From: an uncultured Akkermansia sp.
Lineage (GTDB): Bacteria > Verrucomicrobiota > Verrucomicrobiia > Verrucomicrobiales > Akkermansiaceae
Direction of reading: 5' to 3'
NCBI GenBank assembly: GCA_949296365.1
Contig: CASFPZ010000003.1
Location: forward strand, 1 to 64,000
DNA: 64,000 nt
The notes below the pieces were generated by a model that saw nothing but the letters and a program-made list of their open reading frames with translations, ran no database searches and had not been told where the DNA came from. The position numbers and the translations under genes were made by a program. Each line of letters opens with the position of its first letter. Positions within the stretch are counted from its first letter, which is position 1. Positions 1 through 64,000 of the stretch are shown one piece after another.

Positions 1-91
1 GGGAGGCATGATCTTTGTGGATGTAAACGCGGACTTCCGAGCAGACATGACCAGCTACAACGGAGCGATCGGTTACAAGTACACGTTCTAA
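1..91 (+). CDS. C-terminal end of an outer-membrane beta-barrel (autotransporter-like) protein, partial
   Basis: Only the last 29 codons are in the window, read from base 2 to the TAA at 89-91. The peptide alternates polar and hydrophobic residues and ends in ...GYKYTF, with a C-terminal phenylalanine. This is the usual signature of the last strand of an outer-membrane beta-barrel recognised by the BAM machinery, and it is common in autotransporter barrels. The family cannot be decided from so short a piece. A good terminator follows 45 bases later, so the gene ends its transcription unit. Confidence 0.55.
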   Translation, partial: GGMIFVDVNADFRADMTSYNGAIGYKYTF

Positions 92-135
92 GATAGGGGC
101 CAAGGGAACCCGACTTTATTAATTCCCATAATATG

Positions 136-174
136 AAAAAGCCGTCCAGGCACAGCCCTGAACGGCTTTTTTTG
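136..174 (+). terminator. Rho-independent terminator after the beta-barrel gene
   Basis: A stem of GCCGT-x-CAGG pairing with CCTG-x-ACGGC has one mismatch and a short loop. It is preceded by AAAAA and followed by a run of seven T. The A-rich 5' flank means it could also work on the minus strand. Confidence 0.8.
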
Positions 175-304
175 TCTATCGAAGAACGGCGTTGAATCTG
201 TCTGCCCGTATGTCATATTTTGAGAAAAACGCGTTTCGAGTGAAAGAATTCGGTTCCCACCTTACGTCTCTTATGTTAGATACAATGTAGTCACATAATT
301 CATT

Positions 305-1765
305 ATGGATATATCTTCATCACGTCGTCGTTTCTTGCAGACACTGGGTTTGGCAACTGGTGCATTGGCCGCTGGTGGATTGGCCCCGTCTGCTCAGGCC
401 CAAGGAGCTGGTTCTGCAAAGAATATCATTGTGCCTAATCCTGATTTGATCGGGCCATCTACTGACTGGACTCCGCGCCCCTCAGGATCTAAGTACATGG
501 GCGGGTTCCGCGCTCCTAAGTTGGATGTTGTCAAAATGGCTTTTGTCGGGGTCGGCGCTCGTGGATCCAGCCATGTTAGCCAATTATGCTCCATCGAAGG
601 GGTAGAAATTGTTGGTATCTGCGATTTGTATCAGGAACGTTGCGAACGAAATGCTGCAACGGTCGAAAAGAAGACGGGGAAACGCCCACCAATTTATTGT
701 AAGGGTGATCAGGATTACATCCGCATGTTCAAAGAAGTAAAACCGGATGCTGTGATTGTTTGCCCAAGTTGGGAATGGCATGCCCGGATTACTTGCGATG
801 CGATGAAACACCGTATTCATACGTTTACCGAAGTTCCTATCGCTATCAAGATGGAAGAGTTGTGGGATATTGTTAATACCTGCGAAGCTAGCCAAGTGCA
901 TTGTATGCAATTGGAAAACGTCAACTATGGACGTGAAGAATTAATGTTCCTCAACATGGTTCGTCAAGGCGTTATTGGCGAATTGCTCCATGGAGAAGCT
1001 GCTTACATTCACGAACTCCGCGGGCAAATGCATGAAGATGTCCCAGGGCGTGGCACGGGTAGCACGGGCTCCTGGAGAACTTACCATTATGCCGAACACA
1101 ACGGCAATTTGTACCCAACTCATGGCTTGGGCCCTGTGGCTCAATACATGAATTTGGCTCGCACAGAAGACAACTTCGGGCGTTTGGTCTCTTTCTCATC
1201 TCCTGCTTTGGGTCGCGCTGCCTATGCTAAGAAGAAGTTCCCTGCTGACCACAAGTGGAATAAACTCAATTTCCAGGGCGGTGATATGAACGTTTCTATC
1301 ATCAAGACGACAATGGGACGTACTATCCTCGTTGAATGGGATGAAACTAGCCCACGGCCATATTCTCGTTTGAACCTGATTCAAGGAACTCTCGGAACGC
1401 TTGCTGGTTTCCCAACGCGCGTCGCCGGTGAAAAATTGGGGAACGGCAATTACCATTCATGGCTTGAGGGTGAAGCCTTGGCGGAAATCTACGAAAAATA
1501 CGATCATCCGTTGTGGAAACGTCTCGGTGAACTTGCCAAAAAGATGGGTGGACACGGTGGCATGGACTTCGTCATGCTCTATCGCATTATCGAATGCTTG
1601 CGTAAGGGCGAACCTATGGATCAAAACGTCTACGAAGGTTGTTTTTGGTCGGCTGTCACTCCTCTGTCTGAAGCTTCAGTCGCTCAGGGTGGTATGCCTC
1701 AGGTATTCCCGGACTTTACTCGCGGCGATTGGAAGACAACTGCTCCTTTGGGAATCATTCCATAA
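305..1765 (+). CDS. GH109 family glycosidase (alpha-N-acetylgalactosaminidase type), Tat-exported
   Basis: The 486-residue protein begins with a twin-arginine signal (SRRRFLQ at residues 6-12, then a hydrophobic stretch to about 30). An NAD-binding Rossmann core of the Gfo/Idh/MocA type follows, with the GVGARG loop at 82-87. The length, the HGLGP segment near 273 and the ending TTAPLGIIP match the GH109 group of this superfamily, which uses bound NAD to cleave alpha-linked GalNAc. In a mucin degrader the likely role is removal of GalNAc from O-glycans or blood-group A structures in the periplasm. The gene stands alone between two terminators. The family call is strong; the exact substrate is inferred. 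Confidence 0.88.
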   Translation: MDISSSRRRFLQTLGLATGALAAGGLAPSAQAQGAGSAKNIIVPNPDLIGPSTDWTPRPSGSKYMGGFRAPKLDVVKMAFVGVGARGSSHVSQLCSIEGVEIVGICDLYQERCERNAATVEKKTGKRPPIYCKGDQDYIRMFKEVKPDAVIVCPSWEWHARITCDAMKHRIHTFTEVPIAIKMEELWDIVNTCEASQVHCMQLENVNYGREELMFLNMVRQGVIGELLHGEAAYIHELRGQMHEDVPGRGTGSTGSWRTYHYAEHNGNLYPTHGLGPVAQYMNLARTEDNFGRLVSFSSPALGRAAYAKKKFPADHKWNKLNFQGGDMNVSIIKTTMGRTILVEWDETSPRPYSRLNLIQGTLGTLAGFPTRVAGEKLGNGNYHSWLEGEALAEIYEKYDHPLWKRLGELAKKMGGHGGMDFVMLYRIIECLRKGEPMDQNVYEGCFWSAVTPLSEASVAQGGMPQVFPDFTRGDWKTTAPLGIIP

Positions 1766-1797
1766 AAACTTTATTTAATAGTTAGTTCTATTAGAGG

Positions 1798-1834
1798 TAG
1801 CCGACTTTTCTGCTAGAGAAGTCGGCTATTTTTA
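1798..1834 (+). terminator. Rho-independent terminator after the GH109 gene
   Basis: A perfect ten-base stem (TAGCCGACTT with AAGTCGGCTA) closes an 11-base loop and is followed by a T-run. It lies 33 bases after the GH109 stop codon. Confidence 0.88.
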
Positions 1835-1940
1835 GGTGCTACTTGCAAAATGTTCTCATACTGTATTTAGAAGCGTAGAACAACCAAAACGGAGCAGTAG
1901 AAAAGAGGTCTTTCGATGAGAAGATAGCCCATAAGGGAGT

Positions 1941-3059
1941 ATGACTAAAAATACAGATAAACAAGCGATTGATAACTTGGTAGATAACTTCCGTGGTTAT
2001 GCGGTGCTGCTTCGTAAAATCAAGCAGCGGGTATTGGTTGCCCAACAACGGGCGATTTATGTAGCCAACGAAGAAATGCTCCGCATGTATTGGGATATTG
2101 GAGGCATGTTGCAGCAAAGTCAAGATGCAGACGGATGGGGTAAGAAAACCTTGCAACGCTTGTCCGTGGACCTGAAGAATGATTATTCCGAAATAAAGGG
2201 TTTCTCTGTGCGCAACATGCAGTGTATGATACAGTTCTTCAACGAATACAACCAAGAACTTACGATGGTGAAAGGTGCTGATTCTTCAATTGCGCAACCA
2301 CTGGTTGCGCAATTAGGTCAATACAATTTCTCACTTCCTATAAAACATCTATCATGGGCGCATAACCTCATACTTTTGCAGCAAGTTAAGGATATTCGTG
2401 CCCGTTATTGGTACATGGTTTAGAGTATCACCTCCCATTGGTCAAAGCGTTATCTGCAAGAAGCCATCAGACTTAATGACTACGGCAAGCATGGAGCATT
2501 GGCTAACAATTTCAGTGAAACCTTGCCTGTGCCGGAAGCGAACGATGTGAAATCGATGCTCAAAGACCCGTATATATTCGATATGTTGACCTTTACCGAC
2601 CAATACAATGAGCGTGATGTGGAAATCGGTTTGGTGAAGCATGTAGAGAAATTCCTTGTAGAAATGGGTGCCGGCTTTGCTTTTATGGGGCGGCAGTACC
2701 ATATCGAGGTTTCGGGTGATGATTACTATATTGACATACTGATGTACAATGCGTTTCTGCATCGTTATCTGGTAATTGAGTTGAAAGATACGGACTTCAT
2801 GCCAGAATATATCGGTAAACTGAACTTTTACTGTTCTGCAGTGGACGATATTCTTTGCCGGGAGGGAGATAACCGAACCATCGGATTGCTACTTTGTAAG
2901 AGCAAAGACCGTATCAAGGCTGAATATGCTTTGCGTGACATTCAGAAGCCCATCGGCATATCCGACTACGAATTAGGACAAGCCTTACCGAAAGACTTCC
3001 GAGGTAGTTTGCCAACCATTGAAGAAATCGAAAAAGAATTGGAATCCGATAGCCACTAA
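1941..3059 (+). pseudogene. YhcG/DUF1016-type PD-(D/E)XK nuclease gene interrupted by one in-frame TAG
   Basis: Codons 1-160 give the helical N-terminal DUF1016 domain, ending ...ARYWYMV. A TAG sits at 2421-2423, and the same frame then continues without any other stop to 3059. The downstream part holds the nuclease domain, with the core DYYIDILMY followed by LVIELK (the D and ExK of the PD-(D/E)XK fold). YhcG homologues normally have Glu or Gln at the amber position, so one base change (for example CAG to TAG) explains it. The undamaged protein would be 372 residues, a normal family length. The start is preceded by an AAGGGAG purine run, unlike most genes here, which suggests transfer from another phylum. 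Whether truncated pieces are made is unknown. Confidence 0.85.
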
Positions 3060-3179
3060 AATACTTAATATTCCATTTTTCAAAAAAGACAACACTATGG
3101 ATGTCAAAGATATATTTGTAGAATCATATCAACCGAAATGAAAAGATGAATTGGCGGACAAGATCCTAAAATTGTTGAG

Positions 3180-3704
3180 ATGACTTTGCGGACTCGCCGC
3201 CTGTTAGCTCAATTCAATTCGACGGACTATGGTGATACCGAACGTAGAGAATCCCTCTTGTGCGAGATATTCGGCAAGATGGGGAAAGGGGTTCATGTGG
3301 ATATTGATTTCCACTGTGAATACGGAAAGCATATTTTCATCGGCGATAAAGTTATCATCAATATGAATTGTACATTAGTGGATAACAATTACATTGTGAT
3401 CGGCAATGATGTCCTCATTGCCTCAAATGTACAAATTTATACTGCTACTCATTCAACAAAAGTGCGAGAACGTATGGTACAAAATTGGTCTGAAGGACAA
3501 GAAATTTGCCGAACCTATGCTTTGCCGGTTGCTATAGAAGACGGTGTTTGGATTGGTGGCGGGGCAATTATCTTGCCAGGAGTGATCATTGGCCGCAATT
3601 CTGTCATTGGCGCAGGAAGTGTTGTTTCTCGTTCTATCCCTCCTAATTGTGTCGCTGTAGGTAACCCATGCCGTGTCATCAAACATATAGACAATGAAGA
3701 ATGA
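3180..3704 (+). CDS. Maltose/galactoside O-acetyltransferase-like protein with decayed 5' end
   Basis: The 174-residue product is a left-handed beta-helix acetyltransferase built from hexapeptide repeats (for example IGNDVLIA, GVIIGRNSV, GAGSVV). The catalytic His lies in YTATHS at about residue 91. Acetyl-CoA-dependent O-acetylation of a sugar is the family activity. Normal members have about 20 more N-terminal residues (the Mac domain). Upstream bases still encode recognisable remnants: DPKIVE in the same frame, after a TGA at 3147-3149, and KDELADK in another frame. The start therefore seems lost by small indels. The hexapeptide core may fold, but full activity is doubtful. With the broken yhcG gene it forms a degrading acquired patch. 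Confidence 0.75.
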   Translation: MTLRTRRLLAQFNSTDYGDTERRESLLCEIFGKMGKGVHVDIDFHCEYGKHIFIGDKVIINMNCTLVDNNYIVIGNDVLIASNVQIYTATHSTKVRERMVQNWSEGQEICRTYALPVAIEDGVWIGGGAIILPGVIIGRNSVIGAGSVVSRSIPPNCVAVGNPCRVIKHIDNEE

Positions 3705-3814
3705 TCTTCCTGACTTGTCACTGGTGGCATATTGGGTGCCTTCCAGGGGGTTCGTTTTTTCTTGATCCCGAAAAACAATTTTGCAAATCTAACGCCGAAA
3801 GTCTTTTATAGTCG

Positions 3815-5326
3815 ATGAAGGTTGTCTATTGGATTATTGTTGGTTTGATGTTATGCTTTCAGGACTCTGGATGGGCTGCGCGGCCTAACATTGTCTTGAT
3901 TAATGCGGATGATTTAGGATGGGCTGAATTAGGTTGTTATGGTCAAAAAAAGATTAAAACGCCACACATCGACCAATTGGCTTCTCAAGGCCAAAGGTGG
4001 ACGAATTTTTATTCGGGGGCTCCTGTGTGTTCGCCTTCGCGAAATGTGTTGATGACTGGTCGCCACACCGGAGTTAACGACGTACAGGACCTCAAACGCG
4101 TGGATCCTAAGGAAAGTTGGTATGATATCAAAAAGGGGGACTGGCCGATATCTGCCGAGGCTTATACGATTCCGCAAGCGTTGAAGAAAGCGGGATATGC
4201 GACGGGTGGGTTTGGCAAATGGGGTTTGGGTGAATTCGGTACGACAGGAGCCCCAGACAAACATGGTTTTGACCATTTTTACGGGTATACAGATCAAAAG
4301 GTGTGCCATTCTTATTATCCGCCTTATATTTGGGATGATGGTAAAAAAATCCCGCTTAACAATGAAAAATCTCCAGCAACAACAGGCCACCTGTTGGGAA
4401 ATCGCCCCAGAAAGGGTTTTACGGCAGATGATTATCGGGCTCAGGTTCATTCTTCTGATCTTATTGCCGATAAAATGCTGGACTTTGTGAAACGGTGCGC
4501 TGCGGATAAAGAACATCCCTTCTTCCTGTACTACGCTCCTCTTGAACCACATGTGGCTATGCAGCCTTTGCAAAGATGGATTGAAACCTATCCGAAACAT
4601 TGGGATAAGAATCCTTACAACGGACAGCAAGATTATTTGCCTCATCCGAGACCACGCGCTGCTTATGCTGCAATGATCTCTCAAATGGATGCCAATGTCG
4701 GCCGCCTTTTGGAGGCGTTGAAAACCTATGGCTTGGAGAAAAATACAATCGTCATATTTACAAGCGACAATGGCACAACACACGACGTGGGAGGTGTCGA
4801 TCATCAATTTTTCGATTCAGTGAGGGGGTTGCGCGGTCTGAAAGGGCAGTTGCACGAAGGCGGCATCCGTGTGCCGGGGATTATCCGGTGGCCTGGGAAA
4901 GTGAAGGCTGGTACGGTTGTCGCTCAACCTGCCTACCATGCGGACGTGATGCCGACATTGTGTGCTCTCGTTGGGGCTGATCCTGGTCAACCTTTGGGCT
5001 CTGATCTTTCCCCTGTTCTTTTAGGCCAATCTAAGAAACTTCCCAATCGGCGTCCTATGGTGTGGGCCGGGGGCGGTTATGGTGGTCAAGTCGCTGTGAG
5101 AATTGGCAAAATGAAAGTGATGCGCAAAAATCTTACGGGCAAACGTCAACCTGGCCCTTGGGAGGTCTACGACTTAAATCGCGACCCTGGGGAAAAGAAA
5201 AACCTTGCCGACAAGTATCCAAAATTGATTGAAGAGGCAATCTCTATTCTCGAAAAAGAATACAAAGCCTCCAAAGGGTTCCCTCTGTTAAAATACAAAG
5301 CTCCTGAGCCCGGTAAAAAAAGTTGA
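3815..5326 (+). CDS. Secreted sulfatase (formylglycine type)
   Basis: The 503-residue protein has a signal peptide (about residues 1-21) and then a complete sulfatase fold. Visible residues are the metal aspartates in NADDLGW (32-33), the CSPSR motif in which Cys72 would become formylglycine, GKWG with Lys135, His246, and the metal pair in SDNG (Asp318, Asn319). It resembles arylsulfatase A-type enzymes that desulfate mucin or glycosaminoglycan sugars. The target linkage cannot be read from the sequence. No sulfatase-maturing enzyme lies in the window, so that factor must be elsewhere. TTGCAA at 3781 and TATA-like bases at 3805-3812 sit just before the start codon. Confidence 0.92.
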   Translation: MKVVYWIIVGLMLCFQDSGWAARPNIVLINADDLGWAELGCYGQKKIKTPHIDQLASQGQRWTNFYSGAPVCSPSRNVLMTGRHTGVNDVQDLKRVDPKESWYDIKKGDWPISAEAYTIPQALKKAGYATGGFGKWGLGEFGTTGAPDKHGFDHFYGYTDQKVCHSYYPPYIWDDGKKIPLNNEKSPATTGHLLGNRPRKGFTADDYRAQVHSSDLIADKMLDFVKRCAADKEHPFFLYYAPLEPHVAMQPLQRWIETYPKHWDKNPYNGQQDYLPHPRPRAAYAAMISQMDANVGRLLEALKTYGLEKNTIVIFTSDNGTTHDVGGVDHQFFDSVRGLRGLKGQLHEGGIRVPGIIRWPGKVKAGTVVAQPAYHADVMPTLCALVGADPGQPLGSDLSPVLLGQSKKLPNRRPMVWAGGGYGGQVAVRIGKMKVMRKNLTGKRQPGPWEVYDLNRDPGEKKNLADKYPKLIEEAISILEKEYKASKGFPLLKYKAPEPGKKS

Positions 5327-5413
5327 CCCATCCCTTAACCACAAAAGAGTCTCTCCCTGCCGCAGCAGGGTCTCTGCGATTATTGTCTACTCGGCGGAGG
5401 TGTGAGATCGAGT

Positions 5414-6142
5414 TTAAGTTTGAGGGGGAAGTGTTTGGTCCTCTGAAATGAAATCGGCAAACTGAATCAGTTTGTCTTCCCGCCCAAATAACACAAGAAT
5501 ATCTTTTTCTTGAAATTCTTCATCAGGATCTGGTGTGCCGATAACTGATGCTAGGGGTAGATCAATGATGTTTTCCGTAGCAAGGTCGAATCCGCGTCGA
5601 ATTGTCAACAAGTTCAGTTTGAATTTAGTTCGTAATTCGACGTCGCGCAATTTATGACCGATCCAAACGGAAGGTAATTCCATTTCTGCAATGGTGTGCT
5701 CCGCGTCCATGGGGGCTGCACGGAGGAATCTAGGAGATTGCAATTGACTGGCAAATTGAAAGGCTGTGATTTGAGCCAGGTTAATGAACCTGATGTTCAT
5801 CTGTTGCAGGATGCGTTGGTGAGCATCGTTGACTGCGCGGACGTAGAGCTGTTTGACTCCCATTTGCTGCAGATAGAAAGCAACCAATAAATTGGTTTCG
5901 AAACTGCCGCCTATGGAGACTATAACTACGCTGTCTTGGTCGAAGTCGAGATCGTTAAGTGAGGCTTGGGTGAAATCTTTAAGAGTCATGGCATAGTTAA
6001 CCTGATCCTGGATGTCTTCCAAGGATTCGTCGGGGCCTCCGACAGCAATGACAAAATTGTTTCTGTTGGACAACTCGAGGCAGAGATACTTCCCGAATTG
6101 ACCCATGCCGATGATCGTGTATTTCAACTTCAGGGATTTCAT
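5414..6142 (-). CDS. ktrA: Potassium uptake regulatory subunit, TrkA/KtrA type
   Basis: The 242-residue cytoplasmic protein has an N-terminal RCK Rossmann domain (IGMGQFGKYL near residues 12-21) and a C-terminal TrkA_C-like domain after about residue 155. KtrA/TrkA proteins bind nucleotides and gate the membrane K+ channel subunit. It starts 19 bases after the stop of the TrkH-type subunit, so the two form an operon. A single RCK-C module and the length of 242 fit KtrA better than double-domain TrkA. Confidence 0.88.
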   Translation of the reverse strand: MKSLKLKYTIIGMGQFGKYLCLELSNRNNFVIAVGGPDESLEDIQDQVNYAMTLKDFTQASLNDLDFDQDSVVIVSIGGSFETNLLVAFYLQQMGVKQLYVRAVNDAHQRILQQMNIRFINLAQITAFQFASQLQSPRFLRAAPMDAEHTIAEMELPSVWIGHKLRDVELRTKFKLNLLTIRRGFDLATENIIDLPLASVIGTPDPDEEFQEKDILVLFGREDKLIQFADFISEDQTLPPQT

Positions 6143-6161
6143 AAATGGAGGGTATAGAGCG

Positions 6162-7982
6162 TTACGTCAACGGAATTCTGATTGTGGGATACGAGTAATG
6201 CTTGGGTGTGGCTTTCCCCAACATCGCGACAAGGAAGAGGAAAAGACCGGTTCGACCTACGATCATGTTGATAATAATGAGGTACTTAGGAAATGTTTGC
6301 AAGTCGCCAGTGATTCCCATGGAGAGTCCTGTGGTAGAAAATGCACTGCAAATTTCGAAAAGCAGTGTTAGGAATGGCAGATTTGTTTGAGTTGTTGAAA
6401 TCAAAATGGTCATACCGCCAATCCAAAGGCAACACATGGCAACTGTACATAAACACCGAGATACCACATCTGGTGCAATTCGTCGTCGGAAAAAGACAAC
6501 ATGATCCTGACCTCGGATGACACGGATAATTTCTCCAAAGACAATACTAAATGTGGTAGTACGAATGCCGCCTGCTGTGCCGCTAGGGCTTCCTCCTATG
6601 ACCATGATAATGCATAACAGAAAACAGGAAGACGGAGAGTACAACCCTATGTCGGTCAAGTTAAATCCGGCCGTCCTTCCAGAAACGCTGTCGAAATAAC
6701 AAATCATGAGGCGCTCGTACCATGGTTTATCAAACAAACTTTGATTTGTTAAAAACAAAATGGTTGTTGCACCAATCACAAGTGAAAAAGAAGTGCATAA
6801 AACAAGTTTGGCAAAGGGCGACCATGGCTGTTTTTGTAATCTTTTTGAAGAATGCTTTTTGCACCAGTAGATAAAATGCTTGCCTACTTCTTGATGTAAA
6901 ACAAAACCAAATCCCCCCATGGCAATGAGCCCTGTAATGATGAATTGCCCAAGATAACATTGGGAGACACTGCTAGTGGCTAATCCATTGGGAAAAGTCG
7001 AAAAACCTGCATTGCAAAATGCTGATACAGCATGAAATATAGCGTGCCACCACAGTTCATCTCCGAGGTTGACGCCCTGTGCTTTCCAGGTGAAATACAA
7101 TAGTGTAGCGCCTATGCCTTCTAATAAAAAGGTAATGATGACGATACTGCGTACTGATGATACTGTGGTGTGCAAGTTGTTTTCATCAAGTAAGTTGCGC
7201 AGTAGTACTCGATCTTTCATCGAAATCCCTTGCCCGGCGATCATGGCGATAAAATAGGCAAAGGTCATGACTCCTAAACCCCCGAGCTGAATGAGACACA
7301 ATACAAAAAATTGCCCAGTCCAAGTAAAACATTCGGTAAAATTGACACTCGTTAACCCGGTCACACAAACGGCGCTTGCACTTGTAAATAAAGCATCGGT
7401 AAATGATATTCCGCGATAGGTTGCATTGGGTAACATTAATAAGAGGCTTCCCACGAGAACGAGCCCGGTAAGAGATACAACAAACTGCAAGGCGGGCGGC
7501 ATTAACGCTTGTCTCCTCTTCCTAAATCGACGAGAAAAATAGCCTTCTCGGTTTGACTTTGTCGTTAAGGGCGCTTGAACTCGCTTTTCGATGAGCCATT
7601 GAAACAAATGAGTTAATGAGACTAGTCCTGTTACTAGCACCAAAAGGGCCATGATTGACAGGCGGATGATTTCTCCTCGATAAATGAGCACGCCAGAGGC
7701 TCTGTCAGACCATATTACGATGCCAATGATGCCCAAACAACAAATGATTTGGAATAAAATTAAACGCAAAGGCGGCCTTAATTCCTTCTCCCCTGTCAGG
7801 TAGAATCCACAAACTCCAACCAAATGCATGAGCGTAGCTAGTGCTTCTACCTTGGTAACCCAAGCGTACTGGCCGTTATTACTGTCCCATCCTAGTTCGA
7901 AAAGGATACTGGCAAACATGCCAATTAAGCCTATCAAGGAAATACATCTGAAAAATTTGAACTGTTTCGCGTCTGGGGCCAT
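6162..7982 (-). CDS. TrkH/KtrB-type potassium transporter with extra N-terminal membrane segments
   Basis: The 606-residue integral membrane protein carries the repeated pore-loop elements of the TrkH/KtrB superfamily (for example TSASAVCVTGLTSVN, SAFCNAGFSTF, GRTAGFN, FSTTGLSMG). K+ enters through a pore formed by four such repeats. It has roughly 130 additional N-terminal residues with about four predicted membrane helices and a basic linker (RRFRKRRQ). This makes it longer than classical KtrB (about 450 residues). The start codon is ATG, with a plausible promoter upstream. Confidence 0.88.
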   Translation of the reverse strand: MAPDAKQFKFFRCISLIGLIGMFASILFELGWDSNNGQYAWVTKVEALATLMHLVGVCGFYLTGEKELRPPLRLILFQIICCLGIIGIVIWSDRASGVLIYRGEIIRLSIMALLVLVTGLVSLTHLFQWLIEKRVQAPLTTKSNREGYFSRRFRKRRQALMPPALQFVVSLTGLVLVGSLLLMLPNATYRGISFTDALFTSASAVCVTGLTSVNFTECFTWTGQFFVLCLIQLGGLGVMTFAYFIAMIAGQGISMKDRVLLRNLLDENNLHTTVSSVRSIVIITFLLEGIGATLLYFTWKAQGVNLGDELWWHAIFHAVSAFCNAGFSTFPNGLATSSVSQCYLGQFIITGLIAMGGFGFVLHQEVGKHFIYWCKKHSSKRLQKQPWSPFAKLVLCTSFSLVIGATTILFLTNQSLFDKPWYERLMICYFDSVSGRTAGFNLTDIGLYSPSSCFLLCIIMVIGGSPSGTAGGIRTTTFSIVFGEIIRVIRGQDHVVFFRRRIAPDVVSRCLCTVAMCCLWIGGMTILISTTQTNLPFLTLLFEICSAFSTTGLSMGITGDLQTFPKYLIIINMIVGRTGLFLFLVAMLGKATPKHYSYPTIRIPLT

Positions 7983-8002
7983 GGTTCCTTGCCGTGCGCG
8001 TT

Positions 8003-8030
8003 AGTGTAAGGGAAGCGAAAAATTGAACAA
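8003..8030 (-). promoter_or_regulatory. Candidate promoter of the potassium transporter operon
   Basis: On the minus strand TTGTTC (8030-8025) is followed after 16 bases by TACACT (8008-8003). The expected transcription start near 7996 gives a leader of about 14 bases. The site lies between the divergent hisF and transporter genes. Confidence 0.45.
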
Positions 8031-8079
8031 GCACAATTTGGACTTTCCCTTGTGGGCGGCTAGTCGTAACATAAAAAAC

Positions 8080-8841
8080 GTGCTTGCAAAACGCATCATA
8101 CCCTGTCTGGATGTGACCAATGGCCGTGTGGTCAAAGGAACTCATTTTGTCAATCTCCGCGATGCGGGTGACCCCGTGGAATGTGCTCTTGCGTACGACA
8201 AGCAAGAAGCGGATGAACTTGTATTTTTGGATATTACTGCTTCTTCTGATGGTCGATCTATCATGGAAGATGTTGTTCGCAGAACGGCTGATTGTTGTTT
8301 TATGCCTCTTACTGTTGGTGGGGGAATCCGCTCAGTTGCAGATATGAGACGGATGCTCTTAGCGGGGGCTGATAAAATTTCACTTAATACGGCTGCAATT
8401 CAACGCCCTGACCTCATTAATGAAGGTGCTATCGCTTTTGGTAGCCAATGCATTGTCGTTGCTATCGATGCCAAAAAATTATCGTTTGGCAAATGGGGGG
8501 TCTATACTCATGGCGGTCGCAATTACGTCGGACTTGACGCTGTTGAATGGGCTTGTGAGGCTGAACGCCGAGGCGCTGGAGAAATCCTCCTGACTAGTAT
8601 GGATGCCGATGGCGCCAAAAATGGTTATGATGTTGCTCTTACTCGTGCTGTTAGTGAAGCTGTCCGCATCCCTGTAATTGCAAGTGGTGGCGCCGGTAAT
8701 CTCGAGCATATGGCAGAAGTCCTCATGCAGGGGCAAGCTGATGCCGTGTTGGCCGCTTCGATTTTTCACTTCGGCGAATATACAATCCCACAGGCGCGTG
8801 CTTATTTTACGTCCCTAGGAATTCCCGTCCGTCCCTTGTAA
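8080..8841 (+). CDS. hisF: Imidazole glycerol phosphate synthase, cyclase subunit
   Basis: The TIM-barrel protein contains [16 protein letters not shown] near its start and the phosphate-binding GGGIRS and ASGGAG loops. With HisH it converts PRFAR and glutamine-derived ammonia to imidazole glycerol phosphate and AICAR. An upstream in-frame ATG exists at 8023. The GTG at 8080 is preferred because it gives the canonical N-terminus (M)[11 protein letters not shown] and a 253-residue protein, the normal family length. The gene is isolated here from other his genes. Confidence 0.93.
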
Positions 8842-8918
8842 TAAGGGCTGAAGGAACGTTTCGCTTCTATCCCTCGCCATCCAACAAATGGCTTTCTGCG
8901 CTTTTGAAAACAAGTAAA

Positions 8919-8954
8919 TAAAAAATGCCACCGGAATTGCAGAACCAGCGGCAT
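8919..8954 (-). terminator. Rho-independent terminator of pfkA
   Basis: On the minus strand, TGCCGCTGG pairs with CCGGTGGCA (two G-U pairs) around a ten-base loop, followed by TTTTTTA. It lies about 45 bases after the pfkA stop. Confidence 0.75.
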
Positions 8955-8998
8955 TCAAAAATTGATTGGATAACTCCCCCGTTCCAACTACTGGCGGA

Positions 8999-9961
8999 TT
9001 AGCAACTCAATTCTTGGCAAAGATTGATGATTTCCGCATTGACCGAATATTTTTGGCCTGCGACGGCGTTTAGAGATACGCTCGCATGACATCCATCGCG
9101 ATAAACCATGATTTGATTATTTTCACCGCGGTATAGAGCCTCTACTGCTCGTGTTGCAAAGCGTGTCGCCATGAGCCGATCTCGTGCAGTGGGAGAACCG
9201 CCGCGTTGTACATGGCCGAGTACTGTCAACCGGGTATCCATCCCCGTTTTCTCATTGAGCCAACGGGTGAGATATTGGGCAACACGAGTCCCTTCTGCCA
9301 CAACGGCAATAATGTAACCAACTCCTTCGTCGATTCTGGGCTTGAGCCGATTGTAAATAGCATCAAGATCGTAGGGAATTTCCGGGACGATACACACATC
9401 GGCACCACTGCAAAGTGCTGTAGTCATTGCCAAATAACCGCAGTCGCGTCCCATGGTCTCTACAACAAAGGCACGATGATGGGATTGGGCCGTGTCGCGG
9501 ATGGAATCGATGCAGTTGAGGATGACGTTTTGAGCGGTGTCAACTCCTAAACAATAATCAGTCGAAGCTATATCATTGTCGATCGTAGCCGGAATCCCTG
9601 CAAAAGGAATTTCAAAATCATTGTAAAAATCGTTTAACGCACGAAATGAGCCATCTCCACCCATGATGATGAGTTTATCTATCCCTTTTTCCTTGAGGTG
9701 TTGATAAGCTTGTTTGCGGTATTCATACTGGAAAAACCTTTTCGAGCGGGATGATCGGAGCAAGGTCCCGCCTTTATAAACCATCTCATCGGTTAACTGG
9801 CGGGAAGGTTCGTCGATTTTACCATCGATGAGGCCTTCCAAACCGTCATATACCACAAAGGGATTCATGGACAAATGTCGTGCATGATCTACGGCCGCTT
9901 TAATCGCGGGATTCATCCCCGCAGCGTCTCCGCCTGATGTCATAATGGCTATTCCACTCAT
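8999..9961 (-). CDS. pfkA: ATP-dependent 6-phosphofructokinase
   Basis: The start is placed at the ATG at 9961, giving MSGIAIMTSGGDAAG and 320 residues, the same length as E. coli PfkA. A longer frame to 10012 has no typical start. It contains the ATP loop GGDGS at 101-105. The Gly after the Asp indicates ATP rather than pyrophosphate use. The catalytic segment PATIDND is at 124-130 (usually PGTIDND), with TMGRDCGYLA near 169. It phosphorylates fructose 6-phosphate in glycolysis. The Gly-to-Ala change in the active-site loop is conservative but unusual. Confidence 0.92.
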   Translation of the reverse strand: MSGIAIMTSGGDAAGMNPAIKAAVDHARHLSMNPFVVYDGLEGLIDGKIDEPSRQLTDEMVYKGGTLLRSSRSKRFFQYEYRKQAYQHLKEKGIDKLIIMGGDGSFRALNDFYNDFEIPFAGIPATIDNDIASTDYCLGVDTAQNVILNCIDSIRDTAQSHHRAFVVETMGRDCGYLAMTTALCSGADVCIVPEIPYDLDAIYNRLKPRIDEGVGYIIAVVAEGTRVAQYLTRWLNEKTGMDTRLTVLGHVQRGGSPTARDRLMATRFATRAVEALYRGENNQIMVYRDGCHASVSLNAVAGQKYSVNAEIINLCQELSC

Positions 9962-10072
9962 TGGCTGGAAGGTATTGTTAAAAAAATCGGCGGTGAGTAT
10001 AAGACAAATCATTGTGAAATCAAGTCTGAGTTTTTACTGGCGAACCTATCTTGAGCGGTGCATCCTGTGGAC

Positions 10073-10813
10073 ATGTCGTCTATCGTCCAAAAAATGTTAC
10101 TGGCTTCGGCTCAACTTGCTGATGCGTCAGACGCTGTGACCCTGCCTGCTCAGGCCGCGTTTGTTTATAATCCTTTGCGCTATGCCTGGGCGCCGTATGA
10201 ACTATATGTCTCGCGCTATGCTCAATCTCCTAAAAAATGTTTGTTTTTGGGGATGAATCCAGGCCCATTTGGTATGGCTCAAACGGGTGTGCCTTTCGGT
10301 GAGATTGAGGCTGTCGTCAACTGGATGCACATTGAAGCTCCCGTTGGTAAACCTGCGGTAATGCACCCTAAAAGACCTATAGACGGTTTTGCTTGCCACC
10401 GTTCAGAAGCTAGCGGTCGCCGCCTCTGGGGATTATTCCGAGAACTTTATGGAACTGCTGAACGTTTCTTTACCTCTAATTATGTCACGAATTACTGCCC
10501 GCTCATTTGGATGACTGAGTCTGGGGCTAACATTACTCCTGATAAATTGCCGTCGAATATTCGCCAGCAGATTGATGCTGCTTGTATGCAATTTCTGAAA
10601 ACGGTGATCCATATCTTGGAACCGAAAATCCTGGTGGGTATTGGTGCATACGCCGCCCGTAAAATGCAGGAAGCTGCCAATTTGATGCCCGAACGCCATA
10701 TGACTGTAGGTTCTCTACTTCACCCGAGCCCCGCTAGCCCTGTAGCGAACAAGTTTTGGCCCGAACGCCCAATTGAACAATTGAAACAATTAGGCGTTTG
10801 GCCTGATAATTGA
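10073..10813 (+). CDS. SMUG1-type single-strand-selective uracil-DNA glycosylase
   Basis: The 246-residue protein (ATG at 10073; a GTG lies five codons earlier) matches the SMUG1 branch of the UDG superfamily. Motif 1 reads GMNPGPFGMAQTGVPFG near residues 60-76, the uracil-contacting Asn is in TNYCPL, and motif 2 is LLHPSPASP near 215-223. These segments are strikingly like vertebrate SMUG1. The enzyme removes uracil and oxidised pyrimidines from DNA to start base-excision repair. SMUG1 is typical of animals and is known from only scattered bacteria. It lies between pfkA and an aldo/keto reductase with no obvious functional link. Confidence 0.88.
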   Translation: MSSIVQKMLLASAQLADASDAVTLPAQAAFVYNPLRYAWAPYELYVSRYAQSPKKCLFLGMNPGPFGMAQTGVPFGEIEAVVNWMHIEAPVGKPAVMHPKRPIDGFACHRSEASGRRLWGLFRELYGTAERFFTSNYVTNYCPLIWMTESGANITPDKLPSNIRQQIDAACMQFLKTVIHILEPKILVGIGAYAARKMQEAANLMPERHMTVGSLLHPSPASPVANKFWPERPIEQLKQLGVWPDN

Positions 10814-11084
10814 CCTTGGCGCCTGCCTATTGGCGCTGTTTACTGGATCTTGAGCTGCTGGTAAACGATAACAATTGCTAGTTTTGGCAGAAAATCCAAT
10901 TCTCTAAAAGAAAGATGATCCTTAAATGGCGGATGGCAAAATATAGTAGGTTGGAAGGTCTCTTGAAGAAAAATGGGATATCTATGTCTTACCTCTTTCT
11001 TAGAATCAGGGGATGGCGTATAGTGATAAAAAGAGTGGGGTGAACTTAGTCGTTCAACCTGCAAGTGATGAAATCCCTTTTCTC

Positions 11085-11090
11085 TAGAAT
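11085..11090 (+). promoter_or_regulatory. Candidate -10 box (TAGAAT) of the aldo/keto reductase gene
   Basis: TAGAAT ends seven bases before the preferred ATG at 11098, so transcription would start about one base before the start codon. The -35 region is weak. Confidence 0.3.
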
Positions 11091-11097
11091 AGACAAG

Positions 11098-11940
11098 ATG
11101 AAAACAGTAACATTAAATAATGGTGTAGAAATGCCTATTTTGGGCTATGGTGTTTATCAGGTTGACCCTGCTGAATGTGAACGTTGCGTTCTAGATGCAC
11201 TTGAAGTTGGGTATCGGTTGATTGATACGGCACAGGCTTATTACAATGAAGAGGGAGTCGGTCGTGCCGTCCAGCGTAGCGGAATTGCCCGCGACGAGTT
11301 GTTTATTGTGACAAAAGTCTGGATTACCAATTCCGGTTACGAACGCGCGAAAGCTTCGATAGAGGAATCTTTGAATAAACTACAGAGTAACTATGTGGAT
11401 TTGTTGCTAATCCATCAGCCGTTCGGAGATTATTATGGAACGTACCGAGCCATGGAAGAGGCTGTAGAAACGGGCAAGGCCCGTGCTATCGGCGTTAGCA
11501 ATTTCTACCCCGACCGCTTTGTAGATATTGCGGAATTCAACAAAATTAAACCTGCTGTCAATCAGGTAGAAATGCATGTGTTTAATCAACAGATTGAACC
11601 TCAAAAAATAATGAAAACCTATGGGACTCAGATTATGTCCTGGGGCCCATTTGCCGAAGGTAAAAACAATTTCTTTACAAACGAAACGCTAGCTGCCATA
11701 GGAAAACAGTATGGCAAGAGCATTGCTCAGGTTGCTTTGCGTTTCCTTGTACAACGCGGGGCGGTGGTTATTCCCAAATCTGTTCATAAGGAACGAATGA
11801 AGCAAAATATGGACATCTTCGATTTCGTTTTGACGGAACAGGATATGGCGGCCATTGCCAGACTGGATCAAAACAAAAGCTTATTCTTCTCTCATCAAGA
11901 TCCAGAAATCGTAAAATTCCTGATTAATTACGGAAAATAA
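11098..11940 (+). CDS. Aldo/keto reductase
   Basis: The NADPH-dependent oxidoreductase has a TIM-barrel fold. From the ATG at 11098 (MKTVTLNNGVEMPILGYG) it is 280 residues long. An in-frame ATG at 11065 would add 11 untypical residues. The catalytic tetrad is visible as Asp43 and Tyr48 in DTAQAYYNE, Lys73 in VTKVW and His106 in LIHQP. GVSNF and PKSVHKER mark the substrate and cofactor sites. It resembles the 2,5-diketo-gluconate reductase/YeaE-type group; the physiological carbonyl substrate is unknown. Confidence 0.9.
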   Translation: MKTVTLNNGVEMPILGYGVYQVDPAECERCVLDALEVGYRLIDTAQAYYNEEGVGRAVQRSGIARDELFIVTKVWITNSGYERAKASIEESLNKLQSNYVDLLLIHQPFGDYYGTYRAMEEAVETGKARAIGVSNFYPDRFVDIAEFNKIKPAVNQVEMHVFNQQIEPQKIMKTYGTQIMSWGPFAEGKNNFFTNETLAAIGKQYGKSIAQVALRFLVQRGAVVIPKSVHKERMKQNMDIFDFVLTEQDMAAIARLDQNKSLFFSHQDPEIVKFLINYGK

Positions 11941-11970
11941 AAACATTCTGGGTTGAGGGTGTAGAGACAT

Positions 11971-12008
11971 GACCAACCGGGGTTTCTCTACTAGGAGACA
12001 CCCCGGCT
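11971..12008 (+). other. Hairpin between the aldo/keto reductase and ychF
   Basis: CCGGGG (11977-11982) pairs with CCCCGG (12001-12006), with an inner TCTC/GAGA stem. There is no T-run after it, so it may be a weak terminator or an mRNA 3' end structure. Confidence 0.35.
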
Positions 12009-12088
12009 GAGGAAAGGCTAAAATGTGTATGTCTGTGGCTGTGATAAAAGGAAATCTGTGGTTTTTAGGGGTGTTTGGGATTTGGAAT

Positions 12089-12117
12089 TTGACATTTTAG
12101 CGGGGGAAGGCTATCCC
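12089..12117 (+). promoter_or_regulatory. Promoter of ychF, adjacent to the start codon
   Basis: A consensus TTGACA (12089-12094) is followed after 17 bases by TATCCC (12112-12117), with the ATG at 12128. The predicted transcription start near 12124 leaves about four bases of leader. Confidence 0.5.
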
Positions 12118-12127
12118 CCCTTGCATC

Positions 12128-13249
12128 ATGTTGCAAGCAGGAATTGTAGGACTGCCCAACGTCGGCAAGTCGACTCTCTTCAATGCCGTTACGAGAACTC
12201 GCAAGGCGCAGGCGGCTAATTATCCATTTTGTACGATTGATCCCAATGTGGGAATGGTGGTGGTTCCCGATCCTCGTTTGGAGGTCTTGGCCAAAATGTC
12301 TCATTCAGAAAAGATCGTGCCGACCGTGATTGAATTTGTCGACATCGCTGGGTTGGTGAAAGGGGCTTCGGAAGGTGCTGGACTTGGAAATCAATTTTTA
12401 GCCAATATCCGCGAGGTCGATGCAATCGTGCAGGTAGTACGGTGTTTTGACAATGATGATATCATTCATGAACTTGGATCGGTTGATCCGGTCCGCGATA
12501 TTGAAATCATCAATTCTGAACTGATTCTGGCAGATATTACTACATTGGAGAAACGACGCGCGTCGCGCGAACGCAAAGCCCGTGGTGGTGATCGCGAAGC
12601 CAAAGAGGAAGTAGCATTAATCGATAAAATCCTTCCTTGGTTGAACGAAGGGCATCCAGCAATTACATTTGAATCTGAATTATCGATGGAAGAAACAAAG
12701 TTGTTGAAAACTTTTTGCCTTCTTTCGGACAAAAAAAGTATTTTTGCCTGCAATGTTAGCGAAGATGAATTAGCTCAAGCAATTCACGAACCTGAATCGC
12801 ATCCCTACGTTTCTGCTGTGCGTCATTATGTGGCAGAACAACACAATGCCGAAGCTATTGTCATTTCTGCGGCGATCGAAGAAGAATTGAGCGATATTGC
12901 TCCTGAGGAAGCTCGAGAATATTTGAATGACCTGGGCGTGGAGGATTCGGGAGTATCATCGCTAATCCAGTCTGTGTACCATTTGTTGGGCTTACGGACA
13001 TATTTAACGACGGGTCCCAAAGAATCCAGAGCTTGGACAATCCCTGCTGGCGCTAAAGCTCCTCAGGCGGCTGGAGTGATCCATACAGACTTTGAACGAG
13101 GATTTATTGCAGCAGAAGTTGTCGCCTACAACGACCTTGTGTCTTGTGGATCTAAAATCCATGCTAAAGAACAGGGTAAACTGCGGATCGAGGGCAAGGA
13201 ATACGTCGTCCAGGATGGCGATGTTGTCGAATTCCGATTCAATGTCTAA
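12128..13249 (+). CDS. ychF: Redox-sensitive ribosome-associated ATPase YchF (Obg-like GTPase family)
   Basis: The 373-residue protein starts MLQAGIVGLPNVGKS, with the P-loop GLPNVGKS at residues 8-15, followed by the PFCTID segment and the VDIAGLVKGASEGAGLGN switch region. A helical domain and a C-terminal TGS domain ending VVQDGDVVEFRFNV complete it. YchF proteins bind ATP in preference to GTP, associate with ribosomes and affect stress responses. Length and domain order are normal. Confidence 0.95.
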   Translation: MLQAGIVGLPNVGKSTLFNAVTRTRKAQAANYPFCTIDPNVGMVVVPDPRLEVLAKMSHSEKIVPTVIEFVDIAGLVKGASEGAGLGNQFLANIREVDAIVQVVRCFDNDDIIHELGSVDPVRDIEIINSELILADITTLEKRRASRERKARGGDREAKEEVALIDKILPWLNEGHPAITFESELSMEETKLLKTFCLLSDKKSIFACNVSEDELAQAIHEPESHPYVSAVRHYVAEQHNAEAIVISAAIEEELSDIAPEEAREYLNDLGVEDSGVSSLIQSVYHLLGLRTYLTTGPKESRAWTIPAGAKAPQAAGVIHTDFERGFIAAEVVAYNDLVSCGSKIHAKEQGKLRIEGKEYVVQDGDVVEFRFNV

Positions 13250-13382
13250 CCCCAAAACGAACGGATTTCGGAACGTTATCGAACATTTCTTAGAATCCCC
13301 TCCCAAAAAAAATCATAAAAAATTCTGGACAAAAGATAAAAGTTGAGGTAAACAGTCCCCGCCGCGTAGGGCGGTACCTCAT

Positions 13383-13457
<75 letters not shown>

Positions 13458-13485
13458 TTTTTCGCATTGTGATTTATCATGCATT

Positions 13486-13518
13486 CCTCTCTCGATGAGA
13501 CATCGAGAGAGGTTTTTT
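13486..13518 (+). terminator. Rho-independent terminator of the tRNA-Met gene
   Basis: A perfect 12-base stem (CCTCTCTCGATG with CATCGAGAGAGG), a three-base loop and six T follow the tRNA by 28 bases. Confidence 0.93.
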
Positions 13519-13559
13519 ATACATAGAGATTTTCTGAAAACCCTGAAGATAGAGACCGG

Positions 13560-13790
13560 AACCAATGCTTGTCTGCGGTTCAAGGTCGTATAGTTCGGGA
13601 TGGACAGTCTGGAAAAGCTAAGCAAGTTGAAGTGGCTCGTCAAAAAGCCTTGGTCTTGACGAAATTTCAACAGGTAGGCTGGCTTGATCAAAAGGCAGCG
13701 CAAGATGATGCTGTTACTATAAACGCATTCGCCAATCACTTTCTTTTTATCCAAAAGGGCCTTCCATTCATCTAGTAGAGTCTGATTGAT
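13560..13790 (-). mobile_element. Relic of an IS5-type transposase N-terminus
   Basis: The minus frame encodes about 75 residues that resemble the N-terminal part of IS5-group DDE transposases, for example LRCLLIKPAYLLKFRQDQGF and LSIPNYTTLNRRQ (family pattern: LRQTQGFL...VPDYTTLSRR). An in-frame TAG lies directly upstream at 13791-13793, and no DDE catalytic domain follows. It is therefore a dead fragment. No terminal inverted repeats were found. The rest of the 13.5-14.07 kb gap shows only a weak inverted repeat (TTTATTGAG near 13861 with CTCAATAAA near 13920). Confidence 0.5.
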
Positions 13791-14073
13791 CTAGAGGCCT
13801 AGGCTGCCTCGCTTGCAAAGATTTTATGGTTCGCTTGCCTGTTACGGATTTTATATGTGGTTTATTGAGTTGGCTGCCATTGGATTTTATCTTTTATGCT
13901 TTGACGTTGATATAGATAAGCTCAATAAACTATCCCACATCCTGGCGTTGTAACAACGTTCAACGAAGAACAAACAGGGGGAAAATAAGAACACAAATGC
14001 CTGTTCCATCGATTGAGAACCGACGAGAACAGGCAATGAATGTGATAGGAAAAGGCTGGGAAAAGAACGAGGG

Positions 14074-15297
14074 CTAAAAAACTACGAAATGTTCAGCCTG
14101 TTCGGGCGTGAGTTCGATGCAATTCCAGGGAAGTCCTCGCTTGTTGAGCTCTTCCATGAAGGGGTCGGGGTCATTCTGTTCCATGTTGAAAACTCCGTTG
14201 CCAGACCATTTCCCTTCGAGAATGAGTTTGGCACCGATAGCGGCCGGTACTCCTGTGGTGTAAGAGATAGCTTGGGAACCGACTTCCCGGAAACAGGATT
14301 CATGGTCACAGATATTGTAGATGTAGACTGCTTTGCGTTTACCATCTTTGACGCCGGAGATGATATTGCCGATGCAAGTTTGTCCTTTGGTCGATTTACC
14401 TAGGTCTCCTGGGTTGGGCAAAACTGCTTTGAGAAACTGAAGCGGGATGATTTCCATACCGTTGTAAATCACTGGATCGATGCGAGTCATGCCAACATTC
14501 TGGAGAACTTCGAGATGCTTAAGGTAATTGGGCGAGAACGACATCCAAAATTGAGCGCGACGGATAGTCGGGATGTGTTTGACGAGACTTTCCAATTCCT
14601 CGTGATACATGCGGTAGATTTCATAAGTACCGACGCCATCTGGGCATGTAAATGATTGATGTTGGCTCATGGGCGGAGTATGAATGAATGCTCCGTTTTC
14701 CCAGTGGCGGCATTCAGCTGTGACTTCTCGGATATTGATTTCTGGATTGAAGTTGGTGGCGAACGGCTTGCCGTGGTCGCCTCCGTTCACATCAATGATA
14801 TCTAGCGTGTGGATTTCATCGAAACAATGCTTCAGCGCCCAAGCTGTGTAGACATTAGTGACTCCTGGATCAAAACCAGAACCGAGTAAAGCGTAGAGAC
14901 CGGCCTGTTGAAAACGTTCTTGATAAGCCCATTGCCAAGAATACTCGAATTTGGCAACATCATGAGGTTCGTAATTGGCGGTATCCAAATAATTGACCCC
15001 GGTTTTGAGACAAGCCTCCATGAGATTGAGGTCTTGATAGGGAAGGGCAACGTTGATGAGTAACTGGGGCTTCACTGAATTAATGAGTGCCACTGTAGCT
15101 TCTATGTCGTCTGCATCAATTGCGTGAGTGATAATGCTTCGGCCTGTGCGAGATTTTACATCAGTAGCAATGGCATCGCATTTCGCCACCGTGCGAGAAG
15201 CTAGGTGAATATTGTGGAACGTGTCTGCCATCTGGGCACATTTGTTGGCTACAACATGGCCGACTCCACCGGCTCCAATGATAAGAACAGTATTCAT
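14074..15297 (-). CDS. Carboxynorspermidine/carboxyspermidine dehydrogenase (saccharopine dehydrogenase family)
   Basis: The 407-residue NADPH enzyme has a Rossmann loop GAGGVGHVVANKC at residues 8-20. Family-typical segments NVALPYQDL, LDTANYEP, LGSGFDPGVTNVY and VNGGDHGKPFATNFNPEINIRE follow. This family reductively couples diaminopropane or putrescine with aspartate semialdehyde to make carboxynorspermidine or carboxyspermidine. NspC-type decarboxylase then turns these into (nor)spermidine. NspC is not in the window. A bona fide saccharopine dehydrogenase is less likely given the length and the NGGDHGKPFATNF segment. Confidence 0.88.
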   Translation of the reverse strand: MNTVLIIGAGGVGHVVANKCAQMADTFHNIHLASRTVAKCDAIATDVKSRTGRSIITHAIDADDIEATVALINSVKPQLLINVALPYQDLNLMEACLKTGVNYLDTANYEPHDVAKFEYSWQWAYQERFQQAGLYALLGSGFDPGVTNVYTAWALKHCFDEIHTLDIIDVNGGDHGKPFATNFNPEINIREVTAECRHWENGAFIHTPPMSQHQSFTCPDGVGTYEIYRMYHEELESLVKHIPTIRRAQFWMSFSPNYLKHLEVLQNVGMTRIDPVIYNGMEIIPLQFLKAVLPNPGDLGKSTKGQTCIGNIISGVKDGKRKAVYIYNICDHESCFREVGSQAISYTTGVPAAIGAKLILEGKWSGNGVFNMEQNDPDPFMEELNKRGLPWNCIELTPEQAEHFVVF

Positions 15298-15588
15298 GGT
15301 TGTTTAGTTGTTAGTCTGTGTGGGAAAAGGTGTCCCCCCCTCCCTGGCTTTTGTACTCCCTCAAAAAAAAGGAAAATGAGGACAATTGCAATACAAGATT
15401 TGAGTGCATAATGTCACGGATAACTATCCTTAACAATGTAGAGGACCCAATAATAGAGGAAGGGCTCCCCCAAAAGAGGCGTCAAGACGCGAATTTTTTC
15501 AGGAAACACCGGCGGGTCGGGAAAAAATGATTGCCGGGATGCGATGATACGAGTAGCATGAACTTAATCTGAGCTTTTTCTACTCCCT

Positions 15589-16329
15589 ATGTCCTCAAAA
15601 ACTACCTTTGCCCGTCGTGGCTTTACATTGGTTGAACTCATTATTGTCGTGGCGATTATCGCTATCATGTTGGCATTGAGCGGCAATATGCTACGAAATG
15701 CCGGCCAGGGCCAAGGCCTTGAATATGCAACCCAGCTTGTCCGAGACGCTGTGCGTGAAGCGCGTACTGAAGCTATGGCTAAATCAACTTGGGCTCGGTT
15801 GGTTATCGTCAAAGATTCCGATGAGAAAAATTCGTCTTCTCAAACGAAGAATCTTCATTATTTGATCGTCATGTACCAGGAGCCAATGAGAATGACTCGA
15901 TCCACGTCCATAGACGAAGGTGATTGGAAAATGTCTGGGCGTGGCGTTTATTTGCCTAGTGGATTTTTTGTAAGCCCAAAATATAGTACTATGTTGAAAT
16001 TACCTCGCCATCCTAACGACATGGTCACAAGAAATAATAAAGAATTTAAGGAACTGATCGATAGCATGCGCATTTCTAACAAAGGCAATTCGGATGTGTA
16101 TTATATGGAATTCGATCCACAAGGTCGCTTGACGGCGCCTGGTCGCCCAACTCGTCTGGTGGTGATTGGCGCGACGCCTGATCCTCAGGCCGAGGATGGT
16201 ATACGTCCCTATCCTATGGATCCTAAAACCAAACTGCCTACCTCTGCTGCTGGTATTGTCGTTTGGCCAAAGGGTAATATCAGTACGTTGAGAACCCCTG
16301 AGCAAATGTTCTCTGCTGAAGTACGTTAA
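15589..16329 (+). CDS. Prepilin-like secreted protein 1 (Verru_Chthon cassette-like)
   Basis: The 246-residue protein has a short basic leader, the prepilin peptidase site RRGFTLVE (cleavage after Gly) and a hydrophobic helix to about residue 35. This places it in the type II secretion/type IV pilin fold group. The C-terminal part is a pseudopilin-like domain without recognisable motifs (RPTRLVVIGATPDPQAEDG near 185). It is the first of three consecutive prepilin genes with gaps of about 60 bases. Size and order recall the Verru_Chthon cassette proteins described in Verrucomicrobia; which letter it is (D is likely) is uncertain. Confidence 0.75.
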   Translation: MSSKTTFARRGFTLVELIIVVAIIAIMLALSGNMLRNAGQGQGLEYATQLVRDAVREARTEAMAKSTWARLVIVKDSDEKNSSSQTKNLHYLIVMYQEPMRMTRSTSIDEGDWKMSGRGVYLPSGFFVSPKYSTMLKLPRHPNDMVTRNNKEFKELIDSMRISNKGNSDVYYMEFDPQGRLTAPGRPTRLVVIGATPDPQAEDGIRPYPMDPKTKLPTSAAGIVVWPKGNISTLRTPEQMFSAEVR

Positions 16330-16392
16330 AATCACTCTTATCTAAAAAACGAGTATAATTCAATTTTCAATCATTATTTCTCTTTACCTCCT

Positions 16393-17166
16393 ATGAAGTC
16401 CAAAACATCTAAGGGTTTTACATTGACGGAGACAGTACTCGCAATTGGTGTTGTCGGTGTCCTGCTCGTTGTTTTTGTCGCTATGTTTGTGCCGGCTCGT
16501 CGAACTGTCCAGGCGGCGTTGACTATTCAGGAAGCTGACCGAGTCGTGAAAACGCTAACGGCTGAACTCAATACGGTCCGACCTTCTGAACGTGCCGCAA
16601 GTAGCACGAGAGTGTCTACTAAAACTCGCTATATCAGTACTTTCGATAAGGCTTTTTATTGGATGCAGAATACTGCCAGACCGGAAACAACTATTTTGAT
16701 TTACAATTACCGTGGTGACTTGACTAAACCTCTGCGCGAGGATGGAACTTATCAACCTGTTGCCAACAGCTCGGGTGTTCCTGGTGTCGGCACGGTTCTT
16801 ATTCCTGCCTGTACGCTGGTGACTAACAGGAGCCGATGGGAGGATTTCAAAGCAACGGTGGGCCCGGTGTTTGCCGTAAGGATGACTCAACTTGTCGTCG
16901 AACAGCGCGGTACTCGCTCTCAGTACATGTTGAATGCAAAACCTGGCGTCATCTGTAATCCTTATGATTACCGTCGCGTTATTAATAAACCGGAAGATTA
17001 TGTATACGATCCCGCCAACAAGAGATATCCGTCCTGGGGCGCTGAAGTGATGTATTGCGCTGAATTTTTCCAGTTGAACGCTCCCTCTCCTGAGCGCATG
17101 GTTGGCATGAGGTGGGAACAGTTGAAAAATCCAGTGTTCACTCGTAATCTTGTCTTTAGACGTTGA
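16393..17166 (+). CDS. Prepilin-like secreted protein 2 (Verru_Chthon cassette-like)
   Basis: The 257-residue protein has a leader MKSKTSKG, then FTLTETVLAIGVVGVLLVV. Position +4/+5 reads TE instead of VE, still with the key Glu. The remainder is predicted periplasmic and beta-rich, with no motif I recognise. TATAAT at 16352-16357 may be the -10 of an internal promoter. Cassette protein B is the nearest guess. Confidence 0.72.
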   Translation: MKSKTSKGFTLTETVLAIGVVGVLLVVFVAMFVPARRTVQAALTIQEADRVVKTLTAELNTVRPSERAASSTRVSTKTRYISTFDKAFYWMQNTARPETTILIYNYRGDLTKPLREDGTYQPVANSSGVPGVGTVLIPACTLVTNRSRWEDFKATVGPVFAVRMTQLVVEQRGTRSQYMLNAKPGVICNPYDYRRVINKPEDYVYDPANKRYPSWGAEVMYCAEFFQLNAPSPERMVGMRWEQLKNPVFTRNLVFRR

Positions 17167-17223
17167 TTTTTTCGCTGGGTATGTAGAAGAAAATCATTTG
17201 AATCGTTTGAGAATACTACTGAT

Positions 17224-18249
17224 ATGAAGAAAGTAACTTTCGTCACAGCTAAGAAAGGGTTTACCCTAGTAGAATTGATGGCGGCTATGGCCATCACCAG
17301 TATTTTGATCATTGTGATTGTATCGTTGACGAATCGTGGCGTGGATATTTGGAGAACTGTTTTCCAGGATGTTCGCGCAATGGGGCAGGCTCGCACCGCT
17401 CTCGATTTGATGATGCAGGATTTGGAATCCATGCAAGTACGCGGTGGCAATAATTTCCAGTGGCTAGATGTGGAACGAGATAGCGGCCTGCTGAATAATA
17501 AATCGATGGAATTGGGTCCAAAAGGTGCTCAGGCATCCAATGCGGCGCGATTGATCTTTTTTACGACGGCAACAGATAGAAATCCCCCCATGATGAGTGG
17601 AGAAGCCCAAGTTTATAATTCTCGCATGATGACGCGTCGTGAAACGATAGGGGATATCAACTGTGTAGGGTATAAACTGGTCTACCGAGACCAAATTTTG
17701 GATGAAGATGCAAGCGACAGTTACAATATGGGGTTCCCTGTGTATGCGCTTTATCGCAACTTGATCCCTTCGAATCGTACATTTGACGATTTGTTGGGCA
17801 AGACTGATTTGAGCCAAGCTTATAAGCGTTATGAGGCTGATGAAGCTAGACCTATGAATTTCCTTGTAGAAAACATTGTGGAAATGACATTGATCTTCGA
17901 GGTTGAATATCGAGAACGACAGGAAAGCCAAAATCAGAATAGTACTGCTTGGATCGAAGTTCAGCCTGTGCCTATCATTGCTACGGGGAAAGCTCGAAGT
18001 GGTACTTTCCGTGAACTGGAAATTTTTGGTAACAGAATTAATGCTGAAAGTGTTGGCGGGCGGAATACGGACATGATTTATGGAACTGTAAAGGGTGTGA
18101 CGATTAACTTGTCTGTTGTAACTGACGAAGGTATGGTGATTGTTGACCAAGTGCGCCGCAATCGTCGTTCTGCTCCTAAACCAGAGGATTTCTTTAGAAG
18201 GTACACGCGTTCTTACAGCCAACGAATAGATTTGCCCAAGCCCAATTGA
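17224..18249 (+). CDS. Prepilin-like secreted protein 3 (Verru_Chthon cassette-like)
   Basis: The 341-residue protein has a leader MKKVTFVTAKKG and then FTLVELMAAMAITSILII. A long pseudopilin domain follows, with an ARLIFFTTATDR segment near residue 110. Length and architecture fit Verru_Chthon cassette protein C. No pilus ATPase, platform protein, secretin or prepilin peptidase is encoded nearby, so assembly would rely on genes elsewhere. The three genes probably form one unit on the plus strand. Confidence 0.72.
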   Translation: MKKVTFVTAKKGFTLVELMAAMAITSILIIVIVSLTNRGVDIWRTVFQDVRAMGQARTALDLMMQDLESMQVRGGNNFQWLDVERDSGLLNNKSMELGPKGAQASNAARLIFFTTATDRNPPMMSGEAQVYNSRMMTRRETIGDINCVGYKLVYRDQILDEDASDSYNMGFPVYALYRNLIPSNRTFDDLLGKTDLSQAYKRYEADEARPMNFLVENIVEMTLIFEVEYRERQESQNQNSTAWIEVQPVPIIATGKARSGTFRELEIFGNRINAESVGGRNTDMIYGTVKGVTINLSVVTDEGMVIVDQVRRNRRSAPKPEDFFRRYTRSYSQRIDLPKPN

Positions 18250-18285
18250 TGAAATTATTCATTGTTTAAGAATTTACCTTTACAG

Positions 18286-19017
18286 ATGACTGCGTCCATG
18301 TCGCCTGTATCTATGTTCCCTTTGCCGGAGTTGATGTTATGGAGGGATCCCATAACTCGCTCCGGAGAAGAGTGTATGGCTGTTGACGAAGTGTTGCTAG
18401 AGTGGCAGGGCCCTTCCATAATGAGATGTTATGTTTGGCAGGTTCCCACGGTTACTTATGGCTTCTTTGACTGTGAAGAGGAAGCTCGCCGCATTTTTGA
18501 CAATTCAACATTGCATTATGTGCGGAGGTGGACAGGGGGAGGTATTGTCGACCACCGATTCGATATCCCTTTTACATTGGTGTTAAGGAAGCAAGATGGA
18601 GCAGAGCGTCCTGCTAGTTCTGTGTTGTATCGCGTGATTCATGGAGCATTAGCGCAAGTGATGCATGATTGTGGAGTCGAGGGAATCATGTTATCTCACG
18701 ATGCTCCACATGGGGGGCGTGCCTGTTTTACCAGTCCCGTTGAAAGTGATTTAGTGAGCCCCAATGGTTGCAAACTGGCTGGTGGAGGTCAAAGGCGCAG
18801 CAAAAATGGAATTTTACACCAAGGCAGTATTCAAAATTGTTGTTTGCCGCAAGGTTGGGATATTCTGTTGGCAAAAAAATTGACTCGAAACGTAAAAATA
18901 TCAAACAATCCTGAGCCATTCTCTGGATTCCAACAGAAAGTACATGAGTTGACTCAGTGTAAGTATTTAACCCCAGAATGGCAGCGAGGTGGTCACCGGA
19001 GACCTGTGGGGGGATGA
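18286..19017 (+). CDS. Lipoate-protein ligase A/biotin-lipoate transferase family protein
   Basis: From the ATG at 18286 the protein has 243 residues. The LplA signature RRWTGGGIVDH (family RRxxGGGxxxH) binds lipoyl-AMP. The catalytic-lysine segment reads CKLAGGGQRRSKNGILHQGS. It may attach lipoate or octanoate to E2/GcvH domains. The family also includes octanoyl transferases (LipM/LipL type), so the exact reaction is open. It follows the prepilin genes closely, probably by chance. Confidence 0.82.
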   Translation: MTASMSPVSMFPLPELMLWRDPITRSGEECMAVDEVLLEWQGPSIMRCYVWQVPTVTYGFFDCEEEARRIFDNSTLHYVRRWTGGGIVDHRFDIPFTLVLRKQDGAERPASSVLYRVIHGALAQVMHDCGVEGIMLSHDAPHGGRACFTSPVESDLVSPNGCKLAGGGQRRSKNGILHQGSIQNCCLPQGWDILLAKKLTRNVKISNNPEPFSGFQQKVHELTQCKYLTPEWQRGGHRRPVGG

Positions 19018-19024
19018 TGGCCCG

Positions 19025-19435
19025 TTAAATGGGAAAATCTGTCTGCTGAATAGAAGTGGTCTCGTGAGAGGAGGAAAGGGGGGCTTGTCGGGCTTCTGTA
19101 CGAAGCCTTTGCCGTTTGGCTTTTTTCTTTTTCTGCTTACGCATGCGTTCGATGGCTTGATGTTTAACGGAGCGTTCCCCTTTGAGAACGGCTTCGTAGA
19201 CGTCGCAGAGCTCGCGCCTTGCTAAAAATCGGTTAATCTCTCTCGAGCGGTCTATGTGGCATTTTATTGCAATGCCTGAGGGCGTGTGACGTAAGAAAAC
19301 GCAATTGTTGGTTTTGTTGACTTTTTGCCCGCCATGACCAGAGCCGCGGACAAATTTTTCTTCGAGATCGTTTTCTCGGATGCCGAGTTCTGCCATGCGT
19401 TGTTTGAGGGCTTCCAATTTTTCCGGTCTAACCAT
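19025..19435 (-). CDS. GGQ-containing release-factor-like protein (ArfB/C12orf65 type)
   Basis: The 136-residue protein lacks the codon-recognition domains of RF1/RF2. It keeps the catalytic loop RGSGHGGQKVNKTNN near residues 30-44. A very basic tail (RKQKKKKAKRQR near 100-111) could enter the mRNA channel. Such proteins release peptidyl-tRNA from stalled ribosomes in a stop-codon-independent way. A short N-terminal helix (LEALKQRMAELGI) precedes the domain. ArfB-type rescue is the most likely function. Confidence 0.8.
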   Translation of the reverse strand: MVRPEKLEALKQRMAELGIRENDLEEKFVRGSGHGGQKVNKTNNCVFLRHTPSGIAIKCHIDRSREINRFLARRELCDVYEAVLKGERSVKHQAIERMRKQKKKKAKRQRLRTEARQAPLSSSHETTSIQQTDFPI

Positions 19436-19507
19436 GAGAATAAGAAAATCCCCGTCCCGAGTCTGTCGAACACGGGACCGGGGAAAAGTGTGAAAATGAT
19501 GGTGGAA

Positions 19508-20890
19508 TTATTCGCCGTAAACCCCGGCTGGGATTGTTTTGAGGTTATCTGAATTGTTAATGAAGTCGACATCCCCACGTAATATGCAACCTGGCTCAAA
19601 ATAGTGAGGTCCCTGGATGACGACACGATCGGCCTCAACCAAAGAAGGAAGCCCCAGCGTTTCTAGAGAATCGACAAGTTTGTAACGCTTGGGATCCAAC
19701 TGAACGATTGGGGGAATACCATGGCGAGATGGGGCCAGTGATACTATGCCGTTAGCATCGATCTGTACGGCATCGGAACGTAACAAGAAGAGATCGGAGC
19801 AGGTTTTTACTGGGAAAAACCGAGAACGAGGCACATTGACAGCCCGGGCACCAGGAAAACATTCGATGCCTGCCCCCATGGCAACTTCGAGTTGGTAGAC
19901 GGCTGGAGATGAGGAATCGCGCGGATCCAAAGTCTTCTTATTCCGAATCATGGGTAGTGGGAGTACTCCTCCGTTGTTGAAGAGGATGTCCGCAAGAGCA
20001 TCTAGCCGGATCCAAAGCGTATTGGTGTTGAAATAGCGGTGGCGGGAGATGTTTTGGAAAGAGGGAATATCCTCATCTGGACACTGTGCAACTTCGCGCA
20101 GGATGAGTTGTTGGTCTTCTTTGCGCAGAGCAAGGTGCCCGCCCTTTTTGTCAGCCTCAGTGCGCCGCGTTACCTCCATGACAAAGGGGGCGCCTGATTG
20201 AGCAAACCAATGCAGGAAACGTAAATCCAACTGAGCTCCTAAATTGTCTGAATTGGAGATAAATGCGTATTTGATCCCATCTCGTAACAAACGTTTCAAC
20301 CAGCCTGAACCAAGAAGAGCTGAATAAATATCGCCATGGCCCGGTGGACACCATTCCAGTTCAGGGTTAGTTGGCCATTCAGCTGGCTGCATCGAATTGG
20401 CAAGAATTTTGGGAACTCTATTTTGCATGAGTTCAACTTCCTGCGGATGATCAAATCCTTCGTCTGCATATTTGGTGAGATATTCGAGCGTATCTTTGCT
20501 GGTGGAAAACGAATTCATCAGCAAGAGGCGAACTGGAGTTCCGGAGACCTCGCGCAGATGCTTGATCTGTTTGACGATAACATCGAGAAAGGTATCCTGG
20601 CCTTTAATGGGTAATAAACTCTTGGCCTTTTGTAACCCCATGCTTGTGCCCAAACCTCCATTGAGCTTGATACAGACTGTCTCGGATATCAAGGTGGAAT
20701 CTGCCGGATCGGTCGAACTTAGGATATCGTTCCATTCGTCTACATGAACTGCTGGCTCAATCGACTCTTCTGGAATCATCCCATTTTTATTGGCCAAAAG
20801 GGCTTCGTAGCATCGTTTAAATGCGTTGATTGCGGCTTCGCTTAAGCCAACTTCTCGCATTTTTCTGTCGAACGGGGAAAAATCACTCAT
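19508..20890 (-). CDS. UTP-glucose-1-phosphate uridylyltransferase (eukaryote-like UDPGP family)
   Basis: The start is set at the ATG at 20890 (MSDFSPFDRKM; 460 residues) because a good promoter ends nine bases upstream. The frame is open to 20959. The nucleotide-binding signature LNGGLGTSMGLQKAKSLLP near residues 77-95 and the NSDNLGA uridine/phosphate site are those of the UDPGP family, not GalU. It makes UDP-glucose or UDP-N-acetylhexosamine. A C-terminal left-handed beta-helix-like tail (FEPGCILRGDVDFINNS) is present as in eukaryotic enzymes. Confidence 0.88.
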   Translation of the reverse strand: MSDFSPFDRKMREVGLSEAAINAFKRCYEALLANKNGMIPEESIEPAVHVDEWNDILSSTDPADSTLISETVCIKLNGGLGTSMGLQKAKSLLPIKGQDTFLDVIVKQIKHLREVSGTPVRLLLMNSFSTSKDTLEYLTKYADEGFDHPQEVELMQNRVPKILANSMQPAEWPTNPELEWCPPGHGDIYSALLGSGWLKRLLRDGIKYAFISNSDNLGAQLDLRFLHWFAQSGAPFVMEVTRRTEADKKGGHLALRKEDQQLILREVAQCPDEDIPSFQNISRHRYFNTNTLWIRLDALADILFNNGGVLPLPMIRNKKTLDPRDSSSPAVYQLEVAMGAGIECFPGARAVNVPRSRFFPVKTCSDLFLLRSDAVQIDANGIVSLAPSRHGIPPIVQLDPKRYKLVDSLETLGLPSLVEADRVVIQGPHYFEPGCILRGDVDFINNSDNLKTIPAGVYGE

Positions 20891-20899
20891 ACTGCCTGT

Positions 20900-20928
20900 T
20901 GCATACCTAAATCTTTCGGGAAACTCAA
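20900..20928 (-). promoter_or_regulatory. Candidate promoter of the UDPGP gene, adjacent to its start codon
   Basis: On the minus strand TTGAGT (20928-20923), a 17-base spacer and TATGCA (20905-20900) precede the ATG at 20890. The predicted transcription start near 20893 gives a leader of about three bases. Confidence 0.4.
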
Positions 20929-20965
20929 GTGAGAATTCTAGAATCGGGAATCTCGTCAAAAGACG

Positions 20966-22606
20966 TTATGGCTTACCATATACTTCCAAATCTGCAATAA
21001 TCAGAGGCTGGTTCTTTCCCAACGATTCGATGCGAAGCCCTCGCGCTTGAACTGGGGCGTCGAGAACCCATGTTTCTTGATCGACAACAGCAGAACCATC
21101 TGTATGAAAATTTTTCTCTGCAACGAGATCATTGTTGGAGTTGGCGATTCTGATGCGAAAATTGCTTGTTTTACCTAGCATGGGACTATAGGGAGGAATA
21201 CGGAAGACGATCATTGATATAGTCTTTTCGGTGTTTTTGCCAAAGTCGATGCTGAACCACGATTTGCCATCTTCCTCGGCATTGGCTGCCGCGATGCTGT
21301 CGGTTTTGCCGTCAATCAGGTTTTCGGCTTTGTATGCCATGAGGTTTTTGAAAGGTGCATTGGATTGGACTCGGACATTACTACTTTGCGAACACCAATT
21401 GACTAGTCCTTCTGTGGAAGCTGGGGCTGTACGGATAGCTGTATTTGAGATATCGACGGATTGAGAGGATGAAATAGAAGGCTCTTCCCAGGGTGAGACT
21501 GGTTCCGATGGGGGGGCTTTTTTAGTTGAAGCAGCGGCAATTTCCTGCTTTGCCGTTTCCTTCCTCAGTTCCAAAATTCGTTTTTCACGATCCCAATTAT
21601 GGTGGCGAACGACTTCTTTCTTTTCTTCCTGGAGTTTGTTGATTTCTTCATTCATATCAACCATATCCAACCGGTACAAAATGGAAATAAAGGCAAGCGC
21701 AATAGCTACGACGAGCGCTGGAATCAAATAGAAATATAAAACGGGGGCACTGTGGCGAGTGTTTTGACTGAGTTGGGCCACCGTCGGTAATTTGGAGGGG
21801 GCTGCCTTATGGCGCCGAGGTTTGACTTCACAGGAAGAAAGTATATTCTCTATGTTCTGAATGAAGTCGATGAGCGTGGCAAAACGTTGAGCTGGATCGG
21901 GATGTAGTGCTTTTGCTGTCAATTGATCTACGCCTTCGCTACAAACACAGTGGTCAGAAGGCATTTCAAAACCAGTACCAGACGGAGTTTTGCCTGTTAA
22001 CATGAAATACAATATGGCCCCTAGAGAGTAGATATCCATTTGCGGTGTCAACTCTTGACCGGGAATAAGCGATTCCGGCGCATAGAATTCAACCTGCGTA
22101 GCATCTGTTTGTTGTGGCGCAATATTAACAGGTAAAATTTTGGGAATTTTACCATCAGCCATATCCACAGAGGCGGGAGAAAGTCGACCATGGACGATTC
22201 CTTTGTCGTGAGCTTTGCTCATAGCTAGAGCAAGACTCCGCGTGGCCAGTAAGGATTCTCGTGTCGTCATGGGTCCCATAAGCCGAGTTTTGAGCAGAGT
22301 GGAACCCGGACATTTATCAACGGCAACGTAAAAGAATTGACCGTCTGTCGTGGTTCCGGATTCTTCTATCCCAAGGAGGTTGGGATGTTGTAAATGTAAG
22401 GCGGTCTGTACTTCCTGGAGGAAAACCGGGGTCCAACCCGCTTCTTGTCCTGCTTCATGGGGAACAACATAAATATCAAAATGCCTCTGCATATTGGTGG
22501 ACGAAGCCGAAAAAACGGCAGGAAGACCGGGTGCCTCCAACCCCTCGATTACAAACTGCGGCAATGATTGCTGTAGAGATTCAATTGAAAAAGAAGCTTG
22601 ATCCAT
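20966..22606 (-). CDS. Membrane pseudokinase with extracytoplasmic galactose-binding-like domain
   Basis: The 546-residue protein has a Ser/Thr kinase-like fold at residues 15-255, recognisable from HLQHPNLLG, YAPESLI (APE), MDIYSLGAILYFMLTG and PAQRFAT. It lacks a glycine loop, the VAIK lysine, the HRD aspartate (HGRLSP at 139-144) and DFG, so it should not transfer phosphate. A basic linker, one membrane helix (about 289-312), a charged coiled coil (317-358) and a C-terminal F5/8-type-C-like beta-sandwich (about 400-546, ENLIDGKTDS...WFSIDFGKN) follow. It may bind sugar outside and partner proteins inside. It is upstream of the UDPGP gene with a 75-base gap. Confidence 0.78.
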   Translation of the reverse strand: MDQASFSIESLQQSLPQFVIEGLEAPGLPAVFSASSTNMQRHFDIYVVPHEAGQEAGWTPVFLQEVQTALHLQHPNLLGIEESGTTTDGQFFYVAVDKCPGSTLLKTRLMGPMTTRESLLATRSLALAMSKAHDKGIVHGRLSPASVDMADGKIPKILPVNIAPQQTDATQVEFYAPESLIPGQELTPQMDIYSLGAILYFMLTGKTPSGTGFEMPSDHCVCSEGVDQLTAKALHPDPAQRFATLIDFIQNIENILSSCEVKPRRHKAAPSKLPTVAQLSQNTRHSAPVLYFYLIPALVVAIALAFISILYRLDMVDMNEEINKLQEEKKEVVRHHNWDREKRILELRKETAKQEIAAASTKKAPPSEPVSPWEEPSISSSQSVDISNTAIRTAPASTEGLVNWCSQSSNVRVQSNAPFKNLMAYKAENLIDGKTDSIAAANAEEDGKSWFSIDFGKNTEKTISMIVFRIPPYSPMLGKTSNFRIRIANSNNDLVAEKNFHTDGSAVVDQETWVLDAPVQARGLRIESLGKNQPLIIADLEVYGKP

Positions 22607-22648
22607 GAGCGTACGACATTGAAAAGAATAACGATCTGAGAATAATAC

Positions 22649-22668
22649 TTTTGCCTAATGAGGCAAAA
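22649..22668 (-). promoter_or_regulatory. Inverted repeat in the pseudokinase promoter region, possible operator
   Basis: TTTTGCCT-AATG-AGGCAAAA is a perfect 8+8 inverted repeat. On the minus strand it lies between a TTGTTT (-35-like) and TATTAT (-10-like) pair with an 18-base spacer. That position fits an operator. It could instead be a stub terminator for the lipoprotein gene upstream, but no T-run follows. Confidence 0.35.
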
Positions 22669-22693
22669 CAAATGTTGAACACAAACACGAATT

Positions 22694-24448
22694 TTAGTGA
22701 GTGACTGTTCTGGGTAGTTCCATGGGTGGGTTGGACTGCCAGAGAGCTGGAGCAACGTCAGAATCTTTGGGGCTGAGTGGTATGTTGTTTTCAATAAGAT
22801 GTTTCCTTAAAATATAACGCAGGATGATGGCGGTGGCAATGTTGTCTTGAACGCTGTGCCCAGACGGAACGATTTGCTCTGAAGTAGCCCAATCCAGATG
22901 AGAGGATTGGTAAGGGACTATGCCGTCAGAGGAGTCTGTGAGCTCTTGAATTTGGCTGCGGCTGCCGATAATGGTGTGAATCGGGATACCGGGCGATGGC
23001 CTTATTTCTTGAATACCTTCTATAAACGGAGACGTCGGAGAAAGTTGGCGAATGCTTGTTAACTCTTGCTGCAGTTTTTCTGGATTGAGTAACAACATGT
23101 CTCCACTGAAGGTCCCTGTTTTGATGACTTCGGTGAGAATAAAATCGGGCAGGGAAATGAGTCGTTGGCCTAATCGGCCTATCCAGGTGTCGGCAAAAGA
23201 GGATCCACGATGAGGTGTGGCCATAAAGACGATGCGTGAGGTTTGATTGGGGGGATTAAAAAGAAAGAGCTCTTTTAATTTGTCATACCTTCGCTGGGCT
23301 TTTAAAGTCGGCGGAATTAACGTGTCGATTTTTTGAGAAGCTTTGTCGTAGGTCAGTTCTTTCGCGTCGTCCATTCCTTTAACGAGGTGGTTGAGCATGG
23401 ACCACGGACGAGTGGAATTATTGAGTCGTGTAATCAGGCCTCCCATTGAATGGCCGACCATCACAAGATTATTGATGTTGCTGTCGGGTGAATTACTGCC
23501 GTGTTCTTCGAATATATAATGGAGTGCCTGTCGTTGAGCCTGTGCTGAAATAGCCCAGGATATCCCGCTCGGATACCCAAAAAACCAAAATTGATAGTGA
23601 CAGCGAATGACGGGGTCTACCATGAGCCGATTCGTTAAATTGGCGAATGTGGCTGGGGTCGACATGAGCCCATGCGTAAATAAAACGGGAATTTTGTCTG
23701 GATTATAAGGCTCGGAAAAGTACAACCCCATGTAGTTGGCAGCTTTTTGCGGACGAAAGGCCCCGAGAATTCCCGCATTCGAGATATTTTCGCGTTTCCA
23801 GAACAGAGCAATAGGGGCTGAAAAATCTGCCGCTAACGTATGTTGAACTTGGCCGACTGGGAATTGTTCTTCTGCAAGCCTTGGGATGACTCGCAACGAT
23901 GGGCGACCTCCTATTGTGTGGTCGAAGTCAAGAATGGCTGTCAGTGTATGAATATTGCCACTGTCTTTGATGGATTCGTTTTTTTTGAGCTTAGCTTGAT
24001 TGGCCTTGACGATACCGGCTAGTGGTACTCCTAATCCGTCAATGGTTACGCGCTCCTTGAGATAGAATGTGGTGTCGATGTTAACGCAGGGAATTAAGTC
24101 GTCGTAGAGGTCGATATGCCGTTCTTCTGTACGAGGATCAGCTCCTAAAACGAAGATGGATTCGGGTGTATCCCGGATTTTGAATTGTTGATTCGGACAA
24201 TCATTGCGGTATCGCTCAACGAGAATGTAGAGCGCGTGGTTGTAGCGTTGGCGAGCCTGTGGCCATTCTGCTTTTCGAGCTGGTGAGGAAAGGATTGTCC
24301 AAGCTTCATGAGCTAAGGCCAATTGATCGGGTGAAGCTGGTTCGGTGGATTTGTAAATCTGGCTCGTATCCGGACTGTAAGGTGACGAACATGAGGCAAA
24401 TCCCAGTGCGCACAAAGCGATGATAAGAACAACGAAGGGAGATTTCAT
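22694..24448 (-). CDS. Alpha/beta-hydrolase lipoprotein (lipase/PGAP1-like)
   Basis: The start is set at the ATG at 24448, giving the lipoprotein signal MKSPFVVLIIALCALGFASC (584 residues). The hydrolase domain lies in the second half: oxyanion-hole segment THGLMSTP, nucleophile elbow GHSMGG (Ser near 334) and a late Asp/His part, SSDGIVPYQSSH...SGHS. The first 200 residues are unknown. It is likely anchored in the outer membrane or periplasm and acts as an esterase or lipase. It is the last gene of the run from ileS, 25 bases after sufS. Confidence 0.82.
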   Translation of the reverse strand: MKSPFVVLIIALCALGFASCSSPYSPDTSQIYKSTEPASPDQLALAHEAWTILSSPARKAEWPQARQRYNHALYILVERYRNDCPNQQFKIRDTPESIFVLGADPRTEERHIDLYDDLIPCVNIDTTFYLKERVTIDGLGVPLAGIVKANQAKLKKNESIKDSGNIHTLTAILDFDHTIGGRPSLRVIPRLAEEQFPVGQVQHTLAADFSAPIALFWKRENISNAGILGAFRPQKAANYMGLYFSEPYNPDKIPVLFTHGLMSTPATFANLTNRLMVDPVIRCHYQFWFFGYPSGISWAISAQAQRQALHYIFEEHGSNSPDSNINNLVMVGHSMGGLITRLNNSTRPWSMLNHLVKGMDDAKELTYDKASQKIDTLIPPTLKAQRRYDKLKELFLFNPPNQTSRIVFMATPHRGSSFADTWIGRLGQRLISLPDFILTEVIKTGTFSGDMLLLNPEKLQQELTSIRQLSPTSPFIEGIQEIRPSPGIPIHTIIGSRSQIQELTDSSDGIVPYQSSHLDWATSEQIVPSGHSVQDNIATAIILRYILRKHLIENNIPLSPKDSDVAPALWQSNPPMELPRTVTH

Positions 24449-24473
24449 GAGTGCCAACTAATAGGAAAATGTG

Positions 24474-25700
24474 TCACACAAGCATGGAAATTGCTTTTTG
24501 AATGGCTCCGACTGTCTGATCTACTTCGTCTAGCGTGTTGTAGACTGCGAATGAAAGACGGGTCGTACCTGTAACTCCAAGCGCTGCCATTAGTGGTTGG
24601 CAGCAATGGTGCCCTGTTCGTACGGCAATGCCCATTTGATCAAGAAGGGCGCCCAAATCGTAATGATGTACTCCTTGGACAATTAGAGAAATAGCGGCGC
24701 CATGGCAATCGTCGCGACCTGGTATGTGTACGAGTGGCAATTCGTGAAGCCTGTCGATGGCATGCCGAACTAGAGTTTTTTCGTGTAGTTCAATTTCCCG
24801 GAGTCCAATGGAGTTGATAAATCTTACTGCTTCTGCCATGGCGATAGCTCCTTCGATGTTGGGGGTGCCTGCTTCGTATTTGAAGGGTAATGCATTGTAG
24901 GTCGTTTTTTCAAAAGTAACCTCGCTGATCATTTCGCCTCCCCCCATCCAGGGCGGGAGATATTCCAACAATTCTTTCTTGCCCCACAGCCCCCCAATGC
25001 CGGTTGGCGCGTAGATCTTGTGGCCTGAGAAAACCAGAAAATCGCATCCTAATTGCTGCACATTAACAGGAAGGTGTCCGACTGCTTGTGCGGCATCGAC
25101 GATGGTAATGATGTTTTTATGTTGAGCTTTAGCCTGAGAAATCGCTTGTCGGATGGGATTGATCGTGCCGGTGCCATTGGCTACATAGGCCAAAGAAACA
25201 ATCTTTGTTTTCGAAGAAAGGAGCTGGCTGAACTGTCCCATATCCCAAGTTTGCTCGGCATCTAGTGGAATGACTTTGATAATAGCTCCCGTTCGTTCGC
25301 AAAGCATTTGCCAGGGAACAATATTCGAATGGTGCTCCGAAATAGAAAGAATGATTTCGTCTCCTGGGGCTAGAAAACCAACTCGTCCCAAAATCGAGGC
25401 AATCATATTAAGCCCCATAGTACATCCAGAAGTGAATACAAATTCTTCTGGAGATGTGGCCCCAACAAATGCGGCAAGGGTTTCTCGTGCTTGTTCGTGA
25501 GCTTCAGTTGCTAATTGACTGAGGTGGTGTATACCGCGATGGATATTAGAATTGATCGATTCGTAATATTGTCGTGAACAATCGAGGACTCTTAATGGCT
25601 TTTGCGTAGTTGCTGCGTTATCGAGGTAGATGAGCGGTTTGCCGTGGACATGCTCCGCTAGAATGGGAAATTGAGAACGAATCTTCGAAATATTGATCAT
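24474..25700 (-). CDS. sufS: Cysteine desulfurase, SufS type
   Basis: The 408-residue PLP enzyme contains YLDNAATTQKP, the PLP-binding Lys228 in FSGHKIYAPTG, and the catalytic Cys366 in RTGHHCCQPLM. The short active-site loop identifies the SufS (type II) group. It mobilises cysteine sulfur for iron-sulfur cluster assembly. No SufBCDU lies beside it; the neighbour upstream is a rhodanese-domain protein eight bases away, which hints at a shared sulfur-handling role. Confidence 0.93.
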   Translation of the reverse strand: MINISKIRSQFPILAEHVHGKPLIYLDNAATTQKPLRVLDCSRQYYESINSNIHRGIHHLSQLATEAHEQARETLAAFVGATSPEEFVFTSGCTMGLNMIASILGRVGFLAPGDEIILSISEHHSNIVPWQMLCERTGAIIKVIPLDAEQTWDMGQFSQLLSSKTKIVSLAYVANGTGTINPIRQAISQAKAQHKNIITIVDAAQAVGHLPVNVQQLGCDFLVFSGHKIYAPTGIGGLWGKKELLEYLPPWMGGGEMISEVTFEKTTYNALPFKYEAGTPNIEGAIAMAEAVRFINSIGLREIELHEKTLVRHAIDRLHELPLVHIPGRDDCHGAAISLIVQGVHHYDLGALLDQMGIAVRTGHHCCQPLMAALGVTGTTRLSFAVYNTLDEVDQTVGAIQKAISMLV

Positions 25701-25708
25701 AGGGAAAA

Positions 25709-26191
25709 CTAGGATGCAAGAGATGATGATCTGCGGATTTCATCCCACCCTCCTTCAAGTACATAAATAGGGGCTTGTAATTGATAACTCCGCAGAGTGT
25801 TTGCTATCTCTGTGGCGGAATTGCAGCTGCGATCACAGAAAACAACGATGCATTTGCCTTCAATGCCTGCCTGGTGGAGTACTGGTAAAGCTTCCATCAG
25901 CAAATTTGCAGCATTTTCATCGTTGCGGATGGAAAGAACTTTCCCTCTTTTAATGGTTCCTCTCTCAAATGCATCTTGATTGCGTGCGTCAATCCAGATT
26001 ACTTTGTCTCCCCATGTCTCTAGAACCGTTGTAAGGCAAATTTTGCCCTTGGGTAATTGGTCTTGATGGCAAGGCGGAATGCGGTGTGGCGCTAACCATT
26101 TGGAGTCAACGTAGGCTAGCCCAATTGCCAATAACACTACGTAAACCCCTAAATGAAGCGCTTCTAAAACTGTTTCTTTGAATTTATTCAT
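25709..26191 (-). CDS. Membrane-anchored rhodanese-like protein
   Basis: The 160-residue protein has an N-terminal membrane helix (about residues 10-28) and one rhodanese domain containing WIDARNQDAFERG. The active-site loop is VVFCDRSCNSATE, with Cys as the putative persulfide carrier. It could accept or donate sulfane sulfur outside or at the membrane. Its ATG overlaps the stop of the DUF1573 gene (ATGA) and it lies eight bases before sufS, so translation is probably coupled. Confidence 0.82.
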   Translation of the reverse strand: MNKFKETVLEALHLGVYVVLLAIGLAYVDSKWLAPHRIPPCHQDQLPKGKICLTTVLETWGDKVIWIDARNQDAFERGTIKRGKVLSIRNDENAANLLMEALPVLHQAGIEGKCIVVFCDRSCNSATEIANTLRSYQLQAPIYVLEGGWDEIRRSSSLAS

Positions 26192-26886
26192 TTGTCCCGG
26201 TCTCGGCGGGGTGGTGTTACGGTTAACATTCCAATATAGCGAGAGTACCTAGGAATTTTACTGTCAGTTAGTACCCAAAATGTGTTGCAGACGGCTTTCC
26301 CTGTACTGACTGGAGTAATGACGATGCGGTATTTTTCTCCTTTTTTGACGGTAATAGGTTTATAATTGAAATCCTTTCCTGCAAGACTGAACGTGGTGAG
26401 TTTGATCCCAGAATCTGGCCGTACCGTAACTGTGATTGTTTTGGGGCGAGGGGGCTCGCCGACTTCCCAGTCCAATTGCCTCGTCGACAAGGTAATGACT
26501 TCAGGCACTTCAACCCGGAGAAACAATTCGTATTCTTGGCCGTCTGCCGTAACGGTTAATTTACGAGCATCTGAACCAGAGAACATGCCAATTTTCATGG
26601 TTGCTGAAACCATTCCTTGATCTCCGGGTTTGAGCGTCTTTTTATTACCGACAAAGCCGACGTCTGTGCATTCGCAATCAGCTTCTAGAGATTCGAGTTT
26701 AACTGGTTTATCAGAATTGTTCTGGAAAGGGAAGGTAAACGTAACTGTCTCATCGTTGGGATTGGCTTTGATCGTTTGAGAGGTTCGTTTGAAACTCAAT
26801 GCATTGCTGGCCCACGTAAGATCTGTTATTAGGACAACGGCGAGGAAACTTCCTATTACGCGAATCGGAAAGAGTGAGTGGAACAT
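26188..26886 (-). CDS. Secreted DUF1573 domain protein
   Basis: From the ATG at 26886 the protein has 232 residues with a signal peptide (MFHSLFPIRVIGSFLAVVL, cut near ALA/WASN). A DUF1573 Ig-like module follows (FTFPFQNNSDKPVKLESLEADCECTD...LKPGDQGMVSA). A second beta-sandwich, RQLDWEVGEPPRPKTITV, comes next. DUF1573 proteins are common in Bacteroidota, Planctomycetota and Verrucomicrobiota; their function is unknown. The longer frame to 27006 overlaps lspA and lacks a signal, so it was not used. Confidence 0.82.
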   Translation of the reverse strand: MFHSLFPIRVIGSFLAVVLITDLTWASNALSFKRTSQTIKANPNDETVTFTFPFQNNSDKPVKLESLEADCECTDVGFVGNKKTLKPGDQGMVSATMKIGMFSGSDARKLTVTADGQEYELFLRVEVPEVITLSTRQLDWEVGEPPRPKTITVTVRPDSGIKLTTFSLAGKDFNYKPITVKKGEKYRIVITPVSTGKAVCNTFWVLTDSKIPRYSRYIGMLTVTPPRRDRDK

Positions 26887-26894
26887 AGTCGAAA

Positions 26895-27548
26895 TCAATC
26901 TGTTAGAGGGTTCTTGGAAATATCCTCCGCTTTTTGTTGGGGCTTCTGGGATGGAGATGGAAGAAATGCACTGATGGCAAACAGGCAGGCTGCTATACAG
27001 ATGCACGAATCTGCAATGTTGAAGGATGGCCAGCGATACTCAATTAGAGGGATAGTGATGTCGATAAAATCAACAACGTAACCACCTGTCAGGCATTTCC
27101 AAAATGGACGAATCCCTCCTAAATGTTGCGCATCCAAAATAAAACCCTGAATGAGCCGGTCTGTTAAGTTGCCAAAAACTCCTGCTAGCAACAATGCCCA
27201 TGCAATGCGCAAAAGTACTGTATTAAAAAAACCTTTGACATATCCCAAAATGAGAGCTCCTATGGCCAATATAGGGACGATTAGAAAAACATAGGTCGAC
27301 CAGGCTGTGCCATTGCCAATCCCAAAGGCAACTCCTGTATTGTGGACTCGTACGATATTGAAGTAACCTTTGATGATTGGCACAACGTCAGACGAAATGG
27401 TAAATGTCCCTCCAGGTAGGCGCTTCAGCATCGGCAACGGAAAGTTGTTGACTATGTATAACTTAGTTGCCTGATCGAGAATATAACATATTCCAAAAAT
27501 CCACATCAATAGTCCTAATCTCGGTCTTTTTCCTGCTGAGGTGTTCAT
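26895..27548 (-). CDS. lspA: Lipoprotein signal peptidase II with an insertion in the active-site region
   Basis: From the ATG at 27548 the protein has 217 residues and four membrane helices. Family motifs are present: DQATK near residue 25, VHNTGVAFG near 68-76, GNLTDR near 126-131, the catalytic Asp160 in GYVVDFI and Asp180 in FNIAD. Between GNLTDRLIQG and GYVVDF there are about 20 additional residues. In most LspA proteins these motifs are nearly contiguous. It cleaves prolipoproteins after lipidation, fitting the many lipoproteins here. It follows ileS by 32 bases, a classic arrangement. Confidence 0.93.
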   Translation of the reverse strand: MNTSAGKRPRLGLLMWIFGICYILDQATKLYIVNNFPLPMLKRLPGGTFTISSDVVPIIKGYFNIVRVHNTGVAFGIGNGTAWSTYVFLIVPILAIGALILGYVKGFFNTVLLRIAWALLLAGVFGNLTDRLIQGFILDAQHLGGIRPFWKCLTGGYVVDFIDITIPLIEYRWPSFNIADSCICIAACLFAISAFLPSPSQKPQQKAEDISKNPLTD

Positions 27549-27580
27549 AAAATATCCGGAGGGCTTGTTAAATGCAGAAT

Positions 27581-30313
27581 TTATCGGAGAACTGCGGCAC
27601 AACGATCGCAAATACCGTCTGCCCCCAGCGGCTCGTAACGACGGCATCTTGGGCACATCGTATGCTGAGTCGAAGTGGCAAAGGCGGCTAATTGATTGCC
27701 TCTGATTTCAACCTCTAAATCAGAAATGATGAAAAATTCAGTGGCAAAATCGCGATCCTTCAGCAGCGCAATGAAATCGGCGGATTCTTGCTCGGGAACG
27801 ATGAGTTTGACTGCGGCTTCATTGTTTTTTGAAAAGGCTTTTGCCTTAATCTGTTCTTCGATTGCAACCTGAATGACGGCCTTGACTGCCTGAAGTCGGT
27901 TGATTAGTTTGGTCGCTTGTCCTGTCTGGAAGTCGGCAAAGATTTCGGGGAAATCCTGCTGATGAATGCTTCCTTTGGCTCCTGAGTGTTCCCAGGCTTC
28001 GTCCGCTGTGTAAACGAGAATGGGTGCTAGAAGTCGGCACAGCGATTGGAAGATGTGGTACATGGCTGTCTGCGTGGCTCGTCGGCGAAGTGACGTCGGA
28101 GCGTCGCAATACATTCTGTCTTTTGTGATGTCGATGTATAGAGCCGAGAGGTCGTTTGTACAGAAATGATTAATGACATTGAACACTTTGCGGAATTCAA
28201 AGGATTCATAAGCCTTACGCGATTCGGTAATGACGTTATTCAGGCGTTCCATGATCCATTGATCAAGCAAGGGCATGTCTTGCGAGGCGACAGTATCTGT
28301 GTCAGGGTTGAATCCGGCGATGTTTCCCAACAGAATCCGGAGCGTATTGCGCAAGCGTCGATAAGGCTCCGTCACTTGCTTGAACAAGTCCTCTCCAAAT
28401 GGAACGTCGTTTTGCCAGTCCACAGAAGCTGCCCACAGTCGAACGATGTCGGCGCCGTATTTGTTGTAAAAGTATTTGGCGTCAGTCGGTTTCCCTGAGG
28501 TCTTTGCATCTGATTTTGACGTCTTTTTCCCGGTGTCTTTATCTACGACGAAAGCGTGAGTCATGACCATCTTGTACGGGGCTGATCCTCTCCAGGCTAC
28601 GGAGAGCATGAGCGAACTTTGGAACCAACCTCGGTGCTGATCGGTGGCTTCCAAATACAAATCGCAAGGAGCATGCAACTCGTCCCGACCTTCGAGTACG
28701 GCTACCTGAGAACACCCCGAGTCAATCCAGACGTCGAGCGTATCGCGTCCCTTTGTCAGCGTGTCTGGTAATCCTAACCGGGCACAAAGCTCCTTGTCGG
28801 TGAGCTCAAACCAAATATTGGAGCCATTGGCCTCGACAAGATCGGCAACTTTCCTGACGATGTCGCCAGTTAAAAGGGCTGAACCGTCTTCACGGAAAAA
28901 TACCGGTAAAGGAATCCCCCAAGTCCGCTGTCGCGAAATACACCAGTCGGGACGAGATTCTACTGTCCCGTAAATGCGGTTCCGTCCCCAGGACGGAAGC
29001 CACTGGACTTTGTCGATTTCTTCAAGCGCCTGGGGCTTCAACTTCTCCATAGAAATAAAGAATTGTTTAACGGCGCGGAAAATAATAGGCGTTTTGGATC
29101 TCCAACAGTGCGGATATTGGTGGGCATATTTTTCCTTGCCAAGAAGTGCGTCGCCTAACAAAGACATGATCATGTCGTCGACTTCAAAAACGTGCTTGCC
29201 GATGAGTTCCGGAATGCCTACTTCTGCTGTGTAGCGTCCATCGTCATCAACAGGAGAAAGAACGGGTAACCCATACTTGCAACCAACAATATAGTCGTCC
29301 GCTCCGTGGCCGGGCGCAATATGCACGATGCCGGAACCTGTGTCCGTCGTAACGAAATCAGCCATGATGATTTGAGAATACCGGGGCAAGAATGGGTGTT
29401 GGGCTTGTTCCCCTTCCAGTTCCTGTCCTTTGAACTCTGCTAAAATCTTAACTGGACTCCATCCGGTCTTTTCTGTGAATGTTTCAACGAGATCCTTGCA
29501 GAGGATCAGGTTTTGCTGTTGGCCGTTCTTAACAAAAGTAGCGGCAATGTAGGTAAACTGTGGGTGCATCGCCAAACCGACGTTGGAAGGCAATGTCCAG
29601 GGCGTTGTCGTCCAAATAACTATGGATAAATCGTTACCCAAATTCAGTTTGTCGCCAATGAGAGGAAATCGAACAAAAATAGAGGTACTGTAGATCTCTT
29701 TATATTCTACTTCGGCCTCTGCAAGAGCTGTGTAGGCTCCATATGACCACTGAACTGGTTTGCGGCTTTGGTAAACCGCCCCCATGTCCACTAATTTGGC
29801 AAACACTCTCAAAATGGTGGCTTCATAAGACGGATCCATCGTCAGGTAAGGGCGATCCCATTCGCCAAAAACTCCTAATCGTCGGAAAGATGTCCGCTGT
29901 ATATCGATGAATTCCTTGGCAAACTCTGCACACCTGCGACGAATCTCCGCCGGATCGAGATCTCGTGCTTTTTGGACAACTTTGAATTCAATGGGAAGTC
30001 CGTGACAATCCCAACCTGGGATGTATGGGGTATAGTACCCTGCCATGGTCTTGGACTTGATGATGATATCTTTGAGAATTTTATTGAGCGCTGTCCCCAT
30101 GTGAACATCGCCATTGGCAAATGGTGGCCCGTCGTGAAGAATAAAAGCCGGAGCATTCTGCTTTTTACGGCGGTCAATAATCGATGAATAAAGATGGGCG
30201 GATTCCCATTTGGCAAGGCGTTTAGGTTCGTTTGTTGTCAGGTCTCCTCGCATTGGAAATGTCGTGTCGGGGAGAAGGATCGTATCCTTGTAATTTTTCT
30301 CGGTCCTGCTCAT
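27581..30313 (-). CDS. ileS: Isoleucyl-tRNA synthetase
   Basis: The class I synthetase has about 910 residues. The ATG at 30313 (MSRTEKNYKDT) is preferred because a promoter ends eight bases upstream; the frame is open to 30322. The HIGH motif reads HMGT in GPPFANGDVHMGT, and the KMSKS motif reads KKTSKS, followed by an unusual Lys/Ser-rich stretch. The CP1 editing domain (WTTTPWTLPSN, GTGIVH-like SGIVHIAPGHG) is intact. A C-terminal zinc finger CPRCRRYEP...CDRC ends the protein. It charges tRNA-Ile. Confidence 0.96.
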   Translation of the reverse strand: MSRTEKNYKDTILLPDTTFPMRGDLTTNEPKRLAKWESAHLYSSIIDRRKKQNAPAFILHDGPPFANGDVHMGTALNKILKDIIIKSKTMAGYYTPYIPGWDCHGLPIEFKVVQKARDLDPAEIRRRCAEFAKEFIDIQRTSFRRLGVFGEWDRPYLTMDPSYEATILRVFAKLVDMGAVYQSRKPVQWSYGAYTALAEAEVEYKEIYSTSIFVRFPLIGDKLNLGNDLSIVIWTTTPWTLPSNVGLAMHPQFTYIAATFVKNGQQQNLILCKDLVETFTEKTGWSPVKILAEFKGQELEGEQAQHPFLPRYSQIIMADFVTTDTGSGIVHIAPGHGADDYIVGCKYGLPVLSPVDDDGRYTAEVGIPELIGKHVFEVDDMIMSLLGDALLGKEKYAHQYPHCWRSKTPIIFRAVKQFFISMEKLKPQALEEIDKVQWLPSWGRNRIYGTVESRPDWCISRQRTWGIPLPVFFREDGSALLTGDIVRKVADLVEANGSNIWFELTDKELCARLGLPDTLTKGRDTLDVWIDSGCSQVAVLEGRDELHAPCDLYLEATDQHRGWFQSSLMLSVAWRGSAPYKMVMTHAFVVDKDTGKKTSKSDAKTSGKPTDAKYFYNKYGADIVRLWAASVDWQNDVPFGEDLFKQVTEPYRRLRNTLRILLGNIAGFNPDTDTVASQDMPLLDQWIMERLNNVITESRKAYESFEFRKVFNVINHFCTNDLSALYIDITKDRMYCDAPTSLRRRATQTAMYHIFQSLCRLLAPILVYTADEAWEHSGAKGSIHQQDFPEIFADFQTGQATKLINRLQAVKAVIQVAIEEQIKAKAFSKNNEAAVKLIVPEQESADFIALLKDRDFATEFFIISDLEVEIRGNQLAAFATSTQHTMCPRCRRYEPLGADGICDRCAAVLR

Positions 30314-30321
30314 GGCGCACA

Positions 30322-30350
30322 ATTCTATCAGTTTGACTTTGTTAGGTCAA
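30322..30350 (-). promoter_or_regulatory. Promoter of the ileS-lspA run, adjacent to the start codon
   Basis: On the minus strand TTGACC (30350-30345) is followed after exactly 17 bases by TAGAAT (30327-30322), then eight bases and the ATG at 30313. The expected start of transcription near 30315 leaves a leader of about two bases. Confidence 0.55.
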
Positions 30351-30394
30351 TCGTCAGCCATGTATGCCAAATAAATTAGGCATATCGATGAAAA

Positions 30395-30431
30395 CAAAAA
30401 AGAGGAGGGCTCCTGCGATGAACCCTCCTCT
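30395..30431 (-). terminator. Rho-independent terminator of argG
   Basis: On the minus strand GAGGAGGG pairs perfectly with CCCTCCTC and is followed by a T-run (TTTTTTG), 34 bases after the argG stop. Confidence 0.9.
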
Positions 30432-30464
30432 GTGTTAAAATAATGATGCTAACCAGCAATGAAC

Positions 30465-31757
30465 TTAATTGCCGTAAGGTTTATTGGCGCGGCTGAATTG
30501 TTTCAGTCGCAGCCCATTGAGAGCAATAAAACCTGTGGCGTCATTCTGATTGTAAAGCTCTTCGTGTCCTCCTTCCATGGTCGCTATGTCTTCCGAATAC
30601 AATGTATTGGCAGAACGGCGGCCGGCGTACATAATATTACCCTTGTAGAGTTTTAGTCTCACTTCTCCGTTGACTGTTTCCTGTGTCTTAGAGATGAGGG
30701 CTTGAATTGCTTCTCGTTCAGGAGAGAACCAGAAACCATTGTAAACAATAGAAGCATAGTCAGGAATCAAAGAATCGCGAATCTTCTGAGCTTCGCGATC
30801 CATTGTTAGGGTCTCTATATCGCGGTGCGCTGCAAGAATAATGGATCCTCCTGGTGTTTCGTAAATGCCGCGGCTCTTCATCCCAACAAAACGGTTTTCA
30901 ACGATATCGACTCGGCCTATGCCGTTGCGGCCTCCCAGTTCGTTGAGAACGTACATGACTCCTAATGGAGAAAGCAGTGTGTAGCCGTCTCGGCTCCCTA
31001 GCGGTTGCACGTTGTGCTTAGCTAAAATGGTATCGAGCCCTTCGCATTGTAGTCCGACGATGTCGCCCTTTTCAAAGAGGCATTGCACATATTCAGGACG
31101 ATCAGGAGCATCTTCCGGAGAAACTGAGAGAACATACATCTTCTTGTCCTCTTCCTTTGTGGCATCGTACCACGTGTCTTCCAACATGCCGGCTTCGTAC
31201 GAAATGTGAAGCAGGTTGCGATCCATCGAATAGGGCTTTTTCAACGATTGGCGAATCGGAATGCCGTGAGATTCTGCATAGGCAATCATTTCCGACCGCC
31301 CAGGAAATTGCTTGCGGAATTCCGGATCTCTCCACGGGGCAATCACTTTAATATCGGGTGCTAGCGCGTTGGCTGCTAGTTCAAAGCGTACCTGGTCGTT
31401 GCCTTTGCCGGTCGCACCGTGGGCGATGGCGTCTGCCCCCTCTTTAATAGCTATGTCTAACATATTGCGGGTAATGCAGGGCCGCGCAATCGATGTCCCA
31501 AGTAGGTAGCGCCCTTCGTACAAGGCGTTCGCCTGGAACATCGGAAAAATGTAGTTCTTGGCAAAGTCTTCTTTCAGATCGTCAATATAACATTTGGAAG
31601 CGCCTGTCTTGCGCGCCTTTTCTTCCAATCCAACAAGTTCTTCCTCCTGGCCTACATCGGCACAGTAAGCAATAATTTCGGCGTTATATTTCTCCTTAAG
31701 CCACTTCAAAAGCACCGAAGTGTCCAAACCTCCAGAATAAGCGACGACGATTTTCAT
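30465..31757 (-). CDS. argG: Argininosuccinate synthase
   Basis: The 430-residue protein has the N-type PP-loop [12 protein letters not shown] at residues 6-17, followed by [19 protein letters not shown] and the [14 protein letters not shown] segment. It condenses citrulline and aspartate using ATP in arginine synthesis. Length and motifs are normal. It is a single-gene unit with its own terminator; no other arg genes are in the window. Confidence 0.96.
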
Positions 31758-31905
31758 AATGATGACGGAAAATAATCCAAGACGTATCTTGAGTAATTCT
31801 CTCTGGTTAGAAAAGAGTAAAATGCGCCATTCTTTCTAAATTGCCCAACAACTGTGTTTAGAATGGGTTGAAGAAGAAAAAATCAAGGAGTGAACGAAAA
31901 ATCGC

Positions 31906-31934
31906 TTGCATTTAACGCCTGAGGCTTTTATTAA
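31906..31934 (+). promoter_or_regulatory. Promoter of rpsN
   Basis: TTGCAT (31906-31911), a 17-base spacer and TATTAA (31929-31934) precede the ATG at 31949. The expected leader is about eight bases and contains no Shine-Dalgarno sequence. Confidence 0.5.
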
Positions 31935-31948
31935 AACCTCCCGAACCT

Positions 31949-32218
31949 ATGGCTAAAAAGAGCTGGATTGAAAGAAATAAAAAGAAGGAAGCAGTCGTCA
32001 AGCGCTATGCTGAATTGCGCGCACAGTTGAAGGCTGAAAAGGATTATGTTGGACTGACCATGTTGCCGCGCAATGCGAGCCCAACTCGTCTTGTGAATCG
32101 TTGCCTCGTGTCAGGTCGTCGGCGTGCATTTATCCGCCGGTTTAAATTGTCTCGTATCGCATTCCGGGAATTGGCCAATGCCGGTATGATTCCTGGCGTG
32201 ACCAAATCATCTTGGTAA
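31949..32218 (+). CDS. rpsN: 30S ribosomal protein S14
   Basis: The 89-residue basic protein begins [13 protein letters not shown] and ends in the family core [34 protein letters not shown]. It lacks the two CxxC pairs, so it is the zinc-free S14 form. It is encoded away from the main ribosomal operon. Confidence 0.96.
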
Positions 32219-32320
32219 TTAAAAGAAGGGAGTTGGTCTTCTTTTCCTCGCTCCGAGGATTGTAGGAGGATGAACTCCGGTTTGCGCGAGACTGGCCAAT
32301 CTAGTCTCGCGTTTTGTTAT

Positions 32321-32581
32321 ATGCCTATTTACGAATATATATCTGAGCATCCCGGGGTAGAGGGACAATCATGTCCTATTTGTAGCCGCGTGTTCGAATT
32401 GCGGCGCCCTGTTGACCGCGAACCTCTGACTGTGTGCCCAATTTGTAAGCACCCCGTCAAAAAGTTGATGAGTCGAATCAATGTCCCGGAAATCACCAAA
32501 CCTTTGTCGGTATCTGATGCCAAGGCGGCTGGTTTTACTGTCCTAGAAAAACGCGACAAGGGTGTGTATGAGAAGTTGTAA
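32321..32581 (+). CDS. FmdB-like zinc-ribbon protein
   Basis: The ATG at 32321 gives MPIYEYISEHPG, the standard start of the FmdB/CxxC_CxxC_SSSS family, and 86 residues. The zinc ribbon uses CPIC near residue 18 and CPIC near 40. These small proteins are sometimes called regulators, but their role is unproven. The frame open to 32270 adds 17 untypical residues. Confidence 0.85.
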   Translation: MPIYEYISEHPGVEGQSCPICSRVFELRRPVDREPLTVCPICKHPVKKLMSRINVPEITKPLSVSDAKAAGFTVLEKRDKGVYEKL

Positions 32582-32643
32582 ACACTGTCGATAAATAGTG
32601 TTTATTCTGCTCATGATGCAAGGATGATGAAAACTCTTGATTG

Positions 32644-34071
32644 ATGACTGACTTAGACCCTCTGAGTATTCTTGCGGCCACTGGGGCCGCTGAGAGCCCG
32701 CATTCATATCCGGGCTTGGGTGAAATTGCATTGGTTCTTACGGGAATCGTGTTCTTTTTGATGTTAAACGCTTTTTTTGTCGCAAGCGAATTTTCAATTG
32801 TCAAAGTACGAGAAAGCCAATTGCAGGCAGACGAGACTGATGCTTCTCGTCGTATGAAACGCAAATTGGAAACTGCTTTGTCTGTTGTGCGTCACTTGGA
32901 TTCCTACCTTTCTGTAACTCAAATCGGAATTACGTTGGCTTCTTTGGCTTTAGGCTTTTTGGGTGAACCTTTGGTCGCCAGCTTGTTGGCCCCAACGTTG
33001 AAATTGACTGGCTGGGTGAGCGAAACTGTGATTAATGTCGTGTCGATGGTTGGGGCATACGCATTTTTCACTTTCGCCCATGTTGTATTGGGTGAGTTGG
33101 TCCCTAAGTCGGTGGCAATCCGCTATACGTATCAAACTGCAATATTTACTTCGACAATTTTACATTGGTTTTATGTGATCTTTAGGAGCTTGGGCATTGT
33201 CGCGGCATTTAATGGTACGGCTAACTTCATTTTGCGCTATATTCTGCACATTAACCCTGATGAAGTAAAGAATCCCGTTCACAGCTCCGATGAGTTGGCT
33301 TTGTTGGTCGCCGAAAGTGAACGCTCTCAGGAAGTGACCCCTACAGAAGCCGAAATCTCAAAAAATGCGTTGGAGTTGAATGAAATGTGCGTGAAAGATA
33401 TTCTGACTCCTCGTAGCGAGGTGGATGTGCTGGATTTGGATAAAACTTATGAGGCTAACTGGGAATTGGCTCAGCGTTCTCGACACACGAGATTCCCGTT
33501 GGTGCGTGGCAATCATCTCGATGATGTAAAAGGCTGGATTCATGTGAAAGATCTCTTCAAGCTTGTGGGGCAATACCACCCAGATTTGATGAGTATTTGC
33601 CGCGAATTAAAGGTGGTCCCTGATTCAATGCCGTTGGACACCTTGTTGTCGTTTTTCTTAAAAGAACGTTCGCATTTCGCATTAGTTGTCGATGAATTCG
33701 GTGATTCTCTTGGCCTCGTTTTCCTCGATGATGTCCTCGAACAAATTGTTGGCGAAGATATCCAGGATGAATTTGATCAGGAAGAAACGCAAGAATTTGT
33801 GCAAACGGCTCCCGGTATTTATATCGTTGATGGGTCGATCAGCCTCTTCGATTTAGAAGATTATTTGCCGGGCCTCGAATTGGAATGCCCGGGCGTGACT
33901 ACTTTGGGGGGATACATGACTCATGAACTTGGCCATATCCCCAACGTGGGCGAAGAATTAAACCTGGGCGCTTATCTGGCGCGCGTAACTAGTTCTGATG
34001 GACGACGTGTGACTCAGATCTCGTTGACGAAAAATTCACAAGAGGAAAAAGACTCTGTTGAAGACGAGTAA
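32644..34071 (+). CDS. CNNM/CBS-domain membrane protein (hemolysin C/CorC family)
   Basis: The protein has 475 residues. It has an N-terminal CNNM (DUF21) membrane domain with about four helices, beginning NAFFVASEFSIVKVRESQL and including LGELVPKSVAIR. Two CBS motifs follow (MCVKDILTPRSEVDVLD; HFALVVDEFGDSLGLVFLDDVLEQIVGEI-like). A CorC_HlyC domain (IYIVDGSISLFDLEDYLPG) ends the protein. Related proteins move or regulate Mg2+ or other divalent ions. The name hemolysin is historical. It is followed directly by rnhB. Confidence 0.9.
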   Translation: MTDLDPLSILAATGAAESPHSYPGLGEIALVLTGIVFFLMLNAFFVASEFSIVKVRESQLQADETDASRRMKRKLETALSVVRHLDSYLSVTQIGITLASLALGFLGEPLVASLLAPTLKLTGWVSETVINVVSMVGAYAFFTFAHVVLGELVPKSVAIRYTYQTAIFTSTILHWFYVIFRSLGIVAAFNGTANFILRYILHINPDEVKNPVHSSDELALLVAESERSQEVTPTEAEISKNALELNEMCVKDILTPRSEVDVLDLDKTYEANWELAQRSRHTRFPLVRGNHLDDVKGWIHVKDLFKLVGQYHPDLMSICRELKVVPDSMPLDTLLSFFLKERSHFALVVDEFGDSLGLVFLDDVLEQIVGEDIQDEFDQEETQEFVQTAPGIYIVDGSISLFDLEDYLPGLELECPGVTTLGGYMTHELGHIPNVGEELNLGAYLARVTSSDGRRVTQISLTKNSQEEKDSVEDE

Positions 34072-34078
34072 ATCCCAC

Positions 34079-34714
34079 ATGCCTAGTAACAATTCTCCTT
34101 CTTTGGCCTTTGAAGAAGCTGCATATAATTCCGGGCGTGTTCGCGTAGCGGGCATCGACGAAGCGGGGCGGGGCCCGCTCGCTGGCCCTGTCGTAGCCGG
34201 GGCTGTCGTCTTACCTCGAGGTGATGGTATCCCTCATGGCTTAAATGATTCTAAAAAATTGTCAGTTCGGCGCAGAGAACAACTTTTCGAGGAACTGATG
34301 CAGTGCCGTGGGATAATTGCTGCTGTTGGCATGGCTTCTGTTGAAGAAATTGATTCTCTGAATATTTTGAAAGCGACTCACCTGGCGATGAAGCGTGCTG
34401 TCCTGCTGCTAGCTAAAAAAGCTGATTTTTGCTTGATCGATGGTTTGCCTGTCCCGAATTTCCCTGTGTTGCACCAAGCGATTGTGGGGGGAGACTCCCA
34501 AAGTCTTTCTATTGCGGCGGCGAGTATTCTTGCTAAAGTGACGCGAGATCGTATGATGGACGAAGCAGATCAACTTTATCCTGTATATGGCTTTTCTAGG
34601 AATAAAGGCTATGGTACAAAAGAGCACATGGAGGCGTTGCGCTTGTATGGGCCTTGTCCGTTGCATCGCCGTTCGTTTGGGCCTGTTGCACAATTGGAAT
34701 TGCCGTTTCCCTGA
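34079..34714 (+). CDS. rnhB: Ribonuclease HII
   Basis: From the ATG at 34079 the protein has 211 residues and starts eight bases after the CNNM gene; a TTG at 34058 is a less likely start. The catalytic motif GIDEAGRGPLAGPVVAGAV, then LNDSKKLS, IDGLPVP and AASILAKVTRDRMM are the RNase HII hallmarks. It nicks RNA in RNA-DNA hybrids, including single misincorporated ribonucleotides. Confidence 0.95.
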   Translation: MPSNNSPSLAFEEAAYNSGRVRVAGIDEAGRGPLAGPVVAGAVVLPRGDGIPHGLNDSKKLSVRRREQLFEELMQCRGIIAAVGMASVEEIDSLNILKATHLAMKRAVLLLAKKADFCLIDGLPVPNFPVLHQAIVGGDSQSLSIAAASILAKVTRDRMMDEADQLYPVYGFSRNKGYGTKEHMEALRLYGPCPLHRRSFGPVAQLELPFP

Positions 34715-34718
34715 ACTT

Positions 34719-35135
34719 TTGGAGGATGGTTCGACTCGCGCGGGCGAACCATGGACGGAGTGGGTGGGCTTGTATGGTGAGATGGCGGCTGAATCGTTTC
34801 TGCTTTCTAGCGGCTATCATATCCTGCGCCGCAATTGGAAAGAAAGGAATTCGGGAGAAATTGATTTGGTGTGTCGAGATCGTGATACGCTTGTCTTTGT
34901 CGAAGTAAAAACAAGAACCGTTGAAGGTCAGTGGGAGGCTAGGCGGGCCGTCAATAAGGAAAAACGCAATTTGATCCGTTCTGGTGCGCGAACATGGCTC
35001 CGCATGCTTAAAAACGACGATGTCGTCCATCGTTATGATATTGTCGAGGTTTACCTGACTGACGGCGAAAAACCGAAAATTTATTTGTTGCAAGCCGCTT
35101 TCGGCGATCGGGAACATTTTACTCCTTCCTTTTGA
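34719..35135 (+). CDS. YraN/UPF0102 family endonuclease-like protein
   Basis: The protein contains GEMAAESFLLSSGYHILRRNWK, then the PD-(D/E)XK-like core GEIDLVCRDRDTLVFVEVKTR, typical of YraN proteins that commonly sit after rnhB. The frame is open far upstream into rnhB. No ATG is suitable, and the TTG at 34719, five bases after the rnhB stop, gives 138 residues, close to the family length. The start is therefore an inference. Confidence 0.85.
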   Translation: MEDGSTRAGEPWTEWVGLYGEMAAESFLLSSGYHILRRNWKERNSGEIDLVCRDRDTLVFVEVKTRTVEGQWEARRAVNKEKRNLIRSGARTWLRMLKNDDVVHRYDIVEVYLTDGEKPKIYLLQAAFGDREHFTPSF

Positions 35136-35281
35136 TGGTTCGCATCTCTGACCAATGAACTGGTCGCATGAACGATTGAAGAACTCGCCTAGAATTGATC
35201 TAAAGAATGTATTGTAAATAGTTTAGGATCATTTTATGGGACTTCAATTCCCAGGTTTATTGGCAGTTGGTGCCAATTGAT

Positions 35282-35334
35282 GAAAAAAGAGGAGCTGTTG
35301 AACGAGGGTACAATACGCTCTCGCAACAGCTCCT
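35282..35334 (-). terminator. Long hairpin terminator downstream of the GH2 gene
   Basis: An 11-base perfect stem (AGGAGCTGTTG with CAACAGCTCCT) contains a second small stem. On the minus strand it is followed by CTTTTTTCA, so it probably ends the GH2 transcript; it may also slow plus-strand transcription from yraN. The rest of the gap 35136-35531 shows nothing else I can support. Confidence 0.7.
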
Positions 35335-35531
35335 TGGTCCTTACCAACTACTACCTATGAAATCAGCATTCCCTCTTCGAAGGGAGTGTGGAAGCTCTCT
35401 CCTTCTTCCATACTCATTACTGATGTATGATCAGACAACGCCAATTTTATAGTGTTCAAAATTCATGTTGAGCTTATGTCATACAATAAATAGAGAAATT
35501 TCTCTGTCGGCGCGAGGCTGGGCGAATGCGA

Positions 35532-38033
35532 TTAGAGTGATCGGGCTCTGTTGGGAATAGTTTGCCATTCCAACGTGCATGGTTTGGGTTTATGTTTACC
35601 TGGATTTCTGACTTGGGCGGTAAGTTTGATTGTTCCCGCTTTTGTGGTACTTCGCACAAGGACAGGAGCTGTTCCCCAAGAGACGATTCGGGGATTGGCG
35701 CCAATGGTAGCGTCTCCGATGATCTCTCCTTCTCCTTCAATGGTGAATTGGATGACTTCATTGTTGAGGCGTTTGACATTGCCTTCTGTGTCAGTAATGG
35801 AGGCGATGACAACAACCATGTCTGAACCGTTTGCCTGCATGGGGATCCCTTCGTTGTCGAGTGTGAGTGTAATGCGAGATGGCCTTTTGGATGGCTTTCT
35901 CACATGGGTCGCAACGACTTTCCCGTCGACAAGCCCTTCAGCAAGAATTTGACTAGGCTTCCCGGAACGCGACCTCGCTTTAACTTTCATGAAATCAAAA
36001 GCATTGGAAAAAATTACGGTGGAACCAGGGCGTTGAGTTTTTTCTTGCCGAGCATTGAGGACGACTGGTTGTTGGCCTGGGGCGGTGAGTCGTACAGAAT
36101 CGCAGTTGGTATACACGGTGACATCATGGGGAGAGAAGGGGGTCATTTCGTGTGCGATATAGACAAAGGGCCCGCTGGCTATGTCTGAGTCCCCCGGGGA
36201 GAGGGGCTGTTGAGACTTAAATGCAAACCAAGAGGTCTTGGGTTGGCGAAAAGAATCCATGATGCCGCCATAGAATGGATCAGGATGATAGCCTCGTTGG
36301 TGATCAAACGAATGCCAAAGCGCTCCTCCAATATGGTAAGCAGGGGTTTGGTAGAGGGTTTCCCAACTTGTGTAGGGATAGGGCGGATCGAGGTAGTGGT
36401 TGGCTTGGATTAACATTGGAATCTCACCCCATTTCCGGGAGGCTCTGCTGGGGGAATTGTGGGAAGACCAATCGTCGACATTATCTCCGAATTCTCGAGT
36501 AAAAAAGGGTTTCCCTTGGAGACTTGGTGGAACTGTCCCCTCCAAGGGGTGGCTGTATATGAGATCGTAATGTTCTGCTCCGCGAGCCTGGGAATCACAA
36601 CCCGCATAGCAGGATGGCCAGGGAAATTCTTGGTGAGTCACCTCGTAAGCTTGTTTGGCAAATTCGGGAGGGTAGGAGGTTTCGTTGAGGATGGGTTCCC
36701 AGACCCAGACGCTGGGGTGATTCCGGTCCCGACGGATCATTTGGCGAATGTCGCGACAGACGAGTTGGGTAAATTGTGGGTCTTTATTCCAAAATTGCCA
36801 ACCTGGCGTGGCGACGATGACGAATAAACCTAGTTCGTCCGCTGCATCCATAAACGCTGGATCTTGAGGGTAGTGAGCTGAACGAACAACTCGCAAACCG
36901 GCGTCTCGGAGTTTCTTGGCATCTCGCCAGTGGGCAATGTTGGGTAGGGCATTCCCAACATAAGCAAAATCTTGGTGCCGATTGGCCCCGATCAGTTTCC
37001 CAGAGAAGGGTTTGCCATTCAAAATAAATCCTTGGTCGTTCATGACGAAGTGACGAATGCCAACCCTGATGGTTTGGGCATCGAGAACTTTGTCTTGCTC
37101 TAAAACTTGTACATGGAGTTTCGAAAGATGCGGATGATCGGGCTCCCATAGGTCTGGGTCGGGAATATCCCATTCCCCATCAAGGTGCATACTGGCTCCT
37201 GCTGCAAGAGCGACGCTTTTCTCATAACCCCCAGCATTTCTTCCTTGCGAATCGACTAATTGAACTCGCACTATCAGATCTCGGGATGAGTCGCTTGTGT
37301 TGGAAATGTGAATTTTTGCCCCTACGCGTGCCTGCTGTGCGTTCGCTGCAAGAGTTCTAAAAAAGACGCCTCCCCCTGCTTGTTCATCAACTTGGTTGGG
37401 ATCTGTGATGTGGACTGGGTTGGTGGAGATGAGGTAGACATCGCGGTAGAGTCCGCCCATGTAAGTGAAATCGAGGTGTTCCTGGGGTTTCCCTGGTGGG
37501 TAGGTCGGATCGTCGCTGTTGTCTAGTTTGATGGCTATGGTATTTTCTTCCCCAAGAATCAGATGTGGGGTGGCATCTAGCGAGATGGGGAGGAATCCTC
37601 CTTTGTGGCTGGCTATGTGGCGCCCGTTGAGGTAAATCTCGGCCTTGCCCATCATGGCTTCGAAATAAAGTGTGAGTTTTTGCCCTTGCAGTGTTGTTGG
37701 TGGAGTAAAATGTTTCCTATACCAAACGGGCCCCTGGTAATTGGAACACCCGCTCGTTTCTTCGGGAACGAGTTCGAGCCCGTGCGGTACGTTCACTCGT
37801 TCCCATTGAGTGTCATTTAACTCCGGGGCTTGCCCTTGGAGAAAATCTCCTTTGAAAAAACGCCACCCTACATTGAGATTGTAAATTTGGCGCGGACTAT
37901 TCTTGTCCATCATATCGCCGGCGATGGAGAATTCTGGTAGGTCTTGTGGCCCTGGATTCTCTGCCTCTCCAATGGGAATGAAACTTAGTAGGCTGAATAA
38001 ACAAAGACTTTTTGGGGTAAGACGTACAGTCAT
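35532..38033 (-). CDS. GH2 family glycoside hydrolase (beta-galactosidase-like), secreted
   Basis: The 833-residue protein has a signal peptide (about 1-24), a jelly-roll sugar-binding domain (50-205), an Ig-like domain (to about 330) and a TIM barrel. The acid/base is Glu451 in ILNETSYP and the nucleophile is Glu514 in FTREFGDN. C-terminal Ig-like domains follow. This architecture is standard for GH2 beta-galactosidases used on mucin or milk glycans. Beta-galactosidase is likely, but beta-glucuronidase or beta-mannosidase activity cannot be excluded. TATTAT ends eight bases before the start codon on the minus strand. Confidence 0.9.
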   Translation of the reverse strand: MTVRLTPKSLCLFSLLSFIPIGEAENPGPQDLPEFSIAGDMMDKNSPRQIYNLNVGWRFFKGDFLQGQAPELNDTQWERVNVPHGLELVPEETSGCSNYQGPVWYRKHFTPPTTLQGQKLTLYFEAMMGKAEIYLNGRHIASHKGGFLPISLDATPHLILGEENTIAIKLDNSDDPTYPPGKPQEHLDFTYMGGLYRDVYLISTNPVHITDPNQVDEQAGGGVFFRTLAANAQQARVGAKIHISNTSDSSRDLIVRVQLVDSQGRNAGGYEKSVALAAGASMHLDGEWDIPDPDLWEPDHPHLSKLHVQVLEQDKVLDAQTIRVGIRHFVMNDQGFILNGKPFSGKLIGANRHQDFAYVGNALPNIAHWRDAKKLRDAGLRVVRSAHYPQDPAFMDAADELGLFVIVATPGWQFWNKDPQFTQLVCRDIRQMIRRDRNHPSVWVWEPILNETSYPPEFAKQAYEVTHQEFPWPSCYAGCDSQARGAEHYDLIYSHPLEGTVPPSLQGKPFFTREFGDNVDDWSSHNSPSRASRKWGEIPMLIQANHYLDPPYPYTSWETLYQTPAYHIGGALWHSFDHQRGYHPDPFYGGIMDSFRQPKTSWFAFKSQQPLSPGDSDIASGPFVYIAHEMTPFSPHDVTVYTNCDSVRLTAPGQQPVVLNARQEKTQRPGSTVIFSNAFDFMKVKARSRSGKPSQILAEGLVDGKVVATHVRKPSKRPSRITLTLDNEGIPMQANGSDMVVVIASITDTEGNVKRLNNEVIQFTIEGEGEIIGDATIGANPRIVSWGTAPVLVRSTTKAGTIKLTAQVRNPGKHKPKPCTLEWQTIPNRARSL

Positions 38034-38161
38034 GTTATATGATAATACGTTAGTATTTTAGTACATCTAGCAATGGCTGTGAAAGATGGGACAAGAATTT
38101 TGGAAATGACGATCAATGATCTGTTGCTAGCCGGTGGAATCTTGTAAAGATAAACCCGATT

Positions 38162-39142
38162 ATGAATTTCAAAATCCAATGGGGTCAATGTAGAGTGTTG
38201 GCCGTGGGGTCAATCTGCTTTGCTGGAATGTGCGCCTGTAGTAACCAGATAGTAGGGTCGGAGAATCAGGTGTTGGAACGATCAGCCCAATCAGAGGAAA
38301 TGGTTATTCCGCTTTCTTGCCGAGAACAGGCTGACAAGATTGTGCAATCTGTGAACGGGCAGTTCGGCGTCGCTGTTGAGTGGAATGGTAAACTCCTCTA
38401 TGAACATTTAGGGCAAAATGATTTTGCGATGCAAAGTGTTGTTAAATTCCCATTGGCGATGAAAGTTTTGGATATGGTTGACAAGGGGGAACTTCGCCTT
38501 GATTCCTATATCGAGCTGAAACCTGAAGAGATGAATCCTGATACTTGGAGCCCGATGCGCAAAATTTATCCCCAAGGAGGAAGGTTCAAGGTGTCTGAAT
38601 TAATTCGTTATGCTGTCGCGGAGAGCGATAATAATGCTTGCGATCGCTTGTTCCGGTTGATTGGTGGTCCTAAAGAATTGGAAGTCTTCTTGCGCAACCG
38701 GGGATTTAATCAAATCTATGTCTGTTCTACCGAAGAAGAGATGAACCAAAATCCCCAATTACAAGTAAAAAATTCTTCCACTCCATTAGAAATGAACCGT
38801 TTACTAAGGGAATGGAATGCTGGTAGAATCCTAAGCCACGAATCAACTGCCTTCTTGCGAAATGTTATGTCGAGTACGCAAACTGGTAAAATGCGTATGC
38901 GGGGGCAATTGCCTACCCATGTCGTTGTCGCTCACAAAACAGGATCTGGTGGAAGAACCTCTACGGGTATTATGAGAGCTCTCAACGACGTCGGTATTGT
39001 CTACCTTCCCAATGGAGAAATATTGACGATTAGTTTGTTCGTGTCTAACAGCCCCGATAAGGAGTCCCAGTTGGAAGCCGCAATGGCTCAATTAACGCGT
39101 TTGTTTTACAATCAGGTAATAGAGCTGGGAGCAACTTCTTAA
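38162..39142 (+). CDS. Class A beta-lactamase, subclass A2-like, lipoprotein
   Basis: The 326-residue protein has a lipoprotein-type signal (AGMC or MCAC near residues 21-26). The serine beta-lactamase motifs are Ser92-V-V-Lys95 in MQSVVKFPLAM, SDN at 155-157, the omega-loop Glu191 in STEEEMNQN and KTG at 259-261. The STEEEM omega loop and overall layout resemble the A2 group (CfxA, CblA, PER) common in Bacteroidota. It hydrolyses penicillins or cephalosporins in the periplasm; the spectrum cannot be read. No mobile element is adjacent, so it may be a resident chromosomal gene. Confidence 0.9.
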   Translation: MNFKIQWGQCRVLAVGSICFAGMCACSNQIVGSENQVLERSAQSEEMVIPLSCREQADKIVQSVNGQFGVAVEWNGKLLYEHLGQNDFAMQSVVKFPLAMKVLDMVDKGELRLDSYIELKPEEMNPDTWSPMRKIYPQGGRFKVSELIRYAVAESDNNACDRLFRLIGGPKELEVFLRNRGFNQIYVCSTEEEMNQNPQLQVKNSSTPLEMNRLLREWNAGRILSHESTAFLRNVMSSTQTGKMRMRGQLPTHVVVAHKTGSGGRTSTGIMRALNDVGIVYLPNGEILTISLFVSNSPDKESQLEAAMAQLTRLFYNQVIELGATS

Positions 39143-39177
39143 AATCATTTCTCTCTCCTTACTGTCTCTTCATATGC

Positions 39178-39220
39178 ATGGGAGGGTGTGTCGTAACGAA
39201 CGATGCTCCCTCTTTTTCGT
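39178..39220 (+). terminator. Possible terminator after the beta-lactamase gene
   Basis: GGGAG near 39180 pairs with CTCCC near 39206, with an inner TCGT/ACGA stem, followed by TCTTTTT. The stem is interrupted, so this is tentative. GACACACCC at 39425 is also an inverted copy of GGGTGTGTC at 39184; no mobile element can be shown from it. Confidence 0.4.
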
Positions 39221-39515
39221 CAATTACACAAAAGCAGTTCGTTATCTTCAGATTCAATATGTTGCAAATTCCTTTGATCCATGGATTCCTGATTCCTAAA
39301 AAAATCCGCTGTAAGGTCGCAAAAGAGTTTAATTCACCTGTCTATGCCCTCCTTTTTCTGCTTCGCACACTCTCCTTTAGATTGAAGGTAATAGCCAGGA
39401 AAGAAAAAAGAGAATATGCCATTTGACACACCCCCTTGATAGGCATGGGGGCTTGCCTACAGGAGGCTGAAAAGGGTGCGTGGTTGGCAAGAGTGGCTCG
39501 CTCGGTATAAAACCT

Positions 39516-39712
39516 TTAATCATGGATCTTGAGAAGTAGGCGTTTGAAAAAGGTTTGTGGATCGATACTATGCACGACCCGGAATTCCTGTAAGTTGACT
39601 GTTTTAAAACGAATATTGTGGAGAATGGTGTCAGTCCCGTCATAGTAAGTGGCAATGCCAACTCCGGGCCCTGTATATCGCAGAAAAATCCCAGAATCCC
39701 CCTGAATGGACC
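39516..39712 (-). pseudogene. Out-of-frame 3' end of the Ser/Thr kinase gene
   Basis: Immediately after the kinase stop at 39713, another minus frame continues the protein sensibly as ILFDDNLGSIQGDSGIFLRY, TGPGVGIATYYDGTD and ...FFKRLLLKIHD, to a TAA at 39516-39518. IFLRYTGPGVGIATYYDG clearly repeats the kinase segment IVLLHFTGPDTGIAVHTDG. One extra C in the CCCCC run (GGGGG near 39747 on the plus strand) would join the frames. It is most likely the real C-terminus, lost by a one-base deletion. Confidence 0.7.
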
Positions 39713-41758
39713 CTAGATTGTCATCAAAGAGAATGTAGGCGCATTGGGGGCTAGCTTAGATGAAGTGCCTTTCTGTGCATCAAAAATTCGAGGGTCACTG
39801 AAGTATCTGTAGGAGGATGTTACTTCTTTGTAGTCACAGGTGTATTCGTTGTTGAAAATAATGGGGGAATCGAGCGGGAAATAGCCGCCGGGCTCCCATT
39901 GAGCAATACGCGTAGAAAAGAGGAGCGCTTTGCTGATGTCCATTGATTTGTTGATCCTGACGTGTTGGATTTGTGTCGGATCAAACACCAGGACAATATT
40001 GGCTAAAGAACTTGGCGGTTCGATGGATTTAGCTGGGTTTTCCCAGTTTTCTCCACTCTCGAGGTTGGGAAAACTATATCGACGTAGGTTGGCGTTGTAG
40101 GTGCTGAGATTGAAGTTGATATTGCCGATGAGTCCTTCATCTCCGTCCGTATGAACTGCTATCCCGGTGTCTGGCCCTGTAAAATGCAGCAAGACAATGA
40201 TGTCGGGTACCTCGATATCTTGTTGTTCGAGATTTTGTTGCTCTAGCTCGGAGAGATCGCCGCTGTATCCTCGGATTACAAGGAGTCCCATGTGCTGATT
40301 GAGTTTTTGATAGGAATAAGAACCTGATTGACTATAGAGTGCTGACCACGATCCCATGGTTGTAAACCGCAGCGTTGTATTCTTGAAGATCTCTTCCGTT
40401 TTATGCAATGCGTTCCCCGTAGAAAAGAGTTCTTGGTAATTTGTCAGCTGTTGGCCTATGGAAAAATAATTCCCGTGTGGCTTATAGATGACTCGTACTG
40501 CTTGCTGGGATGAAAAACTGATTTGTGCTCCGGCTAGTGAAACGGGTACTTCAGCGGCTGAAGTGAAAGGTTGATCGCCAGAATTGGCTTGATCGTCTCT
40601 TGGTTGAACCTCGGGCGATTCGTGTCTATTTTGAACGTTAGAAAGGGCCCCGGTGGTTTCCTGCTCGGAAATTGGATCTGAAGAATCGGAAGAATTGAGA
40701 TCGCTTTGTTGCGGTTGATCAATGCGAGAAGAGGTATTGGCGGCTGTGGCTGCCGGGTGCTTGCTCTGTGTAGGGCTTGGTCGCGATTGTTGGGTGGTTG
40801 CCTGACTTATTGTGGAAGTCGGGAAAAGAAATATGTAGTAACTGGCTATGGCTAACGTGGCTGTGATGAGGCAGGCTGCTGTGGCCCAGATGATATTGCT
40901 GTGCAGAGAATTCTCAGGACGAGACGGTGTTGATTGGATTGGTGTATCCTGTAGGGCTTCTAACCATTCGTCTGCTGAGCGAAACCGATCGGCTATGCCG
41001 ATTTGAGTCGCTTTTTGAAGCGCTTTAATAAATGCCTCTGGATAATCGCATAACTTCTCTCCTAGGATGGCGATAAATGACTTGCCAAGAGCAAAGAGGT
41101 CGGACCATGGCCCAATATCGCCATATTTGAAAGCTTGCTCCGGCGGCGAAAAAAATGGAGTTCCTATGACGGTGACTGTATGTTCTGGAAGCCCATTGAG
41201 CGCTGCTCCAAAATCGATCAGAACGGGTTGCCCATTCTCTCGAACGATAATGTTGGTCGGCTTGATGTCTCGATGAAATACATGCTTAGAATGGAGATAT
41301 GATAGTGTCTGGAGGAGGGCCACGAGGAGATTGTTGACGTCGCTCGGCTGATCGGCATGCTGGTGAACCCATTGCTCAAATGACATGCCATCGATGTACT
41401 CCATGACGATGTATCCTGTGTTGTGCTCTAAGAAAATATCGTGAATGTGTACAATGTCTGAGTGGTTGAGCTTGGCAATGGTGTGCGCCTCTTTGCAGAA
41501 CGAATTGAGTGAATCGTCGAATGTGTCTTCATAGAGCGGCGTGATGAGAATATTCGACGTATTGGAATCTCGGTAACATATATCTCTCGGAAAATGTTCC
41601 TTGAGAACAACCTCGCGCTCAAGTTTTGTATCCTTGGCTAGATAGGTAATGCCAAACCCGCCCATCCCCAAAAACGATTCAATGATAAATGATTGAATCA
41701 TTGTCCCTGCTGGGAGAATTGGTGAATGACTCATATCGATGTGCACATCAACTTGCAT
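39713..41758 (-). CDS. Transmembrane Ser/Thr protein kinase with extracytoplasmic repeat domain, 3' frameshift
   Basis: The 681-residue open frame has a complete kinase domain: Gly loop GMGGFG (31-36), Lys53 in VVLKEH, Glu90, HRDIKPTN (162-169), IDFG (181-184) and the SPPE segment near 204-207. One membrane helix follows at about 288-312, then a Ser/Gln/Pro-rich linker (about 315-405) and a beta-rich outer domain containing TGPDTGIAVHTDGDEG. The last residues SLMTI come from a frameshift; about 65 more residues belong in another frame. It is divergent from five genes for exported proteins and may sense and control the envelope process they perform. Confidence 0.88.
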   Translation of the reverse strand: MQVDVHIDMSHSPILPAGTMIQSFIIESFLGMGGFGITYLAKDTKLEREVVLKEHFPRDICYRDSNTSNILITPLYEDTFDDSLNSFCKEAHTIAKLNHSDIVHIHDIFLEHNTGYIVMEYIDGMSFEQWVHQHADQPSDVNNLLVALLQTLSYLHSKHVFHRDIKPTNIIVRENGQPVLIDFGAALNGLPEHTVTVIGTPFFSPPEQAFKYGDIGPWSDLFALGKSFIAILGEKLCDYPEAFIKALQKATQIGIADRFRSADEWLEALQDTPIQSTPSRPENSLHSNIIWATAACLITATLAIASYYIFLFPTSTISQATTQQSRPSPTQSKHPAATAANTSSRIDQPQQSDLNSSDSSDPISEQETTGALSNVQNRHESPEVQPRDDQANSGDQPFTSAAEVPVSLAGAQISFSSQQAVRVIYKPHGNYFSIGQQLTNYQELFSTGNALHKTEEIFKNTTLRFTTMGSWSALYSQSGSYSYQKLNQHMGLLVIRGYSGDLSELEQQNLEQQDIEVPDIIVLLHFTGPDTGIAVHTDGDEGLIGNINFNLSTYNANLRRYSFPNLESGENWENPAKSIEPPSSLANIVLVFDPTQIQHVRINKSMDISKALLFSTRIAQWEPGGYFPLDSPIIFNNEYTCDYKEVTSSYRYFSDPRIFDAQKGTSSKLAPNAPTFSLMTI

Positions 41759-42144
41759 GGAGGCTGAGTGAAATGGGGTAAGGGAAAATAAATGGAGATA
41801 CTCTCGAAGTGTAGTTTAGACAAATCCTTAAAAAAGACAAGAAACAACTCGATGCATCTTGTTTAATGATTTTATGTATTCGCTTTATGTCCTGAATGAT
41901 CTCAAAAAGCAGTGAGATCCACAAAAATTACTTTAGAAAATGTATCTACTGAGATATCTATTTTGTTTCTTTTTGTCTGTCATTGATTATTTTGTATCAA
42001 AAAAATCTCTCAGAGATAAAAATATCAAATTTTTTGTTGAAATCCTTAGAAAGATATGATAAAGAAACGATGTGTTTCGGAATTAGTATCTTTAGGAGAT
42101 GAATATTCCGGTTGGTGTTAATTATTTCATAACTTTAAACTAAG
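41759..42144 (+). promoter_or_regulatory. AT-rich divergent intergenic region with a candidate promoter
   Basis: The 386-base gap separates the kinase from the exported-protein cluster and is visibly richer in A and T than its surroundings. Near its end TTGGTG (42112-42117), 17 bases and TTAAAC (42135-42140) lie just before the ATG at 42145. No ORF, RNA fold or repeat could be supported in the rest. Confidence 0.4.
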
Positions 42145-42924
42145 ATGACCCAAAAGACCATCTCAATGATATGTGCTTCGGCGCTTTTAGCGAGTTCGGC
42201 GATCATGAGTTCGTGTTCTACGCTAAATACAGTTACCCGGTTGGCTGACGGGGTGAAGGCGGTTGCCCAGTTGACGGATGATGCAAAGTCGGTTGCTCAG
42301 TTGGCGGACGATACGCAGTCGACGAAGGTGAATATTGACTCATTACCTGGTGTGAAGGATTTGAAGTTGAAACAGGAAGAATTGGTAAAAAAACATTCGA
42401 GCGCGACAATCATGTTGTTACAGTCGCAGCAATTGGCTCTAGAGGCATTGGACTTGCGCCAGGAAGCTGCTGAGGTTGAGGCTCAGATCAACAATCTGAA
42501 GTCGAACCCCAACGATGGATCTCTCTTGACGTCGACATTGGAATCCCTGTCGGGACGCCAGGAGATGATCAACGAAAAAGTCGCTGAACTTGAAAACCGC
42601 GAAAAATTAAAACTAGATACCTGGAAAAAGAGTTGCTCGAAGTTGAATGAGGCGCTCTGGGAAGAAGCCAAACTTGCCGCAACCAATACTGACTTGGGTG
42701 TCAAGTTGACAAAGGCTATGGGCGGGGCTAGTTCTCTCGAAAAAGTTCAACTGGGATTACAATTCCGTCCAATTGTTTATTTTGTGACCTCGTTGCCTAA
42801 GGACTACAAATTGATGCAACAGACTTCGGCCTTACAAGATGAGGTCAACAAGAAATTGGTGATCCAATTGCCGCCGATGAAGGCAATTCCGGCCTCGTTG
42901 CCAGAAATGAAATTCGACTTCTAG
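42145..42924 (+). CDS. Coiled-coil lipoprotein of unknown function
   Basis: The 259-residue protein has a lipoprotein signal ending IMSSC (Cys24). A short internal repeat follows, VAQLTDDAKS/VAQLADDTQS (residues 40-59), and then long amphipathic Gln/Glu/Lys-rich helices (about 70-190) that predict a coiled coil. The final 60 residues are less helical. No family was recognised. It is the first gene of a same-strand series of five exported proteins and could be a structural or periplasm-spanning part. Confidence 0.7.
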   Translation: MTQKTISMICASALLASSAIMSSCSTLNTVTRLADGVKAVAQLTDDAKSVAQLADDTQSTKVNIDSLPGVKDLKLKQEELVKKHSSATIMLLQSQQLALEALDLRQEAAEVEAQINNLKSNPNDGSLLTSTLESLSGRQEMINEKVAELENREKLKLDTWKKSCSKLNEALWEEAKLAATNTDLGVKLTKAMGGASSLEKVQLGLQFRPIVYFVTSLPKDYKLMQQTSALQDEVNKKLVIQLPPMKAIPASLPEMKFDF

Positions 42925-42962
42925 CAACTGGGACGCTGGGTATTGCGTTTTACATGAATCGT

Positions 42963-42991
42963 GGGGATATTCTGAAGACAAGGATATCCCC
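42963..42991 (+). other. Intercistronic hairpin
   Basis: GGGGATAT (42963-42970) pairs perfectly with ATATCCCC (42984-42991) across a 13-base loop, 18 bases before the next start. There is no T-run. It may stabilise the upstream mRNA or regulate the downstream gene. Confidence 0.4.
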
Positions 42992-43008
42992 CAAGTTAAT
43001 CAACTTAA

Positions 43009-44265
43009 ATGAAACAAAACTTATTATTCCTGTTGGCGGTTGTTGTATGGAGTAGCCTGGGTATGTTGTGGGGGCAGGAACCCGATTCTGAGAAACTGCG
43101 ACATGCCGAATTCGCAGGAATTTGGTTTTATTCTGCCATCCAGAAGGATACGACTCGGAAACAGTTCCCTGTTGGGTATGTCTATGGCCCTAGTGCCTCG
43201 CAGGAAGTAGGGAGGGACAATATCAGTGTGTTGCATCAATCGATGAGAGATGCTTTGTTGAAAGAACGACGTAGCGGAGGTAATCGAATTGTAGATTGTA
43301 TGTCGGCTGATCCGGAGGCTGATTTTGCCAATTCGGCAACAGATGATTCTATCGTGTTTGCCTGCGCTTTGAATTACGAACATGCGGAAACTCAATATGA
43401 ATCTGGCGCTGGAAAGGCTTATTCTAAAGTATTGACTGAGATTGGGTTTGATCTGGTTGTATGTAATTTTAAAGACAGGCGAATTTTGGCAACATTGCCG
43501 GGACGAATTGTGGCGATTGATGCGGTCCCGGGTAAAGCTGGTGCTGCAAAATGTCATTCGATGCTGAAGTACTTATATGAAAAAAAACTTGTGCCAGAAT
43601 TTGTATCTTTAGCCAAAGCGCCTTATTCGTCTGCAATGGCTGCAAAAACATTAGGTATTAGCAAACTTCAAGTTTCCCCAAAAGCATTGAAAGAGATGCC
43701 GTCTCACTACAAAGCTGCTGGTGAACGCGGATATGCTGCCTACGTGTCTTCTCTTGTATCTTCTTCTTTTTATGCGGCTGTGAAAGTCCCTGTGTTACCG
43801 TATTCCGGTGGTGGCGATAAAATCTATTATGTAATGAGCGAGAGAATTAAAGATTCTGGGCGTGTGAGCGACGAGGCGATGAAAGACAACAGTTCCTTGT
43901 CGGCAGAAGATGGCGAAGTGGAATCTGGTGGCGTGAGTAAGGATTTCTTGTTGAAAAAACCTGATTATGAGCTGGAACTTGTCTTCCCCGGATTTATTGC
44001 TCAGACGATGCAGGCAAATCAGTTCCAAAAACAAGTTGCTTTTGTGGCTTATTGCGGATTGCGCATTCGCAGCAAAGGTAATGAGGTGTTGGCTGAACGC
44101 TATAAAGATGCTGTGACGAGTATTTATCCAACGAAAATCCAGTTGAGTTCTAACTGGATTAATTTTGAAGATGCAACAATTAAAATGTTGAGATCGGCTG
44201 CCAAAAGTTTGAAAAATCACAAAAAATCTCGCTCCATTATTCAACAAACTTCATTATCTAAATGA
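43009..44265 (+). CDS. Secreted protein of unknown function
   Basis: The 418-residue protein has a signal peptide (MKQNLLFLLAVVVWSSLGMLWGQ). The mature part alternates strands and helices and contains VLHQSMRDALLKE and TEIGFDLVVCNFKDRRILATLPG. Those segments vaguely recall nucleotide-independent CsgG/TolB-N-like folds, but this is weak. No catalytic motif is seen. Its stop overlaps the next start (ATGA), so the two products are probably made together. Confidence 0.65.
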   Translation: MKQNLLFLLAVVVWSSLGMLWGQEPDSEKLRHAEFAGIWFYSAIQKDTTRKQFPVGYVYGPSASQEVGRDNISVLHQSMRDALLKERRSGGNRIVDCMSADPEADFANSATDDSIVFACALNYEHAETQYESGAGKAYSKVLTEIGFDLVVCNFKDRRILATLPGRIVAIDAVPGKAGAAKCHSMLKYLYEKKLVPEFVSLAKAPYSSAMAAKTLGISKLQVSPKALKEMPSHYKAAGERGYAAYVSSLVSSSFYAAVKVPVLPYSGGGDKIYYVMSERIKDSGRVSDEAMKDNSSLSAEDGEVESGGVSKDFLLKKPDYELELVFPGFIAQTMQANQFQKQVAFVAYCGLRIRSKGNEVLAERYKDAVTSIYPTKIQLSSNWINFEDATIKMLRSAAKSLKNHKKSRSIIQQTSLSK

Positions 44266-45392
44266 TTGCCCATTTTATGAAAACAATGATGAAATTAATC
44301 TGTCCGCTAGCTGCTGTCGCTCTTGTTTGGTCGGCTGTCGCTGGTGAATTAACCTTAACTGGTAAACATTCAGTGGTTTATGACGTTTCCTCCCAAGAAG
44401 GTAAAGCCTCGGCCACTAAGATGGCTCAACGTTACGCGGCTATCCACGCGATTGAGCAAATGATGTCTAGTCAACCTTCGGCAATCCGACAACTGTACCA
44501 AGACAGAAAACCTGGAATTATGGATGAAATCCTGGCCTTGTGTTCTCAGGTAAACAACGAACAGTCAATCGCTAAAAACAAAAATGAAGTAACTGTCGTT
44601 TTCTCTGCCGTGATCGATGAGGATGCCTTAAAAGATCTGTTGCAGCGAAAAGATGCTGTGCAACAGACTGTCGAACTGGATTCTACCGAAATTGCCGTCT
44701 TTTTCACGGCTCGCAATGCTGCATCGGTTCGTAAGCAAAATTCGTCCATGGTTAATGATTCTACCTCCGAAAAAAATAAAAAGGCCTCGAATTCTGGCAA
44801 TATTGATGATGAAAACGTACAGTCAGAATCGAACGTTGTAGAACGCGAAACGAAGACTACAGACGTGGCAACTATCGTAAATGCTGACCGAATCAATTAT
44901 GAGTTAGATGCTCCGGCTCGCGAAGAATTCGGAACTGCCTTAATTTCGCGGTTCGCAGAAAAAGGTTTTGAGGAGATCATAGATGGCGCTATGTTGGATG
45001 CTAGCGCTTTATTGGATGAAGCGTATGGCTCGGGAGACGTTGTCCCGGCCAAAACTTGGCGCAGCATTGTCAGTAATCTTCGAGAAAATGAACCAACTGT
45101 ACAGTATATGGTTGTCGGTACGTTGGATTTAGGTATACCGCGTGTCGATGAACAAACGAATATGTGGGTCGTCGAAGCGACAGTAAGCGGTAAAATTTAC
45201 AAGATGTCGCGTAATATACCAAGAGTGGTGACGGCTCTGTCTCCTCAGACGCAAAAGGCAAAGGCGGCTGATCAACTGCAGGCTAAAAAACGCGCTCTTT
45301 CTGGTCTGACTCCTCTAGCGGCCGATGAAATCCTTGCTAAGTTAAAGGCTAAAAAAATCATTAAGAGCAATGAACAGTCTCATGCACAATAA
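44262..45392 (+). CDS. Secreted FlgT/LPP20-like protein of unknown function
   Basis: The 376-residue protein has a signal peptide (to about VWSAVAG); the start may be 44262 (ATGA overlap) or 44277. The first mature domain has the pattern of LPP20/FlgT N-terminal modules: a strand, then GKASATKMAQRYAAIHAIEQ, and EVTVVFSAVIDED closing the fold. A low-complexity Ser/Asn/Glu linker (about 160-205) follows. A second domain contains ALISRFAEKGFEEIIDG and YMVVGTLDLG, like the middle CsgG/TolB-N-like domain of FlgT. No flagellar genes are present. Confidence 0.65.
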   Translation: MIAHFMKTMMKLICPLAAVALVWSAVAGELTLTGKHSVVYDVSSQEGKASATKMAQRYAAIHAIEQMMSSQPSAIRQLYQDRKPGIMDEILALCSQVNNEQSIAKNKNEVTVVFSAVIDEDALKDLLQRKDAVQQTVELDSTEIAVFFTARNAASVRKQNSSMVNDSTSEKNKKASNSGNIDDENVQSESNVVERETKTTDVATIVNADRINYELDAPAREEFGTALISRFAEKGFEEIIDGAMLDASALLDEAYGSGDVVPAKTWRSIVSNLRENEPTVQYMVVGTLDLGIPRVDEQTNMWVVEATVSGKIYKMSRNIPRVVTALSPQTQKAKAADQLQAKKRALSGLTPLAADEILAKLKAKKIIKSNEQSHAQ

Positions 45393-46656
45393 GATGAGTT
45401 GGCTCCTATTGGTTTGTTCTTCTCTTGCCTGGGCCTCATGCAACGAAGAATCATCGGCCAATAACGAGAAAAAAGACCCTCCGATGGAACAAGCGCAAAA
45501 AGAGGAAAAAATCATCGAAGTGAGGGCGTCGGCTTATGGTTCTACTCGTGATGATGCTGTGCTAAATGCGCTTTTCCAGGCTTGGGAACAATCGTATGGT
45601 GTGAGATTGACCAAAGACAATGTACGAGATGGCGGCAGGTCTTTGTTCAAATTGTCGATGAAGGATGCACAGGGTAATCAGCTGAACGTAGAACAGAAAA
45701 ATGAAAAAGGCATGGTTCGTCGCGTGCAATCTCAAATGCCAGAAATTCTAAGTTACGAGGTGTTGAGTGAACGAGAAGAGAAGGACTTAGGATGGTATGT
45801 CGAGGTGAATGCCAAAATGCATGCGCCTCGTAAAGATGCGTTGGCTGATAAAATTACACTGGTGATCACTCAGCGCGAGAAATTGATGGAACGCCTTGTT
45901 CAATTGGGTTTCCCTGAGGAAGCTGCCTCGTCTGTAGCTGGAAAATTGCCAGAACCATTGCGCAAGGCTTTTGGTAATTCCAAAGAATTTGTTTTTCTGG
46001 AACGTGGAGCAACTGGCGCTAATGCTGGGCGACAATTGTTAACAAGCAATGAAGTATCTGCTGCTGATCGTACTAAGTTGAACAAAGTCCGTGTCGCTGA
46101 TTTTGTCTTGGAAATACAGGTGGAAAGTGGCAATTTCAAAATCGTGAAACAATCCTTCCCTGATACGGGGCAGTCTGTCTACCGCGGAAAATGGACATTG
46201 GATTTGTCTATTAAGATGGTGGAATTGGCTTCTCAGGGTGTTTTAGCCTCAGAGTCTGTCTCTCTGCACGGAAAGGGGAATAGTTTTGAACACGAACGTT
46301 GTGTCGAAGCATGTTTGAAGGACATTCAGAAACAGGTCGATGACAAGGTTTGGAAGACTAGTGCTTGGCTGACGTTCCGATTGGGTTACCCTCTGTTACA
46401 ACAAGGTAGCTTGTTGTCGTCTTCCAATGGCGCTTTTGTATACCAATTCAACCTCAAAGGCCCTTATCTCCTCCTGCCGCAACAACCTGTCAGTTTGTAT
46501 GTCTCGGAAGAAATGGGCAGGAAAGAACTCGCCAAGGCGGTGGTAATCTCATGCTTGCCGCATTCAAACCTGTTAATCATAAAAACTGAACGAGAAATTA
46601 CCGAACTTAAGGCTGACAATTCTCCCGCATTACTGATCTCTCCTTGTGAACAATAG
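45370..46656 (+). CDS. FlgT/LPP20-like lipoprotein of unknown function
   Basis: The product has up to 428 residues; starts at 45370, 45382 or 45394 all give a lipoprotein signal ending AWASC. The N-terminal domain reads EVRASAYGSTRDDAVLNALFQAWEQSYG, then SYEVLSEREEKDLGWYVEVNAKM. That is very like the FlgT-N/LPP20 fold, in which paired modules form ring-like envelope structures. The middle part has FVFLERG and VADFVLEIQVESGNFKI, as in FlgT-M-like domains. A C-terminal beta domain near 370 contains FNLKGPYLLLPQQPVSLYVS. It overlaps the previous gene by up to 23 bases. Confidence 0.7.
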   Translation: MNSLMHNKMSWLLLVCSSLAWASCNEESSANNEKKDPPMEQAQKEEKIIEVRASAYGSTRDDAVLNALFQAWEQSYGVRLTKDNVRDGGRSLFKLSMKDAQGNQLNVEQKNEKGMVRRVQSQMPEILSYEVLSEREEKDLGWYVEVNAKMHAPRKDALADKITLVITQREKLMERLVQLGFPEEAASSVAGKLPEPLRKAFGNSKEFVFLERGATGANAGRQLLTSNEVSAADRTKLNKVRVADFVLEIQVESGNFKIVKQSFPDTGQSVYRGKWTLDLSIKMVELASQGVLASESVSLHGKGNSFEHERCVEACLKDIQKQVDDKVWKTSAWLTFRLGYPLLQQGSLLSSSNGAFVYQFNLKGPYLLLPQQPVSLYVSEEMGRKELAKAVVISCLPHSNLLIIKTEREITELKADNSPALLISPCEQ

Positions 46657-46689
46657 AAAAATTGCCCTACGCTTCCTTACGATCAACCT

Positions 46690-47088
46690 ATGAATAATAA
46701 TCATCAATGCCGCAAAAATCGGCAACCTGTGTATTACGGCGTTTCTTGTCTTTTGGGCTCGGCTAGTCTCTTGGGGCTTGCCTCGTGTTCTTCAGATCCC
46801 CCTCAAATCTCACAACCTGGGGGAACTCAGACGAGCCCTTCGGCTTTGGAGGATATGCCGACTGTTCGTGTTGTCCCCCAAGTGCCTGCCCCTAAACCTA
46901 AAGCTATTCCTAAACCTATTCCTGTAACTCCTCAACCTCCCAAAAAAGAAACTCAAACACCAAAAGTGCCAAAATCAAAAAAATCTCAAGATCTACCCCC
47001 CAAAAAAACAAAATCCAATCCCCAACCTCCTGATGACAAAACGGAGTTGACGCCTCTTCCCTATGTGCCAAAAATAGGAGAACTCTAA
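46690..47088 (+). CDS. Proline/lysine-rich lipoprotein
   Basis: The 132-residue product has a lipoprotein signal ending LGLASC near residue 33. Nearly all the rest is low-complexity Pro/Lys (KPKAIPKPIPVTPQPPKKE). Such stretches span the periplasm or bind peptidoglycan and anionic polymers. It ends the exported-protein series; the XRE gene follows on the other strand 19 bases away. Confidence 0.7.
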   Translation: MNNNHQCRKNRQPVYYGVSCLLGSASLLGLASCSSDPPQISQPGGTQTSPSALEDMPTVRVVPQVPAPKPKAIPKPIPVTPQPPKKETQTPKVPKSKKSQDLPPKKTKSNPQPPDDKTELTPLPYVPKIGEL

Positions 47089-47107
47089 AAAATGAAAATA
47101 CAAAAAA

Positions 47108-47341
47108 TCAAGATTCTATTTCCTTCGATAAATCCAAAATATTAATGTTGAGTAATTTGCTGATCATTAAAACCTCGATGAAAGTTAAATACCTTTCCCC
47201 CGTCTCATATTTAGAGACAAATGACTGTGGTAGCCCACACAAGTTGGCAAGTTCTACTTGGGTTAACCCCATTTTTTTACGTTGCATCTTCAGGAATGAA
47301 CGTAACTTTTTTTCTTGGGGACTATCCCTCTTCCTAATCAT
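47108..47341 (-). CDS. XRE-family helix-turn-helix regulator
   Basis: The 77-residue protein is a single Cro/C1-type HTH: KLRSFLKMQRKKMGLTQVELANLCG, then LPQSFVSKYETGERYLTFIEVLMI. It is divergent from the GYF-domain membrane protein with an 87-base gap that contains a palindrome, so it may repress itself and that gene. Confidence 0.88.
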   Translation of the reverse strand: MIRKRDSPQEKKLRSFLKMQRKKMGLTQVELANLCGLPQSFVSKYETGERYLTFIEVLMISKLLNINILDLSKEIES

Positions 47342-47361
47342 TTTCTAAACATAACCTATTT

Positions 47362-47382
47362 CCTAAAATAACCCAAATTAGG
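47362..47382. promoter_or_regulatory. Palindrome in the XRE/GYF intergenic gap, possible XRE operator
   Basis: CCTAA at 47362-47366 and TTAGG at 47378-47382 form an inverted repeat with an AT-rich centre, within the divergent promoter region. The spacing of about one and a half helical turns is compatible with an XRE dimer. Confidence 0.35.
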
Positions 47383-47393
47383 ATATTGAGGCA

Positions 47394-47421
47394 TTGACAA
47401 TACGTTCCTATTTTGTACATT
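47394..47421 (+). promoter_or_regulatory. Promoter of the GYF-domain gene, predicted leaderless
   Basis: A consensus TTGACA (47394-47399), 16 bases, and TACATT (47416-47421) lie seven bases before the ATG at 47429. Transcription would begin about one base before the start codon. A perfect TATAAT at 47421-47426 has a 21-base spacer and is too close to the ATG to be preferred. Confidence 0.5.
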
Positions 47422-47428
47422 ATAATCA

Positions 47429-48553
47429 ATGCCTAAATTGTATTATTATTTAGGGGAAAATAAGACTCCCCTCGGACCTGTCAGTATCGATGATTTGTGG
47501 CGTATGTTCTTGTCGGAGAGCATTACTAGAGAGACATTGATCGCTCCGCAAGGCGAAAAAAACTGGTGCCCGGTGAGTCAATTGTGGGAACGGAATTTGG
47601 AAATAATCGAAGAAAAAATATCGGAAGAGTTACCAGAAGTTCCTGATCCCCCTGCAATAAATACAGAGAAAAGGGGGGGAGTGTCTCGTCCTGAACCTAG
47701 AGAACAACAATCTCGCCATACATCTTCTGCTAGGGAAAATGGCAATCGCAAAAATATGTTGAGCTTGGTCGGGGTAGGGATGAAAAAACTAACGGAATAT
47801 TTACACCGATTTAATGGTGGTATTGATCATTTATTTACTCGACAGGCAAATTGGGCTCTTCAAAAGGTCTCCGACAAAGTGATGATGAAAGAGGTTTTGT
47901 CAATGGTCAATGCTCTTACGTCGGTCTTATCATGTCTTTTGTTATTGATTTATGGGGGCTGGATCGTTCTGAAATTTTTTGATAAACCTGTATTGATTAT
48001 TCCTCTTATTCTAGGAATAGTTGTGGTTCAATACATGATCTACCTAGTGAACCAAGTAAATGCTGCACTAGCGATACAAGATGATATTGGTTTGAGTTCG
48101 ATGTTATGGCCGCGTCTTTTGGGCGTGATTAGTTATGTTTTGGCTAGCTTGTGTGTAGTGGGTACTGTGTTAGTGCTTGTAGAAGGAGGCAGGGGCTGGG
48201 TGCCTTCTGTGTTGATTACTCTTATAGGAGCGGTATTTTCATTTTTTATGTTTGCCCTGTATTGGAGGAGCAACCATTATCTGCTTAAAATCAACAGTGA
48301 AAACGCTTCTGGGGGCACGGAATTGGCGTCAATTGTTCGGTATGTTGTGAGATTTAATTTTCTCATTCTCCAGGTGGGTAGCCCTCTTTTGATTCTTGCC
48401 GGGTTGATCATTGCGATTGTCAATCCTCGTTTTTCACACATGCTGATGATGGGTTCTCTTATTTTATTGCCACTTGTCAATTACCTTGCCTATGTCATTT
48501 TGAATCTAATCCCGGATTTTCTGGACTGCATTCTGCGCAAAGGTTTTCATTGA
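47429..48553 (+). CDS. GYF_2-domain multi-pass membrane protein
   Basis: The 374-residue protein has an N-terminal GYF_2 (DUF4339) domain: YYYLGENKTPLGPVSIDDLW and TLIAPQGEKNWCPVSQLWE (residues 5-55). A charged linker follows, then about six membrane helices between 155 and 370. GYF_2 domains probably bind proline-rich peptides. That makes the adjacent Pro/Lys-rich lipoprotein, or the kinase linker, candidate partners. The membrane part belongs to no family I recognise. Confidence 0.8.
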   Translation: MPKLYYYLGENKTPLGPVSIDDLWRMFLSESITRETLIAPQGEKNWCPVSQLWERNLEIIEEKISEELPEVPDPPAINTEKRGGVSRPEPREQQSRHTSSARENGNRKNMLSLVGVGMKKLTEYLHRFNGGIDHLFTRQANWALQKVSDKVMMKEVLSMVNALTSVLSCLLLLIYGGWIVLKFFDKPVLIIPLILGIVVVQYMIYLVNQVNAALAIQDDIGLSSMLWPRLLGVISYVLASLCVVGTVLVLVEGGRGWVPSVLITLIGAVFSFFMFALYWRSNHYLLKINSENASGGTELASIVRYVVRFNFLILQVGSPLLILAGLIIAIVNPRFSHMLMMGSLILLPLVNYLAYVILNLIPDFLDCILRKGFH

Positions 48554-48611
48554 CTGTTTATTCCCTGTCTCTGTTTTCTATTCGCTTAAATTTGATGGCC
48601 TTCCTCAAAAA

Positions 48612-48644
48612 CAAAAGACTTGACGGGTAAAGCCAAGTCTTTTG
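48612..48644. terminator. Bidirectional terminator between the GYF-domain and GH110 genes
   Basis: CAAAAGACTTG pairs perfectly with CAAGTCTTTTG around an 11-base loop. The stem itself carries A and T runs at its ends, so it can serve the two convergent genes. Confidence 0.75.
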
Positions 48645-48678
48645 AGTAATTAAAGAAGGAGAAGAAGGTAATTAAGTA

Positions 48679-50532
48679 TTAATTTTTCTTTTCTATAGAA
48701 TTATTTCGTTCCTGGAAGGGGGGGGATAGGTGACGATGGACGAGTTGGTCGAGAGTTGGGGCTTGAGTGCCCCAATTGCCTGAAAAATAATTATTCCTAA
48801 GAGAAACATTTCCTGTGCTTTTGAGGGAGATGGCGTTTTGTCCTCTCAGTTGGAAGTAATTATTGGAAATTTTAATGTTGCTGTGAATGGGGTGATCTTC
48901 TGTGCCTTTTGAATTTTCGGGTTGGAAGAGGATGACTGGTTCGGCGCATTGAGCAAACATGTTGTTGCGAATTGTCATGTTTTGGGCGGCGCCAGATTCG
49001 AACCACGAGTTGACATCGCCTGCAATGAGCAGGGCAGACATGTTGGTGCCTTTGAACAAACAATTTTCGACGACGACTGGTTTGCGGGTTGAGATTAGGA
49101 AACCTCGTGTAGGATCAGCTTCGACCAGACAATTGCGAATGTGAACCGATGGTGTCCAGGTGATGTTTTCGATAGCATCATTGGGTTGGAATGCGTTGGG
49201 AACAGGAGATTTCAGCTGGAGCTCCATTTCTTTCTCATTAAGCATCTTGGCTGAAACGATCTGTGTCTTCCCATATGGCAACAAGGTTTCGCGGTTGATA
49301 AACTCAATTTCGTCGCCTGCTACGAATGCCTCGAACCCGTATGTTTGGGGGTGCATAAAACGGACTTTGATTGTTTGGGGGGCCACTTTTTCGGTGACTC
49401 TCAAATAAGTGCCATGGATGTTGATGGGATCGTCGTTCGATCCTGAAAAATGAGCTGAATCAACCAAAATTTTACCGGTACAGCCAGAAAAGTGAAGCAT
49501 ATCTGCCCAGGCGGCACAGGTGCGGCCCGAATCTTTTCGAGGAGCGAATTCAAGATGCGAAAAGGCGATGTCCTTGGTGAACTGACTGACGATACCCATG
49601 CCGTGGACGAAATTGAAATGGACATTGTTCCAAACGATGTTTTCCGAACGGTTGCAGAATACGCCGGCACAATCTCGTCGTGTATCCCGGTTTTGGTAGA
49701 TAAAACCTTGTTCAAATCCAGGGTTTTGCTTGAAATGAACTTTGAGCTTTCCGGGAGCAAGTTCTTCTGCTCGGTCGATATTCCCCAATGGACATGATGA
49801 GCGCCACAAGCTTTTATCTGTGGGGCGGAAGGTTTGTCCGTAGCCGCCAGCAGGGTGCCTCCAACCTTCGCCAACCCAAATAACTTTCCCTTGGTCAATT
49901 GTGTAGGCTGAATCTTTGTGAATGGTTATAGTGGCCTCATGTGGTTTGACTTCGTCGACTTTAAATTCGGAAACAGTAGGGCGGTGGTAATCAAATGAAA
50001 GGTCTGAAATGGCGATATGGCTAGCCTGGTTGAAGTGGATATTGACCATCTTTCCACGGCAGAAGAGTTGGGCGCCTTGGCCTCCCAAGTTGATGTGGGA
50101 TACTTGATCTAATTCGATCGCTACGGTTTTATCCCCTTGTGGATCGTCATTGGTGTTAGAAATGTTGAGTTTGCGCGTAGCGAGCTTGCCGGGTATCCAA
50201 TCGTAGCGCCCTGGCGCGAAATGAATCGTGATTGGGTGTTGGGCTGTTCCTTTCCCTCGGGGTATCAATGATTCAGTTAATTCCCCGGGCGAGACGATCT
50301 CAATGCGATCTCCTGGGTTGAGCGTGATTTGATTCAGCGGAGCAAAGGTTTTCCAGGGTGCGTTTTGGCTGCCGTCGTTCTGGTCGATGCCTTGAGCCGG
50401 AGAAATGTAGTATGTCCTCGGTGTTGTCGGCGTTTGTCCGGCTACTCTAGGTGGATACCACAAGACTAGCGAGCCCAAAATGAGCATGCTTTTGGTGAGG
50501 TGTCCAAGATTGTTGGGCTTAAGTGTGATCAT
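48679..50532 (-). CDS. GH110 alpha-1,3-galactosidase, secreted
   Basis: The 617-residue protein has a signal peptide and a right-handed beta-helix. Segments SFDYHRPTVSEF (near 180), SGSNDDPINIHGTYLRV (near 363-379) and KVRFMHPQTYGFEAF are characteristic of GH110. The acid candidate is Asp344 in AWADMLHFSG and the paired bases are Asp367 and Asp368 in NDD. GH110 enzymes remove terminal alpha-1,3-galactose by inversion from blood-group B or linear B structures on mucin. The gene follows the triple hydrolase by 12 bases. Confidence 0.88.
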   Translation of the reverse strand: MITLKPNNLGHLTKSMLILGSLVLWYPPRVAGQTPTTPRTYYISPAQGIDQNDGSQNAPWKTFAPLNQITLNPGDRIEIVSPGELTESLIPRGKGTAQHPITIHFAPGRYDWIPGKLATRKLNISNTNDDPQGDKTVAIELDQVSHINLGGQGAQLFCRGKMVNIHFNQASHIAISDLSFDYHRPTVSEFKVDEVKPHEATITIHKDSAYTIDQGKVIWVGEGWRHPAGGYGQTFRPTDKSLWRSSCPLGNIDRAEELAPGKLKVHFKQNPGFEQGFIYQNRDTRRDCAGVFCNRSENIVWNNVHFNFVHGMGIVSQFTKDIAFSHLEFAPRKDSGRTCAAWADMLHFSGCTGKILVDSAHFSGSNDDPINIHGTYLRVTEKVAPQTIKVRFMHPQTYGFEAFVAGDEIEFINRETLLPYGKTQIVSAKMLNEKEMELQLKSPVPNAFQPNDAIENITWTPSVHIRNCLVEADPTRGFLISTRKPVVVENCLFKGTNMSALLIAGDVNSWFESGAAQNMTIRNNMFAQCAEPVILFQPENSKGTEDHPIHSNIKISNNYFQLRGQNAISLKSTGNVSLRNNYFSGNWGTQAPTLDQLVHRHLSPPFQERNNSIEKKN

Positions 50533-50544
50533 GTGTGCGGAATT

Positions 50545-52740
50545 TTATTTTGTGGTGAGCGGATGTTGTTTCAAGTCTTCCTGCAATTGTTTGGCAATAG
50601 CTTCTGCCATGACCTTGTGGCCTGTTGCGTTGGGATGTACGCCGTCTGGTAGTTGATTGCGATGCGCATCCATGACTGTCCACAGGTCGATGAGTTGGCA
50701 TTTTTCCTGTTTGGCAATTTTTTCAATGCGGGGATTGACTTCTTTTTCAATGCGACGCCCACTGATGGAATCGTCGCCTAATAAAGACGGAATAGCTTTT
50801 AGACAATAAATCCTGACGTTGGGGTTTTGTCGGCGTATTTCGTTGATCATCGATTTGTAGTCGCGAACAAAATCCTTGGAGTGCTTCCAGTTGTGTGGCT
50901 TGGAGTCGTTTGTTCCCAACGCGATCGTTACGATGTCGGCATTAACGAGGAGCGCTCGACTGTAGGCATCTTCCTTCATCATGGGGTAGTCGCCTTTGTT
51001 CAACAGGGTCCTGGCGCTTACTCCAAAATTATGAACAACATAATCATTGCCTAAAATATGTTGCAAAATTGTCGTCCAGCGTTGCTGGGCATTGACGCCG
51101 GAACCGAAGGTGATGCTGTCTCCGATGCAGGCAATGCGGACGGGTACTTTTTGCTGCGTAGCCTCAAGAATGAAATCGGTAATTTGAGCTGGTTCTTTTA
51201 AGCTGTGTGGGTGGTGGTCTCCATGGCCGCGAATGACTTTGATCGGTCCTCCCAACGATTGATAACGTTTTTCGAGACGATCGGTATTTTCTGCTATGGG
51301 CACGACGGTATCTTCGGTCTTGGATACACAGAGGATTGGTACTTGGTTCTTGGCCAGATTGGTGAGCGTATCAACGGGATTCCCCTTGTATCTCATGGCT
51401 TGTTCTTCTGTTAGACCATAGATGGCGAGCAAGCGTTTCCAATCGTCTGGAGAACCTTTGCCCTTGCCTTTGCCTGCTGGCCAGCTCTTGAAGTCGCAAA
51501 CTGGCGCATCCGCATAAATGGCGGCTGTTTTCTTTGGGTTGCGTTCTCCCCAGTTGAAGGCATATAAACCACCCCGACTGAATCCCTCCAGAACGCACAA
51601 ACGGGACAAGGGATAATGACTAACCAGGTAGTCATAAAATTGGTCCATGACTTCCATGGCTTTGGGTGATCCATACATATTTTGCATGTCGATATAGGCT
51701 GCCGCAAAACCACGTGAAAGTAATTCCAAATCTGCCTGCGGCTCGTGACCAAAAAATTCTGTGCGCCAAATCCATGGATTGCCAAGGGCGCGTGTCTTTG
51801 GCAAAACGACGAAAGCTCGACGGCCATCGACCTGAAAATCGTGCTTTTCGTAGCCGTTCCACTGGGAAATTTGGGCTTCTGAATTGGTCGTGGGAACTGC
51901 GGAACCGGCATATCCGGCAATCTGGGGCCGAATGTGCTTTGTCTTAGTGAGCCAAGTATTTTTGGCGGTATTTTGTCGCTGGAAAGCTTGGTCCCATTCA
52001 GCGCCTTTAGGAAATTGGGCTTTGGGAAGATTGAGAATTTGTTGTAAACCTGGACAGATGGCTTCTGCTATCATCTGATGGCCTTCTGGCCCGGGGTGAA
52101 CTCCGTCCCCTGCATAGACAAATCCAGGATTTTTTTTCTTACGGGATGCAACGGCTCGTTTTAGATTGGGGCGAATGTCGATGACTTTCCAACCGCGTTT
52201 GGTTTGAGCCTTGAGCCAGGCTGCTTCGGCATCTAGGGTTTTATCATATTGGGCGTCGGTTCCTGGAGCGTAGAGCGAGGGGGTGATCCAGATGATGGGT
52301 ACTCCGATTGCCTGGCATTCTCGGTTTAGTTGCTCGCACCCTCGAGCAAATGCATTGAGGCGATCTTTGTCGGGCGGCAACATGATGCCGTCGTTCATCC
52401 CGTAACAAGCTATAATCAACGTCGGACGAAAGGCTGTCAAAATGCGTGGTAAACGTTCAAATAGGCAGGGCCTCGGAAAGGCTCCTCCTGCATGGCCGGG
52501 TTCCGACAACCCAGACACATTCTCGCTTGGAAGTCCAAAATTGACAATCTCGGCATCTTTCCATTTCTCTCCTTGCCTTAAGTGACATTCGACGTAAGTC
52601 GGCCATCCGCCTGCGTAAGCAATGCTATCGCCCAAAATGGCCACGCGCTCTTCAGCAAGAGTCCATAATGTACACAACTGAATCAGGAAAACCACATATA
52701 GATATCTAAGTCTCCTGAATAAATTGGCTTTTGTGATCAT
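50545..52740 (-). CDS. Secreted triple hydrolase: SGNH - alpha/beta-hydrolase - SGNH
   Basis: The 731-residue protein has a signal peptide (about 1-29). Domain 1 (31-235) is an SGNH esterase with GDSIA (Ser39), GMND (Asn116) and DGVHP (Asp212, His215). Domain 2 (295-530) is an alpha/beta-hydrolase with GFSRGG (Ser388), Asp near 477 in TEDTVVP and His near 506-509. Domain 3 (534-725) is a second SGNH esterase with GDSIT (Ser542), GTNDS and DGVHPN (Asp699, His702). All three catalytic sets look intact. It probably deacylates glycans, such as O-acetylated sialic acid or galactose, so that the co-transcribed GH110 can act. The substrate is inferred. Confidence 0.85.
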   Translation of the reverse strand: MITKANLFRRLRYLYVVFLIQLCTLWTLAEERVAILGDSIAYAGGWPTYVECHLRQGEKWKDAEIVNFGLPSENVSGLSEPGHAGGAFPRPCLFERLPRILTAFRPTLIIACYGMNDGIMLPPDKDRLNAFARGCEQLNRECQAIGVPIIWITPSLYAPGTDAQYDKTLDAEAAWLKAQTKRGWKVIDIRPNLKRAVASRKKKNPGFVYAGDGVHPGPEGHQMIAEAICPGLQQILNLPKAQFPKGAEWDQAFQRQNTAKNTWLTKTKHIRPQIAGYAGSAVPTTNSEAQISQWNGYEKHDFQVDGRRAFVVLPKTRALGNPWIWRTEFFGHEPQADLELLSRGFAAAYIDMQNMYGSPKAMEVMDQFYDYLVSHYPLSRLCVLEGFSRGGLYAFNWGERNPKKTAAIYADAPVCDFKSWPAGKGKGKGSPDDWKRLLAIYGLTEEQAMRYKGNPVDTLTNLAKNQVPILCVSKTEDTVVPIAENTDRLEKRYQSLGGPIKVIRGHGDHHPHSLKEPAQITDFILEATQQKVPVRIACIGDSITFGSGVNAQQRWTTILQHILGNDYVVHNFGVSARTLLNKGDYPMMKEDAYSRALLVNADIVTIALGTNDSKPHNWKHSKDFVRDYKSMINEIRRQNPNVRIYCLKAIPSLLGDDSISGRRIEKEVNPRIEKIAKQEKCQLIDLWTVMDAHRNQLPDGVHPNATGHKVMAEAIAKQLQEDLKQHPLTTK

Positions 52741-52933
52741 ACGCCTCCATATACGTTTCCTCGTTGGTGTTCCTTTCTCGAATCTAAAAAATTCTTCGTA
52801 ATTGATAGCGGCACTTAGGGGCGCTTCCCTCGGTTGAACGTCTGCTGTCTACTTCCGTTATGACGAACCCATGAATCAATCCGATATATTGCAAGTCGAA
52901 TGATTGTGGTAATTTGTGGCAACTCCTGAAACA

Positions 52934-53812
52934 ATGTGGGTTCTTTATGCCTTGGGTTCGGCTTTTTTCGCTGGAATAACGGCTATCCTTGTCAAATGTG
53001 GAATCGAAAAAACAGACGCTACTGTGGCGACTGCTGTCCGTACGGTCGTTGTAGCTGGGTTCGCCTGGTTGATGGCGTTTTTAGCTGAATCTCCGGCTGC
53101 TGTCTGGCCTCTGTCTCCTAAAACTTGGATTTTCCTGATCCTATCTGGTCTGGCGACTGGGGGATCATGGCTTTGTTATTTCAAGGCTCTTCAGTTAGGC
53201 GATGTCAACAAAGTTGTGCCAATTGACAAATCGAGCATTGTATTGACGATGGTTGGAGCTATTGTGTTTTTCCATGAGCCTTGTTCGTGGGGTAGCCTGA
53301 CGGCTATGGGGATGATCGCATGCGGAACTTGGTTGATGATTCAAAAAAAGCCGTATGTTCCCAAACTGCGCTCGTCTCGGCGTTCCTCATGGCTGCTCTA
53401 TGCTGTGCTGTCTGCGGTTTTTGCCTGCTTGACAACTATTCTCGGTAAAATAGGCATAGAAAATGTGGAATCGAATTGGGGCACCGCAATTCGCACGATG
53501 GTCGTTCTGGCTATGGCTTGGCTCGTAGTTGTTGCAACTGGAAAACAACAATATGTCCACAACATCCCAAAACGAGAATTGTTTTTCATTGCGCTTTCTG
53601 GTGTCGCAACGGGTGGTTCATGGTTGTGTTACTACAAAGCCTTACAAGATGGCCTAGCTAGTGTTGTCGTGTCTATCGATCAATTAAGTATCCTTGTCTC
53701 GATAACATTCTCTTGGCTCGTCTTCAAAGAATCTCTCTCTAAAACCGCAAAGTGGGGCCTCGCTTTAATTACCGCCGGTTCCATCATCGTGTCTCTCCAC
53801 GTTTTTAACTAA
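52934..53812 (+). CDS. EamA/DMT-superfamily transporter
   Basis: The ATG at 52934 gives MWVLYALGSAFFAGITAILVKCGIE (292 residues); a GTG at 52916 adds six residues. Two EamA repeats of five helices each are visible; both contain LSGxATGGSWLCYxKALQ. It resembles the small-molecule exporters of this superfamily (YdcZ/RhaT relatives). The substrate is unknown. Confidence 0.87.
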   Translation: MWVLYALGSAFFAGITAILVKCGIEKTDATVATAVRTVVVAGFAWLMAFLAESPAAVWPLSPKTWIFLILSGLATGGSWLCYFKALQLGDVNKVVPIDKSSIVLTMVGAIVFFHEPCSWGSLTAMGMIACGTWLMIQKKPYVPKLRSSRRSSWLLYAVLSAVFACLTTILGKIGIENVESNWGTAIRTMVVLAMAWLVVVATGKQQYVHNIPKRELFFIALSGVATGGSWLCYYKALQDGLASVVVSIDQLSILVSITFSWLVFKESLSKTAKWGLALITAGSIIVSLHVFN

Positions 53813-53846
53813 TTAACAATACCCCCCAAAAAAAATAAAAAATCGA

Positions 53847-53922
53847 TGGTACCCCCTCACGGGCTCGAACCGTGGACAAACTGATTAAGAGTCAGCTGCT
53901 CTACCAACTGAGCTAAGGAGGC
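53847..53922 (-). tRNA. tRNA-Lys (anticodon CTT), copy 1
   Basis: A standard cloverleaf of 76 bases: acceptor GCCTCCT with AGGGGGT, D-arm, anticodon loop CTCTTAA (CTT), T-arm with GTTCGAGCC and encoded CCA. Confidence 0.95.
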
Positions 53923-53952
53923 ACTGATCAATCGATCCAAAATATTCAGCAG

Positions 53953-54028
53953 TGGTACCCCCTCACGGGCTCGAACCGTGGACAAACTGATTAAGAGTCA
54001 GCTGCTCTACCAACTGAGCTAAGGAGGC
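53953..54028 (-). tRNA. tRNA-Lys (anticodon CTT), copy 2
   Basis: Its 76 bases are identical to the neighbouring copy, separated by 30 unrelated bases. This is a recent tandem duplication or concerted evolution. Confidence 0.95.
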
Positions 54029-54061
54029 TTAATCCCACTTCTTCTGAATCATAACGTCGAA

Positions 54062-54136
54062 TGGAGCCACTGGTCAGGATTGAACTGACGACCCACGCAT
54101 TACGAATGCGTTGCTCTACCGCTGAGCTACAGTGGC
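54062..54136 (-). tRNA. tRNA-Thr (anticodon CGT)
   Basis: A cloverleaf of 75 bases with acceptor GCCACTG pairing with CAGTGGC, anticodon loop TTCGTAA (CGT), T-arm GTTCAATCC and encoded CCA. It is the first gene of a three-tRNA minus-strand cluster. Confidence 0.95.
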
Positions 54137-54383
54137 CTAACTCAAAACGCGGGCGAAGTTCACCATAAATAATGGTAAGGCGCAAGACTTTTTTTAGTCT
54201 TATGGCATAGATAAAATTTCTAATCCTGTCCCTCTAGAAAAGTTAGTGAAGATCGTCTATAAGATCGCGAGAATAAACGGTGTCAATTTTTCCTGGTGAC
54301 GCCGGATTTACTGGACAGTTGGTGCTCGGATTGTATTTATCAAGAAAGTCTACAGACGATCACACGAGCAGATTAACATACGG

Positions 54384-54881
54384 ATGAAAGCCTATTACAT
54401 TTTCCAGCAAGCGGACGAAGAAACGATTAGCGACATTCTGGATTGGATGCGTAACCGTGAACGGGCTATTTACCGGGCCGCCGTACGCGAGCTTGGTGCG
54501 CTGAAGAAGTTGCGTCCCCAATATATTCAACAAAAACCTCTCCAAGAGCAATTCCTCTTCCTGAAAAAGATGCTGTCTTGGAAGCCTAGCGAAGAGATTG
54601 GCGACCACTTGCTTCAAGTTTGGCTGTTGCGCAAACATGAACCCATGTTAGTAGAATTCCTTGATATTTTGGGAATTGATCACAACGGACACGGTGTGGT
54701 TGATGTCCTCCCTGAATCGCTTGATAAGGAAAAACTTCAAAAAGCTGTTGACCGCCTTTTTGAAAAATATCCAGCTGGCGTAGCGTCTGTGTATCTTCAG
54801 ATGTTCCAGTTGCAGACGGAACAAGGGTGGGATGAACTTGCTGAAATCCTTGCTAACGACCCCCGTGTAACAATCCGGTAG
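54384..54881 (+). CDS. Conserved-looking helical protein of unknown function
   Basis: The 165-residue protein is soluble and mostly helical, without a signal or membrane segment. Its first half is basic (MRNRERAIYRAAVRELGALKKLR). A middle part, FLDILGIDHNGHGVVDVLPE, has an EF-hand-like or acidic-loop look but not the full calcium motif. The coding quality is good. I do not recognise the family. It precedes the Toprim gene by 98 bases. Confidence 0.6.
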   Translation: MKAYYIFQQADEETISDILDWMRNRERAIYRAAVRELGALKKLRPQYIQQKPLQEQFLFLKKMLSWKPSEEIGDHLLQVWLLRKHEPMLVEFLDILGIDHNGHGVVDVLPESLDKEKLQKAVDRLFEKYPAGVASVYLQMFQLQTEQGWDELAEILANDPRVTIR

Positions 54882-54979
54882 ACGGAAATACCACGATCAA
54901 CATGGTTCTGTCTGTTCGAGGCGTTCTCCCCCAGAACGTCTCGTTCTGTTTGTTGAAACAAGAGGTGTCATGAGATACG

Positions 54980-55675
54980 ATGGATCTGTCACTACCACCA
55001 GAAAAAGGGAATCAGATCGATTTCTCTGCATTTTATCAGGAAGCATGTAATCATGTCGGCGAAACTGATTATTTGCAGAAACGAGGATTGAGCCCTGAAG
55101 CGATTAAGCATTTTCGGCTAGGCTATTGCGCTCATTGGATCAATCCAAGGCGACCCGAGGCTCCTGCTGAACCCCGTATCATTATCCCCGTTGACAATCA
55201 GGCCTATCAGGCCAGGGACCCTCGAATCCCATGTTATGGCCCTAAAAAACGCTATAACGGGGTTGGTCTGGGCATTTTCAATAAGGAAGTCCTCAAAGTG
55301 GGGCGTCCCGTTTATATTGTGGAAGGGGAATTCGATGCTATCAGCATTCACGAGGTTGGGGGCTTGGCTATTAGTATTTCCGGATTAGGCGGCGAGAAGA
55401 GATTGTTGGAGTATTTGAAAGACAACATCCCAACTGTACCGTTGATTATTGCGCTAGATCACGAAGTTAGCGAAAATCTGACCTTTACCATTCATAGAAT
55501 GCAACAAGGATTTCAAAAACTTGGAATTCGTTACATGCAATGGAATCCCTATGGCAAATATAAAGATGCCAACGAGGCCTTTCTTAACGCACATGAAGAG
55601 TTTGCTCAGGCCATCGCTGAAGGCGAGGCGTTAGCCGAAGCGTTATCGAGCCCGGACGTGGATCCTGAGGCTTGA
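54980..55675 (+). CDS. Orphan Toprim-domain protein (primase-like fragment)
   Basis: The 231-residue protein starts with a linker like that of integrative-element primases (FSAFYQEACNHVGETDYLQKRG, then LSPEAIKHFRLGY). A Toprim domain follows, with VYIVEGEFDAIS (Glu115) and LIIALDHE (Asp160, with Glu in place of the second Asp). There is no CHC2 zinc finger, RNA polymerase core or helicase. It could be a nuclease-like Toprim protein or a domesticated remnant of a mobile-element primase; the tRNA cluster nearby is a typical integration site. Confidence 0.75.
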   Translation: MDLSLPPEKGNQIDFSAFYQEACNHVGETDYLQKRGLSPEAIKHFRLGYCAHWINPRRPEAPAEPRIIIPVDNQAYQARDPRIPCYGPKKRYNGVGLGIFNKEVLKVGRPVYIVEGEFDAISIHEVGGLAISISGLGGEKRLLEYLKDNIPTVPLIIALDHEVSENLTFTIHRMQQGFQKLGIRYMQWNPYGKYKDANEAFLNAHEEFAQAIAEGEALAEALSSPDVDPEA

Positions 55676-55716
55676 GGTACGCTGGCAACTGAATAGATGG
55701 AGCCGAGTGTAAAGTG

Positions 55717-57765
55717 TTATTCATCTAAGTTGACTCCCATCTCTTCAAATTTGGCGGCGGCGTTGAGAAAGTGCGCCGTGATCCAGAAAACGGACCAGGT
55801 TTCGGAGTAACCACCGCGTAGTTTGAATACGTCCGACATATTGCCGGACTGGGCAAAGTTTGTATGTTGAATCTGTTCGCCTTGATGGCCTAATGGGTCA
55901 GTTAGTTGGAAGGCTGAGCGGTACATGACTTTTGCCAGATCTTGGAGCCGTTTGTCCTTGAGAATTGTCCCCATTTGGTAGACCTCAGGAGAGTACATGA
56001 CTCCGAAGACATCGACGTGTTGATTCTGGGGGGAAACGACTGTCCAGCCGGTCGAACGAAAATGGTGATCAGCCAATCTCCCAGGCGGTTGGGGGATATC
56101 CCAGACGACTGTGTAACTCAACATGACGTCCATTGCGTGCCGAGCCCATTCTAGATGAGTGGGATCTTTCGTGAGTTTGTATAGTTCGAAAAAGGCTTGG
56201 AAGGCGGCCCAAGCTCCTTCCTTATCTTCACAAGAAGCGTCGAGAGTTCCCCCCCAATAGGGCTCGTCCATAGAAACATGCCGTGCTACATAGTTCTGGG
56301 CTGCTTTGAGGGCTGCTTGTCGGTACTGGTCGTTGCCAAATAATTGAAAGGCTCGTACCAACGGCGCAACCCAAAAAGCTTCGTTGGTAGAAACGGGATT
56401 CCAATTGCGATTGAGAATGCGTTGAGCTACTCTGTCGCAAACCTGTCGCAAGAAATGTTCCCACCGCGTGGTATTGAATTGTTGGCGATGACGCGCGGTT
56501 TCGATGGCTTTGGCAAACGATAACAGGGCATTGCCGCATGAAACGGGATCTCCTCCTCGCCATTCATCTTGTTTTAGGGAATACTCAACCGGGAATAATC
56601 CATCGTGTCTAATGGGACTGCTTGCTAGGAAATCGAGCAATTTTTGTACTTTATCGCGAATTGAGGGATCTCGCAGGTACTTCCCCTCTAATACTTGTAG
56701 GGAGTATCCCATCGAATCCGCTTGCCCACACCACCCCATGACGATAGAATTGTCCCTTCCGGGGTACATGCAGAATCCGGCTACTCCATGGGCTCTGTCT
56801 GTCCAGCGTGATAAGGCATAGGCATATTTGGATTCAATGATCTCGCGAAATTTAGGGAAACGTTGATAATGAAATGGTTTATATCGGTCGAGCGAAGTGT
56901 AGAGCGCTGCCCTGAAACCGGCGCCTTTCTGAGCGACCGGATAGGCTTCGATGAGAAATTCTTTTTCAATGATTTGGCCGGGTTGCATAGTAATCCATGC
57001 GTTAGGGTAAGGCATAGATTGGCGTTGCCGGGCTTTGGCTACGCTGCGTTGTTTATTGTAGCCGATGGGGCCTGAGTATAAAACAAACCTGGTTTGTGTT
57101 CTGCTGTTCTCGAGGCCCAAAGACCACCATTGATCGAGGTGATTCCCTCCGGATACGGGACTGGGTTTTGTGTGAACTGCTACTGCCTGCTTGGCTTTGG
57201 GGGATTCTAGTACGACAAATGGCATCGGGTAACGATGATCTTCAAAAATGGCGAACTCGGCAGGTTCCCCACGCCATACTGGAACTGCCCGAGGATTGGT
57301 TTTATTGCCGGATGGATTCCCATAATAGAGGATTCCGGGCATGAAGGGGCGAAGATCTGTGCCTGGCATGTCGAACTGAATGGACAGAGTTAATTGTTCC
57401 AATGGTTGTTTCCCTTTCCACTCAAAGCGTCGTTGCCCTCTGATGAGGCTTGCCTTTTCGCGAGTGTAAATATCCCGGATAACGAGCTCTCCGCTGGGTA
57501 AACTGATTGTGCCATGTAAAATGACTGTTGTACCGCGTATCTCTTTCTTTTGGGGCGAGGCGTGTACCCACTGTCTCATCCAATTGCCGCTCCATGCTGT
57601 TGCGACAGACCAGAGGCCATCGCTGGGTGCTCGGAGGACTGTTTGTCCATTGAGCGTAAAACGCGGCTCTTGTTTTTCATCGAATTGTAGTTCTAGGGTG
57701 TTCGCGCAAACCGCGCTGGTACTCAAGAGGTAAATACATGCCATGAAAAAGAAGAAAGGACTCAT
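55717..57765 (-). CDS. Secreted protein, probable alpha/alpha-barrel glycosidase of unknown family
   Basis: The 682-residue protein has a signal peptide (about 1-21). An N-terminal beta-sandwich (about 25-290, ELQFDEKQEPRFTLNGQTVL) is followed by a helical half (about 300-680). The helical part has repeated features of six-hairpin barrels: MGWCGQADSMGYSLQVLEGKYL, GNALLSFAKAIE, NEAFWVAPLVRAFQLFG and ASCEDKEGAWAAFQAFFELY. This beta-sandwich plus alpha/alpha-barrel layout is shared by several glycosidase and lyase families. Conserved acids (Asp/Glu in CEDKEGAW) are candidates for catalysis. I cannot assign a GH number. Confidence 0.65.
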   Translation of the reverse strand: MSPFFFFMACIYLLSTSAVCANTLELQFDEKQEPRFTLNGQTVLRAPSDGLWSVATAWSGNWMRQWVHASPQKKEIRGTTVILHGTISLPSGELVIRDIYTREKASLIRGQRRFEWKGKQPLEQLTLSIQFDMPGTDLRPFMPGILYYGNPSGNKTNPRAVPVWRGEPAEFAIFEDHRYPMPFVVLESPKAKQAVAVHTKPSPVSGGNHLDQWWSLGLENSRTQTRFVLYSGPIGYNKQRSVAKARQRQSMPYPNAWITMQPGQIIEKEFLIEAYPVAQKGAGFRAALYTSLDRYKPFHYQRFPKFREIIESKYAYALSRWTDRAHGVAGFCMYPGRDNSIVMGWCGQADSMGYSLQVLEGKYLRDPSIRDKVQKLLDFLASSPIRHDGLFPVEYSLKQDEWRGGDPVSCGNALLSFAKAIETARHRQQFNTTRWEHFLRQVCDRVAQRILNRNWNPVSTNEAFWVAPLVRAFQLFGNDQYRQAALKAAQNYVARHVSMDEPYWGGTLDASCEDKEGAWAAFQAFFELYKLTKDPTHLEWARHAMDVMLSYTVVWDIPQPPGRLADHHFRSTGWTVVSPQNQHVDVFGVMYSPEVYQMGTILKDKRLQDLAKVMYRSAFQLTDPLGHQGEQIQHTNFAQSGNMSDVFKLRGGYSETWSVFWITAHFLNAAAKFEEMGVNLDE

Positions 57766-58212
57766 GTGGCCAAATTACGGAAACGCCAAACGCAATCTTT
57801 CAAGATAGTTGCTGTGTAAGAGAAACAAGACCCTGTAAATGCGGTGATGGGACAGACGTTTTTGTCGGGTTTCCCCGGGCGTTCATCGTCATAGTGATCA
57901 TGGTTGCGTTGGCGGTTGAAGAACGGTCTGTTCGTTGGGACCCTTGCTTGACGAAAACAACTGGGGCTCCGATAAAAATGGTTGTGCCGGTCAGTGTTCC
58001 TCTCCCCTCTTCGCTATAGAGGTCCTGGGTTGGATGGCCCTGTCTCGTATTATTTGCGATGTCGTCATCGATTTGTTATTGACGTAGTGTCTCTGGACAA
58101 TTACATCATATCTGCAAGTTATGGCGAATGCTGATTCCAAGTGGTTCTCTGGATGAGTTTGGGAAGACGTTCAGCATTGGCAAGTAGAGGCTCAACATTG
58201 CGATCGTCAATC
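57766..58212. other. Intergenic region with no supported feature
   Basis: The 447 bases separate divergent genes. Short open frames are present but lack coding character. An in-frame GTG at 58141 would extend the Hsp70-like gene by 24 residues, which I reject because the canonical N-terminus starts at 58213. Confidence 0.5.
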
Positions 58213-60525
58213 ATGAAGAAATTTACATTGGGAATTGATTTTGGCACGACGAAGACCTTGGTGTCGTGGTTTAATGAAGAAACGGGGCGTCCTCAGACGG
58301 TACATCTGGGAGATGGCAAAGATAGCGTTCCTACTGCCGTGTATGTTGATGAAAATGGGGACATGTTGTTTGGGGAAGAGGCTGACGACAATATCGAATT
58401 TGGCCCGGAACGGTATCGCCGTGGCTTCAAGATGAAGCTGGGGAGGTCTCAACCTGTTTTGTCGGTCCGGCAAGGAGATCGTTATGTCAAGTATACGGCG
58501 AAGGATTTGACTCGGGCCTTTTTGGAATACGTGCTGCATCGGGTTGAAGAAGAGGTCTTCATGGGCAACAAGGTGGGAAAGGTTGTCATCACGTGTCCCG
58601 CTCTGTTTTCGCCCATGCAGAGGGAGCAATTGCGCGAAGCGGCCATGGAGGCGGGAATGGTCGACGTGGAGTTGGCGAGTGAGCCGGAAGCGGCTGGATA
58701 TGCTTTTTGCAGGCTGTGCCCTGATGGAGCCTTTCAGGGGAATGCGTTGATTGTTGATTGGGGCGGCGGAACGCTGGATATGGCGTTGGCGTCGCGTGAC
58801 AAGGAGGTAATTCGTATTGATCGCAAATACACGACCGGAGACGAAACGATGGGGGGCGAAGTATTTGATGAGAAATTGTGGAACGAAGTGGTGAGCCGCA
58901 TAATCAAATTGGGCGGTCCTGACCTGAATCAGGAAGAGCTTATTGTTCAGGCGATGCAATTTCAAAAAGTGCGGCAGGCCAAAGAGAGGTTGTCCAGCGC
59001 GTCTGAGCAGAAAATCCGTTTGAGCAGTTCGCAAGGGGCATGCCCGAGCTTGTCATTGACGCGAAAAGAATTGGAAGAAGTCATCCGCAAAGATGTCGAC
59101 AAAGCGGTTGCATTAGCGCAACGTTTAATGAAAGGGATATCCGGCTTGTCAATGAAGCCGAAATTGTTGCTTCTGGTCGGTGGTACTAGCCAGATTCCTT
59201 TGATTGCGTCTCAGATGGAACAAGCGACAGGGTTAGTTTGCCGCAAGTGGGAGTTGAGGCGCGAGGCGGTCAGTTTGGGCGCTGCCTTGCTGGCGCATCG
59301 GAATGTTTTGTCACCACAAAAGACAACGTCTCCTGATAATGAGAAACTGCCCCAGAAACTTAAGGTGGCTTTAGATAAGCCCTCCTCATCTCCCCAAGTA
59401 GTTGCCTCACCCAAGCGGGAACCATCCAAACCTAAACCGGAACTGCCTCCGCTGGCTGTTGAGGTTTATTTGAATCTCACGGAGATCATGAATGGCTGTA
59501 CTGTAAGTCAAGTCATTGAAGGTCGCCGTGTTTCGATTGAGATCCCTGCGTGTACTCTTAGTTTGATATTACCCGCCGGGACTGTGCCGGGAAAGGGATT
59601 AATTACTGTTCAGGTGAAATTGCTTCCTGGAATCGATATTAATAAAGTACTTTATGAAGGGAGTGGTCTCCCAGTGTTACAGGCTGCGGCTAAGATGGGG
59701 AATAGGAATATGGTGAGAACAGCTATTCGATTGGGAGCGGATGTGAACGCGAATAATGGGAAGGCATTGGTTAGTGCAGCGGCGGAAGGTCATTTGGAAG
59801 TAGTGAAGGAATTGTTGAGAAACGGAGCGGATGTGAATGCGCGTGATGGGTGGGCATTGAGGAGTGCAGCATCTAATGCTCATTTGGAAGTAGTGAAAGA
59901 ATTGTTGAGGAGCGGGGCGGATGTGAATGCGCATAATGGGAGTGCCTTGGGGAATGCAGCTTACAATGGCCATTTGGAAGTGGTGAAGGAATTGTTGAGA
60001 AGCGGGGCGAATGTGAACGCGGGTAATGGGGGGCCTTTGAGGTGTGCAGCGGAGAAAGGTCATTTGGAAGTAGTGAAGGAATTGTTGAGGAGTGGAGCGA
60101 ATGTGAATTTGAAAAATTCTAATGGAGATACAGCCTTGGCGTTGGCCAAAAAGCACTACCATACTGCCATAGTCTCTTATCTTAAAGCACATGGAGCAGT
60201 AGATAGCGATTGTTTCATCACGACGGCCATATGCGAGCATATCGGGAAACCGGATGATTGTTATGAATTGGAGGTATTGCGAGAGTTCCGAGATTCCTGG
60301 TTGCTAAAACAGGTGGATGGAGAGCAACTGGTGGATGAGTATTACCGTATTGCGCCGCATATCGTGGAGCGAATCAAGGCGTCTGGAGAAGCAGACGAAG
60401 TTTATTCAGATTTGTTGGAGCGATATATAGAACCGTGCGTGAGGTTGATCGAAGCAGAGAAGCAGGAGCAGTGCTGCGCGTTGTACCAGACGATGGTCGA
60501 TGAAATGAAGTCGAGATATCTTTGA
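58213..60525 (+). CDS. Hsp70 ATPase - DnaJ-CTD-like - ankyrin - CFI-box fusion protein
   Basis: The 770-residue cytoplasmic protein starts MKKFTLGIDFGTTKT. Residues 1-365 are a full Hsp70-type ATPase with phosphate loops at 7-15, VDWGGGTLDMA (181-191) and GGTSQIP (323-329). The DnaK substrate-binding domain is absent. A Pro/Lys linker leads to a segment (about 415-470, VEVYLNLTEIMNGCTVSQV, VSIEIPACTLS, LPAGTVPGKGL) resembling the first C-terminal peptide-binding domain of DnaJ. Five or six 30-residue ankyrin repeats (485-660) and a C-terminal CFI-box (CFITTAICEHIG...LREFRDSWL, 667-720) follow. It may be a specialised chaperone that selects clients through ankyrins. Confidence 0.85.
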   Translation: MKKFTLGIDFGTTKTLVSWFNEETGRPQTVHLGDGKDSVPTAVYVDENGDMLFGEEADDNIEFGPERYRRGFKMKLGRSQPVLSVRQGDRYVKYTAKDLTRAFLEYVLHRVEEEVFMGNKVGKVVITCPALFSPMQREQLREAAMEAGMVDVELASEPEAAGYAFCRLCPDGAFQGNALIVDWGGGTLDMALASRDKEVIRIDRKYTTGDETMGGEVFDEKLWNEVVSRIIKLGGPDLNQEELIVQAMQFQKVRQAKERLSSASEQKIRLSSSQGACPSLSLTRKELEEVIRKDVDKAVALAQRLMKGISGLSMKPKLLLLVGGTSQIPLIASQMEQATGLVCRKWELRREAVSLGAALLAHRNVLSPQKTTSPDNEKLPQKLKVALDKPSSSPQVVASPKREPSKPKPELPPLAVEVYLNLTEIMNGCTVSQVIEGRRVSIEIPACTLSLILPAGTVPGKGLITVQVKLLPGIDINKVLYEGSGLPVLQAAAKMGNRNMVRTAIRLGADVNANNGKALVSAAAEGHLEVVKELLRNGADVNARDGWALRSAASNAHLEVVKELLRSGADVNAHNGSALGNAAYNGHLEVVKELLRSGANVNAGNGGPLRCAAEKGHLEVVKELLRSGANVNLKNSNGDTALALAKKHYHTAIVSYLKAHGAVDSDCFITTAICEHIGKPDDCYELEVLREFRDSWLLKQVDGEQLVDEYYRIAPHIVERIKASGEADEVYSDLLERYIEPCVRLIEAEKQEQCCALYQTMVDEMKSRYL
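59701..60150 (+). repeat. Tandem 90-base repeats encoding ankyrin motifs
   Basis: Units begin at 59701 (diverged), 59791, 59881, 59971 and 60061. The last four start with nearly the same bases (CATTTGGAAGTAGTGAAGGA) at exact 90-base spacing, encoding HLEVVKELLRxGAxVN. The high DNA identity implies recent duplication or gene conversion. Confidence 0.9.
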
Positions 60526-60792
60526 CGGGTATCGAAACGGAGTAGTGATTCCTGATTGAATGACGGGCGAGGATTGTAGCTCATTAGCGTCCGGTAAAAC
60601 GGGCGCCGAAAACGGGTGTTCCCTGGGAGATATCAACCTCGGCTTCTTTGAGTATTTTACACTACATATGCATGATCCTATTGTGACAGTTCCGAAGAAG
60701 AGCCGCGAATGCCTAAGCGCTTCTGCAAGACGTGACAGGAGCGGCGCAAAGAAGCTTGGAGGGTCACTGATGGCCAGGCGATACAAAGTTGC

Positions 60793-62118
60793 TTAAAAAG
60801 CTCGTTGTGAAGAGATTCTTTTGAGGTATTGCCAGGCGACGGGAATCAGAACTAGGCAGTAGAGAGGATCTGTCAACCAACAGACAGCAGGCGACGCCTT
60901 GTAATAAATGACAATGATGTAGATTGATAACAGGTAAAATCCTAGGCAGCTGAGTTCAATGAAGAATGCTGCCCGAGTACGACCCGTACCTGAGACCGCG
61001 CTGAAAAGAACAAAAGCCGGAACAGAAAGTATGATGGTGGCGGCCATAGTCTGGATGACAGGAATACAGGCTTGAGCCAACTGAGATTCGTCGGTGTAAC
61101 ATGCGGCTACAAAGCCCGGAAAGCATAGGCAAAGAACGATAAGAGGGAAGATACACAAAGCGGCTAATTTCATGCAGCGTCGGCAAATAGGGAAGATTTC
61201 TCCAGGATTCCCGGCGCCGATGCTGTTACTGATCAAAGTACTTGCTGTCGATGAAAATGAACTGATGATGATAAAAAAGACAGCTGACGCGCTTCGCGTG
61301 ACATTGATTTGGGCTAAAATATCTTCCCCTAAATGCTCAACAGCCAAGAAAAACACAAACCACATCGAAACTGAAATGAAATTCTGAATCATCATCCATG
61401 ATGAAATGGACAAAATGTCTTTAAGTAGTTGTGGCCTGAATTGGAAAGCATTGGTGAAACCATATTTGTTACGGTCGATTCTCCTCCAGGTGTAGCTGGC
61501 AAAAAAGACGAGTGAGATGAGTTCGGAGATTGATGAGGCAATGGCTGCTCCGGCTATACCGAGTTCTGGCATACCCCAATTGCCAAAGATGAGCATGTAG
61601 TTCAACACGACATTGGCGCTGACCATGATCAATGAATTGGATGTCAGGATTTTGGTCTGGGTGATGCCGATGTAAAACGCTCTGAAGATAATGGCGGGAA
61701 AGGCAAAGAAAAATCCATAGACTCGCCAGTCTAGGTAATCGATTGTCGCATGGTAAATCTCTGGAGATTCGACGATGCTTCTCAAGAGCGTAGGTGTCCA
61801 CAGCCGGGAGATCGTGAACATGATAACGGCAATGGCCAACATGAAGAAAATACCTTGTACCGCAATGGTCCCAATTTGATGGTAACGTTTCCCGCCATTG
61901 AGGCGGCCAATGATAATTTGCACGCCTATGCCAAAACCAAAAGCTATGACGAAGAGTGACAGATAATAAACGCCAGCCAATGCGGAAGCGGCAAGTTCAA
62001 CAACGCCATAGTGCCCCAGGAAAATGGTGTCGGTAATATTGATCATCTGCTCCATGAGCAGACTGATGAGAATTGGCAAAACTATCGACCAGATGTGCCG
62101 TGTCGTGATCTTTTCCAT
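60793..62118 (-). CDS. MATE-family efflux transporter
   Basis: The 441-residue membrane protein has about 12 helices in two related halves (ITDTIFLGHYGVVELAASALAG near residue 27; NSIGAGNPGEIFPICRRCMKLA near 305). These are the marks of NorM/DinF-type Na+- or H+-coupled drug and metabolite exporters. The substrate is unknown. The 267 bases between it and the Hsp70-like gene show no supported feature. Confidence 0.9.
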   Translation of the reverse strand: MEKITTRHIWSIVLPILISLLMEQMINITDTIFLGHYGVVELAASALAGVYYLSLFVIAFGFGIGVQIIIGRLNGGKRYHQIGTIAVQGIFFMLAIAVIMFTISRLWTPTLLRSIVESPEIYHATIDYLDWRVYGFFFAFPAIIFRAFYIGITQTKILTSNSLIMVSANVVLNYMLIFGNWGMPELGIAGAAIASSISELISLVFFASYTWRRIDRNKYGFTNAFQFRPQLLKDILSISSWMMIQNFISVSMWFVFFLAVEHLGEDILAQINVTRSASAVFFIIISSFSSTASTLISNSIGAGNPGEIFPICRRCMKLAALCIFPLIVLCLCFPGFVAACYTDESQLAQACIPVIQTMAATIILSVPAFVLFSAVSGTGRTRAAFFIELSCLGFYLLSIYIIVIYYKASPAVCWLTDPLYCLVLIPVAWQYLKRISSQRAF

Positions 62119-62279
62119 ATGCTAAGGCGGTTCAAACTAACTGCTCGCTTAATGATATGAAAGGGGGGAATGTTTCTCTGTTTTGAAAGATTAATTGTCA
62201 ATTAATTTGTTAATGATGACAAATTTTGTTGGGCTTTCGATTTTGCTGAAGCGCAGAGAACATGAGGTTGAGAAACGAT

Positions 62280-62314
62280 AAAAATCCCATGCCCGGTACG
62301 TGACCGAACATGGG
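62280..62314 (-). terminator. Rho-independent terminator of secDF
   Basis: On the minus strand CCCATGTTCGGT pairs with ACCGGGCATGGG (12 pairs, two G-U) around a five-base loop, followed by ATTTTT. It is about 30 bases after the secDF stop. Confidence 0.85.
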
Positions 62315-62344
62315 AGAAGGGAACCTGGCAAAGTGTTGCGCAGT

Positions 62345-64000
62345 TTAATGCGTCGTATTGCCTAACTCGGCTTCGACCGTGCGCTGGACTTCTTCGTGCA
62401 GGCTGTGTTTGCGAGTGAAGAAGAATACGCAAGCGGGAGCAACGCAGATGGATGCGTAAGTACCGATGAGAATGCCGGAGAAGATTGTGGCAGAGAAGTC
62501 TCTCATGGCTGGTCCGCCAAACAGATAGAGACAGATGACTGCGCCCAGCGTTGACCCTGAGGTCAAGACTGTTCGAGACAATGTGAAATTGATAGCATCA
62601 TTCATCATCTCTTTCTCATCTTTACCTGGATCTGCGTAACGCAACTGTTCTCGGATACGGTCGAAAATAACAATGGTATCGTTGACGGCGTAACCAGCGA
62701 TGGTCAAGATGGCCCCTACGTGAATGATGTTGAGTTCTGCCCCTGAGACAATAATGACTCCAAGTACGAGAACAACGTCGTGGACAAGGGCAATGACTGC
62801 CGCCACTGCGAATGTCCATTCGAAACGTACGGCCATATAAATCATAATGCCCACCAAACCTGCCAGGATGGCCCAGAGGGAGGCTGTGAGGAATTCCTCA
62901 CCGAGAATGGCGCCGACCATGTCGACACTGGGACTTGTTGGAGAAATAATCTGCGGCATGTTTTTGGCAATGACATCTTTGATTTTGGCTATGTCATTTT
63001 GATCTGCCGCGCAGCGGATGATGATAGAATCGCCTGTTGGGGTAGAGAACTCTTGTACAGTAGCTGTTTGGGTGAGTTGCTGGCTGGCAACCAACTTTTC
63101 TACTTCCTTGAAGTCGCATTGTACTCCGTTGGGTATGTCGTAGGTGATGGACGTTCCCCCCGTGAAGTCGATGCCCAAACAATCTTCTTTTTTGATGAAG
63201 GCTGCGGCAATGCTGCCGATGATGCAGACTAACGAAATCCCCAAGAAAATCTTGCGGCGAGACAAGAAATCGATCTTTTTAACATTTTTGAAGAGATTGA
63301 GGAATTGCATGTTGTTGAGCAATCCGGTCTTTTCCATCCAGTGGAACAAGACTCGAGTTACAACGATAGCGCCAATCATCGAGGAAACAATGCCAATGAT
63401 CAAGGTGACAGAGAACCCTTTGATCGTACCGCTTGCCATCAAATACAGAATGACTGCTGTAATGAGCGAAGTGATGTTAGAGTCAAAAATGGCCGAGAAT
63501 GCCTTTTCGTACGATTTGCGTAATGCATAACTAAAGGTATTGCCTTTTTCCTTCTCTTCACGGAGACGTTCATTAATCAGCACGTTAGAGTCTACTGCCA
63601 TGCCAAGTGTCAGCACAATACCTGCAATGCCGGGCAACGTTAAAACAAAACCAAACAAAGACATGAGCCCTAACAGAATCAATCCGTTGATCGTCAATCC
63701 GACCATGGCAACAATGCCTGCAAAACGGTAATAGAGTGCCACGAGGATAAAACAGACGATCAAACCGGCAACTCCTGCCCATTCGCTCTGCACGAGGGCT
63801 GCTTTACCCAGAGATGCCGATACCTGGCGTTCTTCCAGAATTTTTAGCTCGTTAGAAAGCGGATTGGTGAGGGTTCGGGCTAATTGATACGCTTCCCCGG
63901 GCCTGTCAAGACCACTGATGCTGAAATCTTTGGAAAGGTTATCTTGAACAACTGGCGCACTGATGACCCGCCCGTCAAGGACGATGGCGAGGCGGTCGTG
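62345..64000 (-). CDS. secDF: Fused SecD-SecF protein-export subunit, 3' part
   Basis: The frame is open to the window edge, so the N-terminus is missing. The first visible part is the end of the SecD periplasmic domain (DGRVISAPVVQDN). The SecD membrane block follows (GIAGIVLTLGMAVDSNVLINERLREE). The SecF half comes after it (CLGIDFTGGTSITYDI, then GYAVNDTIVIFDRIRE). SecDF uses the proton gradient to pull exported proteins out of SecYEG. SecD and SecF are joined in one chain, as in many non-proteobacterial species. A terminator follows. Confidence 0.95.
   Translation of the reverse strand, partial: HDRLAIVLDGRVISAPVVQDNLSKDFSISGLDRPGEAYQLARTLTNPLSNELKILEERQVSASLGKAALVQSEWAGVAGLIVCFILVALYYRFAGIVAMVGLTINGLILLGLMSLFGFVLTLPGIAGIVLTLGMAVDSNVLINERLREEKEKGNTFSYALRKSYEKAFSAIFDSNITSLITAVILYLMASGTIKGFSVTLIIGIVSSMIGAIVVTRVLFHWMEKTGLLNNMQFLNLFKNVKKIDFLSRRKIFLGISLVCIIGSIAAAFIKKEDCLGIDFTGGTSITYDIPNGVQCDFKEVEKLVASQQLTQTATVQEFSTPTGDSIIIRCAADQNDIAKIKDVIAKNMPQIISPTSPSVDMVGAILGEEFLTASLWAILAGLVGIMIYMAVRFEWTFAVAAVIALVHDVVLVLGVIIVSGAELNIIHVGAILTIAGYAVNDTIVIFDRIREQLRYADPGKDEKEMMNDAINFTLSRTVLTSGSTLGAVICLYLFGGPAMRDFSATIFSGILIGTYASICVAPACVFFFTRKHSLHEEVQRTVEAELGNTTH

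What the first reader, a model, noticed from the sequence alone, without database searches (positions are those of the whole stretch)
58213..60525. Hsp70 ATPase domain fused to a DnaJ-CTD-like segment, ankyrin repeats and a CFI-box
The ATPase domain is intact, but the normal substrate-binding domain is replaced by three other modules. One chain would combine an Hsp70 motor, a J-protein-like client-binding segment and a repeat scaffold. The CFI-box is a C-terminal module of unknown function found in varied bacterial proteins. The Hsp70 and ankyrin calls are direct; the DnaJ-like call rests on pattern only. This is the best single candidate for an undescribed chaperone-type system here.
Basis: partly seen in the sequence, partly recalled or inferred. 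Interest (0 to 1): 0.78.

Follow-up and report, generated by a model that had tools for sequence, protein, structure and literature searches.

The report
Hsp70 motor with swapped client-binding tail
A gut Akkermansia gene joins the ATP-driven motor of an Hsp70 chaperone to a piece of its partner DnaJ, ankyrin repeats and a CFI-box; it belongs to a module-swapping family that accompanies a pair of dynamin-like membrane GTPases and is probably a recognition switch for that system.

Summary
In detail: window 58213-60525 is one intact 770-aa ORF with an Hsp70 ATPase head (6-371), ankyrin repeats and a CFI-box. The uncertain DnaJ call is upheld at family level: a profile of this segment and five relatives finds only DnaJ/Hsp40 chains among 177,635 PDB sequences, and matches DnaJ CTD I at 97.8% (80 shuffled controls at most 1.8%). 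AlphaFold2 was inconclusive there. In another Akkermansia, a relative carries the whole zinc-bearing DnaJ C-terminal half, 90% identical to that genome's own DnaJ, inserted in frame at the same place; a sister protein shows the empty site. Assembly error is unlikely. ATPase residues are intact, but J-domain contacts, linker and substrate-binding domain are gone. The heads belong to an accessory operon (C39-like peptidase, two LeoA/LeoBC-like dynamins, 1-4 Hsp70 heads); across 76 Akkermansia genomes head and dynamin co-occur (17 of 18 against 0 of 58). The window gene is a dispersed copy outside the operon. Its tail was exchanged with a paralogue, and its ankyrin contact positions diversify. 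Best reading: an ATP-gated recognition switch of a dynamin-centred, possibly anti-phage system. Function is untested.

The parts
58213..60525 (+). whole gene, 770 aa, ATG start; the ORF could extend to GTG 58141 but homology begins at 58213
   Evidence: paralogues align from residue 1
58213..59307 (+). Hsp70-type ATPase head (residues 1-365), catalytic residues intact, no VLLL linker
   Evidence: PF00012 6-371 1.4e-36; AF2 pLDDT mostly above 90, Foldseek to DnaK NBD 1e-22; residue mapping
59308..59439 (+). Pro/Lys/Ser-rich linker (366-409), predicted disordered
   Evidence: pLDDT below 50; 93% nt identity to paralogue while the heads are 68%
59440..59646 (+). DnaJ CTD I-like segment (410-478), no zinc finger
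   Evidence: structure inconclusive
59647..60195 (+). ankyrin repeat domain (479-661)
   Evidence: Pfam Ank_2/Ank; AF2 helix pairs, pLDDT mostly above 85
59734..60108 (+). tandem DNA repeat of 90 bp x 4.2 inside the ankyrin domain: 30-aa ankyrin units with variable contact positions
   Evidence: pN/pS 1.11 at unit positions 6-18 against 0.10 elsewhere
60211..60426 (+). CFI-box (667-738)
   Evidence: NF041770 6.1e-19, 67.6 bits over cut-off 40
60427..60522 (+). helical C-terminus after the CFI-box (739-770)
   Evidence: AF2 helix 751-769, pLDDT about 62-75; conserved with other CFI copies of this genome

Best explanation
The gene encodes an ATP-gated recognition switch of a dynamin-centred accessory system. 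Shown by sequence: an active-site-complete Hsp70 head, uncoupled from the usual J-domain and linker allostery, carries exchangeable binding modules (a DnaJ CTD I client-binding unit plus diversifying ankyrin repeats) and a C-terminal CFI-box. Relatives of the head sit directly behind a paired dynamin-like GTPase operon with a C39-like peptidase, and the two co-occur across Akkermansia. Inferred: the tail captures a misfolded, foreign or stress-marked protein; ATP hydrolysis by the head changes its grip or its oligomeric state; and this controls assembly or disassembly of the dynamin pair on the membrane (compare Hsc70/auxilin uncoating of clathrin) or licenses the peptidase, most likely in defence against phage or envelope damage. 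The window gene is a dispersed copy with its own tail that would plug into the operon at contig C14 of the same genome.
For: Catalytic residues conserved, J-contact residues and linker lost. DnaJ CTD homology. Independent in-frame capture of a complete DnaJ C-terminal half at the same site in L077, with the empty-site sister L071. Operon order TM - C39 - DLP1 - DLP2 - Hsp70 head(s) in Akkermansia, Verrucomicrobiaceae and (without the first two genes in view) Kiritimatiellae; DLP and head adjacent in nearly all loci holding both. Heads in 18 of 76 and DLP2 in 17 of 76 Akkermansia genomes, 17 shared, Fisher 5e-16. DLPs match LeoBC/LeoA of PADLOC (4e-21, 3e-18, 1e-13). Tail exchanged between paralogues: head 68% nt, linker-DnaJ-Ank cap 89-93% nt. 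Diversified ankyrin contact positions. Published context: DynA gives phage resistance (PMC8844932, abstract); a DLP next to BDLP1 carries a DnaJ-like domain (PMC6104087); GTPase plus Hsp70 conflict systems exist (PMC7159879).
Against: The window gene itself has no dynamin gene beside it, so its tie to the system is by family and genome. The operon-proximal head of the same genome (C14, L040_7) is a pseudo-ATPase (K70L, E171T, T199G) and the next head there lacks its N-terminal part, so the home operon may be decaying. The window segment is a degenerate half-CTD and may not bind clients. No defence genes were identified next to it. Genomes are not independent in the Fisher test and the 1e-40 cut was chosen after seeing the hits (1.6e-13 with three weaker heads added). 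No functional data.
Confidence: 0.5

Rival explanations
1. Integrated decoy or bait: the DnaJ piece is not a working client binder but a mimic of a host chaperone part that phage proteins attack or recruit; binding of the phage protein to the bait flips the Hsp70 head and triggers the dynamins, as integrated domains do in plant NLRs.
For: In L077 the insert is a fresh copy of that genome's own DnaJ (90%), without J domain, G/F region and last ~27 residues; captured-module effectors and decoys were proposed for GTPase/chaperone conflict systems (PMC7159879); phages such as lambda need DnaJ (established knowledge).
Against: The same position in other members holds ankyrin or Sel1 repeats, which are generic binders; the window copy is far from any extant DnaJ; no phage partner is known.
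Confidence: 0.2
2. Stress chaperone: a self-contained Hsp70/Hsp40 hybrid that holds and releases clients with ATP, unrelated to the dynamins beyond ancestry.
For: Motor residues intact and a client-binding part in cis; the gene stands alone.
Against: No linker, no J-domain contacts, no lid, so no known route from ATP hydrolysis to client grip; patchy accessory distribution; many relatives have only ankyrin or Sel1 tails.
Confidence: 0.17
3. Decaying duplicate: one of many birth-and-death copies without present function; repeats and modules reshuffle by recombination only.
For: Several copies in the genome are broken or truncated (C66, C14 second head, CFI remnant after C3:75113); many lie at contig ends.
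Against: The window ORF is intact over 770 codons with all motor residues; ankyrin framework codons are under strong purifying constraint (pN/pS 0.10).
Confidence: 0.12

Closest known systems
DnaK / Hsp70 (PF00012; NF001413)
   Same: ATPase head with the phosphate, catalytic and adenosine motifs; Foldseek 1e-22 to DnaK NBD
   Different: no substrate-binding domain, no VLLL linker, J-contact residues changed; 128 bits against a 648-bit equivalog cut-off
DnaJ / CbpA C-terminal domain (PF01556)
   Same: CTD I sequence pattern around the IPAG-type motif; the family profile finds only DnaJ chains in PDB
   Different: no J domain, no zinc finger, no CTD II, no dimerisation tail in the window protein; IPAC instead of IPAG
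Eleos / LeoA-LeoBC dynamin-like defence system (PADLOC)
   Same: the operon that the heads accompany encodes two LeoA/LeoBC-like dynamins
   Different: adds a C39-like peptidase, a TM protein and Hsp70 heads; weak to the curated LeoA model (15.7 of 325 bits); the window gene is not in the operon
GTPase-centred conflict systems with HSP70 (Kaur et al. 2020, PMC7159879)
   Same: GTPases with Hsp70, including a version without the peptide-binding domain, and a DnaJ-domain fusion; variable effectors
   Different: their GTPases are GAP1-type, not dynamins, with tubulin/FNIII/GrpE partners; no Hsp70 head-DnaJ CTD or Hsp70-ankyrin-CFI fusion appears in the passages read
CoCoNuT CnuD Hsp70-like proteins (PMC11090510)
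   Same: Hsp70-like ATPases built into a defence system with added repeats
   Different: they keep NBD and SBD, are attached to McrBC-type systems and are predicted poor ATPases

Membership tests
Hsp70/DnaK chaperone | ATPase domain with catalytic residues (E. coli T11/T12, K70, E171, D194, T199) | tested here: met
   all conserved (K73, E157, D182, T187 in the protein)
Hsp70/DnaK chaperone | hydrophobic interdomain linker and C-terminal substrate-binding domain | tested here: not met
   homology ends at 371, no VLLL, no SBD
Hsp70/DnaK chaperone | J-domain contact residues (R167, N170 and others) | tested here: not met
   R167 to E, N170 to S, D393 absent
Hsp70/DnaK chaperone | ATP-dependent client binding and release | not testable with these tools
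   needs purified protein
J-domain protein (DnaJ/CbpA) | J domain with HPD | tested here: not met
   none in the protein
J-domain protein (DnaJ/CbpA) | C-terminal client-binding domain homology | tested here: met
   at family level; window copy degenerate, AF2 inconclusive
Eleos / LeoABC | paired LeoA/LeoBC dynamin-like GTPases encoded together | tested here: inconclusive
   operon DLPs hit LeoBC/LeoA profiles, but far below the curated NCBIfam cut-off; absent beside the window gene
GAP1-type GTPase/HSP70 conflict system (Kaur 2020) | GAP1 GTPase with HSP70 and FNIII/DnaJ or tubulin partners | not tested
   no profile of GAP1 at hand; partners here are Dynamin_N
CFI_box_CTERM (NF041770) | score above curated cut-off at the C-terminus | tested here: met
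   67.6 bits, cut-off 40

The most novel reading that the evidence does not exclude
A bacterial innate-immune-like receptor family built on an Hsp70 head: interchangeable sensor tails (diversifying ankyrin or Sel1 repeats and captured pieces of host chaperones as bait) read out infection and use the ATP switch to trigger a dynamin pair and a peptidase at the membrane. The capture in L077 would be a sensor caught in the act of being made.
Probability: 0.22. Interest if true: 0.88.

Novelty: new variant of a known kind. Interest (0 to 1): 0.7.

Why it matters
Hsp70 and DnaJ normally work as separate partners, with the J domain as the contact. Here the motor took over the partner's client-binding part and dropped the J domain, which asks directly whether an Hsp70 head can drive a foreign binding module. 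The before/after pair L071/L077 gives a natural experiment. The tight link to a dynamin pair offers a testable case of an Hsp70-type ATPase acting on a membrane-remodelling GTPase in bacteria, and possibly a new anti-phage arrangement in a common gut genus.

Tried and rejected
Assembly artefact or fusion of two genes: rejected, because the paralogue 15 kb away has the same head-DnaJ-ankyrin order, several other Akkermansia genomes hold head-plus-tail ORFs, and a single-contig genome (G015) holds head-DnaJ-Sel1. Phage or plasmid origin: no phage or plasmid record covers 80% of the protein, best 28-31% over the head only; seven viral contigs, weak. CFI-box function: no paper in the library mentions it, no solved relative beyond designed helical proteins (chance), varied hosts. 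AF2 on the full protein and on the DnaJ segment: head and ankyrins confident, segment and CFI-box not; no fold search was run on the low-confidence segment. A two-row alignment with L077 misaligned the segment to the zinc finger and was not used. Papers on natural Hsp70-Hsp40 fusions, or on dynamin with Hsp70 in defence: none found in the held library. Promoter/terminator scan: no more sites than shuffles give.

Full report
What is there. Window 58213-60525 (+) is one open frame of 770 codons. Pfam and NCBIfam see an Hsp70 ATPase domain at 6-371 (1.4e-36), ankyrin repeats from about 469 to 661 and a CFI-box at 667-738 (67.6 bits, cut-off 40). AlphaFold2 gives the head and the ankyrin domain with pLDDT mostly above 85-90, low confidence for 366-470, and helices of low to moderate confidence in the CFI part. 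The head's closest solved folds are DnaK NBDs (Foldseek 1e-22). The genome is an Akkermansia: its same-genus relatives are titled so.

The DnaJ-like segment. No library model hits 410-475 of this protein by itself. Five relatives carry the same ~70-aa segment at the same place, two of them with sub-threshold PF01556 matches at profile positions 3-52. The six-row alignment against 38 DnaJ CTDs of Akkermansia and relatives gave 97.8% for CTD I with the zinc finger cut out and 87% for CTD II; 80 controls with shuffled columns never exceeded 1.8%. The same profile searched without any prior choice against 177,635 PDB sequences returned 13 chains up to E = 10, all of them DnaJ/Hsp40 (best 8e-7). 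In 388 Verrucomicrobiota genomes it finds only this genome and G015 strongly, and otherwise mostly ORFs of about 320-370 aa, the size of CbpA/DnaJ-type proteins (their identity was inferred from size). Single-sequence AlphaFold2 of the segment failed (pLDDT 45), though its order of strands and one short helix is compatible. I regard homology as established for the family and function as open for the window copy.

A capture seen in the act. In L077 (Akkermansia MAG, 1202 aa) the same kind of head is followed by the complete DnaJ C-terminal half: PF01556 3.6e-48 and zinc finger PF00684 1.8e-12, no J domain, then a Sel1/TPR tail. The insert is 90% identical to residues 120-351 of that genome's own DnaJ; J domain, G/F region and the last ~27 residues are left out. 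L071, from another genome, is the same protein without the insert, the border falling at ...NSSDN|SLYRKG.... The 10% difference from the local dnaJ and the two in-frame junctions speak against misassembly, but it is one contig (G356:C68 is the same contig). So a DnaJ client-binding part sits in this slot in two different forms, at least one of them a recent and separate acquisition.

The system. Relatives of the head stand directly behind a conserved block: a small TM/coiled protein, a C39-like peptidase (PF13529 1.7e-5; DxCA and ND(S/P)G motifs conserved), two dynamin-like GTPases (Dynamin_N 5e-20 and 3e-20), then one to four Hsp70 heads with different tails: ankyrin, Sel1, TM, zinc ribbons, DnaJ CTD. 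In this genome the block is at contig C14:4445-13949. The dynamins hit LeoBC and LeoA of PADLOC; Leo proteins as the Eleos system is my recollection, and Eleos is called a dynamin-like defence system in PMC11811056. Among 76 Akkermansia genomes the second dynamin occurs in 17 and the heads (E <= 1e-40) in 18, with all 17 shared (Fisher 5e-16; 1.6e-13 with three weaker heads added). The single exception, G357, has its head on a partial ORF (391 aa; the match starts at query residue 123) and probably corresponds to L078, which begins at a contig end. Phylogeny makes the counts non-independent.

The window copy. It is outside the block and nothing of the block lies near it. It is one of about ten dispersed copies or pieces in this genome; its head groups with the genome's own operon head. 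CFI-boxes occur in six places here and in none of the other Akkermansia genomes sampled. Two facts point to a recognition role. Against the paralogue at C3:75113 the heads are 68% identical in DNA, whereas linker, DnaJ segment and ankyrin cap are 89-93%: the tail moved as a unit. Within the 90-bp ankyrin repeats, pN/pS is 0.10 in the framework and 1.11 at unit positions 6-18; the variable positions 7, 10, 13, 14, 17 and 18 correspond, from my knowledge of designed ankyrin proteins, to the contact surface (only four repeats, no significance test).

Mechanism. All motor residues are present, but the linker, the J-contact residues and the substrate-binding domain are gone, so ATP hydrolysis cannot be coupled as in DnaK. 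I propose that the head switches state with ATP while the tail holds a target, and that this sets assembly or disassembly of the dynamin pair or the activity of the peptidase. Shown: modules, homology, co-occurrence, module exchange. Inferred: target binding, coupling, defence. A DLP neighbour of BDLP1 carrying a DnaJ-like domain (PMC6104087) and phage resistance by DynA (PMC8844932, abstract) make both steps plausible. Kaur et al. 2020 (PMC7159879) described GTPase-centred conflict systems with Hsp70, with and without the peptide-binding domain; that is the closest described idea, with a different GTPase and no such fusion in the passages I read.

Verdict. A real, unusual architecture for which I found no prior description in the held library; new variant of a known kind rather than a new kind.

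Noticed in passing
L077:7352-10960 (+), CANQSS010000068.1: Hsp70 head with a complete in-frame DnaJ C-terminal half (zinc finger included) and Sel1 tail; L071:10001-12856 is the same protein without the insert.
   Followed up: yes
L040:9623-11401 (G000 C14): The operon-proximal head of the window's genome is a pseudo-ATPase (K70L, E171T, T199G), and the next ORF (L040:11343-13358) lacks the N-terminal part of its head.
   Followed up: partly
L039:10490-12052 (G000 C62, contig end): Two Hsp70 heads fused in one open frame; the frame runs off the contig.
   Followed up: no
G000 contigs C62, C64, C15, C55, C76, C38: Copies of the family lie at contig ends, so assembly broke in these repeats and the true copy number is unknown.
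   Followed up: partly
L038:4984-5220 (G000 C3, about 76,980-77,240): Remnant of a CFI-box in a shifted frame behind the paralogue; the paralogue now ends in a hydrophobic, TM-like stretch (GCFILIAVFVLVMILVRCVG).
   Followed up: no
L040:5259-6023 and relatives: C39-peptidase-like protein with conserved DxCA and ND(S/P)G motifs usually just upstream of the dynamin pair; no curated family fits it well.
   Followed up: partly
L083, Leifsonia sp. Leaf264, L083:9989-11938: Hsp70-head protein between dynamin-like genes in an actinobacterium: the pairing may be far wider than Verrucomicrobiota.
   Followed up: no
window 54980-55675 (+): Stand-alone Toprim/DnaG-N-like protein of 231 aa next to a 165-aa unknown ORF (54384-54881).
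   Followed up: no
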